The translations under genes and the position numbers were made by a program. A stretch of 44,361 nt of DNA, from assembly GCA_017395215.1 (NCBI GenBank), contig JAFPVW010000195.1, positions 1 through 44,361 on the forward strand. The letters run 5' to 3'. The stretch comes from Prevotella sp. GTDB taxonomy: Bacteria; Bacteroidota; Bacteroidia; Bacteroidales; Bacteroidaceae. Under the pieces are notes generated by a model. The model searched no databases and was not told the origin of the DNA. It saw nothing but the letters and a program-made list of their open reading frames with translations. This document shows, one piece after another, positions 1-44,361 of the stretch (its first letter is position 1; each line of letters begins with the position of its first letter).

Positions 1-540
1 CAGTATGATGCTCTTGATGGGCGCGCCGCTGTGGATGTAGTCCTGGATGATTTCCTCGTTTATCTGCTTCGTGTTGCCGTAGGGCGACAGAGCCTTCTGT
101 ATGGGCGCCTTCTCGGTCACGGGCAGGTTCTCTTCGGTCGGCTGGCCATAGACGGTACACGAGCTTGAGAAGATGATGCCCTTCACGTCGTACTTCGGCA
201 TCAGCTCCAGCAGGTTGATGAGCGACGTGATGTTGTTGCGGTAGTAGAGCAGCGGCTTCTCTACAGACTCACCCACGGCCTTCGAGGCTGCAAAGTGGAT
301 GATGCCTTCTATCTTCGGGTACTTCCTGAACACGCCCTCCAGTGCCTCCATATCGCAGCAGTCCACCTGCTCGAAGGCTGGGCGCACGCCTGTAATCTTC
401 TCTATGCCGTCGACGACGCTGGCGTTCGAGTTCGACAGGTTGTCAATGATAACCACTTCGTAGCCTGCCTGCTGCAGCTCGACTGTGGTGTGGCTCCCAA
501 TAAAACCGGTGCCACCCGTCACAAGGATTGTCTGTTTCAT
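1..540 (-). CDS. galE: UDP-glucose 4-epimerase, 3' part cut by window edge
   Basis: This extended short-chain dehydrogenase interconverts UDP-galactose and UDP-glucose with bound NAD, the last step of the Leloir pathway. About 180 N-terminal residues are visible, starting at the ATG at 540 with MKQTILVTGGTGFIG, which holds the glycine-rich NAD-binding loop. Further on are the SSSCTVYG segment and the catalytic YxxxK (YGNTK). The frame stays open to base 1, so the C-terminal half lies outside the window. A clear promoter sits upstream (588-618). The other Leloir genes, galK and galM, are about 33 kb away in a separate operon. Identity is from recognised family motifs and I am confident of it. 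Confidence 0.93.
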   Translation of the reverse strand, partial: MKQTILVTGGTGFIGSHTTVELQQAGYEVVIIDNLSNSNASVVDGIEKITGVRPAFEQVDCCDMEALEGVFRKYPKIEGIIHFAASKAVGESVEKPLLYYRNNITSLINLLELMPKYDVKGIIFSSSCTVYGQPTEENLPVTEKAPIQKALSPYGNTKQINEEIIQDYIHSGAPIKSIIL

Positions 541-587
541 TTCGATGCTTTCTTCTATGTTTTATTAGTAGTTTTGCTTTGCGTCTG

Positions 588-618
588 CAAAGATAAACAA
601 AAAAGCCGAAAGTACAAA
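588..618 (-). promoter_or_regulatory. Bacteroidetes promoter for galE
   Basis: Read on the minus strand, TATCTTTG (595-588) fits the -7 consensus TAnnTTTG, and TTTG (618-615) is the -33 box. The spacer is exactly 19 nt. The -33 box falls in the loop of the terminator of the preceding ribosomal operon. Confidence 0.75.
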
Positions 619-627
619 ACTTTCGGC
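597..627 (-). terminator. Intrinsic terminator of the L28-L33-DUF4295 operon
   Basis: GCCGAAAG (605-612) pairs with CTTTCGGC (620-627). On the minus strand the stem is followed by a T-run (604-599). It lies 26 bp after the DUF4295 stop codon. Confidence 0.8.
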
Positions 628-652
628 CATTTTATTTTCAGGATATAGAATC

Positions 653-808
653 TTACTTGAAGAAGTCCTTCACTTCCTCGTTGGGAACCATCTGCTCGTC
701 GAAGATGTAGGCACCCGTCTTGGGGCTCTTCACCATCTTGATAACCTTTGTGTAAGCGCGACCATCCTTTGAACCTTCATGGAGGGTAGCAACGGTTTTC
801 TTTGCCAT
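653..808 (-). CDS. DUF4295 small basic protein
   Basis: This is a 51 aa protein beginning MAKKTVATLHEGSKDGRAYT and ending in EEVKDFFK. I recognise it as the DUF4295 family, a short lysine-rich protein found in Bacteroidetes next to the genes for ribosomal proteins L28 and L33. Its function is unknown; the constant neighbourhood suggests a link with the ribosome, which is inference. It is the third gene of the operon, 34 bp after rpmG, and is followed by a strong terminator. The ATG at 808 is the only sensible start, because the conserved N-terminus begins there. Confidence 0.85.
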   Translation of the reverse strand: MAKKTVATLHEGSKDGRAYTKVIKMVKSPKTGAYIFDEQMVPNEEVKDFFK

Positions 809-842
809 ATCTCTATCTTTTTACTTTTTAAGACTATTACCC

Positions 843-1034
843 TTACTTAATCTCCTTGTGCAACGTCATCTTCTTCAGGATGGGGTTGTACTTCATCAGC
901 TCCATACGCTCGGGCGTATTCTTACGATTCTTCGTGGTAATGTAGCGGCTCGTACCGGGCATTCCACTTGCCTTGTGCTCAGTGCACTCCAGTACAACCT
1001 GCACGCGGTTGCCTTTTGCTTTCTTGCTTGCCAT
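843..1034 (-). CDS. rpmG: 50S ribosomal protein L33
   Basis: This 63 aa protein belongs to the large ribosomal subunit. The family signature is visible in [20 protein letters not shown] followed by KYNP. It has only one cysteine (VLECTEH) and lacks the paired CxxC motifs of the zinc-binding form, so it is the zinc-independent type. That is longer than the usual 50-55 aa because of an insertion ([10 protein letters not shown]), which I believe is common in Bacteroidetes. It lies 5 bp after rpmB and is probably translated from the same mRNA. Confidence 0.95.
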
Positions 1035-1039
1035 GGTTA

Positions 1040-1303
1040 TTAATCTCCTATCACTTTAATGTCCTTCCAGTCCACATATCCATTGGCAACTGCCTGCTTC
1101 AATGCAGCGTCGAGACCGACCTTATTAATCATGCGAAGGCCAGCGGCGCTGATCTTCAACTGAATCCAGCAGTCCTCCTCCACATAGTAGAACTTCTTGC
1201 TGAAGAGGTTGACGTCAAAGCTACGCTTCGTGTGGTGCTTTGAGTGAGACACATTGCAACCTATCTGTGCCTTCTTTCCTGTAATTTGACAAATCTTAGA
1301 CAT
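1040..1303 (-). CDS. rpmB: 50S ribosomal protein L28
   Basis: This 87 aa protein of the large ribosomal subunit starts [20 protein letters not shown] and carries the family's ITGK and NVSHS motifs near the N-terminus. It is the first gene of the L28-L33-DUF4295 operon. A -7 box lies 53 bp upstream. The ATG at 1303 starts the conserved N-terminus, so the start is secure. Confidence 0.95.
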
Positions 1304-1356
1304 TTCTATCTACTCCTTTTTTGTGTACTTTTTAGTAACTTATTCCAAACAGGGTG

Positions 1357-1364
1357 CAAAGGTA
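1357..1364 (-). promoter_or_regulatory. Probable -7 box for rpmB operon
   Basis: TACCTTTG on the minus strand matches TAnnTTTG. I see no good -33 box at the usual distance, so this is only a probable promoter. Confidence 0.5.
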
Positions 1365-1401
1365 CGCATTTTTAGTGAGAAATGAGAAGCGCGAAATAAG
1401 A

Positions 1402-1422
1402 AATCATTCCTAATTAATGATT
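1402..1422 (-). terminator. Weak terminator after cinA
   Basis: AATCATT (1402-1408) and AATGATT (1416-1422) form a 7-bp AT-rich stem right after the cinA stop, followed on the minus strand by a T-rich stretch. Confidence 0.4.
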
Positions 1423-1423
1423 T

Positions 1424-1939
1424 TTAACCTTCGGCTTCTCCTGCAGGGCCTGTTTCAGCTTTCAAGTAGCTTAAAAACAGCTGCATGGCCTTGTTTGTGG
1501 CTATGGCGAGATTGATGTCGCGCCCGTGGTCTTCCTCTACTTTCAGCGTGGTAATCCGGTCGCTGTTGCCGCAGGCCAGCCAGATGGTGCCTACGGGTAT
1601 GTCCTTCGTGCCGCCTGACGGACCGGCAATGCCTGTTGCCGAGATGGCATAGTCGGTGTTCAGCACCCTGCAGGCTCCCTTCACCATAGCGATGGCCACC
1701 TCTTCGCAGACGGCCGTCTTCTCCTCAAGCACTTGGGGGTCGACGCCGAGCAGCGTCTCCTTGATCTCGTTGACATACGATATGACTCCGCCCTTGAAAT
1801 ACTTCGAGGCACCGGGTACGGCCATGATGGCTTCGGCAATGCGTCCGCCCGTACAGCTCTCGGCCGTACCGACTGTTTTTTCCATTTCCCAGAGCAGTTC
1901 GCTGATTTCCCTGCTCGTTATTTTCGCTTCAAAATCCAC
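1424..1939 (-). CDS. CinA C-terminal domain protein (nicotinamide-nucleotide amidohydrolase)
   Basis: The 171 aa protein is made up of the CinA-C (PncC) domain alone. This family deamidates nicotinamide mononucleotide to nicotinate mononucleotide in NAD salvage; that activity comes from family knowledge. The signature TAESCTGGRIAEAI lies near residue 25 and ATGIAGPSGGT near residue 105. The N-terminal molybdopterin-binding part of full-length CinA is absent, which is normal for the stand-alone form. It lies downstream of tsaD in the same direction, separated by a short tandem repeat (1949-2006). The ATG at 1939 gives a complete domain. Confidence 0.88.
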   Translation of the reverse strand: MDFEAKITSREISELLWEMEKTVGTAESCTGGRIAEAIMAVPGASKYFKGGVISYVNEIKETLLGVDPQVLEEKTAVCEEVAIAMVKGACRVLNTDYAISATGIAGPSGGTKDIPVGTIWLACGNSDRITTLKVEEDHGRDINLAIATNKAMQLFLSYLKAETGPAGEAEG

Positions 1940-1948
1940 GTTAAATAA

Positions 1949-2006
1949 ATTTTCGATTTACAGATTTTCGATTTACAGATTTTCGATTTACAGATTTTCG
2001 ATTTAC
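1949..2006. repeat. 15-bp tandem repeat, almost four copies
   Basis: The unit ATTTTCGATTTACAG is repeated three times without change (1949-1963, 1964-1978, 1979-1993), followed by a 13-base partial copy that runs to the tsaD stop codon at 2006. It fills the gap between tsaD and cinA. A shorter relative (ATTTTCGATTTTCGATT) lies in the dnaJ-folC gap near 38729-38745. Confidence 0.9.
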
Positions 2007-3055
2007 TATTCAAACGTCACCTTCGAGAATGCCGGCGCGTCAATCGGGCAGAAGTCCTTGTCCAGGTACTTGTAGTAGCCCACGATGCCTATCATGGCGG
2101 CATTGTCGGTGGTGTACGAGAATTTCGGTATGTAGATGGTCCAGCCGTAGCGCCTGGCGGCATCATGGAAGGCGTTGCGCAGCCCGTTGTTGGCACTCAC
2201 GCCGCCGGCAACGGCCACATGGCGGATGCCCGTCTCCTTCACGGCCTTCTTCAGCTTCTTCATCAGCACGTCGACGATGGTCCACTCCAGCGATGCGGCA
2301 ATGTCCGCCTTGTGCTTCTCAACGAAGTCGGGGTCGTCCTGCACCCACTTCTGCAGCGAGTAGAGGAACGACGTCTTCAGTCCCGAGAAGCTGTAGTCCA
2401 GTCCCGGGATGCTGGGCTCGGCAAAGTGGAACGCCTTCGGGTTGCCCTGACGCGCCAGCCGGTCGATGATGGGGCCGCCGGGATAGCCCAGCCCCATCAC
2501 CTTCGAGCACTTGTCGATGGCCTCGCCGGCAGCGTCGTCGATGGTCTGCCCCAGCACCTCCATGTTGTTATAGGCGTTCACCTTGACAATCTGGGAGTTG
2601 CCGCCTGAGACGAGCAGGCAGAGGAAGGGTAGGGGAGGGAAGGCCTCTTGCGAGGGCTGGTTGTCCGGTGTGTCGGCTGGCGAGACTATGAAGTGGGCCA
2701 TCACGTGCCCCTGCAGGTGGTTCACGTCGACCAGCGGGATGCCCAGCGCACGGGCAAACCCCTTGGCAAAGTTGACGCCCACGAGCAGCGAGCCCATCAG
2801 TCCCGGGCCGCGTGTGAACGCAACGGCCGACAGCTGCTCCTTTTCCACGCCGGCACGTTTCAGCGCCTGGTCGACTACGGGTACGATGTTCTGCTGGTGG
2901 GCGCGTGATGCCAGTTCGGGCACGACGCCCCCGTAGGCTTCATGAACAGCCTGCGATGCCGTCACGTTTGACAGCAGCACGCCGTTCCGCAGAACGGCTG
3001 CCGACGTGTCGTCGCAGCTCGACTCAATTCCTAAAATATAGATATCCTTATCCAT
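2006..3055 (-). CDS. tsaD: tRNA N6-adenosine threonylcarbamoyltransferase
   Basis: TsaD transfers the threonylcarbamoyl group from threonylcarbamoyl-AMP to A37 of ANN-reading tRNAs, with TsaB and TsaE as partners (family knowledge). The 349 aa protein shows GIESSCDDTSAAV at the N-terminus, the metal-binding HxxGH-type motif NHLQGHVMAH near residue 110, LLVSGGNSQIV, and the nucleotide-binding VAGGVSANNGLR. A stretch after the metal motif (SPADTPDNQPSQEAFPPLP) is longer than usual and proline-rich. It has its own promoter, divergent from the dipeptidase gene. Start at 3055 fits the conserved N-terminus. Confidence 0.95.
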   Translation of the reverse strand: MDKDIYILGIESSCDDTSAAVLRNGVLLSNVTASQAVHEAYGGVVPELASRAHQQNIVPVVDQALKRAGVEKEQLSAVAFTRGPGLMGSLLVGVNFAKGFARALGIPLVDVNHLQGHVMAHFIVSPADTPDNQPSQEAFPPLPFLCLLVSGGNSQIVKVNAYNNMEVLGQTIDDAAGEAIDKCSKVMGLGYPGGPIIDRLARQGNPKAFHFAEPSIPGLDYSFSGLKTSFLYSLQKWVQDDPDFVEKHKADIAASLEWTIVDVLMKKLKKAVKETGIRHVAVAGGVSANNGLRNAFHDAARRYGWTIYIPKFSYTTDNAAMIGIVGYYKYLDKDFCPIDAPAFSKVTFE

Positions 3056-3087
3056 CTTTTCTTCCGAGAATCGCTTCTATGGGCGTG

Positions 3088-3119
3088 CAAAGGTAAGGAA
3101 AAACTTCAAGACCACCAAA
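3088..3119 (-). promoter_or_regulatory. Promoter for tsaD
   Basis: On the minus strand TACCTTTG (3095-3088) is the -7 box and TTTG (3119-3116) the -33 box, with a 20-nt spacer. Confidence 0.65.
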
Positions 3120-3221
3120 GAAAAAGCCAACAAAATAACAGTTCTGCTGTCCTTTACCTCCTCACCTCCTATATAAAATATAATAAGGTGAAAGCTGGCA
3201 TTGGGGCAAAAAAATAATTAA

Positions 3222-3257
3222 ATTGTTGTCGTGATTCCAAAAAAAGTAGTATCTTTG
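3222..3257 (+). promoter_or_regulatory. Promoter for the C69 dipeptidase gene
   Basis: TATCTTTG (3250-3257) is a perfect TAnnTTTG box, 50 bp before the ATG. The -33 box is weaker (ATTGTTG at 3222-3228). It is divergent from the tsaD promoter in the same 252-bp gap. Confidence 0.65.
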
Positions 3258-3307
3258 CATCCTATTGCACAGCTATATACAGAAATAACTTTAAACTTAC
3301 ATAACTT

Positions 3308-5011
3308 ATGAGACAATTCCTATGTGTGTTGACAGTCGCTGCTTGCTCGGTGTTATTGGGCGTGCAGCGCTCAACGGCCTGCACCAACTTCATCGTCGGC
3401 AAGAAGGCATCTGCCGACGGCAGCGTTATTTGCAGCTACAATGCCGACAGCTACGGCGCCTTCATGTATCTGTACCACTATCCTGCCGGCAGGCACCAGC
3501 CCGGCGAGATGCGTAAAATCTATGAGTGGGACACCAACAAGTATCTCGGCGAGATTCCCGAGGCCCCCGAGACCTACAACGTCATCGGCAACATCAACGA
3601 GTGGCAGGTGACCATCGGCGAGACCACCTTCGGCGGCCGCGAGGAGATGGTCGACAGCACCGGTATCATCGACTACGGCTCGCTCATCTACATCGCCCTG
3701 CAGCGCGCGAAGACCGCCCGCGAGGCCATCACCGTGATGACGTCGCTCGTCGAGCAGTACGGCTACTGCTCTGAGGGCGAGACGTTCACCATCTGCGACC
3801 CCAACGAGGCCTGGATCATGGAGATGATGGGCTGTGCCGCCGACCGCACCGTCTCGAAGGAGCGCACCGTCTGGGTGGCCATGCGCGTGCCCGACGACAT
3901 GATCTGCGGTCACGCCAACCAGAGCCGCATCACCACCTTCATGCCCGCCAAGAAGCAGAAGAAGGGGCAGGAGACCGTCCTTTGGTCGAAGAATGTCGTC
4001 TCGTATGCCAGGAAGATGGGCTGGTACAGTGGCAACGACGCTGACTTCTCCTACAATGCAGCCTACGCCAAGCCCGACTTCTCGGGCCGCCGCATCTGCG
4101 ACGCCCGCGTCTGGCAGTTCTTCCGCCGCTATGCCGACGGCATGGACCGCTACATACCCTGGGCCGAGGGCCGCGACGCCGATGCCGAGCCGATGCCCCT
4201 CTGGGTGAAGCCCAACTGCCTGCTGACCGTCCAGGACGTTCAGGCAGCCATGCGCGACCACTTCGAAGGCACCCCCTTCGACGTCTCCGACCAGTCTGCC
4301 GACAAGTCCGACATCGGCGGCGGCATCTGGCAGATGCCCTATCGCGTGACGCCCCTCTACTTCGAGGTCGACGGCAAGAAATGCTTCAACGAGCGACCCA
4401 CCTCCACCCAGCAGACGGCCTGGACCTTCGTCTCGCAGATGCGCTCCTGGCTGCCCCGCGAGATTGGCGGCTGCTTCTGGTTCGGCAACGACGACTGCAA
4501 CATGGTGGCCTACACCCCCGTCTACTGCTGCGCCACCCGCCAGCCCGACTGCTACAGCGGTCGTGGTGCCGACGACGTCACCTTCTCGATGGACAACGCC
4601 TTCTGGGTTGAGAACTGGGTCTCGAACATGGTCTACCCCCGCTACAGTGCTCTGTTCCCCGACCTCAGGCAGGTGCGCGACTCGCTCGAGAGTTCCTACT
4701 TCTTCGTGCAGAATGGCATTGAGCAGACCGCTCTGGCCAAGGAGGGCGCCGACCGCGTCGACTTCCTGACCAAGTATACCTGTATGCAGGCCGATAAGAT
4801 GATTCAGCGCTGGCGCCAGCTGGCCACGTTCCTCATCGTGCGCCACAACGACATGGCCGTCCGTCCTGTCGACGAGAAGGGCAACTTTAGGCGCAGCAAG
4901 TACGGTCTTGGCGACCGCGTCCAGCGTCCCGGCTATCCCGAGGCCTACCGCCGCGAGCTCATCAGCCGCACGGGCACCAAGCTTCTGAAGCCCGACGAGC
5001 CCGTCAAGTAA
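3308..5011 (+). CDS. Secreted C69-family dipeptidase (PepD-like)
   Basis: This 567 aa protein belongs to peptidase family C69, N-terminal-nucleophile cysteine peptidases that cleave dipeptides. Residues 1-24 look like a signal peptide. The sequence right after is CTNFIVGKKASADGS, so Cys25 would become the N-terminal nucleophile after processing. The family's SADGSVICSYNADS segment and the later FTICDPNEAWIMEM are present. Secretion suggests work in the periplasm on peptides from outside. It stands alone on the plus strand with its own promoter, and codon use is strongly GC-biased like its neighbours. Identity of the family is firm; the exact substrate is unknown. Confidence 0.9.
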   Translation: MRQFLCVLTVAACSVLLGVQRSTACTNFIVGKKASADGSVICSYNADSYGAFMYLYHYPAGRHQPGEMRKIYEWDTNKYLGEIPEAPETYNVIGNINEWQVTIGETTFGGREEMVDSTGIIDYGSLIYIALQRAKTAREAITVMTSLVEQYGYCSEGETFTICDPNEAWIMEMMGCAADRTVSKERTVWVAMRVPDDMICGHANQSRITTFMPAKKQKKGQETVLWSKNVVSYARKMGWYSGNDADFSYNAAYAKPDFSGRRICDARVWQFFRRYADGMDRYIPWAEGRDADAEPMPLWVKPNCLLTVQDVQAAMRDHFEGTPFDVSDQSADKSDIGGGIWQMPYRVTPLYFEVDGKKCFNERPTSTQQTAWTFVSQMRSWLPREIGGCFWFGNDDCNMVAYTPVYCCATRQPDCYSGRGADDVTFSMDNAFWVENWVSNMVYPRYSALFPDLRQVRDSLESSYFFVQNGIEQTALAKEGADRVDFLTKYTCMQADKMIQRWRQLATFLIVRHNDMAVRPVDEKGNFRRSKYGLGDRVQRPGYPEAYRRELISRTGTKLLKPDEPVK

Positions 5012-5063
5012 TCCACTTGTAAACAGTCGATGCTGGGAGTCTGGTCGGAGGATGCCCAAATTT

Positions 5064-5088
5064 TACCCGGCGGGTAGTATTGTTATTA
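5064..5088 (+). terminator. Hairpin TACCCGGCGGGTA with T-rich tail after dipeptidase gene
   Basis: TACCC (5064-5068) pairs with GGGTA (5072-5076) around a GGC loop, and is followed by a T-rich tract. It lies between the convergent dipeptidase and proS genes and may act as a terminator. The same 13-mer occurs twice more, at 29609 and 29653. Confidence 0.4.
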
Positions 5089-5098
5089 TTGACGTTTC

Positions 5099-6580
5099 TT
5101 AGTAGCTGCGGGCAATGATGACGCGGGCCTTCGAGGGCTTGCCGCTCACCATATCGACACCCGGAGTCTGCTCAACGCCGAAGGGCACGCAGCGGATGGT
5201 GGCCTGCGTCTCTTCCTTGATCTGAGCCTCTGTCTCGGCCGTGCCGTCCCAGTGGCAGAGGAAGAAACCGCCGTCCTTGACGCGCTCCTTGAACTCCTCG
5301 TAGTTGTCGCACTCGAAGATGTGGGCATCGCGATAGGCCTTGGCCTTCTCGAAGATGTTCTGCTGGATGTCGCCGAGCAGCTGCTCCACGTAGCCGACGA
5401 TACCCTCCAGGGGGCGCGTCTCCTTCTCTAACGTGTCGCGGCGCATCACCTCGATGGTGCCGTTCTCCAGGTCGCGGGCACCGAGGACGAGGCGCACGGG
5501 AACGCCCTTCAGCTCGTAGTCGGCGAACTTGAAGCCGGGACGCTTGTTGTCGGCATCGTCGAACTTCACGCTGACGCCCTTCTGGCGCAGCTGCGCGATG
5601 ATGGGCTGCACCTCCTTGTTGACCAGCTCCATCTGCTCGGGCTTGGTGGCGATGGGGATGATGACCACCTGGATGGGGGCGAGCCTCGGCGGCAGCACCA
5701 GTCCGTTGTCGTCGGAGTGGGTCATGATGAGGGCACCGATGAGCCGGGTGGAAACGCCCCACGACGTAGCCCAGACGTACTCGGGCTTGTTCTCCTTATT
5801 AAGATAGGTGACGTCGAAGGCCTTGGCGAAGTTCTGTCCGAGGAAGTGGCTCGTGCCGCTCTGCAGGGCCTTGCCGTCCTGCATCATGGCCTCGATGGTG
5901 TAGGTGTCGAGGGCACCGGCGAAGCGCTCGGTCTCAGACTTCACGCCCTGCACGACGGGGACGGCCATCCACTCTTCGGCGAACTTGGCATAGACCTTGA
6001 GCATGAGCTGGGCCTCGGCCTCAGCCTCCTCGCGGGTAGCGTGGGCGGTGTGGCCCTCCTGCCACAGGAACTCCGAGGTGCGGAGGAAGGGGCGTGTGCG
6101 CATCTCCCAGCGCATGACGTTACACCACTGGTTGCACATCAGGGGCAGGTCGCGCCACGACTGAATCCAGTTCTTATACGTGTTCCAGATGATGGTCTCC
6201 GACGTGGGACGGATGATGAGCTCCTCTTCGAGCCTGGCCGAGGGGTCGACCTCGACGCCGCTCTTGTCGTCCTTGGCGCGCAGGCGGTAGTGGGTGACGA
6301 CGGCGCACTCCTTGGCAAAGCCCTCGACGTGCTCGGCCTCGCGGCTGAGGAACGACTTCGGGATAAGCAGGGGGAAGTAGGCGTTCTGGGCACCCGTCTC
6401 CTTGAACATTTTGTCTAACTGCTGCTGCATCTTTTCCCAGATGGCGTAGCCATAAGGCTTGATGACCATGCATCCACGTACTGCCGACTGCTCGGCTAAG
6501 TCGGCCTTCACAACAAGGTCGTTGAACCACTGGCTGTAATTATCAGCCCTTTTGGTCAAATCTTTTAATTCTTTTGCCAT
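5099..6580 (-). CDS. proS: Prolyl-tRNA synthetase, archaeal/eukaryote-like type
   Basis: ProRS is a class II aminoacyl-tRNA synthetase that charges tRNA(Pro). At 493 aa, without the large editing insertion between motifs 2 and 3, it is the short type usual in Bacteroidetes. Visible are motif 2 ([20 protein letters not shown] near residue 155), the [11 protein letters not shown] helix, [10 protein letters not shown] and the motif 3 region [12 protein letters not shown]. It is followed by an anticodon-binding domain (PIQVVIIPI onward) and a C-terminal zinc-type domain ending VIIARSY. Divergent from the ompA-like gene, with which it shares a compact promoter region. Confidence 0.96.
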
Positions 6581-6609
6581 GATTAATCAGTATTTCGTCA
6601 AATTGAGTG

Positions 6610-6617
6610 CAAAATTA
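6610..6617 (-). promoter_or_regulatory. Probable -7 box for proS
   Basis: TAATTTTG on the minus strand fits TAnnTTTG, 29 bp before the proS ATG. No clear -33 box. Confidence 0.45.
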
Positions 6618-6660
6618 CAAAAAAAAATCAATTAAAATGCATGAATTAAGAAATAATTGC

Positions 6661-6668
6661 TATCTTTG
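6661..6668 (+). promoter_or_regulatory. -7 box for the ompA-like/mtgA pair
   Basis: TATCTTTG lies 58 bp before the chosen ATG at 6727. It also rules out an earlier in-frame start further upstream. The -33 box is not obvious. Confidence 0.55.
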
Positions 6669-6726
6669 CACCGTAAATGCGACAATATTTGTCAAACATC
6701 AATTAATAACAAAAAAGAAAAAGATT

Positions 6727-7428
6727 ATGAAAAGTATGAAGACTGTAGTCATCGCTCTCTGCGCAGGCATGGTGATGGCAGGATGTAACAACTTGGCCAA
6801 GGGTACTGCTATCGGCGCTGTCGGTGGTGCTGCCTTAGGCGCTATTGTAGGAAAGATTGCTGGTAACACCGCTGTGGGTGCTGCCGTCGGTGGTGCTGTG
6901 GGTGCCGGTACTGGTGCACTCATCGGCAAGCACATGGATAAGGTGAAGGCTCAGGCCGCAGCCGTCGAGAATGCTCAGGTTGAGAGCTATACCGACGCCA
7001 ACGGTCTGCAGGGTGTGAAGGTCACTTTCGACTCTGGTATCCTCTTCGGCACGGGCAGCTCGACGCTGCAGGCTGCTGCCAAGAACTCGCTGACCCAGTT
7101 TGCCAACAACGTGCTGAAGGTGAACACCGACTGCGACGTTGCCGTACAGGGTTATACCGACAATGCCGGCTGGAAGAACTCTACCGCTGAGCAGAGTGCA
7201 CAGAAGAACGTGAACCTGTCGCAGCAGCGCGCTCAGGCCGTGACCAACTACCTGCTGTCGCTCGGCGTGAGCAGCAACCAGATCCGCTCGACCACCGGTT
7301 TCGGCGAGGCTAATCCCGTTGCCGACAACTCTACCGCCGCTGGTAAGGCTCAGAACCGCCGCGTGGAGGTTATCCTCTATGCCAGCCAGGCTATGATTCA
7401 GGCTGCTGAGGCCGGAACGCTGCAGTAA
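6727..7428 (+). CDS. OmpA-family lipoprotein with glycine-zipper segment
   Basis: The 233 aa product starts MKSMKTVVIALCAG and has a lipobox ending at the cysteine in VMAGC, so it should be a lipoprotein. Residues about 25-70 are rich in Gly and Ala in a glycine-zipper pattern (AVGGAALGAIVGKIAG), which may insert in or lie on the outer membrane. The C-terminal 120 residues form an OmpA-like peptidoglycan-binding domain, with VQGYTDNAG and NLSQQRAQAVTNYL and the closing NRRVEVIL. The start is placed at 6727 because the frame upstream overlaps the promoter. Its stop overlaps the mtgA start (TAATG), so the two are translationally coupled, which suggests a shared envelope role. Confidence 0.88.
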   Translation: MKSMKTVVIALCAGMVMAGCNNLAKGTAIGAVGGAALGAIVGKIAGNTAVGAAVGGAVGAGTGALIGKHMDKVKAQAAAVENAQVESYTDANGLQGVKVTFDSGILFGTGSSTLQAAAKNSLTQFANNVLKVNTDCDVAVQGYTDNAGWKNSTAEQSAQKNVNLSQQRAQAVTNYLLSLGVSSNQIRSTTGFGEANPVADNSTAAGKAQNRRVEVILYASQAMIQAAEAGTLQ

Positions 7429-8114
7429 TGCTGAAGTTTGTTAAGAAACTGATACGTAGAATCGTGGTGGCTTTCCTGGCCTCCACGATTCTTTCTGTCG
7501 TAGCCCTGCGTTTCATCCCCGTATGGTTCACGCCGCTGATGTTCATCCGTTGTTATGAGCAGGCGAAGGAGGACAGGGAGCTGCGCATGAGCCACCACTG
7601 GGTGTCGCTCAACGAGATGTCGGAGTCGATGCCCGTAGCCGTGATAGCCAGCGAAGATGCCAACTTCCTAAGCCATCACGGTTTCGACTTCAAGGCCATC
7701 GAGCATGCCGCCAAGCGCAACAGCCAGCATCCGGAGAAGCAGAAGTTTGGCGCGTCGACCATCTCGCAGCAGACGGCCAAGAACGTCTTCCTGTGGCCGG
7801 GCCGCTCGTGGGTGCGCAAGGGTTTTGAGGTGTATTTCACGGTGCTTATCGAGCTGATGTGGCCCAAGGAGCGTATACTGGAAGTCTATCTGAACTCGAT
7901 TGAGACGGGTGAGGGCATCTATGGTGTCGAGGCAGTATGCCGTGACAACTGGGGACTGTCGGCCTCTCAGATCTCACGTGAGCAGTGTGCCATGATAGCA
8001 GCCACGCTGCCCAATCCGCGCAAGTTCAGTTCGAAGACTCCCAGCAAATACGTGCAGAAGCGCACGAAGCGCATTCTTCACGAAATGAAATTTGTGAAGA
8101 AGCTGCCCAAATAA
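7428..8114 (+). CDS. mtgA: Monofunctional peptidoglycan transglycosylase
   Basis: The 228 aa protein is a family GT51 glycosyltransferase that polymerises lipid II into glycan strands. One membrane segment lies at about residues 12-32. The catalytic glutamate motif ASEDANFLSHHGFD is near residue 65, followed by GASTISQQTAKN and KERILEVYLNSIETG, all GT51 hallmarks. No transpeptidase domain follows, so it is the monofunctional type. Its ATG shares a base with the stop codon of the OmpA-like lipoprotein gene. It ends 12 bp from the convergent addB gene. Confidence 0.94.
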   Translation: MLKFVKKLIRRIVVAFLASTILSVVALRFIPVWFTPLMFIRCYEQAKEDRELRMSHHWVSLNEMSESMPVAVIASEDANFLSHHGFDFKAIEHAAKRNSQHPEKQKFGASTISQQTAKNVFLWPGRSWVRKGFEVYFTVLIELMWPKERILEVYLNSIETGEGIYGVEAVCRDNWGLSASQISREQCAMIAATLPNPRKFSSKTPSKYVQKRTKRILHEMKFVKKLPK

Positions 8115-8126
8115 TCAGGCTGTCTT

Positions 8127-10784
8127 CTACATTTTGCAGAGGTGTGCGTATGGGCACGTCTTGCAATGGCTGGTGTCGGCCGTTGGGACAAAGGGTTGTG
8201 AGGGGTCGAAAATCTCGTTTACTTTCTCCACGAACAGTTTGACGAAGCGGTCGCCGTCGGGAGTGGCCACGTCGTCGATGTAGCCGGTGCCGAGCTTCAG
8301 GACGGGGTTGTAGTCGTCGGTGCCCGCATGCTGGATGAAGAGCAGGGCGGGGGCTACGGGGAGCGGCTGCGGGGACTGCGTAGGCGCAGCAGCACGGCGG
8401 ACGTGCTGACTCTTGCTGACGATGCGGGCGTAGAGGAGCGTCTGGAGGTAATAGTCGGTGTGGTCGGCAAGCTTGGCGGGGTCGAAGATGTCGTCGATGG
8501 TCTTGATGGGGCGCAGCCGATAGGCGCTGGTCTTGTAGTCGATGACGCGTATCTGCTCGCCGTCGCCGAAGTTGACGCGGTCGAGGCGGTCGACGCGCCC
8601 GCCGGCCTTGACGGTCATGCCGACGGAGGGTACGGGCAGCGACTGGGCAACATCGTGCTCGAGCTCGAGGATGGTGAAGGGTGCAAGCCGGCGGTCGACC
8701 TCGACGAGCTGTCGCAGGTAGTGGATGATGACCTCGCGGTTGATGACGGCCATGCCGCCCTGGGGCACGTCGCCGTTGAACTCGTCGTTGAAGGCCTTGT
8801 CGACGGCCCGCTCAATGTCGACCTTTGTCTTCAGGAGTTCGTCCAGGTCGGAGGCCACGATGTGGGGATTGCGCTGCTTGAGCTGTTCGTAGAGTATCTG
8901 GGCAGCATTGTGGAAGATGTTGCCGAAGACGCGGTTGTCGATGACGCCGTCCTCGGTGTCGTCGGGCTCGCGCAGCCCCTCTACATAGCAGAAGTAGAAC
9001 ATCAGGGGACAGCGCATATAGCGGTTGACGGCCGTCGGCGAAAGGATGGAACTGGCAAAGCGGCGGCGCAGCGTATCGACGACGGCGGGCGACTTCTCGA
9101 CGGTCTGCGGGCGGCGAAGCCTGACGCTCTGACCGGCCTGCAGGGTGCGGTGCGCTATCTTGTGACAGGTGTCCTCAACCGTCAGCTGGAGCATGTAGCG
9201 GCTCATCTCGGAGCTCTGGCCGTCGACGGTGGCATTGGAATAGACAATGGTGACATCGGTGGCGCGGCTCAGCAGCCGGTAGAAGTAGTAGGCGTAGATG
9301 GCCGACTTATGGTCGGCAGTTGTCAGTCCGAAGGCGTGGCGAAGCGAGTAGGGGATGAACGACGAGTCGGTGATGCCGCGGGGCATGTTGCCCTCGTTGG
9401 TCGAGAGCAGCAGCAGGTGGTCGAAGTCGAGGTTGCGCGTCTCGAGCACACCCATCACCTGAATGCCGACGGCGGGCTCACCGTGGAAGGGGATTGACGT
9501 CTGCTGGATGAGCTGGCCGACAAGTCGCTGCAGCGTGATGGCGTCGACCCGCAGGTCGCCGCTGTCGATGAGGTTCTGGAGTCGCGTCAGCAGCGTGTAG
9601 GTGCGGAAGCAGGCTTCGGCCTTGAAGGGACTGTCGGCAGTCTCGGGCTCCTTGGCCAGCTGGGTAATGCGGCTGATGACCTCGCTGAGCGGGTGCTGGC
9701 GAATGAGCCGCTCGACGAGCGATGCCACGTAGGTCTGCTGCAGCGGGTAGCCGGTGGTGATGTTGACGCTGTCAACGGCTGCGGGCAGACAATGGACGAC
9801 GGTGGGCAGCAGGGCTTCGTTGCAGAGCACGATGGCCGTCCGGCGTCCGTCGCTGATGCGCTCGGGAACGTCCTGCAGCCATTGGCTGATGTAGCGTGCC
9901 TGAATGTCTTCGGTCGGGGCGGCTGCAAATGTTATCTGCTTGGGGCGCTGGTAGTTACGGTAGATGCCGTCATCGTCGACAGGCAGTTCGTTGGGGAAGT
10001 CGCTCAGGTACTGGCTGATGAAGTGGCAGGCCTCAGCCTTCATGTAATAGTGGTCGAAGTCCCAGTAGAAGCGGGCCTTGCCCTCGGCCTTCAAGTAGGC
10101 AAAGAGGCGCTGCTCGACGGTCTGCAGCATGTTGAAGCCGACGAAGAGGTAAAGCCCCCCTGAATCCCCCCAGAAGGGGGATTTCTGGAGCTGCTCCGCA
10201 ACTTGGCGGTAGAGGGCGCCCTCGTAGGCCAGGTGCTGGTCGGCGAGCCGCCGGTTGAAGTTGTGGTAGATGTCGCCCATGCGCGACCAGAGCCGCAGGA
10301 AACGCTCCTTGAGCAGCGTGTTGTGGTCGTCGGTGAAGTTCGAGAAGAACTTGCGAATGACGTCGCGCTGCTCCTGGCTGAGATAGCTGACGTCGTCGAA
10401 CTCGCGATAGTCGCGCAGGTTGGCGAACACCTTGTCGGCAGGTGCCATGTGCTTGTCGATGTCGTCGAAGTCGGTCAGCAGCAGCTGTCCCCAGCCGTAG
10501 AAGTGGTCCAGGGTCTCGTCGAAGCCCGTCACCTCGACGTAGGAGCGGTGCAGGTCGCAGACAAGCTTGATGGGGTCGGCGACGGTCAGCTCCGACTGGC
10601 TGCGGAACAACTGGCTGATGGTGATGTAGGCCGGCGACCAGACGGGGCGGCCCGCCAGCCTGACCAGAGCCTCGTTGAGGAAGAGCGAGGCGCGCTTGTT
10701 GGGGAAGACGACCACCAGGCGCGAGAGGTCGGTGCCGTACTTACGGATGATATCTTCGGCTACGTATTCGAGGAACGTTTTCAT
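8127..10784 (-). CDS. addB: AddB-like PD-(D/E)XK nuclease subunit
   Basis: This 885 aa protein appears to be the AddB partner of the AddAB helicase-nuclease that processes double-strand ends for recombination. The C-terminal nuclease shows GNIFHNAAQ, the VIDYKTS catalytic strand, and four cysteines placed like the iron-sulphur cluster of AddB: one in YMRCPLMF and three in HCKTCPYAHLC at the very end. The N-terminus (VVFPNKRASLFLNEAL) matches an inactivated helicase-like fold. Its start overlaps the addA stop by 4 bases (ATGA). Around residues 201-212 it contains a C/G-rich palindromic repeat read in frame (KSPFWGDSGGL). Confidence 0.85.
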   Translation of the reverse strand: MKTFLEYVAEDIIRKYGTDLSRLVVVFPNKRASLFLNEALVRLAGRPVWSPAYITISQLFRSQSELTVADPIKLVCDLHRSYVEVTGFDETLDHFYGWGQLLLTDFDDIDKHMAPADKVFANLRDYREFDDVSYLSQEQRDVIRKFFSNFTDDHNTLLKERFLRLWSRMGDIYHNFNRRLADQHLAYEGALYRQVAEQLQKSPFWGDSGGLYLFVGFNMLQTVEQRLFAYLKAEGKARFYWDFDHYYMKAEACHFISQYLSDFPNELPVDDDGIYRNYQRPKQITFAAAPTEDIQARYISQWLQDVPERISDGRRTAIVLCNEALLPTVVHCLPAAVDSVNITTGYPLQQTYVASLVERLIRQHPLSEVISRITQLAKEPETADSPFKAEACFRTYTLLTRLQNLIDSGDLRVDAITLQRLVGQLIQQTSIPFHGEPAVGIQVMGVLETRNLDFDHLLLLSTNEGNMPRGITDSSFIPYSLRHAFGLTTADHKSAIYAYYFYRLLSRATDVTIVYSNATVDGQSSEMSRYMLQLTVEDTCHKIAHRTLQAGQSVRLRRPQTVEKSPAVVDTLRRRFASSILSPTAVNRYMRCPLMFYFCYVEGLREPDDTEDGVIDNRVFGNIFHNAAQILYEQLKQRNPHIVASDLDELLKTKVDIERAVDKAFNDEFNGDVPQGGMAVINREVIIHYLRQLVEVDRRLAPFTILELEHDVAQSLPVPSVGMTVKAGGRVDRLDRVNFGDGEQIRVIDYKTSAYRLRPIKTIDDIFDPAKLADHTDYYLQTLLYARIVSKSQHVRRAAAPTQSPQPLPVAPALLFIQHAGTDDYNPVLKLGTGYIDDVATPDGDRFVKLFVEKVNEIFDPSQPFVPTADTSHCKTCPYAHLCKM
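10151..10187. repeat. C/G-rich palindromic repeat inside addB
   Basis: AATCCCCC (10163-10170) and GGGGGATT (10176-10183) form a palindromic core within a run of C and then G tracts unlike the surrounding coding sequence. It stays in frame and encodes KSPFWGDSGGL. Confidence 0.65.
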
Positions 10785-13700
10785 ACTTTTTCAATCTTGT
10801 TGCTATAGACATACCACAGGTAGCCCTCGACGCAGGTGTGGCCCATCTGCCCGAGCAGCTGCATGTACTCCCTGACCTGATCGTGATACTCCTGGCGCGG
10901 ACGGCCGAACTTGAAGTCGACGACTATCCACCGGCTGCCGTCGGTCATGACGCGGTCGGGGCGGCGCTCGACGACGTGGCCGCCGGCATCGACACTCAGG
11001 ATGGTACACTCGTTGAAGAGCGTCCAGCGGGCAGAGAACCAGTCGGCCACCTGCGGGTGCTCCAGCCGCTTGCGGAGCATCAGCCGCAGTCGCTCGACGG
11101 TGATGAGGTCGTCGTAGATGACACCCTCCTGCTCAAGCTGCTGCAGGGCAGCGCCGACGTCGTCAGAGGTTCGGATGGTCGAGAAGATGCGGTGCAGCAC
11201 GTTGCCCAGCTGGATGTAGCTTGTGGCGTTGGCCTGCTCGTCGTCGCCGCTGATGAAGTCGCGGCTCTGGTTGCTCTGCCGGAATACGGCCTTAGGCTCA
11301 TGGGCGGCAACAGAAACGGGGTAGGGGACCGACGGCTGGAGGAACGGATTGTCGTTGGCGGCGGGCTGCTTCTGCTGACTGACGGCAGCAGGCGCTGACA
11401 GCGTACCGTATTCATAGACGATGGGGGCCGACGCGTCGTCACTGGCCGAGAGCTCACCGTCTTCGAGCGTCAGCACGGGCAGCACCTGCTCGATGATTTC
11501 GGAACGAGAGTTCTTGGCTCCGCGACGGCCAAAGACGAAGAGACCGCTGCGGGCACGGGTGAAGTCGACGTAGAGCAGGTTGAGGTTGTCGACGACATTC
11601 TGCAGATGCTCGTGGTGGTAGTCGTCGTCGTAGATGGTGCCCACCATGCCGCTCTTGCTGTAGTCGATGGGCGCAATGGGCAGGTCGCTGAAGGGCTGCT
11701 CGTCGGGATAGCACCAAAGCACGTTGCCCGACTTCTCCATCTGCCAGTCGCAGAAGGGGCTGAGCACGTAGTCGAACTCCAGTCCCTTCGACTTGTGGAT
11801 GCTGATGATGCGCACGCCGTCGGTGACGTCGCTCTGAATGGTCTTGCGGCAGATGTCGCTCTCCCACAGCTTGAGGAACTCGTCGATGGTGGCCGCATTC
11901 TCGGCCGTGTACTTGCGCAGCTGGTCGAAGAATGCGCAGACGTAGGCCGTCTGCTCGTCGAAGCGGTCGAGGCCCAAGCCGGCAAACAGCTGCTCGGCCG
12001 TCTCGTAGAGCGACTGGCTGGCGGGTGTCTGTTCGAGCACGGAGATGTCGCCGCAGTTCTTCCTGAGAAAGGCGCGCGCCAACTGGTCGTCGGGATTCCT
12101 GAGCAGTCGCAGGGCCTGGACGATGATGTTCACCGAGGGCGACGCATCGAGCCGGAAGGCTTCGTCGCTGACGATGCTGACCTCGGGCAGATGCTCGGCA
12201 AAGTAATTGGCGATGACGGGAATATAGCTGTTGACGCGCACGAGGATGGCTATCTTCGTCTGCTGAATACCTTGGGCGATGAGGCGCGCAATGGTATCGA
12301 CCAGCCGTTGCAGCGTCTGCTCCTGATAGTCGTCGGCGGGCAGCAGTTCGATGTGCACGTAGCCGGCATCGGGCTTGCCGTCGGGAATCATCTGCCCGAC
12401 GTCCTGATAGGCGCGCTGCAGCTGGTCGGCCTCGGGCTGCTCCTCGAGCTTCTCGTATTCCATTTGGGCGGCCTCGGTGAAGAAGGCGTTGTTGAAGGCT
12501 ATGATCCTGCGTTCCGAGCGGCGGTTGGTCTTCAGCGACTCGGTCTGGATCATCTCCTGATGGAACTGCTGCTCAATATCGTTCAGCAGCCGCCAGTCGC
12601 CGCTGCGCCAGCGGTAGATGCTCTGCTTGACGTCGCCCACGATGAGGTTCTCGCTGTCGCGATGGCTCATCGTCTCGAGCAGCAGGACGCGGAAGTTCTG
12701 CCACTGAACAGTCGAGGTGTCCTGAAACTCGTCGATCATGACGTGCTGCAGCTGTGCGCCAATCTTCTCGAAGATGAAGGGTGAGTCCTGTTCGCTGATA
12801 AGCGCATTCAGCAGCTTCTGCGTGTCGCTGAGCAGGAACCGGTTGGCCTCGTCGTTCAGCGCGCGTACCTTATTCTCAATACTGCTGAGCAGGCGCACCT
12901 GGTTGAGATGGCGCAGCGTGAGCACCGCCGACTGATATAGTTTCCAGCATTTAGGGCGTTCGTCGCAGGCCAGCCGCAGCGTGGGAATCAGCTGGCTGTC
13001 GGCCAGCATGTGGATGTCGGCACGGCGCTGATGCGTCTTGGTGTACCACTTCGTAGGGTCGTCCATGCACTTGGCAACCGTCGTGTTGACGATGCTCTCG
13101 TCGAAGATGCCGTCCTTGAGCTTGAAGAAGAAGCTGGCAATGCCCCGCCGCTTGCCAGCCAAGTCCTCGTAGGTGAGCCCCTCCTCTTCGAGCGTGCAGA
13201 AGAAGGAGTCGGCAATGGTGAGCATGCGCTCCTTGGCGGCATCGCGTACGTCGCGCAGCTTCTTGGTGTACGTGTCGAAGAAGTCCTCCTGCTGCAGCTT
13301 CTGGCTGAGTTCGCGGCTGATGTTCTTGTAGTTGTCCAGGAAGATGGTCTTTCCGAACTGCTTGATCTTGCCGATGACGTTCCACGACTGGTCGTCGGAG
13401 ATGTTCTCCATGATGTAGCGCATGATCCAGATGAGCATCACGTCGGTGGTCTTCAGGTCGTCGATAATCTCGTCGACGGCCATTTCCTCCACCTGCGCGT
13501 CGTTCAGTCCGATGCGGAGGTTGGCGGTCAGGTCGAGCTCGCGGGCCAGGTTGCGCAGCACGCTCTGGAAGAACGTGTCGATAGTCATCACGCGGAAGTG
13601 GTTGTAGTTGTGCAGCAGCAGCGAGAGAGCCTGGCCTGCCCGCTCGCTGACGAAGGCCGGCGAGGCGTCGAGCCTGCGGCACACCTCCTGCATGTAGGTG

Positions 13701-13909
13701 TCGGAGTCGGGCAGCTGCTGCCAGATGCCGTAGAGCTGGCTCAGTATGCGCGTCTTCATCTCCTCGGTCGCCTTGTTGGTGAAGGTGACGGCAAGGATGT
13801 TGCGGTACGACGCCGGATTCTGCACCACGAGCTTGATGTACTGTACGGCGAGCGCAAACGTCTTGCCGCTGCCCGCTGATGCCTTGTATACGGTTAGGGG
13901 TTTTACCAT
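10781..13909 (-). CDS. addA: AddA-like UvrD-family helicase-nuclease
   Basis: The 1042 aa protein is the helicase-nuclease partner of AddB. Superfamily 1A motifs are all visible: Walker A ASAGSGKTFAL (residues 10-20), VTFTNKATEEMK, TIDTFF, Walker B MIDEFQDTSTVQW (about 392), VGDVKQSIYRWRSGDW, ISIHKSKGLEFDYVL (about 700) and LLYVDFTRARSGLFVFG. The C-terminal part, with RWIVVDFKFG followed by YHDQVREYMQLL, is a PD-(D/E)XK nuclease. Its start overlaps the end of the upstream DUF5686 gene by 7 bases, and its stop overlaps addB, so the three look like one transcript. Confidence 0.9.
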   Translation of the reverse strand: MVKPLTVYKASAGSGKTFALAVQYIKLVVQNPASYRNILAVTFTNKATEEMKTRILSQLYGIWQQLPDSDTYMQEVCRRLDASPAFVSERAGQALSLLLHNYNHFRVMTIDTFFQSVLRNLARELDLTANLRIGLNDAQVEEMAVDEIIDDLKTTDVMLIWIMRYIMENISDDQSWNVIGKIKQFGKTIFLDNYKNISRELSQKLQQEDFFDTYTKKLRDVRDAAKERMLTIADSFFCTLEEEGLTYEDLAGKRRGIASFFFKLKDGIFDESIVNTTVAKCMDDPTKWYTKTHQRRADIHMLADSQLIPTLRLACDERPKCWKLYQSAVLTLRHLNQVRLLSSIENKVRALNDEANRFLLSDTQKLLNALISEQDSPFIFEKIGAQLQHVMIDEFQDTSTVQWQNFRVLLLETMSHRDSENLIVGDVKQSIYRWRSGDWRLLNDIEQQFHQEMIQTESLKTNRRSERRIIAFNNAFFTEAAQMEYEKLEEQPEADQLQRAYQDVGQMIPDGKPDAGYVHIELLPADDYQEQTLQRLVDTIARLIAQGIQQTKIAILVRVNSYIPVIANYFAEHLPEVSIVSDEAFRLDASPSVNIIVQALRLLRNPDDQLARAFLRKNCGDISVLEQTPASQSLYETAEQLFAGLGLDRFDEQTAYVCAFFDQLRKYTAENAATIDEFLKLWESDICRKTIQSDVTDGVRIISIHKSKGLEFDYVLSPFCDWQMEKSGNVLWCYPDEQPFSDLPIAPIDYSKSGMVGTIYDDDYHHEHLQNVVDNLNLLYVDFTRARSGLFVFGRRGAKNSRSEIIEQVLPVLTLEDGELSASDDASAPIVYEYGTLSAPAAVSQQKQPAANDNPFLQPSVPYPVSVAAHEPKAVFRQSNQSRDFISGDDEQANATSYIQLGNVLHRIFSTIRTSDDVGAALQQLEQEGVIYDDLITVERLRLMLRKRLEHPQVADWFSARWTLFNECTILSVDAGGHVVERRPDRVMTDGSRWIVVDFKFGRPRQEYHDQVREYMQLLGQMGHTCVEGYLWYVYSNKIEKV

Positions 13910-15933
13910 CGTCTGAAGAGTTCAAAGGTGAATTTACAGCCAAAGTCCTGATACTCAGTCCGCAGGAAACTGGCAAACAGGCCTATCGACACGAGCCGGG
14001 TGGTAAAGCCGTAGCCGACTTCGTAGTAGGGGCGGGTGTTTTCAAGGCTCAATGCGCTGAGATAGAAGCGCTCCTTCTCGAAAAAGTGGCCAATGAGCGG
14101 GAACCACGACATCACGAGGAAGGGCGACTCGTAGCTGAAGTTGGCGCGCGCGTAGTAGCTCGATTCGTTATACCAGCGGCTGGTCAGCAGCTGGAAGTTT
14201 CCCGTCCAGTCGTCGTCCCAGCCTTCGGGCAGCTTGTCGTCGCGGAAGTGGATGTAGTCGACGAAGTAGCTGTCCTTCTTGCGGCTGTAGAAACCAAAGC
14301 CCAGTTTGGCGTTAATCTTCCTGAGCGGATGAATGTCGTACTTGATGGAACCGTCGAACTCCCAGCGCTCGTAGTCGAGGTCCGACTTGAGTATGCCCTC
14401 GATGCCCCGCTCATAGTCGACGGAGAGTGTCGGGCCCTTGCGCCAAGGCGACAGTTTTACTGAAAGCATCGGCGCGAAGCTGTTGAATACGTGCTGCTTA
14501 CCAAACTTCTTGAGCTCTTCAGGACGATAGGCCACGCGGTGGTGATAGGTGAAGCCGCTGGTAATCTCAAGCCAGTTGAAGGCTACCACGTTGTTGCTCA
14601 CGGTCAGGTAGTTGTCGTCGAAGAGATGCATGTCATCGTCCAAGTCAATCGTGTCGCCATACTCCCGCCTGATGTCGTCGGTGATGTAGCTGTTGCCGAT
14701 GCGGTTGCCGTTACCATAGATGACCTGCACCTGGCCGTTACGCTTGGGGTTGTAGTTGAAGTAGAGGGGCAGGGTGAAGTAGGGCTTCTTGTACTTGAAG
14801 TTGTAGCCTAAGCGTGGGTTGAACTCAAAATAGCGGTGGGCGTTGAAGTAGTATTCAGCACCTAACTTGATTTTATAGGAGAAACCGTGCGTGCTGCTAT
14901 AGCTGACGTATTGCGGATTGACGATTGGCGACAGCTTCAGGTAGGCACGGTCGGTACGGTAGCGTATGCTGGTGACGAGGTTGTCGCCGATGGCGTCTTG
15001 AAGCACGTCTTTGGCGAAGTTGAACTTCTTCGGTACGGTGTCCACCACCTGGGTTGTGTCAGGCTTGTGGCGCTCTGCGTATTCGTTGAGGATATGCCTC
15101 TCCTGTGAGGTCAGCGGAATAGGGCGTATAGAGTCCATGAGCTCCAGACTGAAAACGTCGTTGACAGAGTCGGGGAGGTTGACGGGACAGTCGTAGACCG
15201 CCTCTAACGTGGAGTATATCTTGTTGCCCATGAAATAGAATATGACATTCGTCTTGCACTCTTTGGGCAGCAGGGAGCGGGCCCCTTCTGTGCCCTGAGT
15301 TGTCTCGGTGTGGAAGCGTATCATGTCAAATTCTCCGTTGAATATGGCTTTTGTGATGCGTCCAGTCTCGATGTCTACGTATGCCTGACCGGAAACCAGT
15401 TGGGTGTTGTCAGGCAGACGTGGCTTGAATTCAACGATAACCTTGTCGTTAATGCTGGGCAGCACATTGTAGTGGTAGAATCGCCGGTTATAGCGGTTGA
15501 ACGGCGACAAGATGTGGTCGCTGTACAGACAGACATCATAGATGTTGGGCGTCATGAACTCGACGACGGTGGGCAGCGCCTTGCGGTTGTGGCGTATGGT
15601 GCTGTAGCTCACCTGCCGCTTCTTCTCGTAGTCGTTGATGTCGTTGAAACGCAGCTTGTTATAGGATTCCGATACGAGGTAGCGGGCACCTTCAGCTATT
15701 GAATACATCGATGGCACGAGCCAGAGCGTAGAGTTGCGCCGCCAGACGTTGAAGTTGCTCTTGACGTACACATTGGTGGTAAGTCCTGCGACATCGTTGG
15801 TGGTGTAGTTACGCCTGTAACTGAACATACGCCTGAGGACGAGAGAGTCGATAGAACTCCTCGAAAACACAGTGCTGGGCATACCTATGAGTATGCCCAG
15901 CACGATGACGGTTATCCACTTATGGCATTTCAC
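13903..15933 (-). CDS. DUF5686-family outer-membrane protein
   Basis: The 676 aa protein has a signal peptide (ITVIVLGILIGMPSTVFS) and a C-terminal half of alternating aromatic strands ending in phenylalanine and tryptophan (FTFELFRRW), as in outer-membrane beta-barrels. I assign it to DUF5686, a Bacteroidetes family often with an N-terminal carboxypeptidase-regulatory-like domain; that domain seems absent here. Function unknown. Translation starts at a GTG (15933), needed to keep the signal peptide. A good promoter lies only 5 bp upstream, so the mRNA may be leaderless. addA begins 7 bases before its stop. Confidence 0.75.
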   Translation of the reverse strand: MKCHKWITVIVLGILIGMPSTVFSRSSIDSLVLRRMFSYRRNYTTNDVAGLTTNVYVKSNFNVWRRNSTLWLVPSMYSIAEGARYLVSESYNKLRFNDINDYEKKRQVSYSTIRHNRKALPTVVEFMTPNIYDVCLYSDHILSPFNRYNRRFYHYNVLPSINDKVIVEFKPRLPDNTQLVSGQAYVDIETGRITKAIFNGEFDMIRFHTETTQGTEGARSLLPKECKTNVIFYFMGNKIYSTLEAVYDCPVNLPDSVNDVFSLELMDSIRPIPLTSQERHILNEYAERHKPDTTQVVDTVPKKFNFAKDVLQDAIGDNLVTSIRYRTDRAYLKLSPIVNPQYVSYSSTHGFSYKIKLGAEYYFNAHRYFEFNPRLGYNFKYKKPYFTLPLYFNYNPKRNGQVQVIYGNGNRIGNSYITDDIRREYGDTIDLDDDMHLFDDNYLTVSNNVVAFNWLEITSGFTYHHRVAYRPEELKKFGKQHVFNSFAPMLSVKLSPWRKGPTLSVDYERGIEGILKSDLDYERWEFDGSIKYDIHPLRKINAKLGFGFYSRKKDSYFVDYIHFRDDKLPEGWDDDWTGNFQLLTSRWYNESSYYARANFSYESPFLVMSWFPLIGHFFEKERFYLSALSLENTRPYYEVGYGFTTRLVSIGLFASFLRTEYQDFGCKFTFELFRRW

Positions 15934-15938
15934 GACGA

Positions 15939-15969
15939 CAAAATTACTGATAAATTTTGAAGTCGCAAA
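15939..15969 (-). promoter_or_regulatory. Promoter for the DUF5686-addA-addB operon
   Basis: On the minus strand TAATTTTG (15946-15939) and TTTG (15969-15966) are separated by exactly 19 nt. The box ends 5 nt before the GTG start codon. Confidence 0.65.
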
Positions 15970-15973
15970 ATTT

Positions 15974-16846
15974 TTAGCCCAAATACTTCATCAAAATCTT
16001 CGCATTGCCCGAATCGCGCAGCTTGGCAATGCTCTTTTCACGAATCTGGCGCACGCGCTCACGCGTTAGTCCCAGCTGGTCGCCAATCTCCTCAAGGCCC
16101 TTCTCGTGGCAGCCGATGCCGAAGCACTCGCGGATGATGGTAATCTCGCGCTCCTTCAGCACCTTGTTCAGTACGGTGTTCAGCTCCTGGGCCATTGACT
16201 CATGGTCGACCTGGCGGTCGGTACGCGAGTCGTCGCCCGAGGCCATTACGTCGAGCATGCAGTTGTCCTCGCCGTCCTGGAAGGGGGCATCAATCGACAC
16301 GTGGTGGCTGTCGGCCTGCATCGACTGTCCGATCTTGTCCTCGTCGATGGAGGTCATCTCAGCCAGCTCCTGTACGGAGGGATGGCGCTGGTGCTCCTGC
16401 TCGAATTTATTGATTTCGTGGTTAATCTTGTTGAGCGAGCCCACCTGATTCAGCGGCAGGCGCACGATGCGGCTCTGCTCGGCGATGGCCTGCAGAATTG
16501 ACTGGCGGATCCACCAGACGGCGTATGAGATGAATTTGAAGCCACGCGTCTCGTCGAACTTCTGGGCTGCCTTGATCAGGCCGATGTTGCCCTCGTCGAT
16601 GAGGTCGGTCAGTGTCAGGCCCTGATGCTGGTATTGCTTGGCCACCGACACGACGAAGCGCAGGTTTGCGGTGACGAGCTTGTCCTTGGCGCGCTCACCC
16701 TCGGGGCCGCCCTTGCGGATTTTCTGTGCCAGCTCGATTTCCTCGTCTATGCTAATAAGCGGTGCACGACCAATTTCTACCAGATACTTGTCGAGAGCCT
16801 CACTCGAACGATTGGTGATACTCTTCTGAATCTTTAGTTGTCTCAT
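15974..16846 (-). CDS. rpoD: Primary sigma factor, Bacteroidetes type
   Basis: The 290 aa protein is the vegetative sigma factor. Region 1.2 (ALDKYLVEIGRAPLIS), region 2 (ANLRFVVSVAKQYQHQGLTL, DLIDEGNIGLIKAA, GFKFISYAVWWIRQSI), region 3 and the region 4 helix-turn-helix (LEEIGDQLGLTRERVRQIRE) follow in order. Region 1.1 and the long non-conserved insert of proteobacterial sigma70 are missing, as expected in this phylum. It reads the TTTG/TAnnTTTG promoters seen across the window. A -7 box lies 71 bp upstream. Confidence 0.96.
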   Translation of the reverse strand: MRQLKIQKSITNRSSEALDKYLVEIGRAPLISIDEEIELAQKIRKGGPEGERAKDKLVTANLRFVVSVAKQYQHQGLTLTDLIDEGNIGLIKAAQKFDETRGFKFISYAVWWIRQSILQAIAEQSRIVRLPLNQVGSLNKINHEINKFEQEHQRHPSVQELAEMTSIDEDKIGQSMQADSHHVSIDAPFQDGEDNCMLDVMASGDDSRTDRQVDHESMAQELNTVLNKVLKEREITIIRECFGIGCHEKGLEEIGDQLGLTRERVRQIREKSIAKLRDSGNAKILMKYLG

Positions 16847-16917
16847 GATTATCCTTCTTTCCTCTTTAAACGCCTGAAAATCAGACTAATATACGTATAT
16901 TATCTTCTAAAGCGGTG

Positions 16918-16925
16918 CAAATTTA
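16918..16925 (-). promoter_or_regulatory. Probable -7 box for rpoD
   Basis: TAAATTTG on the minus strand fits TAnnTTTG; the -33 region is only weakly matched (ATTG at about 16951-16948). Confidence 0.45.
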
Positions 16926-16963
16926 CGAAAAAAAACGTTAAGTCGCTCAATTATTAACAACTT

Positions 16964-19825
16964 TTATAGTTTTTCTTTTAAATAGCGCCCAGTTATACTC
17001 GCCTCGCAACGTGCCACTTCCTCGGGTGTTCCGGCGCAGACGAGCGAGCCTCCGCAGTCGCCGCCGTCGGGGCCAAGGTCAATGACGTGGTCGGCACACT
17101 TGATGACCTCCATGTTGTGCTCGATGATGACGATGGTGTGGCCGCGCTCTATCAGGGCCTCCAGTGATTGCAGCAGTCGGCTGATGTCGTGAAAGTGCAG
17201 GCCGGTGGTCGGCTCGTCGAAGATGAACATTGTCGGCTCCTGCCGCTCCTGACCGATGAAGTAGGCCAGCTTGACGCGCTGGTTCTCGCCGCCCGACAGC
17301 GAGCTGGAGTTCTGTCCGAGCTTGATGTAGCCCAGTCCGACGTCGTCGAGGGGCTTCAGGCGGCTGACGATGGTCTTGTTGCCTGCGAAGAATTCCAGGG
17401 CCTCAGCGATGGTCATGTTCAGCACGTCGTTGATGTTCTTGCCGTTATAGCGCACGTCGAGGATGTCGTGCTTGAAGCGCTGCCCGTGACAGGCCTCGCA
17501 CTCGAGCACGAGGTCGGCCATGAACTGCATCTCGACGGTGATGGTGCCTGCGCCCTTGCACTCGTCGCAGCGGCCACCGTCGGCGTTGAACGAGAAGTAC
17601 TGGCTCGTAAAGCCCATCTGCTGGCTCAGCGGCTGTTCGGCATAGAGGTCGCGTATGGCGTCGTAGGCCTTGACGTAGGTGGCGGGGTTCGAGCGTGTCG
17701 ACTTGCCGATAGGGTTCTGGTCGACAAACTCTATGCGCTTGATGGCATCGATGTCGCCCTCGAGTCCGAGGAACTCACCCGGAGCGTCGCAGACGTCGCC
17801 GAGACGCCGCTTCAGGGCGGGGTAGAGGATGCCCTTGATGACGGTCGACTTGCCGCTGCCCGAGACGCCCGTGACGACGGTCATCACGTTCAATGGTATC
17901 CTCACGTCGATGCCGCGCAGGTTGTTCATGCGCGCTCCTTTAATCAGGATGCTGCGGTTCCAGGGGCGGCGCGACGTTGGTACGGCTATCGTTTCCTCTC
18001 CGTTCAGATACCGCAGAGTGTATGAATCTCCGCCTTTATAGGACGGGGCAGGGGGTAGGCTCCCCTCGTAGACGATTTTGCCACCCAGTCGTCCGGCGTC
18101 GGGACCTACGTCTATCAGGTAGTCGGCGGCACGGATGATCTCCTCGTCGTGCTCGACGACGACCACCGTGTTGCCAAGAGCCTGCAGCTCCTTCAGTACG
18201 TGAATCAGTCGGTCGGTGTCGCGCGAGTGGAGTCCGATGCTCGGCTCATCGAGGATGTAGAGCGAGCCTACGAGCGACGAACCCAGCGACGTACAGAGGT
18301 TGATGCGCTGGCTCTCGCCGCCGCTGAGTGTGTTCGAGAGACGGTTGAGCGTCAGATAGCCAAGTCCCACATCCAGAAGGAATTGCAGTCGCGACGTAAT
18401 CTCGGTCAGCAGTCGTTTTCCCACTTGGGCATCGTGCTCGTCGAGCACCAGGCGGTCGAACCATTCCTTCAGTCTGACCACGGGCATCTGCACCAGGTCG
18501 GTGATGCTGCGGCCGTCAATCTTCACGTACTCTGCCTCGGGCTTCAGGCGCGTGCCGTGACACTTCGGGCAGGTCGTCTTGCCGCGATAGCGGGCCAGCA
18601 TCACGCGGTACTGAATCTTGTACTGGTTGTCCTTCACCATCTGGAAGAAATGGTCGATGCAGGGCTTCTCCTTCTTCCCCTTGTCCGACGGCAGCCCGTG
18701 CCACAGCCAGTCCTTCTGTCGCTGGCTGAGGTTCATGTAGGGCTCGAAGATGGGGAAGTCGTCGTTGGCGGCATGCTGGATGAACCATTGCTGCCACTCC
18801 TTCATCTTGTCGCCGTGCCAGCAGACCACGCAGCCGTCGTAGACCGACAGCGTCGTGTTGGGGATGACCAGCCGCTCGTCGATGCCGATAATCTTGCCGA
18901 AGCCCTGACACTCAGGACAGGCACCGGCCGGCGAGTTGAACGAGAAGAGCTGGTCGGTGGGCTCCTCGAAGGTCATGCCGTCGGCCTCGAAGCGCATGGA
19001 GAAGTCGTAGACGATGTTCGACGGCAGGAACATCAGCCGGCACTCGCCGCCGCCCTCGTAGAACGCCGTCTCGGCCGAGTCGACAAGGCGAGCGATGGTG
19101 TCCTTGGCGTCGTCGACTGACATGCGGTCGATGACGAGGTAGACGGGCCCAGAAGCCCCGGAGGCCCCCGAAGCCCCCCCTACGGCCCCCGAGGGGGCTT
19201 CATTACTGATGCGCGCCAAATAGTCGCTGATTCGGACGCTAGTGTCCCCCCCGGGGGACGAAAGGGGGGCTTCGGGGACTTCGGGGGCTTGTATCCTCGC
19301 ATACCCCTCCTGCATATACGCCTTCAGCTGCTGCTCCAGCGTACGGCCCTCGGGCACTCGGACAGGGGCCATCACTACGAACTTCGTGCCCTTCTGGTAT
19401 TGCAGCATCTGGCGCACGATGTCCTCCGTCGAGTGCTTCTTCACCTCCTGGCCGCTGATGGGCGAGTAGGTGCGGCCGATGCGGGCATAGAGCAGCCGCA
19501 GGTACTCGTAGATTTCGGTCGACGTGCCTACGGTGCTTCGCGGGTTGCGCGAGATGACCTTCTGCTCGATGGCGATGGCGGGCGGAATGCCGCGAATGAA
19601 GTCGCACTCGGGCTTGTTCATGCGCCCTAAGAACTGGCGGGCATAGCTCGACAGACTCTCCACATAACGCCGCTGACCTTCGGCATAGAGCGTGTCGAAG
19701 GCCAGAGATGATTTACCGGAGCCACTGACTCCGGCAATCACCACGAACTTGTTTCGCGGTATGCGCACGTCAACATTTTTCAGGTTGTTGACGCGCGCAC
19801 CCTTTATCTCAATATACTCGTCCAA
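16964..19825 (-). CDS. uvrA: UvrABC excision nuclease subunit A
   Basis: UvrA recognises damaged DNA as a dimer and loads UvrB. The 953 aa protein carries two ABC ATPase units: Walker [13 protein letters not shown] (residue 33 on) and [12 protein letters not shown] (about 650), signatures LSGGESQRI and LSGGENQRV, and zinc modules with [22 protein letters not shown] and CEACHGQRF. Two stretches stand out as low-complexity inserts coded by C/G-rich repeats: residues about 179-225 (APEVPEAPL ... [11 protein letters not shown]) and about 587-600 ([10 protein letters not shown]). Both keep frame. It starts 3 bp after the uxaB stop. Confidence 0.95.
18028..18066. repeat. C/G-rich repeat inside uvrA (second site)
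   Basis: On the minus strand the run AGCCTACCCCCTGCCCCGTC followed by a short AT stretch and GGCGGAG resembles the elements at 24712, 42494 and 42926. It encodes [10 protein letters not shown] in frame, in the second half of UvrA after the first signature and Walker B region. Confidence 0.6.
19153..19290. repeat. 138-bp inverted-repeat element inserted in uvrA
   Basis: The left arm (19153-19179) and right arm (19264-19290) are nearly perfect inverted copies of a 27-base C-rich sequence starting AAGCCCC. They flank about 84 bp that itself holds further C and G tracts. The span is 138 bp, 46 codons, so the UvrA frame is kept. It codes for an Ala/Gly/Ser/Pro-rich insert. Confidence 0.7.
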
Positions 19826-19828
19826 TCC

Positions 19829-21268
19829 TTAGAGAATTGTCTTCACAGCCTCGAGCATACCCTTCTGCTGGATGAGGTCGAGGAAGTTCTTCACCATCAT
19901 GTTCAGACCCTGAATCTTGTTGAGGTCCTCCTGCCAGATGAACTCAGCACCGAGCACGCCGTCGGTCACCTTCTGCGTGTCGCCGGTAGCCCACAGCTCC
20001 TTCAGCAGGTCCATGATCTTCTGGTCGTCGTTGGGCACAATCTCCACGCCGTCCTCGCGCTTGCCGCCCTTGTAGTAGGTGATGATGGCAGCCAGACCGA
20101 ACACGAGGCCCTTGGGCAGCTCGCCCTTGCGCTCCAGGAAGGTCTTCACGCCGGGCAGGTCGCGGGCCTGGAACTTCGGGAACGAGTTGAGCATGATGCT
20201 TGTCACCTGGTGGTCGACAAACGGGTTGTCGAAGCGCTCCAGCACGTCGCCGGCAAACTTCTCAAGCTCGTCCATCGGCAGGTCGAGCGTCTGCATCAGC
20301 TCGTCAAACTGCACCTTGTGGATATACTTACCGATGACCTCGTGGTTGCAGGCGTCGCGGACAATGTTCACGCCGCTCAGGAAGGCAACGGGCGAGAGCA
20401 CGGTGTGCGGGCCGTTGAGCAGCGTCACCTTGCGCTTGTGGTAAGGCTCCTCAGAGGGCACGAACAGCACGTGCAGGCCAGCCTTGTCGGCGGGGAACTC
20501 CTGAGCAACCTCCTTCGGGGCCTCGATGACCCAGAGGTGGAAGTTCTCGGCCTGTACGACGAGGTTGTCGCGGTACGAGATCTTCTCCTGAATCTGGGCA
20601 ATCTCCTTGCGGGGGAAGCCCGGCACGATGCGGTCGACCAGCGTGGCATAGACGCCGCACGACTCCTCGAACCACTTCTTGAAGGCCGTAGGCAGCTGCC
20701 ACAGTTCAATGTACTTCTCGATGCAGTCCTTCAGCACGTGGCCGTTCAGGAATATCAGCTCGCAGGGGAAGATGATCAGGCCCTTCGAGGGGTCGCCGTT
20801 GAAGGTCTGCCAGCGGCGGTAGAGCAGCTGCACCAGCTTGCCGGGATACGATGATGCGGGGGCGTCGTCGAGCTTGCAGGCGGGGTCGAAGGCGATGCCG
20901 GCCTCCGTCGTGTTCGAGATGACGAAGCGAATCTCGGGCTGGTCGGCCAGTGCCATGAAGGCGGCATTCTGCGTATAGGGGTTCAGGGCGCGGCTGATGA
21001 CGTCGATGCGCTCAAGCGTGTTCACGGCCTTGCCGTTCTCGCGGCCCTGCAGGTTCACGTGGTACAGGCAGTCCTGGCCGTTGAGCCACTCGGCCATACC
21101 TCTTTCAATAGGCTGTACGACGACCACCGAACCGTTGAAGTCGGTCTTCTGGTCCATGTTCCAGATAATCCAATCAACGAATGCGCGCAGGAAGTTTCCT
21201 TCGCCAAACTGAATCACTTTCTCGGGCATCACGCTCTTCGGCGCGAACTGTTTGTTTAATGGTTTCAT
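19829..21268 (-). CDS. uxaB: Tagaturonate reductase (altronate oxidoreductase)
   Basis: UxaB is an NADH-dependent polyol dehydrogenase that reduces tagaturonate to altronate in galacturonate breakdown. The 479 aa sequence follows the E. coli protein closely as I recall it: [15 protein letters not shown] near the N-terminus, [46 protein letters not shown] and [10 protein letters not shown]. Other galacturonate genes are not next to it; uvrA follows after 3 bp, an unusual pairing that is probably just cotranscription. The promoter is at 21312-21343. Confidence 0.88.
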
Positions 21269-21311
21269 TGTTTTGTAATTGTTTTATTGCTTGTTTTTCT
21301 GATTGCGACTG

Positions 21312-21343
21312 CAAAGATATGGAAAATTCGCGAAACCGCCAAA
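21312..21343 (-). promoter_or_regulatory. Promoter for uxaB-uvrA
   Basis: On the minus strand TATCTTTG (21319-21312) and TTTG (21343-21340) with a 20-nt spacer, 43 bp before the uxaB ATG. Confidence 0.7.
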
Positions 21344-21484
21344 TAAAAGTGCCGTCGGCGCTGTAATTTTTGCGTAAAGGTTTGCGCCGTGTACTAACGA
21401 ACAGCAGGGAGCGGCGGTGGCGTCAATCTCGGGTTCAAAGTGGATCATGAGAACCGTCTTTTGAATAAAAAAACAGATAAATAG

Positions 21485-21515
21485 TTTGTAATTATCAAAA
21501 TATTCACTATCTTTG
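21485..21515 (+). promoter_or_regulatory. Promoter for the broken gene at 21523
   Basis: TTTG (21485-21488), a 19-nt spacer, then TATCTTTG (21508-21515): a full match to the Bacteroidetes consensus. The ATG at 21523 is only 7 nt further on. Confidence 0.75.
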
Positions 21516-21522
21516 CACCCAA

Positions 21523-22126
21523 ATGGGAGAATTGCAAAACAAAGGGCAGGTAACAATACATATCGACGGGAAGAACGGTGGAAGGATTGCAGAAATTTGC
21601 TATACAAAACAACTTCAAGGTAGATGTCTCTACATCCGAATCGAAAGAACATATTGTCCATATCACACCTACCTCTTATTATAAACGGACAGATAATCTC
21701 TGGGCAGATGCCGAGGTTTACTACTATGGCACGCTTGTAGATGCAGGAGGAAAGAACAAATCAAATATTCACCTTGATACTAAAGATGGTCTTATTATGA
21801 TAGATGCCGACAAGGAAATCCTTGCCAGTATCGAAGGCAATCCTTTGTATCGTAAGTTTGGTGTGCGTGCTATGGCTAAACAGAACATCATCAATGGAGA
21901 TATTGACCGTAGTTCATTGAAGCTCATAGAGATGATGGAGTTTGAACCCAAGTTCGATATGGCATACTTGGAGAGGAAGATAGAAGCATCCACCCCCGTT
22001 TGGTCAGGAATTGATGCCGATGAGTTCTTACATGAAATCAGGGAGGGAAGCTATGTCGGACAAGACATACATACGCCCTACACTGCTAAGTTTGGAATAT
22101 TAGATTTTGAAAACATTCCTACTTAG
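21523..22126 (+). pseudogene. Hypothetical protein gene, apparently with an internal deletion
   Basis: A first frame starts at the ATG at 21523 (MGELQNKGQVTIHIDGKNGG) right behind a consensus promoter but stops after 53 codons. The second frame, open from 21554 to 22126, codes for about 180 residues including WADAEVYYYGTLVDAGGKN, FGVRAMAKQNI and DADEFLHEIREG. From memory, an unnamed Bacteroidetes family has both parts joined by about 80-100 more residues; if so, this copy has lost that middle part and shifted frame. The alternative is a shorter intact gene starting at the GTG at 21578. Function unknown. It is convergent with the broken gene at 22130-22478. Confidence 0.5.
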
Positions 22127-22129
22127 GTT

Positions 22130-22478
22130 TCCTCTCTTCTATCTTTAGTCCCAGACGAAAATGGTCTGAGATACGTTCCAGGCGTACTGCTGCGAGGTGT
22201 CAGCGTCTTGGCACTCATAATCTCACTAATCTTTGTCTTACGGCTCAAAGCTACGCTGATTGGCTCACCTGGGTGATACTCCACTACGAGCACTAAGTCG
22301 CGCTTGATGGGTTCCTGGTGTGGCGCTATATCATTGCCAATGCAGGCAATATCTCTTCCTTGATGATACCCTCTTCCAGTTCCTCTACTTGCTAAAGCAC
22401 ATTCTTACTCAGCTTTACTCCCACTTCGCGAGAGTTCTTCAATGATGCTGTGCTGTAGAGTTTTTCGAGTTTGGTCAT
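22130..22478 (-). pseudogene. Broken third gene of the restriction-like operon
   Basis: One base after the methylase stop codon a frame begins MTKLEKLYSTASLKNSREVG and reads on as VKLSKNVL, then meets TAG (22394-22392) where a GAG codon would continue VLEQVEELEEGI. Further on the frame must shift near 22335 to keep a sensible protein (RDLVLVVEYHPGEPISVALS). So it has at least one nonsense change and one frameshift. I do not recognise the family. Its tight spacing says it was once translated with the methylase, perhaps as an accessory or regulatory part. Confidence 0.6.
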
Positions 22479-22479
22479 A

Positions 22480-25400
22480 TTATGATTGTTCAACTATTTT
22501 GATTTCTTCATCCGTTAAGCCGTAGAGCTGATAGACGAGGCGGTCGATTTCAGATTCTAAGGCCGAGGTGTCGGCTGAAGGATTGGAACGTTTAGCAGAA
22601 AGTATTTTGTCAACCAATTTAATGATTGTTTCCTGCACAACAGACGAACATCCTTTAATGGGTATTTGTGATAGAGGATTATTAAAGTATTCTCTTACTC
22701 TTCCTTTTACTTTTCCAATAAATCCAAAGAACCAATCCATTAATGACGAATTCAATATACCAAGAACATATTTTATAGGGTATTTTTCATTTATAATAAC
22801 AATTGCTCGAATGTCTCCTCCATCATTAAAATACTGACAATCATCATAAGCGAATCTGTTATGCTCAGCTCTATAAGGTACTATGATTTTTTCTTTGGCG
22901 TCAAAAATTTCTTTTCTTCTTGGTCTATCAAATCGATACCATTTATATAAACCTTTAGCCACTTCGTTTCGTCCAATCAAGACCATTTTGTATTGTTCTA
23001 AATAGCTTTTAGCATTTGGATACTTGGTAATATCTGTGTCATTGTCTGTATAAAGCAAACAATTGCCTCGATCTTTAATATAATATTTAAGGACATCTCC
23101 ATTTTTGACGTTATTTCGAACTATTCCAGATTCGAATTTGTTCAATACAGCAAATTCTCTCGGTACAGTAAAGATTTTATTCTTTCCAGATTTTGAGCCT
23201 TGTTCAATTTCTGCAATTTTACCCAATGGAATTGAATCCTTCAGTAATTTACCAATTATAAGTGCGCTATTTGAATTGGCTATAATCCATGTGTTTGTTA
23301 GACTTTCTCTATTAATAACAATGTTGCTAAAGTCAACGTTAAAGTCAATTTCCCCTTTCTTCTTATCATACTTAAAAATATAAAAATGCACATCTGATTC
23401 CTTTACATTATTAGTCGCAAACGATATACAAGTATGAACATTAGCTGATTCAAATATTAAAGCACTATGGAAATTATAAAGTCTCATCAGCTTCTCTTTC
23501 AGAACGTTTCTTAATTTTAAAGCATAGTCATTTCCTAAGAAATAATTAGACGTAATCATATTAAGAATACCATTTTGCTTCAAAATCGAAAGACCATGAT
23601 AGATAAAATAGTACATCAAATCATTGTATCCAGTATGAATCTCTTTATATGATTCCAATTCCTTTGAATATTGTGGAACCTTACTGATATTTATATATGG
23701 TGGGTTTCCTATAACAATATCAAAGCCGCCAAGTGAAAACACGTCAAAGAACCATGTATGCCACAAGAAGAATTGATTATTCTCACTAAGATTAACATCA
23801 ATATCTTTAGGATTTATGTGCTGTTCAACAAGCTGATCCTTTACGTTCTCCAGTATTTGTCTTTTGAGTGATTGTTTTTGGTCATGATTAGTACAATCGT
23901 AGTATTGGGTAATCATAATACGCATATCTCGACGATAAACATCAAGCATGTTGTTAAAAATGGAAAGAGATTCGTTTGCCTTCCATTTTGCATCTGTCAT
24001 CGTTGAGAGGTCAACACCCTTGTATTGCTCCAACAGCGAGTTGCCCTGCATAATCTTGAAGTCGAGGTTTGGCAGAGCCTGCGGGTTTTCTTCGTCTACA
24101 ATCAGAGAGAGCCAGAAGCGAAGGCGGGCAATGTCAACGGCACCACGCTCTATATCTACACCATAGATGTTTTGTTGGATGATGTGCTTTTTGATTTCAG
24201 CGGCTTTGCTTTGTGTAATTCCTTCAAGGGCTGTGCGGCATTGGAAGAGTTCTTTCAGCAGGCCCATTGGGAAAGCTCCTGAGCCAATAGCAGGATCGCA
24301 GATTTTGACATTCTTGAGAGCTTCATCCACTTGCTGACGGAACTTGCCGTTAGTTCCAAGCGCTTTGACATCATGAGTGGTCACGAACTGGCGAATGGCT
24401 TCTTTGGTAGCTTCGTCATCAATATCTGTCTGGAGATAGGCAATCAAGGACTCGCGGCACATATAGCTGACGATTTCCTTGGGTGTATAGAAGGCACCCT
24501 TATCTTTGTTGTCTTCCAGCAGGTTCTCGAAGATACGGCCAAGCATCTCTGGGTCAACACCTACCTCTGCATCGTCAGGATCGTTCTCGTCGATGGTGAA
24601 GTTATACGAGGCAAAGAAGTCGAGCAGGCTTTGCATATATTTCGCAGGCAGAGGAAACGCCGTTTCGTCTGTGGCGTCACGCTCGAACAAGCCTCCGTTA
24701 AGATAAGGGATAAGCCTCCCCCTGCCCCCTCCCAAAGAGGGGGTTGCCAAGTCACCTTCACGCTCTGTATTGAGGTCGTTGAATAGGACTTCAAGTACAT
24801 TGTCTATGAAGTGGTCTTTGTCTTGACAATTAGCAAAGAGGTTCTGGATGAACTCTCTGTCGCCAGTACCCCAAGGTTCACCAGCAGGCACACCCAGCCA
24901 GCCTTTCTTCTGTAGAAACTGGAGGAAGACGAGCCGGCCCATCAGTTTCTTTACATAGTCGCGGACGGCTTTCTCAGGGTTGGGGAAGCGGGCAAACTCC
25001 TGCATGATTTCCTCGCAGGGGTCGTTCTTGATTTGCTCTTCCCATTTGTTGGCCACCTTCACCATCCGCTTACCTGTGATATACTGGATGATGTCCTCGT
25101 ACTGCTTCTTGTAGCCATCGAAGAACATATCGCTGACGGCATCAACAGAGAACGCTTTGGTCAGGTCTCTCAGCGAAAGTTTACTGTCGCGCAGTTTCTC
25201 AAACTGCTGAATGGCGGTACGGCTTCGGTGCCCCTCACCCAGCAGATAGGTAAAGCGCTTGGTGTCAGTAGACTCTTTCTGGTAAGTACCGTCTTCGGCA
25301 AACGCCCAAGCCTCGCTGACATACGAGAAACGCAGCACACTCTCGTTCTTGCGATAGCAGAACATAAAGGCTCCTGCATTACCATTGTTTCGCCAGGCGG

Positions 25401-25659
25401 TCAGCAGCATATCGCGGATGCCCCGCCGGTTACGCTCTATATCAACGCTGTCGGCCAACTCTACTTCATAGACGCTGATTGTTCGCCCGTCACTCAGGGT
25501 GATAGTGCCCAGCCATAGCGCTTGTTTGGCAAACTGACTGCTGGTACCTACTACAGATGGTGTGTGCCAGAATTTAATTTTGTTGCCAAAAATGTCGTGT
25601 AACAGTAACTGCCAGTTCTCACGATTATATCTTGATTCGATAATAGGTCTGTAGTCCAT
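22480..25659 (-). CDS. Adenine-specific DNA methylase with target-recognition domain (Eco57I/type IIG-like)
   Basis: The 1059 aa protein has an N-terminal region of about 350 residues (with GTITLSDGRTISVYEVELAD) of unknown role, a methylase core with the SAM-binding motif DPAIGSGAFPMGLL (about residues 452-465) and catalytic NPPYINI (about 652), and a C-terminal TaqI-like specificity domain (NSSLMDWFFGFIGKVKGRVR). It should methylate adenine in a specific site, or act with the helicase next door in restriction. The C-terminal part from about 22600 to 23990 is strikingly AT-rich compared with the N-terminal part. Residues about 304-316 (LATPSLGGGRGRL) come from a C/G-rich repeat. It lies 5 bp after the helicase gene. 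Confidence 0.85.
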   Translation of the reverse strand: MDYRPIIESRYNRENWQLLLHDIFGNKIKFWHTPSVVGTSSQFAKQALWLGTITLSDGRTISVYEVELADSVDIERNRRGIRDMLLTAWRNNGNAGAFMFCYRKNESVLRFSYVSEAWAFAEDGTYQKESTDTKRFTYLLGEGHRSRTAIQQFEKLRDSKLSLRDLTKAFSVDAVSDMFFDGYKKQYEDIIQYITGKRMVKVANKWEEQIKNDPCEEIMQEFARFPNPEKAVRDYVKKLMGRLVFLQFLQKKGWLGVPAGEPWGTGDREFIQNLFANCQDKDHFIDNVLEVLFNDLNTEREGDLATPSLGGGRGRLIPYLNGGLFERDATDETAFPLPAKYMQSLLDFFASYNFTIDENDPDDAEVGVDPEMLGRIFENLLEDNKDKGAFYTPKEIVSYMCRESLIAYLQTDIDDEATKEAIRQFVTTHDVKALGTNGKFRQQVDEALKNVKICDPAIGSGAFPMGLLKELFQCRTALEGITQSKAAEIKKHIIQQNIYGVDIERGAVDIARLRFWLSLIVDEENPQALPNLDFKIMQGNSLLEQYKGVDLSTMTDAKWKANESLSIFNNMLDVYRRDMRIMITQYYDCTNHDQKQSLKRQILENVKDQLVEQHINPKDIDVNLSENNQFFLWHTWFFDVFSLGGFDIVIGNPPYINISKVPQYSKELESYKEIHTGYNDLMYYFIYHGLSILKQNGILNMITSNYFLGNDYALKLRNVLKEKLMRLYNFHSALIFESANVHTCISFATNNVKESDVHFYIFKYDKKKGEIDFNVDFSNIVINRESLTNTWIIANSNSALIIGKLLKDSIPLGKIAEIEQGSKSGKNKIFTVPREFAVLNKFESGIVRNNVKNGDVLKYYIKDRGNCLLYTDNDTDITKYPNAKSYLEQYKMVLIGRNEVAKGLYKWYRFDRPRRKEIFDAKEKIIVPYRAEHNRFAYDDCQYFNDGGDIRAIVIINEKYPIKYVLGILNSSLMDWFFGFIGKVKGRVREYFNNPLSQIPIKGCSSVVQETIIKLVDKILSAKRSNPSADTSALESEIDRLVYQLYGLTDEEIKIVEQS
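24712..24750. repeat. C/G-rich repeat inside the methylase gene
   Basis: AAGCCTCCCCCTGCCCCCTC followed by AGAGGGGG resembles the elements in uvrA and in the carboxyltransferase operon. It is read in frame as ATPSLGGGRGRL just before IPYLNGGLFE. Confidence 0.65.
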
Positions 25660-25664
25660 AAGGC

Positions 25665-28600
25665 TTAGTTATTTTGAAAACTCTCTGCAAGAATGATGAC
25701 GGCATCAGATTCCTCTTCTGCACGCTGGCTCTCGCGATAATAGGTATTGTATTTGATGGCCATGTCGAGCACCTGTTTCAAGGCGTCTTCGAAGGTCAGT
25801 TTCGCCTTGCTGCCTCCCTGGCGCTGCAAGTCCTTTTGTATACGCTGCAGACGTTTGGCGATATAGGTGATGGTGCCTCGCTCTGCCAGTTCCTTCAGTT
25901 GGATAATCTTCAGGCGCGTATCGCCATCGTCAATGTGTGGCAGCATACTGTTGAGCAGACTGACCGCTGTCGTGACCTGAGCACCAAGATTGCTGCGCTG
26001 GTTCTGGTTCGATTCTTCCTCATGGAGTTCCTGCTCCTTGGTTTTGTTGAATTCCTTCATGGCCTTCTCCACGTGCTCATGGTGCTGGTCAATTCTTGGC
26101 ACAGCCTTCTCTTCAGGCTGAGCCTTGAAATAGTTCAGCGCATCGAGCACGGACAACTCGCGTGTCTGTTGGTCGTTCACTAGATAGAACAGCTTTCGGA
26201 AGTTGGTCTTGAGGAATACCAGTGAGTCGCCCGACAGTGTAACGCCATCAAACTCACGGGGTTCGCGACCGGTACGGCTTCTTACTGGCAGCCTTTCTAT
26301 GCGCTTATATTCCTTACGGTTCTGCTGATAGAGTGCCCGCAATTCTTCATAGAACGGCAGTTCCAGATTACGGTCTTCCTGCTCGCGCTTGATGCCCTGC
26401 TGAAAGAGTTTGTCGAGGTCACGGTCAATGATTTCCTCTGTAGAATATATCTGATTGTCCTCGCCAAACGTCGTGTGGAAGGTCTGAATCTTACTCAACG
26501 CTATCTGGTTGAGCTTGATTTCCTTGTTACCCTGACGCGACGGGTAGAATACATAATTGTAGATGATGCCAGCCGTAGAACCGATACGGTTCACACGTCC
26601 GATACGCTGCATCAGTCGCGTAGAGTTCCAAGGCGTATCGTAGTTGATGATGATGTTCGACCGATGCAGGTTCACGCCCTCTGCCAGCACGTCTGTAGTC
26701 AGGATGATGTTATAGTCGTCCTTCTTCTGTTTCCAGTTGGCATCGAAGTTCTCGCGGATGGTCTTGAACAAATGGCTACGGTTCTGGGAGGAAATCACCA
26801 ATATGTCTGGACGGTTTATACGACGCTGCAGGTATTCTACCGTATCTACCGATTCTGAGAACACCACAATCTTACCCTCCGGGTTGCGACTCTTCTTGAA
26901 CAGCTCATGCTTCAGCAGGTCTTCGAACTTGGCAAACTTCGAGTCGTCGTCATCGTCAATGTATTCCCAGTCCAGCCACATGTCGTCAAGCAATTTCTGA
27001 TCTTGATGAAGCATGTCAATATATTCAGGGCGGAAATCCTCTCGCTTGAACACGGCATTCTTCGGATTGGTCTCTGACTTTTGGTTCAGTTTCTCTTCAA
27101 TCTCGTCGTCCGTATAGCCCTGCGCATAAAGCAGGTTGATGTCCATATCGGGAGCAATGAATATTTTGTCGTTCTCCCACATGGTAATCATGTTCTCGTT
27201 GGCCTGACGGAAATTCTCAACAGAGATTTTGAAGGCATAGAAGCTGCTCTCCAGACGTTTCACCAATCCGTTCTTACGGATACCGGCCAGACTGCGGCTG
27301 ATAAGCTCCGCATTATCGTAAAGACCATTCGAGGCCTCGGGCTTCAGATAGGCGATGGCCTGATAGCGTGCATAGGTCAGCTCTTGGTCAAGCACGTGCA
27401 TGGCCTTCTCAAAGAGGTTGGCCAAGTGGTCGTTCAGCTCGTATTCCTTCTTGATGGGCTTATCCACTTTTGGGAACCCGTTCACATCTTTATTATAGCG
27501 GGCGATGTTCTCGATGTCGGTTCGTGTACGGCGGACGGTCAGAGGCTTGATCACCCTGTCGCGCACCCGCTCGGCCAGCTTCTTGAACTCCTTCAGGTCG
27601 AAGCCCTCCTGCTTGCGGAACTTACGGAACTCAACCACCAGAGGCGAGAAGAAGGCCGTCAGGTTAGGCACGCCATCGATGGTGCAATGACGCGGGTCTT
27701 GGAACATCAGTATCTGGTTGTAGATGTCTGCCGGCGTGTTATTCATAGGCGTTGCCGATATCAGCATCACTTTCTTCTTATAACCTGGGATATAGCCCGT
27801 CTCCAAGCGAGGCATCTTGCAGATTTCCTGTAACTGATTGAAGGCGCCAGTCGTATGATTGCGGAACTTGTGGGCCTCGTCCACCAGTACTAAGTCGTAT
27901 TCGTCGGCATTCCAATAGTTGTAGTCGTTCTCGTCGAGCACTTTGCCAAGGCTGCCGTTGCTGACGAACTGGGTGTATTTGTCGATGCCGAAGTCATGGA
28001 AGGTCGTCTTCCAGTTCTGTTCTACTGCCGGAGGATAAACCACCAGAATCTTGGTATGCTCAGGGCCGTTATCTATCAGGAATTTCTTGGCTATCATCGT
28101 AGCAATGACCGTCTTGCCGAGACCAACTACATCCGCAAGAAAGAATCCGTCGTAGCGTATCAGCTTCTGATAGCCCTCAACGACGGCATCAGCCTGATAG
28201 TCGAACTTGCTATAGCCTTCAGGCATGTCGAAGGGGTCATCCTGGTCGATGGCCAGCACGCGGTCGCTGAAGTATTCCATCAGCATCTTGATATACAGTT
28301 CGTAAGGGGTGACGTCGCCTTTCAGGTAGGTCCCGCCAATTGTTCCGTCGATATCGACAGCCTCAATAGGTACTCCTTCGGCCTCTTTCCAAAGCAGCTC
28401 AAATTCTGTTCTCGCAAAATCCACGTCGGGGAATCGGGTAAGTTTGACGTTGAACTCATATTGCTTGTCTTCAGAAATACCAAGCCCGTAACCACTCAGA
28501 TTACTGCTGCCCGTGATAGCAGCACCCAGCATGTCCTGGTCATAATTGTCTGGATAGAGAATGTAAATCTTGGCATGAATCTTTCTCGATGGGTGGGCCC

Positions 28601-28991
28601 GCATCTCCAACTTGCCATCCTTCATGTCCTGCAGCATCTGCAATATGCCATCCTCTACTTGCTTGGTATATCTGGAACTCTCAATATCTGCCTTTATCTG
28701 TTTCAGCGCGTCCTCCTTCACCTCTTCCTCAGCACCAATAAACAGTTCCCTGTGCTGGGCTGCACGGGCTATGTATTTGTCTACGTCGATGCCAATCAGT
28801 ACGCGTACCTTATTAATATGATCAAGAAAGGGGCGCAAGGCAAAATAGCCTGATGCACGGAGGAAGCCCACAACAGCATCAAGATTCTTGATTTGGGGGT
28901 TCTTGCTCAAGAAGCCCTCAAACTGTTTCATCAATGTGTTCCCTTCTCGATTGGTAAAGAACAGGGAATTAGTAGTAACGTTGTCTGCCAT
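25665..28991 (-). CDS. PLD-nuclease/SF2 helicase fusion of a restriction-like system
   Basis: The 1108 aa protein begins with a phospholipase D-like nuclease domain: the HxK motif in KIHAKIYIL (about residue 136) followed by TGSSNLSGYG. A superfamily 2 (SNF2-like) translocase comes next, with motif I ADVVGLGKTVIA (about 288), motif II LVDEAHKFRN (about 370), motif III LISATPMNNTP (about 412) and motif VI RLMQRIGRVNRIGS (about 797). The C-terminal 200 residues are helical and rich in Glu and Lys. With the methylase it resembles a type ISP-like restriction enzyme split over two genes, with a PLD nuclease; that is inference. Start MADNVTTNSL at 28991. Confidence 0.85.
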   Translation of the reverse strand: MADNVTTNSLFFTNREGNTLMKQFEGFLSKNPQIKNLDAVVGFLRASGYFALRPFLDHINKVRVLIGIDVDKYIARAAQHRELFIGAEEEVKEDALKQIKADIESSRYTKQVEDGILQMLQDMKDGKLEMRAHPSRKIHAKIYILYPDNYDQDMLGAAITGSSNLSGYGLGISEDKQYEFNVKLTRFPDVDFARTEFELLWKEAEGVPIEAVDIDGTIGGTYLKGDVTPYELYIKMLMEYFSDRVLAIDQDDPFDMPEGYSKFDYQADAVVEGYQKLIRYDGFFLADVVGLGKTVIATMIAKKFLIDNGPEHTKILVVYPPAVEQNWKTTFHDFGIDKYTQFVSNGSLGKVLDENDYNYWNADEYDLVLVDEAHKFRNHTTGAFNQLQEICKMPRLETGYIPGYKKKVMLISATPMNNTPADIYNQILMFQDPRHCTIDGVPNLTAFFSPLVVEFRKFRKQEGFDLKEFKKLAERVRDRVIKPLTVRRTRTDIENIARYNKDVNGFPKVDKPIKKEYELNDHLANLFEKAMHVLDQELTYARYQAIAYLKPEASNGLYDNAELISRSLAGIRKNGLVKRLESSFYAFKISVENFRQANENMITMWENDKIFIAPDMDINLLYAQGYTDDEIEEKLNQKSETNPKNAVFKREDFRPEYIDMLHQDQKLLDDMWLDWEYIDDDDDSKFAKFEDLLKHELFKKSRNPEGKIVVFSESVDTVEYLQRRINRPDILVISSQNRSHLFKTIRENFDANWKQKKDDYNIILTTDVLAEGVNLHRSNIIINYDTPWNSTRLMQRIGRVNRIGSTAGIIYNYVFYPSRQGNKEIKLNQIALSKIQTFHTTFGEDNQIYSTEEIIDRDLDKLFQQGIKREQEDRNLELPFYEELRALYQQNRKEYKRIERLPVRSRTGREPREFDGVTLSGDSLVFLKTNFRKLFYLVNDQQTRELSVLDALNYFKAQPEEKAVPRIDQHHEHVEKAMKEFNKTKEQELHEEESNQNQRSNLGAQVTTAVSLLNSMLPHIDDGDTRLKIIQLKELAERGTITYIAKRLQRIQKDLQRQGGSKAKLTFEDALKQVLDMAIKYNTYYRESQRAEEESDAVIILAESFQNN

Positions 28992-28996
28992 ATTTC

Positions 28997-29041
28997 TGAT
29001 TGATAGTTATTGTTCTATAATTGGCACCTGACTATCAATCA
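28997..29041. repeat. 11-bp inverted repeat in front of the helicase start
   Basis: TGATTGATAGT (28997-29007) and ACTATCAATCA (29031-29041) are a perfect inverted repeat with a 23-nt loop, ending 5 bp before the helicase ATG. It could be an operator or a translation-blocking hairpin. No promoter box is visible between it and the upstream terminator. Confidence 0.7.
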
Positions 29042-29052
29042 CGCCACGACGC

Positions 29053-29073
29053 AAAAAAGGTGTGAAGCACCTT
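29053..29073 (-). terminator. Intrinsic terminator of the structured RNA
   Basis: On the minus strand AAGGTG-CTTCA-CACCTT is followed directly by a T-run. It separates the structured RNA from the helicase gene. Confidence 0.75.
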
Positions 29074-29372
29074 ATTGCGTATAGCTATGAGGCAGCGTAG
29101 GAAGGAAACCTCATCCCATCTAATAAGTATGCAACACACCGAAGCGCGATTGCATCACTATAAATAGATGGGAAAGATGTCCTGTCCAGACACCTATCCA
29201 GATATTATTTCTGTGCGATATTTATTTCCAAACAGTTTCCTACGCTTTTGGCTATACGCGAAATAATAGCTGATGCTATGATTAACCAACAAAAATCATA
29301 CCGCCACCCTGCACTCAGGGATTCCTGCCTCGTTGAGGCTTGCGCCGTTTGCGGCGCTTTCGGCAATACTTG
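29053..29372 (-). ncRNA. Unrecognised structured RNA, about 320 nt
   Basis: A -7 box at 29385-29378 and a terminator at 29053-29073 frame a gene-free minus-strand transcript. The 5' part folds as a closed multi-branch: 29370-29363 pairs with 29306-29299, enclosing three hairpins (GCGCCG/CGGCGC, GCCTC/GAGGC, CCCTG/CAGGG). The 3' part is a long nested arm: 29259-29251 with 29085-29077 (9 bp), 29246-29237 with 29103-29094 (10 bp), 29172-29165 with 29122-29115 (8 bp) and an inner hairpin capped by C(UUCG)G. The pairing starts within 2 nt of the predicted 5' end. I do not recognise it; it is neither tmRNA nor RNase P RNA by their conserved ends. It could be a free RNA or a leader controlling the helicase-methylase operon. 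Confidence 0.65.
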
Positions 29373-29377
29373 ATTGC

Positions 29378-29385
29378 AAAGTTAC
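29378..29385 (-). promoter_or_regulatory. -7 box for the structured RNA
   Basis: TAACTTTG on the minus strand fits TAnnTTTG. The predicted transcript start (about 29372) falls right at the closing stem of the RNA. The -33 box is weak. Confidence 0.5.
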
Positions 29386-29474
29386 GAATTCTTTTGGAAA
29401 CTAAAAAAGAAAAACGGGAAAAAATGATTATTGTGTACACAATAGAGTCATTCCTGCTGTGTACTTTTGGGCAC

Positions 29475-29595
29475 TTTCCCTCAAACCCTCACTTCCCTCA
29501 CCTTTGAGGGAGAAGTAAGAAACACGGTGGAATGGGACTTTCAGGCGATTCTGACTGTTTCCCGCAGGGTGAGGGAAGTGAGGGTTTGAGGGAAA
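29475..29595. repeat. 121-bp element with perfect 28-bp terminal inverted repeats
   Basis: The arms 29475-29502 and 29568-29595 are exact reverse complements, starting TTTCCCTCAAACCC and ending GTTTGAGGGAAA. The 65-bp middle has no gene. Size and shape suit a MITE-like element or a large hairpin. It lies between the structured RNA and the toxin-antitoxin pair. Confidence 0.85.
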
Positions 29596-29608
29596 CTCTA
29601 CTTTGAGC

Positions 29609-29665
29609 TACCCGGCGGGTAGAGCGCTTCAAGCCGGCGGGTTGAGGCGCTTTACCCGGCGGGTA
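29609..29665. repeat. Three 22-bp-spaced hairpin units TACCCGGCGGGTA
   Basis: TACCCGGCGGGTA occurs at 29609-29621 and 29653-29665, with the variant AAGCCGGCGGGTT at 29631-29643 midway. The spacing is exactly 22 bp and the linkers (GAGCGCTTC, GAGGCGCTT) are related. Neighbouring units can also pair with each other. It lies 40 bp after the antitoxin stop codon and may end its transcript. Confidence 0.75.
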
Positions 29666-29704
29666 CATGCAATCTGGAAGGGGAACCGACACCCAAACCG
29701 ACAT

Positions 29705-30019
29705 TCAGCACAAAGCAACCCTGCCCAGTTTGTCGATATCCAACTTTACACCAATGTTCATTGCCTTGAATAGTTTCAATACGGTGGCAAAAGTAAGGTT
29801 CTTCCCATTCTCAATACGAGAAATCTGGGCCTTTTGAACACCGACCAACTGTCCCAATTCTTCTTGGGTAAGATTCTGCTTTATTCGAGTTTCTCTGATG
29901 GCTGCACCAATTGCATATAGTTTTATTTCTTCCTCATAGGCATCACGCTCGGCAGTGCCTGGTTTTCCTATCAGCATGTCCTTGGACTCTTCAAGGGTTA
30001 TGAAATCTTTCTTTTCCAT
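29705..30019 (-). CDS. XRE-family antitoxin (HigA-like)
   Basis: The 104 aa protein has a helix-turn-helix at about residues 37-91: AIGAAIRETRIKQNLTQEEL, then VGVQKAQISRIENGKNL. It would bind and neutralise the upstream toxin and repress their shared promoter, as known for HigA and related antitoxins. The toxin gene comes first with a 12-bp gap, which is the HigBA order. The N-terminal 35 residues (MEKKDFITLEESKDML) may be the toxin-wrapping part; this is inference. A 28-bp palindrome upstream of the pair is the likely operator. Confidence 0.85.
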   Translation of the reverse strand: MEKKDFITLEESKDMLIGKPGTAERDAYEEEIKLYAIGAAIRETRIKQNLTQEELGQLVGVQKAQISRIENGKNLTFATVLKLFKAMNIGVKLDIDKLGRVALC

Positions 30020-30031
30020 ATCGTTATCTTT

Positions 30032-30376
30032 CTATTTGTTTCCAAAATATATGTTTCTAATTGCAATTGCCCTGTCTATCTCCTTTTGAGGTGTTTTCTG
30101 GGTTTTCTTGATAAATCCGTGAGTAGCAATCACCAAAGTCTCCACAGGTTGTGTCTTGTCCCAGAATGCAAGCATCCTGTATTTTTTCTTGTTATAATAT
30201 GTACGAAATTCCCATATGTCAGTATCTGCAAGTTTCTTGAAAGCTTCTGCGTCAAGTAACAGACTTGCCTTGTCGAAAGTCTGGTATATCTTCTTGCGTG
30301 TCTTATCATCAAGTCTTGCAAGAAACTCCTGAGCTTCTCGATACAAAATGACATTGAATTTTTTCTCTATCTCCAT
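30032..30376 (-). CDS. RelE/HigB-type toxin (Gp49-like)
   Basis: The 114 aa protein matches the RelE/ParE-fold toxins of the HigB/Gp49-like family: FNVILYREAQEFLARLDDKT at the start, WEFRTYYNKKKYRMLAFWD in the middle and VIATHGFIKKTQKTPQKEI near the end. The last motif (HGFxKKTxxxP) is typical of this family, whose members cut mRNA on the ribosome. It is the first gene of the pair, 22 bp behind its -7 box. Confidence 0.87.
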   Translation of the reverse strand: MEIEKKFNVILYREAQEFLARLDDKTRKKIYQTFDKASLLLDAEAFKKLADTDIWEFRTYYNKKKYRMLAFWDKTQPVETLVIATHGFIKKTQKTPQKEIDRAIAIRNIYFGNK

Positions 30377-30398
30377 TGCCTTTATGTAATTTACGGTG

Positions 30399-30436
30399 CA
30401 AAGATAAGGAAAAGTTTCAATATATCGAAACTTTTC
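30399..30436 (-). promoter_or_regulatory. Toxin-antitoxin promoter with overlapping palindromic operator
   Basis: The -7 box TATCTTTG (30406-30399) has a -33-like TTCG 19 nt upstream. From 30409 to 30436 lies a 28-bp palindrome, GAAAAGTTTC - 8 nt - GAAACTTTTC, with perfect 10-bp arms and only one mismatched pair in the middle. It covers the spacer and -33 box, so a bound antitoxin would block transcription. Confidence 0.75.
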
Positions 30437-30494
30437 TGTCTTTTTTGCACTAAAATAAGTGATATGGTCGTAGTTTTAAGCGTGTTCTCCCGTT

Positions 30495-30558
30495 CATAAG
30501 AAAATAGAAAGCCGCCAAACGCCCCGTTTGGTGGCTTCAAACGGGGCGGTTGGCGGCT
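30495..30558 (-). terminator. Strong hairpin with T-rich tail after the lipoprotein gene
   Basis: Arms 30510-30530 and 30538-30558 pair over 21 bases with one mismatch around a 7-nt loop. On the minus strand a T-rich tract (30509-30496) follows. It lies about 68 bp after the lipoprotein stop. Confidence 0.6.
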
Positions 30559-30564
30559 CCAAAA

Positions 30565-30591
30565 GCCTCGAATAGCGGCGCTATCCGAGGC
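30565..30591. repeat. 27-bp palindrome
   Basis: GCCTCGAATAGCG and CGCTATCCGAGGC form a near-perfect palindrome centred on 30578, next to the terminator hairpin. Possibly part of a double terminator or a REP-like element. Confidence 0.7.
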
Positions 30592-30625
30592 ATGAGAGGT
30601 GGGGGAGTAAGGATTATTTCCTGAA

Positions 30626-31456
30626 TCAATCGGCTACCTGACGATAATAGACTGCTCCCTGCTCGTTCTTCAGGGTACGGGTGTCAGCATCGTACTCATA
30701 GCAGTCTTCCTCGGAGTCAACATCCTTTGGCTGCAGGCAGATGGTGTTCCCACGGATGGTATAGGTGTACTCCGTGTAGTTCAGACTGCCTATCATACCC
30801 CATGTGGCAGTACCATCCCTATGCAGACAGATACGGCTCTCGCTGTTCATGTTTTCATCGAGGCTGTCATAAATGCCATCCATGTTTTCGAAAGTCAGTT
30901 CTGAGGCTTCCTCCAGCGGCTCAGCAAGGTAATTTTGCATTCCAGCCAAATAGTCGTACTCGGTCTCTTTTCCGTCTGCATCCGTGACGTACCTGATGAT
31001 GTTGTGCACGCGCCAGTTGCCATCCTCGCGACAGAATCTGAACTTCTGGTGAACGAGCTGAATGGAACTCCAGAGCACGAAATCAACCAAAGCCGTACCA
31101 TTCTCGACGTCCAACTCCACAAACTTGATGTCGCGAATTTCAAAATAATCGGGATTGCTATCCTGCATCATCGTCCAATAATCTTCATTGAAGAAGCCGA
31201 TCTCAGCCAGTTGAGCATCCTTCTCTTCGACTGCAGCCACCGTCTTCCACCATGTATGACAGGCAAAGCTGTCAAGGCATTCTTCCCGTTGCTGAGCGAT
31301 GGCATCATACAGATTCTTGATGCGCCCTGCGATTTCCTCCTTAACATTTACGGCCGTTGAGTCTGCTGCTTCAACAGTTTCTGCCTGGGTTTTCTTGCCT
31401 CCTCCGCAAGCTGAGAGCATCAGCAAAGCGATGGCTGAAAGTAAAATTTTTTTCAT
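30626..31456 (-). CDS. Hypothetical lipoprotein
   Basis: The 276 aa protein has a signal sequence with lipobox (LLMLSACGGG, Cys at residue 17), so it should be membrane-anchored through lipid. Residues about 35-165 (EEIAGRIKNLYDAIA, then FCREDGNWRVHNIIRY) resemble small DUF3828-like secreted domains; this is a weak match. The C-terminal 90 residues (LHRDGTATWGMIGSLNYTEY) look like a beta-rich lipocalin-like repeat. Function unknown. It follows the ABC ATPase gene after 28 bp and may be the last gene of the ruvC operon. Confidence 0.7.
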   Translation of the reverse strand: MKKILLSAIALLMLSACGGGKKTQAETVEAADSTAVNVKEEIAGRIKNLYDAIAQQREECLDSFACHTWWKTVAAVEEKDAQLAEIGFFNEDYWTMMQDSNPDYFEIRDIKFVELDVENGTALVDFVLWSSIQLVHQKFRFCREDGNWRVHNIIRYVTDADGKETEYDYLAGMQNYLAEPLEEASELTFENMDGIYDSLDENMNSESRICLHRDGTATWGMIGSLNYTEYTYTIRGNTICLQPKDVDSEEDCYEYDADTRTLKNEQGAVYYRQVAD

Positions 31457-31484
31457 ATCGGTTAGGTAATTGATAAAAGTATTG

Positions 31485-32975
31485 TCAGTTGCGCTGCAGG
31501 TAGATTTCGTGGTCGATGCAGGCGGGACGCTCCTCGCGGTAGTGGCTGACGAAGATGAGGGTCTTGCCTGGGCGCTGGCAGAAGGTCTCGATGATGTCCT
31601 TCACCAGGCGGCGATTCGTGTTGTCGAGGCCGTGGAGCGGCTCGTCGAGGATGAGCAGTTCGGGGTCCTTGACGAAGGCACGCGCCAGGAGGACGAGACG
31701 CTGTTCGCCGCTCGACATCTGGAGGAACGAGCGGTCGGCAAGGTGCTCGATTCCGAAGATGTGCATCCACCACCGGCACTGTTCCTTCTCTTGTTCGGTA
31801 GGCTGCACGTAGAGCCCCACCGAGTCTTTCAGCCCGGAGGCGACGATGCGTAGGGCGGGAATGTCGCGCTGGTAGGAGCGGTGCATCTCGGGCGACACGT
31901 AGCCTATGCGGCGCTTGATCTCCCAGATGCTCTCGCCACTGCCCCGGCGGTTGCCGAAGAGGGCGATGTCGCAGGCGTAGGCCTGCGGGTTGTCGGCACA
32001 GACGAGTGAGAGCAGCGTTGACTTGCCCGAGCCGTTCTGTCCTGACAGCACCCAGTGCTCGCCGCTGTTCACCTGCCAGTTCAGGTGGCTGAGGATGGTG
32101 CGTTCGCCGTAGCGAATGCTGACGTCGTTGAAGGCGATGATTTGGTGGGAGTGATGGGGGGAATGGACAATTTGGGAATTGTGGGGGAGGGATAGTAACA
32201 GCTGACGCTTCTCCTCGCTGAGCACGGCTGTCGGGGTAGGGGGACGGCTGTCGAGATAGGCGCTGCGCGTCACCTTGGGCAGTACGGTCATATCGTCAAC
32301 TTCGACGACGTGGGTGATGAAGTCGGGTATCTCGTCGGTCTTTGAGAGCACGAGGATGATCTGCAGCTGCTGCTCGCGCGAGAGCATGGTGAGCAGCTGC
32401 CTCACCTGGTCGCGCGTTTCGGCATCAAGGCCGATGAAGGGGTTGTCCATGATGAACACGCGCGGGTTGCCGAAGAGCGAGGAGGCCAGCTTGAACTTCC
32501 GGAGTTCTCCGCTTGACAGTAGAATAAGGTACTTGTCGAGCAGTGGCGTAATATGGAACAGTTCGTAGAGATGCTGCTGCAGCTGTCGGCGCTCGGGCGT
32601 GTCGCTGCCTGCCAGCTGGTAGGCCTCCTCCAGCTTACTGCCTACAGTGGGCGTCTCCTCGTCGATCTCCATCTGGTTCCACCGCTGCTGCAGGAAGTAG
32701 GTGCGGTCGTTGTCGCCGCCGTAGGTGTCACGGAAGGTGATGTAGCGGATATTCTCACTCACAAGACGTTCGGAGTTGTCGTTAAAGTGGTACTCGACCA
32801 TGCCCGGAAATACGGGATGGCGGCCGGTAATCATATCAACGAGCATGGACTTGCCTGCTGCGTTTCGTCCCACGATGGCGATGTGTTCTCCCGTCTCGAG
32901 GGCGAAGTCCACGGGGTGAGCCATGGCCCACTCGGGCTTTTTCGTGGTGGCTGCGGTGAGTCTGAAGGTTGTCAT
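31485..32975 (-). CDS. ModF-like tandem ABC ATPase without membrane domain
   Basis: The 496 aa protein has two ABC ATPase domains and no membrane segment, the layout of E. coli ModF. Domain 1: Walker A GRNAAGKS (about residue 37), signature LSSGELRKF, Walker [12 protein letters not shown]. Domain 2: Walker [10 protein letters not shown] (about 318), signature MSSGEQRLV, Walker [12 protein letters not shown]. Domain 1 has Asn where the catalytic Glu of Walker B is expected, so it may bind but not hydrolyse ATP. The linker before domain 2 is His/Ser/Pro-rich. Its start overlaps the ruvC stop (ATGA). Role unknown. Confidence 0.8.
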
Positions 32976-33538
32976 TGCTTTCGCTTGCTTATTTTATCTT
33001 GGTTCTTGTTGACGAAGTCCTTCCACCCACGGTACTTCACGTCGCTCTCAGGCCGTCCCATCTGCATGTAGTGGCAGTAGGCCGCGCCGAGGGCATCGGT
33101 GGCATCCATGAACTTCGACATATCGTCGTCCTTAAGTTTCAGAAGGCGCTGCAGCATACCCGCCACCTGCTCCTTCGAGGCCGAGCCGTTGCCGGTCAGT
33201 GCCATCTTGATTTTCATCGGGGCATACTCGTGGATGGGCACGCCGTGGTGGATGGCGGCGGCGATGGCCACGCCCTGTGCACGTCCCAGCTTGAGCATCG
33301 ACTGCACGTTCTTGCCGAAGAAGGGCGCCTCGATGGCCATCTCGTCGGGCAGCCACTCGTCGATGATGCCCGTGACGCGCTCGAAGATATGGCCCAGCTT
33401 CAGGTAGCCGTCGCCGGCCTTGCGCAGGTCGATGACACCCATTGTCATCATCTCGGCCTTTCCGTCGACGACCTTCAGCAGTCCGTAGCCCATGATGTTC
33501 GTGCCCGGGTCGATGCCCAGTATGATTGTCTCTTTCAT
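32972..33538 (-). CDS. ruvC: Holliday junction resolvase RuvC
   Basis: RuvC cuts Holliday junctions symmetrically. The 188 aa protein shows [13 protein letters not shown] (first catalytic Asp), [10 protein letters not shown] (Glu) and the closing [13 protein letters not shown] (Asp pair). I set the start at the ATG at 33538, not at the in-frame ATG at 33577, because the -7 box lies between them (33554-33547) and the family N-terminus begins with the shorter form. The ABC ATPase gene overlaps its stop by 4 bases. Confidence 0.95.
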
Positions 33539-33546
33539 TCTGTGTG

Positions 33547-33578
33547 CAAAGGTACGGCATTTTTTTGTAACGGCCAAA
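33547..33578 (-). promoter_or_regulatory. Promoter for the ruvC operon
   Basis: On the minus strand TACCTTTG (33554-33547) with TTTG (33578-33575), spacer 20 nt. The box ends 8 nt before the ATG. The -33 box lies in the T-run of the galK terminator. Confidence 0.65.
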
Positions 33579-33607
33579 AAAAAGGCACCGGGAAAACTCC
33601 CGATGCC
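33576..33607 (-). terminator. Terminator of the galactose operon
   Basis: GGCACCGGGA (33584-33593) pairs with TCCCGATGCC (33598-33607) with a few wobble pairs, followed on the minus strand by eight T (33583-33576). It lies 23 bp after the galK stop. Confidence 0.8.
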
Positions 33608-33630
33608 TTCTACGCAGGATAAATGAAGCC

Positions 33631-34797
33631 TTAGCAGAGGCGGCGCGAACCGTCGCCGATGACGACGTCGTAGACCTTGGGCTCGTGGCCGTACTTCTCG
33701 TTGAACTTCTGCTTGGCAGTAGCGATGAACTGCTTGTAGAGGTCGTTGCGCACGAGGTTGATGGTGCAGCCGCCGAAGCCACCGCCCATGATGCGGCTAC
33801 CCGTCACACCGCACTCCTTGGCGATGTCGTTCAGGAAGTCGAGCTCCTCACAAGAGACCTCGTAGTCCTTCGACAGACCCTCGTGAGTCTTGTACATCAT
33901 CTCGCCGACCTTCTCGTAGTCGCCTTCGTTCAGGGCGTCGCAGACAGCGAGCACGCGGTCCTTCTCGCCGAGCACGAACTTGGCGCGGCTGTAGTCCTCG
34001 GCTCCTACCTCGTCCTTCACTTCCTCAAGCTGCTCCCAGGTGCAGTCGCGCAGGGTCTCGAACTTGCCCTCCGGATGCTTGGCCTGGATGTGCTTCACGA
34101 CGTTCTCGCACGAGTTGCGGCGGTCGTTGTAGGGCGAGCCGGCCAGCTGGTGCTTCACGACGCTGTCGAGCAGAACCAGACGATAGCCGTCGGGCTTGAA
34201 GGGGAAGTACTCGAACTCGCGGCTGCGGCAGTCGAGGCGCATCAGGCAGCCTGCCTTGCCGAAGACGGAGGCAAACTGGTCCATGATACCGCAGTTGACG
34301 CCGCAGTAGTTGTGCTCAGTGGCCTGTCCGGCAAGTGCCATATCCCACTGCGAGACCTTGTTCTCGCCAAAGAGGTCGTTCAGACCGCAGGCGAAGCAGC
34401 TCTCCATAGCAGCACTTGAGGACATACCGGCACCGAGGGGCACATCACCGGCGAAGGCGATGTTGAAACCCTTCACGGGAACACCCAGCTTGCGCATTTC
34501 GAGGGCGATACCATAGATATAGCGAGCCCAAGAGGCCTTGGGGCCTGCGGGGTCGTCGAGGTGGAAGTCCACACGGTCCTTCAGGTCGATGGCGTAGGCC
34601 ATCACGGTGTCTTCAGTACCGTTGACGCGCATCTCGGCTGTGATGCCCTTGTCAACTGCTCCGGGGAATACGAATCCGCCGTTATAGTCGGTGTGCTCAC
34701 CAATCAGGTTGATACGACCGGGCGACGTGTACACATTACCAGTTTTTCCGTCAAAGTGCTTGATGAAGCGGCTTCTTACAAATTCAATGTCAATCAT
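33631..34797 (-). CDS. galK: Galactokinase
   Basis: GalK phosphorylates alpha-galactose at C1 with ATP. The 388 aa GHMP kinase shows the galactose-binding [20 protein letters not shown] (residues 30-49), the ATP-binding [13 protein letters not shown] (about 124) and the C-terminal [12 protein letters not shown] (about 341). It is the last gene of the galM-transporter-galK operon, 39 bp after the transporter, and is followed by a strong terminator. Confidence 0.96.
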
Positions 34798-34836
34798 GTC
34801 TTTTTCTTGTTTATATGTTAATATTGTATTAGTAGT

Positions 34837-36081
34837 TTATTTTGCAGATATACCAATCTTGCTACCCCAGTTGCAGAACCAGATGATGTAGGCGTAGAAT
34901 ATGAACATGGCGCAGAGGGCGATGATGACACCAGCAGCGTCGACGATGGCACCCATGACAGGCATGAGGATAGCAGCGCCGATGACACCCGTGTTGATGA
35001 CACCCGAGGCAGCTTTTGTGTGAGGACCAAGCTCCTGCAGGCCCAAGTTGAAGATGAGGGGCCACATCACTGAGTGGAACAGACCAGCAGCCAGCATCAG
35101 CCAGATACCGAACATCGACGACGAGAACAGCAGCGACAGCAGGATGCACAGGGCACCGAGGCACAGGCAGGCTGTCAGCAGCTTGCGGGGTTCAAACTTC
35201 GTCAGGATACCAGCACCGACGAAACGTCCCACCATCATACCGCCCCAGTAATAGGCCAGATACGTCGTGGCCATAGAGGCACAAGCGGCAGAGTCCATGT
35301 CAGGATAGAGCAGCTGGAAACGGTAGGGGAGCATCGAAGGAACGCCAATCTCCACACCCATATACATGAAAATGGCAAGTGCGCCGAGCCATACATGGGT
35401 ATACTTGAAGACGCTCGACTTGTATTCCTTCTTCTCGCCACTGGCCTCTTCGGCCTGTTTGCCTTCGTCAATCTTCGGCAGCTTCAGGAACACCAGGATA
35501 CCGCAGATAATCAGCGTGAAGATACCCAGTCCGAGGAACGGTCCGGGAACATACTCGGGAGCTGGTGTCTTGCCGTTGATGATGACGTATGTGATGAACA
35601 GCGGAGCAACTGTCGTAGCTACCGAATTCAGAGCCTGTGAAAGCGTCATACGGAATGCGCCACTCTCAGGTTTGCCAAGCACCATCACATAGGGATTAGC
35701 CACGTTTTGGAGCATTACCACACCCATGGCAACGATACACATGGAGAGCAGGAACACAACGTAGACATTGCTTCCAGCAGAGATTGCAGCACTGATGCCA
35801 AATGAGTTGATAACGAAGCCAATACCAGCAACGGCAAGACCGAGCAACAATGTGCCCTTATAGCCGATTTTGCTCATCAGCATGGCAAATGGAATCGCCA
35901 GCAGATAGGCGCCGTAGAAGGCGGTGTTGACATACTGACCCTGTTGAGCAGTCAGGTTAAATGCCTCCGACAAGAAGGCGATCATTGAGTTGTTCATTGT
36001 CGTGATGAATCCAATGAGGAAGCACACGATGAACACAATAATCAACGGGAACAGATAGTTCTGGTTTTGTTTGTCTGACAT
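34837..36081 (-). CDS. FHS-family sugar MFS transporter (glucose/galactose, GluP/FucP-like)
   Basis: The 414 aa protein has about 12 membrane segments. FLIGFITTMNNSMIAFLSEA in the first helix is typical of the fucose-glucose-galactose-H+ symporter (FHS) family, as are AYLLAIPFAMLMSKIGYKG and the closing VGSGALILP-like segment VIGAAILMPVMGAIVD. It would import galactose or glucose with protons. Position between galM and galK points to galactose as the substrate; that is inference from context. Confidence 0.88.
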   Translation of the reverse strand: MSDKQNQNYLFPLIIVFIVCFLIGFITTMNNSMIAFLSEAFNLTAQQGQYVNTAFYGAYLLAIPFAMLMSKIGYKGTLLLGLAVAGIGFVINSFGISAAISAGSNVYVVFLLSMCIVAMGVVMLQNVANPYVMVLGKPESGAFRMTLSQALNSVATTVAPLFITYVIINGKTPAPEYVPGPFLGLGIFTLIICGILVFLKLPKIDEGKQAEEASGEKKEYKSSVFKYTHVWLGALAIFMYMGVEIGVPSMLPYRFQLLYPDMDSAACASMATTYLAYYWGGMMVGRFVGAGILTKFEPRKLLTACLCLGALCILLSLLFSSSMFGIWLMLAAGLFHSVMWPLIFNLGLQELGPHTKAASGVINTGVIGAAILMPVMGAIVDAAGVIIALCAMFIFYAYIIWFCNWGSKIGISAK

Positions 36082-36182
36082 ATAGTTTAAATTGACAATT
36101 GAGATTTTAGAACTGAGAATTATTATAATCTCTTTCTGCTATCTCATATTAATAATATTACTTGTTTTTCATTCTTTGAAGT

Positions 36183-36223
36183 CTGAGAATTGAGGCTTAT
36201 GCAATTTAATTCTCAATTCTCAG
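36183..36223. repeat. 12-bp perfect inverted repeat between galM and the transporter gene
   Basis: CTGAGAATTGAG (36183-36194) and CTCAATTCTCAG (36212-36223) are exact reverse complements with a 17-nt loop. A similar partial sequence (CTGAGAATT) occurs at about 36113. It may be a hairpin that adjusts how much of the operon mRNA continues past galM. Confidence 0.65.
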
Positions 36224-36233
36224 AACTCAAGTC

Positions 36234-37322
36234 TTATTCAACGACTCCGAAGCGATAGATAGTCTTTGACTTGAAGCGGTGGTGCGGGTTCAGCACGACG
36301 CTGGGGAAGTAAGGACGGTTGGGTGAGTCGGGGAAGTGCTGGGTCTCAAGGCAGACAGCCGAGCGACGGGGGTATGTGGCGCCGTTGGCACCCTTGTAAC
36401 CTTCCAGATAGTTGCCTGTGTAGAGCTGCATGCCGGGCTCGGTGGTGTAGCACTCCAGCGTACGTCCGCTCTTTGGGTCGGTCAGTCTGGCAGCAAAGCT
36501 CAGCTCGCCTTCCTCCTGCTTGTTCAGCACGTAGTTGTGGTCGTAGCCGTTACCAAATTTAATCTGCTCGAAGTCAGCGTCGATGTCCTGACCGATGGTC
36601 TTGGGAGCGCGGAAGTCGAACGGTGTGCCTTCAACCTTCAGGATTTCGCCCGTAGGAATGGCGGTGTCGTCGGTAGGCAGATAGAAGTCGGCATTGATTT
36701 CGCAGACGAGGTCGTCGATGGTGGGGGTGGGATCAGCTGCTCCTGCCAGTGCAAAGAAGGCGTGGTGCGTCAGGTTGATGATGGTCTTCTTGTTGGTGCT
36801 GGCCAGATACTCGATGACCAGTTCGTTGAGGTCGGTGAAGGTGAATTCCACCGTCACGTCGACTTCGCCCGTGTAGCCTTCCTCGCCGTAGCTTGAGACG
36901 CGGTGCAGGGCCAGCGAGCGGGGACCCATCTGACGGGCATCCCATACCTTGGCATTGAAGCCCTTCAGACCGCCGTGCAGGTGGTTGGGGCCGTTGTTGA
37001 TAGCCAGCTGGTAGTCCTTGCCGTTCAGCGTGAACTGTCCCTTGCAGATGCGGTTGCCCCAGCGCCCGATCAGCGTCGAGAGGTAAGGCTCCTCGCCGTT
37101 CATGAGCTGCTGGATGTTGGCATGTCCCTCAATGACATTGCCCACGTTTCCGTCCTTGTCGGGCACCATGATGGCGCAGATGGCGCCGCCAAAGTTTGTG
37201 ATTGCTACTTCGTAACCCTTGCGATTGCGCAGGATGTACAGATCAGTTTTTTTACCATTGATAGTGGCCTGGAAATCTTCTCTTTTCAGACCACAAAGAG
37301 TCGCATTTTCTGTGTTTGCCAT
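36234..37322 (-). CDS. galM: Aldose 1-epimerase (mutarotase)
   Basis: GalM interconverts the anomers of galactose and feeds galactokinase. The 362 aa protein shows TNFGGAICAIMVPDK, the RWGNRICKGQF segment, NLTHHAFFALAG with the catalytic His, and VCLETQHFPDSPN with the catalytic Glu. I place the start at 37322 (MANTENATL), because the longer frame begins with an unlikely leader and overlaps the promoter region. It is the first gene of the galactose operon; 152 bp of AT-rich DNA without a gene separate it from the transporter. Confidence 0.93.
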   Translation of the reverse strand: MANTENATLCGLKREDFQATINGKKTDLYILRNRKGYEVAITNFGGAICAIMVPDKDGNVGNVIEGHANIQQLMNGEEPYLSTLIGRWGNRICKGQFTLNGKDYQLAINNGPNHLHGGLKGFNAKVWDARQMGPRSLALHRVSSYGEEGYTGEVDVTVEFTFTDLNELVIEYLASTNKKTIINLTHHAFFALAGAADPTPTIDDLVCEINADFYLPTDDTAIPTGEILKVEGTPFDFRAPKTIGQDIDADFEQIKFGNGYDHNYVLNKQEEGELSFAARLTDPKSGRTLECYTTEPGMQLYTGNYLEGYKGANGATYPRRSAVCLETQHFPDSPNRPYFPSVVLNPHHRFKSKTIYRFGVVE

Positions 37323-37356
37323 AACTGTTTGTTTTAAGTTTAAAAGTATTTGCCTA

Positions 37357-37388
37357 CAAAGTAACAAAAAATAAACCAAACAAACAAA
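37357..37388 (-). promoter_or_regulatory. Possible promoter for the galactose operon
   Basis: On the minus strand TTACTTTG (37364-37357) differs from TAnnTTTG at one base; TTTG (37388-37385) lies 20 nt upstream. The distance to the galM ATG is 34 bp. Confidence 0.4.
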
Positions 37389-37399
37389 GGAAAGAACGC

Positions 37400-37436
37400 A
37401 AAAAACGTTTAAGGGAGTGTTAAAAACACCTAAACG
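37400..37436 (-). terminator. Terminator overlapping the folC stop codon
   Basis: On the minus strand CGTTTA (37436-37431) begins inside the last folC codons and pairs with TAAACG (37411-37406), with an inner GTGTT/AACAC pair, then a run of T (37405-37400). The stop codon is therefore part of the stem. Confidence 0.65.
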
Positions 37437-38722
37437 CCCTTTTTCAGGAAGTCAGCGACCACATAATTGCTGCCTCCGACGAAGATAAAATCGCTTTTCC
37501 GGGCTGCTTTTTGTGCCGCAGCGAAGGCTTCTTCCACCGTCTCATAGCAGTCGCCCGAGAGTCCTGACAGGCTGGCGGCTTCCTGCAGTCGCTCGACGGG
37601 AAGTGCCCGGTGTGTCGAGGGCTGGGTGAAGTAGTATGTGGCGTTTTTGGGAGCAAGAGCCAAGACGCCGTTGACGTCTTTGTCGCTGACCATTCCGAAG
37701 ACGATGTGCAGCTTTCCGCCCTTGAGGGCAGCCAACTGCTTGCCGAGGTTTTCCCACGCGGCAATGTTATGGCCAATGTCGCAGATGACCGTTGGCGAAG
37801 TGCTGACCGTCTGCCAGCGGGCCATCAGACCGGTGAGTTCGCTGACGTGTGCGAAAGCCTCTTTGACGACTTTCTTCTGCCTCTTGACGATGCCCAGTCC
37901 GACCAGCACGTCGGCAGCGCATATTATGGTACGCGTGTTCTTTATTTGATAGTTGCCGTAAAGCTCGCCATTGAACGTCCCCCAGTGTGCGGTCTTGTAG
38001 CTGATGACACTGCTGTCGGCCATGAGTGTGGCAGAGAGCATCTCCTGCTCGTCCTCAGCAAAGCGGATGGGGGCATGGCGCTGCTGTGCTAACGACTCAA
38101 AGACGTGGCGCGACTCAGGCGAGGTCTCGCCGATGACCACGGGTACACCGTCCTTGATGATGCCGCCTTTTTCGAACGCTATCTGTTCGACGGTCTTCCC
38201 GAGAATCTGCGTATGTTCCAGGCTGACGTTGGTGATAACCGAGAGAACGGGCGTGATGATGTTCGTGCTGTCGAGGCGTCCGCCTAATCCCACTTCAACC
38301 ACGGCAATGTCAATCTGCTCGTCGCTGAAGTACTTGAAGGCCATCGCCGTGGCTATCTCGAAAAATGTGCAGCCGATGGTCTCAAACTGCTTGCGCCCTT
38401 CCTCGACAAACCGCACCACATAATCCTGATTGATGGGCGCGCCATTGATGCGGATGCGCTCGCTGAAGTCCAGCACGTGGGGCGACGTGTAGAGACCTAC
38501 TTTGTAGCCACCCGACTGCAAAATAGCGGCCAGCGTGTGTGAGACCGAACCCTTGCCGTTGGTGCCGGTAACGTGGATGCACTTGAAGTCCCGGTGCGGG
38601 TGACCGTAGTGGTCGTCCAGCCGCAGCATATTGTCCAGACTGGCTTTATAGCCCGTCTGGCCCTGATGTTCGAAGTTAGCCGTCTTACAGAACAGCCACT
38701 CACACGTCTCTTGATATGTCAC
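37430..38722 (-). CDS. folC: Dihydrofolate/folylpolyglutamate synthase
   Basis: FolC adds glutamate to dihydropteroate and to folates. The 430 aa Mur-ligase-like protein shows the ATP-binding HVTGTNGKGSVSHTLAAIL (about residues 49-67), the TSPHVLDFSERIRI omega-loop region, VVEVGLGGRLDSTNII and the C-terminal ligase domain with VICDIGHN. It lies 28 bp after dnaJ, so it may share the grpE-dnaJ transcript. Confidence 0.95.
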   Translation of the reverse strand: MTYQETCEWLFCKTANFEHQGQTGYKASLDNMLRLDDHYGHPHRDFKCIHVTGTNGKGSVSHTLAAILQSGGYKVGLYTSPHVLDFSERIRINGAPINQDYVVRFVEEGRKQFETIGCTFFEIATAMAFKYFSDEQIDIAVVEVGLGGRLDSTNIITPVLSVITNVSLEHTQILGKTVEQIAFEKGGIIKDGVPVVIGETSPESRHVFESLAQQRHAPIRFAEDEQEMLSATLMADSSVISYKTAHWGTFNGELYGNYQIKNTRTIICAADVLVGLGIVKRQKKVVKEAFAHVSELTGLMARWQTVSTSPTVICDIGHNIAAWENLGKQLAALKGGKLHIVFGMVSDKDVNGVLALAPKNATYYFTQPSTHRALPVERLQEAASLSGLSGDCYETVEEAFAAAQKAARKSDFIFVGGSNYVVADFLKKGV

Positions 38723-38750
38723 TGGGGAATTTTCGATTTTCGATTGGGGC

Positions 38751-39896
38751 TTAACTAAAGTAATTCTTGAACCGCTGGAAGATGGTCTCCTTGGTCTGCT
38801 TGTCGCCCTTGAAGTTGTCGCTCTCCTTGAACTGCTCGATGGCCTCCTTCTCGCTGCGACTCAAGGTCTTCGGCACGTAGACGCTGATGTTGACCACCAG
38901 GTCGCCCCTGCCACTGCCGTAGCCTTGCACGGCGGGCAGACCCTTGCCACGCAGACGGAGCGTCTTGCCAGGCTGTGTGCCGTTGTCGATCTTCACGCGA
39001 AGCTTGCTGCCCTCGATGGTAGGAATCTCTATGTCGCCTCCAAGCGCTGCTGTAGGGAAGTCGAGCAACAGATTGTATATAAGGTCGTTACCGTCTCTTA
39101 CAAACGTACTGTTCTTCTCCTCTTCTATGAATACCTGAATGTCGCCATTGATGCCGTTCTTGCGTCCGGCATTTCCCTTGCCGGGAACATTGACCACCAT
39201 GCCTTCGGCTACGCCGGCGGGAATCTTGATCTCGACCACCTCTTCGCCTTTGACGATGCCCTCGCCACCACATTCCTTACACTTGTTCTTGATGACGGTT
39301 CCTTCGCCACCACACGTCGGACAGACACTCTGCGTCTGCATCATACCGAAGATGCTCTGCTTGGTATGGGTGACGACGCCCAGGCCGTGACACGTCGGAC
39401 ACTGCTCAACGCCAGAACCCGTCTCAGCACCCGTGCCGTGACAATGCTCACAAGGAATATCCTTGCGCACCTTGAACTTCTTGGTGACACCTTGGTTTAT
39501 CTCTTCCAACGTCAGGCGCAGCTTCAGTCTCAGGTCGCTGCCACGATGTTGCTGGGGACGTCGCGGACCACCGCCAAAGCCACCGAAGCCATGACCACCG
39601 AAGATGTCGCCAAACATCGAGAAGATGTCGTCCATGTTCATCGAGGCACCGCCGAAGCCGCCGAAACCTCCACCCGAGAGGCCCTCAAAGCCAAACTGGT
39701 CATACTGCTGACGCTTCTGCGGGTCGTGGAGCACGTCGTAGGCCTCTGCAGCCTCCTTGAACTTCTCCTCTGCCTCTTTGTCACCCGGATTGCGGTCGGG
39801 GTGGTATTTGATGGCTATCTTGCGATATGCTTTCTTAATCTCGTCCTCGGTGGCCGTCTTACTGACGCCCAGCACGTCGTAATAGTCTCTTTTCAT
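38751..39896 (-). CDS. dnaJ: Chaperone DnaJ
   Basis: DnaJ delivers unfolded clients to DnaK and triggers its ATPase. The 381 aa protein has the J domain with the HPD motif ([10 protein letters not shown], residue 31 on), a Gly/Phe-rich region ([13 protein letters not shown]), four zinc-binding CxxCxGxG repeats ([32 protein letters not shown]) and the two C-terminal client domains. Its ATG overlaps the grpE stop by 4 bases. dnaK is not in the window. Confidence 0.97.
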
Positions 39897-40465
39897 TGTC
39901 CAACTGCCACTTTGGCGTGGCGTATCACCTTGTCATTCAGTTTGTAACCCTTCTGTACGCAGTCAATCACCTTGCCTTTCTTGTCGTCGCCCATTCCCGG
40001 CACCATGGCCACGGCCTCATGGACATCGGTGTCGAAGTCGGCCTCTTCAGTCTCTATCACGCTGACGCCCTGACTCTCAAGCACTTTCAGCAGCTTGTGG
40101 TAGATCAGTTCCATGCCTTCGCGCAGCACGGCAGGCTCGTCGGTCTTGGTACCGTTCTCAATGGCGCGCTCCATGTCGTCGACAACTGGCAAAATGGCAG
40201 TCAGAACCTTCTCGCCGCCGTTCAGAATCAGCTCAGCACGCTCTTTGAGCGTACGCTTGCGGTAGTTGTCAAACTCAGCCACCGAGCGCAGGTACTTGTC
40301 CTTCAGCTCGGCAATCTGTTCCTCGGCAGCCTCTAACGGGTCTTTTTCTTCCGCAGCCTCGGTGGCAGCAGCTTCCTCGGCAGCAGCCTCCTCTGTCCCG
40401 GCTTGTACGTCCTGCTCTTCCTGCAGGTTCTCTCCATCTTCGATGTTGATATCTTTTTCTGTCAT
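39893..40465 (-). CDS. grpE: Nucleotide exchange factor GrpE
   Basis: GrpE releases ADP from DnaK. The 190 aa protein has a long acidic, alanine-rich N-terminus ([18 protein letters not shown]), a helical coiled-coil region ([19 protein letters not shown]) and the C-terminal beta domain ([20 protein letters not shown], then [19 protein letters not shown]), which is the family signature. It is the first gene of the grpE-dnaJ pair. I find no convincing promoter or heat-shock element upstream. Confidence 0.96.
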
Positions 40466-40520
40466 AATAAACCTTATTATATGTTACTTTGCATGTAGAA
40501 TAGCAAAAAGCGTGCCAAAT

Positions 40521-40559
40521 AAAAAGCTTCATGGTCTCTTTTTCCAGAAACCATGAAGC
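40521..40559 (-). terminator. Terminator after the ABC-F gene
   Basis: GCTTCATGGT (40526-40535) and ACCATGAAGC (40550-40559) form a perfect 10-bp stem; on the minus strand a T-run (40525-40521) follows. It lies 24 bp after the ABC-F stop. Confidence 0.8.
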
Positions 40560-40582
40560 CTGATTCCTTTTTAGAGCCTGTT

Positions 40583-42199
<1,617 letters not shown>

Positions 42200-42224
42200 T
42201 TAATGCTTCTTCCTACTTTTTCTG

Positions 42225-42662
42225 TTACTCAATGACGACGAGTGCCTCGTCCTCCATCACGCTCTGGCCAACCTTCACGCAGATGGCGGTCACCTTACCG
42301 CTCTTCTCGGCCTGCAGGTTGTTGGCCATCTTCATGGCTTCGAGCACGATGACGTTGTCGCCGGCCTGCACCTCCTGACCAACCTCGACGAGGATGTCGG
42401 TGATGACACCTGGCAGTGGCGACTTCAGGGCCGTCCCAACCCCTCCCTGTGAGGGAGCGGCGTCATTACCATTATCCGAAGCAGAGTCCTTGCTCCCCTC
42501 CCTACGGGGGAGGGGTTGGGGGTGGGGCTTCTCCTCCTTTTCCATCTCCACCTTGAACTCCTCGCCGTTGACGGTGAGTGTGGCGATGTTGTCGACGATT
42601 TCTCCGATGGCAACCGCATATTTGTTGCCGTTGATGGTGTATTTATACTCTTTTTTCATCAC
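42225..42662 (-). CDS. Biotin carboxyl carrier protein of a carboxylase/decarboxylase
   Basis: This 145 aa protein carries a C-terminal biotinyl domain (residues 78-145) with the biotin-acceptor lysine in EAMKM and the matching LKSPLPGVITDI start. It moves CO2 between carboxylation sites of a methylmalonyl-CoA decarboxylase or propionyl-CoA carboxylase. The N-terminal 40 residues (YKYTINGNKYAVAIGEI) are the usual small beta domain. The linker, residues about 45-77 (PHPQPLPRREG ... DAAPSQGGVG), is coded by an inverted-repeat element rather than by an ordinary Pro/Ala linker. The ABC-F gene follows 28 bp after its stop. Confidence 0.9.
   Translation of the reverse strand: MMKKEYKYTINGNKYAVAIGEIVDNIATLTVNGEEFKVEMEKEEKPHPQPLPRREGSKDSASDNGNDAAPSQGGVGTALKSPLPGVITDILVEVGQEVQAGDNVIVLEAMKMANNLQAEKSGKVTAICVKVGQSVMEDEALVVIE
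42433..42530. repeat. Inverted-repeat element forming the biotin carrier linker
   Basis: CCCAACCCCTCCC (42435-42447) and GGGAGGGGTTGGG (42508-42520) are exact inverted copies; each is followed inward by its own small palindrome. The outer right side continues as GGTGGGGCTT like the arms at 42832-42959. The whole element stays in frame. Confidence 0.8.
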
Positions 42663-42672
42663 TCATATTGAT

Positions 42673-42825
42673 TTAGGGGCGTGCTGTCATGCTCAGCGAT
42701 GCCAGGTTCCACATGGTCTGGTGCTCGGCAATGGTGATCTTGCCGGTCTCGATGTCGTGTACGTTGTTACCCATGTACTCGTGCAGTGCCAGCGCTATGG
42801 CAGCGTAGACTTCGTTTTTGTTCAT
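42673..42825 (-). CDS. Small protein of the carboxyltransferase operon
   Basis: A 50 aa frame starting MNKNEVYAAIALALHEYMGN and ending MWNLASLSMTARP lies between the carboxyltransferase and the biotin carrier gene. The EVYAAIALAL start and the WN...P ending look like the C-terminal tail of the gamma/delta subunits of sodium-pumping decarboxylases, without their membrane helix; this is inference from pattern memory. It would serve as an assembly piece for the complex. It stops 10 bp before the biotin carrier gene. Confidence 0.7.
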   Translation of the reverse strand: MNKNEVYAAIALALHEYMGNNVHDIETGKITIAEHQTMWNLASLSMTARP

Positions 42826-42831
42826 AATCGT

Positions 42832-42959
42832 GCCCACCCCCGACCCCTCCCCAAGGGAGGGGAGTATGGTTACTTTAGGGGGTGATTTGTCTCCATTTTG
42901 TTAATAATATTAAGCCACCCCAAAACTCCCCTCCCTTGGGGAAGGGGTAGGGGGTGGGC
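42832..42959. repeat. 128-bp element with 33/34-bp inverted C/G-rich arms
   Basis: The left arm (42832-42864, starting GCCCACCCCCGACCCCTCCC) and right arm (42926-42959) are inverted copies with one mismatch and one indel. Each arm also contains a small palindrome (CTCCCcaaGGGAG type). The 61-bp middle is AT-rich without a gene. It fills almost the whole gap between the carboxyltransferase stop (42963) and the small-protein start (42825). Confidence 0.85.
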
Positions 42960-42962
42960 TTG

Positions 42963-44361
42963 TTACATGGGAATGTTACCGTGTTTCTTGGCGGGCAGAG
43001 CGTCGCGCTTGGTAGCCAACTGGGCCAGTCCGCGGCAGATGCGGAAGCGTGTGTTGCGCGGCTCGATGACATCGTCGATATAGCCGTACTTGGCAGCCTG
43101 ATAGGGGTTGGCAAACAGCTCGTTGTACTCGTCCTCCTTCTCAGCGATAAATGCCTTCACGTCCTCGCCGGCCTCCTTCTTGGCCTTGGCCTCCTTGGCA
43201 TAGAGCACGGCGGCAGCACCTGAGGCACCCATCACGGCAATCTCAGCTGAGGGCCAAGCGTAGTTCAGGTCGGTATGCAGCTGCTTCGAACCCATCACGA
43301 TGTGCGAGCCACCATACGACTTACGCAGCGTGACCGTGATCTTGGGCACCGTAGCCTCGCCATAGGCGTAGAGCAGCTGGGCACCGTGCAGGATGACGGC
43401 GTTGTACTCCTGACCAGTACCGGGCAGGAAGCCGGGCACGTCGACAAACGAGATGATGGGGATGTTGAAGGCGTCGCAGAAGCGGACGAAGCGGGCACCC
43501 TTGCGTGAGGCGTTCACATCGAGCACACCAGCGTAGCAGGTAGGCTGGTTGGCCACGATACCGACGCTCTGACCGTTGAAGCGGGCGAAGCCGACAATGA
43601 TGTTCTTGGCGAACTTAGGCTGCACCTCGAAGAACTCGTGGTCGTCGGTGACGGCCAGGATGACCTTGTACATGTCGTAGGCCTCGTTGGGGTTCTCGGG
43701 GATAATCTCGTTCAGCTCGTCCTCCAAGCGGTTGATGGGGTCGCTGCACTTGCGGCGCGGAGCCACCTCCATATTATTAGAAGGAATATACGAGAGCAGC
43801 GTCTTGATCATCTGCAGACCCTCCTCCTCGGTCTTGGCGGTGAAGTGGGTGACACCCGACTTCGTCGAGTGAACCGATGCACCGCCGAGGTGCTCCTGAT
43901 CGATGTCCTCGCCCGTGACGGTCTTCACCACCTTCGGACCCGTGAGGAACATGTAGCTCGTGCCTTCCATCATCAGCGTGAAGTCGGTGAGGGCAGGGGA
44001 GTAGACGGCACCACCGGCGCAGGGGCCGAAGATACCGCTGATCTGCGGAATCACACCCGAAGCCAGGATGTTACGCTCGAAGATCTCGGCATAGCCGGCC
44101 AGGGCGTTGATACCCTCCTGGATACGTGCACCACCCGAGTCGTTGATGCCGATGACGGGAGCGCCCATCTTCATGGCCATGTCCATCACCTTGCAGATCT
44201 TCTGACTCATCGTCTCGCTCAGCGAACCGGCATGTACGGTGAAGTCCTGTGCGAATACAAAGACCAGTCGTCCGTCAATCGTACCTGAACCAGCCACCAC
44301 GCCGTCGCCGGGGAACTGCTTCTTCTCCATGCCGAAGTTGTGGCAACGGTGCTCCTTGAAC
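42963..44361 (-). CDS. Methylmalonyl-CoA/propionyl-CoA carboxyltransferase subunit, 5' end cut
   Basis: The visible 465 residues are the carboxyltransferase subunit (MmdA/PccB type), which moves CO2 between biotin and methylmalonyl-/propionyl-CoA. Seen are [34 protein letters not shown] (N-terminal crotonase-fold half), [16 protein letters not shown], and in the second half [19 protein letters not shown] and [12 protein letters not shown]. The frame is open through the window end ([15 protein letters not shown]), so the start lies beyond 44361. Downstream come the small protein and biotin carrier, the usual order. No membrane beta subunit gene follows. Confidence 0.93.

Follow-up and report, generated by a model that had tools for sequence, protein, structure and literature searches.

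A conserved pseudoknotted leader RNA, predicted to act as a transcription attenuator, upstream of restriction-modification genes in Bacteroidales

The window, a 44,361-nucleotide stretch of Prevotella sp. DNA, carries on its minus strand a highly structured RNA. With a probability of roughly two in three, we read it as the 5′ leader of the helicase-methylase operon behind it and as a cis-acting, riboswitch-like attenuator of transcription. Judged from the sequences, its relatives share one architecture (helices P1-P7 and two pseudoknots) set between a promoter box and a terminator, upstream of restriction-modification (R-M) and related genes. The RNA appears to be a structured attenuator leader, an element of a known kind, and to represent a new class with new targets.

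The leader and its family

The original prediction described a gene-free stretch of about 320 nt that starts at a TAnnTTTG box and ends in a terminator, and both signals are present on the minus strand, at 29382-29375 and 29073-29053. The elements that define the locus are:

29375..29382, minus: promoter box TAACTTTG (TAnnTTTG), read from the sequence
29298..29369, minus: exchangeable 5′ module, a predicted fold with closing stem 29369-29362/29305-29298 and three hairpins inside (29357-29342, 29339-29327, 29320-29307)
29053..29076, minus: intrinsic terminator P9, stem 29073-29057, U-tract to 29053
25665..28991, minus: SNF2/ResIII-type helicase gene behind the leader, PLD-type and restriction-like, related to PADLOC HKD+Snf2 models
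22480..25659, minus: Eco57I/Type IIG-like methyltransferase, second gene of the operon, by protein profile matches

We take the box to be a Bacteroidota −7 promoter element, from which the transcript start is estimated at about 29371-29368. The terminator reads AAGGTG-CTTCA-CACCTT-TTTT, and 61 nt separate its U-tract from the first start codon of the operon (28991). The predicted extent of about 320 nt was right for the leader and its terminator but too short for the whole unit, which includes a covarying hairpin that reaches this start codon. In a check for leader peptides, the sole ATG open reading frame (ORF) of at least 10 codons on the RNA strand had 11 codons.

The 328-nt stretch 29372-29045 folds with a minimum free energy (MFE) of −119.8, compared with −88.1±4.7 for 100 dinucleotide shuffles, none of which was as low (z=−6.75). 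The other strand reaches almost the same stability (z=−5.7), as expected where inverted repeats abound; the strand is therefore assigned by promoter box, terminator and gene direction and not by energy alone. The predicted closed branch with three short hairpins appears in folds that start at 29371, while the MFE structure of 29372-29045 keeps two of the hairpins and lacks the closing stem.

A BLAST search with the leader stretch found relatives in 73 genomes out of 399 from the window's own taxonomic family. A covariance model built from 28 leaders (R1; matches counted at E≤0.01) matched 99 of the 399 family genomes and 22 of 393 genomes of the order, the window's own genome being in both counts, so that the Bacteroidales search proposed with the original prediction did uncover a family. 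Among 296 phylum-wide genomes R1 returned the window's own genome and one 18.8-bit match, which is taken as chance. The exact core motif occurs in at least 119 stretches, mostly from metagenome-assembled Prevotella, Prevotellaceae, Bacteroidaceae and Muribaculaceae, and many of these records come from the rumen or other gut compartments; the motif is also present on a contig of Prevotella ruminicola strain KHT3, a cultured species.

Two strong copies exist in the window's genome, one in the window itself and one at L106 (EcoRI-type); two further copies, L003 and L360 (19.8 bits), are diverged. By eye, L003 precedes a Type III res-mod operon. L030 and L003 combine the window's 5′ module with a much diverged 3′ arm, and the genes behind them are Type III mod-like and res. 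L360 represents a third, diverged subtype (minus strand, 1501-1700 and 1302-1508); the 69-aa ORF behind it matches HTH_26 below the cut-off (20.8 bits; cut-off 22).

As in the original prediction, the RNA could not be matched to a known family: Rfam 15 gave no match at the gathering threshold, to T-box leaders or to any other family, in the window, 20 loci and 20 further loci. Relaxing E to 10 gave 14 matches below threshold in the window; 13 fall at 29416-29600, and the remaining one, to a snoRNA (12.9 bits), lies within the RNA. The literature matches listed include no paper on a leader of this type, and passages of a 2010 paper on 104 candidate RNAs lack the words restriction, methyltransferase and Prevotella. 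A phage- or plasmid-borne element was considered and dropped, as phage and plasmid collections gave no match; one exact pattern of the RNA was likewise without a match in viral contigs.

For comparative analysis we assembled 159 loci, including the window and its second copy, and dropped L105 (17.6 bits), leaving 158. The R1 matches omitted were the ten weakest family places (G330:C30, G010, G049:C17, G351, G391, G324:C4, G380:C65, G308, G234 and G068:C80), an antisense row and four order places. The leaders were split at 113.8 bits into 73 high- and 85 lower-scoring ones; L150 and L151 (114.4 bits) were moved by hand to the lower group for their 5′ sequence, and L146-L148, which have a similar 5′ sequence (116-117 bits), stayed in the high group. 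Alignment A1 comprises 28 of 30 prepared leaders (L020 and L024 omitted; L003 and L030 set aside before). Alignment A6 comprises 57 leaders, taken from the 59 of 68 high leaders that passed the spacing filter, with L147 and L149 omitted.

The transcript signals recur across this sample. A TAnnTTTG box lies no more than 170 nt upstream of the core in 66/73 high and 64/85 lower leaders, compared with 55/790 mononucleotide shuffles. By pattern, a terminator-like site precedes the coding region in 66/73 high and 80/85 lower leaders (146/158 in all; mononucleotide shuffles 43/365 and 55/425), as expected of a riboswitch-like attenuator.

The 5′ ends differ. Regular expressions assigned 46 of the 73 high leaders a short hairpin with a GGAGAAAU-like loop, 15 an ACATATT element, 6 an end in TTTTTGTnGG as in the window, and 6 something else. 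The closed branch of the window is thus a separate 5′ module that is swapped between leaders, and the conserved unit consists of 3′ arm, terminator and pre-AUG hairpin.

Several neighbouring features lie outside this unit. A long, nearly perfect inverted repeat (TCCCTCAAACCCTCACTTCCCTCACC...) at 29477-29593, upstream of the RNA promoter, has sub-threshold miRNA matches in Rfam, and beside it, by eye, three copies of a CCCGGCGGGT / GCCGGCGGGT-like motif occupy about 70 bases (29600-29670). Further upstream of the leader is a gene pair encoding an HTH and a Gp49-type protein (29705-30376), presumably a HigBA-like toxin-antitoxin system. The R-M operon and a gene for a sigma-70 factor flank a UvrA-like ABC ATPase gene (16964-19825). 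As a retron test, nine neighbouring proteins were scanned and no reverse transcriptase was found among them.

A pseudoknotted core with competing helices

The predicted long arm, a set of nested stems capped by C(UUCG)G, was recovered as P1, P2, P3, P6 and P7 at 29259-29077, with the cap at 29144-29139. Its elements, with pairing frequencies and pairs changed on both sides taken from A6, are:

29077..29259, minus: core arm, closed by P1, then P2 and P3, by covariation
29259-29251 with 29085-29077, minus: P1, 99.6% paired, 5 pairs with double changes
29245-29239 with 29101-29095, minus: P2, 100% paired, 6 double-change pairs
29230-29225 with 29108-29104, minus: P3, 82% paired, 5 double-change pairs
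29260..29267, minus: 5′ strand of pseudoknot PK1, AUUAUUUC, just 5′ of P1, pairing with 29211-29204
29204..29211, minus: 3′ strand of PK1, GAAAUAAU, in the P4 loop, by covariation and duplex scan
29088..29113, minus: pseudoknot PK2, UGAGG (29113-29109, 3′ of P6) with CCUCA (29092-29088, between P2 and P1), 99.2% paired, 3 double-change pairs
29175..29195, minus: P5 hairpin, 29195-29187 with 29182-29175, by covariation and duplex scan
29114..29173, minus: P6, variable stem bearing P7, 29173-29165 with 29122-29114, z=−14.9 in the duplex scan
29129..29156, minus: P7 tip hairpin, 29156-29144 with 29140-29129, UUCG loop, covarying
29122..29140, minus: antiterminator strand, the P7 3′ strand and its flank GGUGUGUUGCAUACUUAUU, which can pair with 29076-29059 and covaries

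In A1, 90.7% of the cells of the proposed structure pair, compared with at most 44.2% when the pairing is slid, and 29 pairs change on both sides. For P1, P2, P3 and the two pseudoknots in A6 the corresponding values are 95.7% and at most 46.5%, with 22 double-change pairs; none of 500 column shuffles, which leave the relatedness of the leaders in place, reached any of the measures. The check for base-pair covariation suggested with the original prediction therefore gave a strong result, and the leader has the conserved structured core expected of a riboswitch-like attenuator. A small AGC/GCU hairpin at the start of the core was dropped, being invariant in the R-M group and broken elsewhere (ACU for GCU). 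RNAalifold pairs GCUAUUA with GAUAGU, a possible alternative with almost no variation.

In PK1, 95.8% of cells are paired and three pairs show double changes; L017 and L026 carry a one-base deletion on one strand and the matching deletion on the other. Many of the PK1 changes are from U-A to U-G, which only RNA tolerates. This weighs against a DNA-level element, such as an operator or recombination site whose inverted repeats merely look like RNA. At the start codon, GATTGATAGT/ACTATCAATC form a perfect inverted repeat that would suit such an element, but exclusive pairing partners and a strand-specific promoter box and terminator would not, and we regard it as the least credible of the explanations considered.

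Alternative pairings were sought by a duplex scan over 741 pairs of alignment windows, in which 29 of the 57 rows of A6 were scored as matched and after permutation. The scan recovered P1, P2, P3, P4, P5, P6, P7, P9, PK1 and PK2; in addition, the P7 3′ strand was seen to pair with the terminator (z=−5.3 and −4.7). Several pairs outside any proposed helix also reached z of −4 to −6 (columns 113-129 with 205-222, z=−6.2); such values are therefore no proof, and the P7-terminator pairing was tested separately. In R-M-type leaders the 5′ arm, loop and first 3′ bases of the terminator (AUAAGGUGCAUCACGCC) approximate the reverse complement of GGCGUGRUGCAUUCUUAU, the P7 3′ strand and flank.

Over all 158 leaders the energy of this antiterminator was −18.46 kcal/mol for matched and −13.59 kcal/mol for permuted strands (z=−20.2, 0/5,000 permutations). 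P7 itself was similarly favoured (−13.06 versus −9.67, 0/5,000), while the P7 5′ strand with the terminator gave no signal (589/5,000). A reversed-terminator control gave a smaller signal than the antiterminator (−10.06 versus −9.15, z=−6.1, 0/5,000). To thin the sample by identity, leaders with very short P7 segments were removed before filtering. The antiterminator signal persisted in 23 leaders below 65% identity (z=−7.8, 0/5,000; reversed control z=−2.1, and −5.3 at n=63) and in nine below 60% (z=−5.1, 0/5,000); with four leaders below 55%, 214 of 5,000 permutations reached the observed value. Thinning also left the covariation of P7 supported.

Column by column, pairing reaches 97.9% and 94.2% in the first two (inner) helices of the antiterminator, where 7 of 9 pairs carry double changes, and 75.5% in the third (flank) helix. 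The whole structure is 87.6% paired compared with 85.9% in shuffles, and 0/500 shuffles matched it on any measure. Compensatory sets between the P7 3′ strand and the terminator include GGCAUAGG/CCUAUGCC (L172), GGGUAUGA/UCAUACCC (L143) and GGUGUG/CACACC (window and L110). By eye, L003 also seems to keep the complementarity, as CGUGGAC/GUCCACG.

The inner stem of the terminator found no covariation support in the columns of A6, where it is 76.7% paired, 120 of 500 shuffles are as high and a slide of +3 gives 90.1%. The register of this stem varies among leaders, and its covariation support comes solely from a register-free duplex test (−12.21 versus −9.82, 0/2,000). Further combinations gave little: the P7 5′ strand with the strand after the terminator had no signal (z=+1.5), and the terminator with the post-terminator strand a weak one (z=−1.9, 99/3,000).

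P7 and the antiterminator covary and share one strand, which is the signature of a switch. The P7 3′ strand has two possible partners, the 5′ strand of P7 and the terminator, making a mutually exclusive terminator/antiterminator pair and providing the competing helix expected of an attenuator. Predicted energies in the window are −11.6 kcal/mol for P7, −20.3 kcal/mol for the antiterminator and −14.0 kcal/mol for the terminator. The antiterminator spans P1-P6, so that it would have to be a pseudoknot unless the arm opens.

The start-codon hairpin and the genes behind the leaders

A further hairpin ties the RNA to the gene behind it:

28998..29040, minus: P10 hairpin, GAUUGAUAGU (29040-29031) with ACUAUCAAUC (29007-28998), just before the AUG at 28991, covarying

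In A6, 91.9% of P10 cells are paired, with 5 double-change pairs (0/500 shuffles). A duplex test over the 91 of 158 leaders in which the strand was located by script, the other 67 being set aside, gave z=−10.0. Compensatory exchanges include GAUGAUAGC/GCUAUCAUC in L161 and GAUGAUAGAU/AUCUAUCAUC in L192. Since its 3′ strand abuts the AUG, P10 is a plausible translational brake. Pairing of the GCAUY at the 5′ end of the core with the P10 strand and loop gave no signal (−6.70 observed, −6.71 permuted, 1,019/2,000).

An ORF of at least 100 aa starts within −60 to +120 nt of 68 of the 73 high leaders. By Pfam, EcoRI_methylase accounts for 51 of the 68; two are HSDR_N proteins, two SNF2/ResIII helicases, and C5 DNA methylase, N6_N4_Mtase, N6_Mtase, DUF4268, RNase_T and LRR_5 occur once each. 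PADLOC adds one Type IIG enzyme. Among the lower leaders 69 of 85 have a proximal ORF, 21 of them EcoRI_methylase. Other R-M families there are MmeI (4), N6_N4_Mtase (4; four Type III by PADLOC), SNF2 (3), D12 methylase (2), Tsp45I (1) and C5 (1), next to Acyl_transf_3 (6), Sulfatase (4), MBOAT (1), Peptidase_C10 (1) and others; these are from the matches listed, which cover 25 of 53 Pfam families. The acyltransferase-like genes and the membrane/sulfatase-like genes (L093, L160, L161, L168, L169, L196; L103, L111, L159, L193) possibly serve cell-surface modification. In two EcoRI-type operons that were read further, a GmrSD_N-HNH endonuclease gene follows the methyltransferase.

The original placement of the leader in control of the PLD-helicase and methylase genes is supported by its position in the window and across the family. 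The suggested co-occurrence with the helicase gene holds in that helicases do follow the RNA, but they are only one of several kinds of R-M gene that do so. The same spread bears on the idea that the RNA is a cofactor (a ribonucleoprotein component or guide) of the encoded enzymes. High-scoring RNAs mostly adjoin nucleic-acid enzymes, which speaks for such a role; against it, the neighbours are unrelated to one another (EcoRI-type, C5, Type I-, IIG- and III-like enzymes, acyltransferases and sulfatase-fold proteins), which makes it very improbable.

The RNA could instead act in trans, as a free-standing non-coding RNA of about 320 nt whose place upstream of defence genes is incidental. Against this, the distance from the end of the model to the chosen ATG is 10-70 nt in 59 of the 68 high leaders that have an ORF, the covarying P10 abuts the start codon, and the neighbour is mostly an R-M gene. 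On the other side, the RNA has its own promoter box and terminator, and at least 16 of the 85 lower leaders form a subtype with a 5′ GCATTAGCTTATT that keeps the P7-terminator pairing and by eye has no P10. Eleven of these 16 have an ORF of at least 100 aa nearby, several with starts that look signal-peptide-like by eye, and five have none starting within −60 to +120 nt. The independent RNA entertained in the original prediction is therefore less likely for the window copy, which P10 and spacing tie to its gene, while the subtype shows relatives that do without these features; for the family as a whole we consider a trans-acting RNA unlikely.

The reverse count gave 26 EcoRI_methylase places in 24 of 198 order genomes. 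An R1 match lies in front of nine, eight at 53 bits or more and L223 at 21; in front of the one at L226 a diverged relative was recognised by eye. The upstream DNA was viewed at 18 of the 26 loci, and 16 of the 26 have no RNA by R1 or by eye (L236 and L237 judged by R1 alone). At three loci a short HTH_3 ORF (67-85 aa, Pfam-confirmed) directly upstream of the methyltransferase replaces the leader, and the remaining RNA-less loci have neither:

L220, 1272-1481: HTH_3 ORF
L221, 426-626: HTH_3 ORF
L238, 2653-2907 (minus): HTH_3 ORF

These ORFs may act as controllers. No controller HTH gene lies directly upstream of the window's R-M gene; the sole HTH gene nearby (29705-30019) is upstream of the RNA promoter.

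Proposed switching and relation to known control systems

We infer the direction of switching, the toehold, an effect on translation and the existence of a ligand as follows. With P7 closed, the terminator would form, a short RNA of about 320 nt would be released and the genes would be off or low. The first nucleotides of the terminator, AAUAAG, could nucleate on the P7 flank CUUAUU and displace P7 by toehold invasion, whereupon the antiterminator would form and transcription would go on into the genes. The pseudoknotted core would set the winning state, through ligand binding, protein binding or folding kinetics. PK1 places the base of P1 close to the P4 loop, which may help the antiterminator, as a pseudoknot, to form. 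P10 would hide the bases before the AUG and so add a translational brake.

A passive attenuator, which keeps R-M expression low and noisy and senses nothing, would agree with paper abstracts and with passages of two R-M reviews that describe this expression as tightly regulated (PMC3874152, PMC12707154). A fixed attenuator would need less than a core of about 180 nt that is both conserved and pseudoknotted, and less than two helices that covary and exclude each other; we hold this reading possible but not favoured; it overlaps with the attenuator reading preferred here, so that the odds of the two do not add. More speculative is an extension of the cis-acting attenuator to a new riboswitch class across Bacteroidales. 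Such a class would turn on Type I, II, IIG and III R-M systems together with cell-surface-modifying enzymes (acyltransferases and sulfatase-fold transferases, which might change phage receptors). All of them would answer to a common signal, such as a metabolite or nucleotide indicating infection or DNA stress. A widespread conserved leader with a built-in terminator/antiterminator would place innate immunity in gut and rumen Bacteroidales under a new layer of control, and would help in asking what these cells measure before arming restriction. With the covariance model, the switch strands and the compensatory variants, the switch can be tested directly in vitro.

Riboswitches and orphan candidates with terminator expression platforms combine a pseudoknotted core with an exclusive terminator/antiterminator, upstream of functionally related genes. 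The leader RNA shares the core, the exclusive pair and the position before related genes. It differs in that its switching strand lies in a tip hairpin inside the core and not in the closing stem, in having no Rfam 15 match, and in its targets, which are mostly R-M genes. Leaders dependent on processive antitermination (put, EAR, UpxY/LoaP) are also structured and act on termination, and are known for surface polysaccharide operons; our leader is likewise structured and would act on termination, but has a single adjacent terminator with its own covarying competitor strand.

Among R-M systems the closest counterpart in position is the C (controller) protein of Type II systems: the leader occupies the same place upstream of EcoRI-type methyltransferases and would likewise control R-M operons, with RNA in place of an HTH protein. 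Passages of the two reviews describe R-M control through controller proteins, antisense RNA, promoter methylation and limits on translation; the word riboswitch does not occur in either review, and 'attenuat' occurs once, in one of the two (PMC3874152, PMC12707154). For EcoRI and Eco29kI they describe control by antisense transcripts or by hairpins at the translation start (PMC3874152, PMC12707154). The likeness to those systems is control of R-M expression at the level of RNA; only the leader described here is a conserved structured leader with predicted attenuation.
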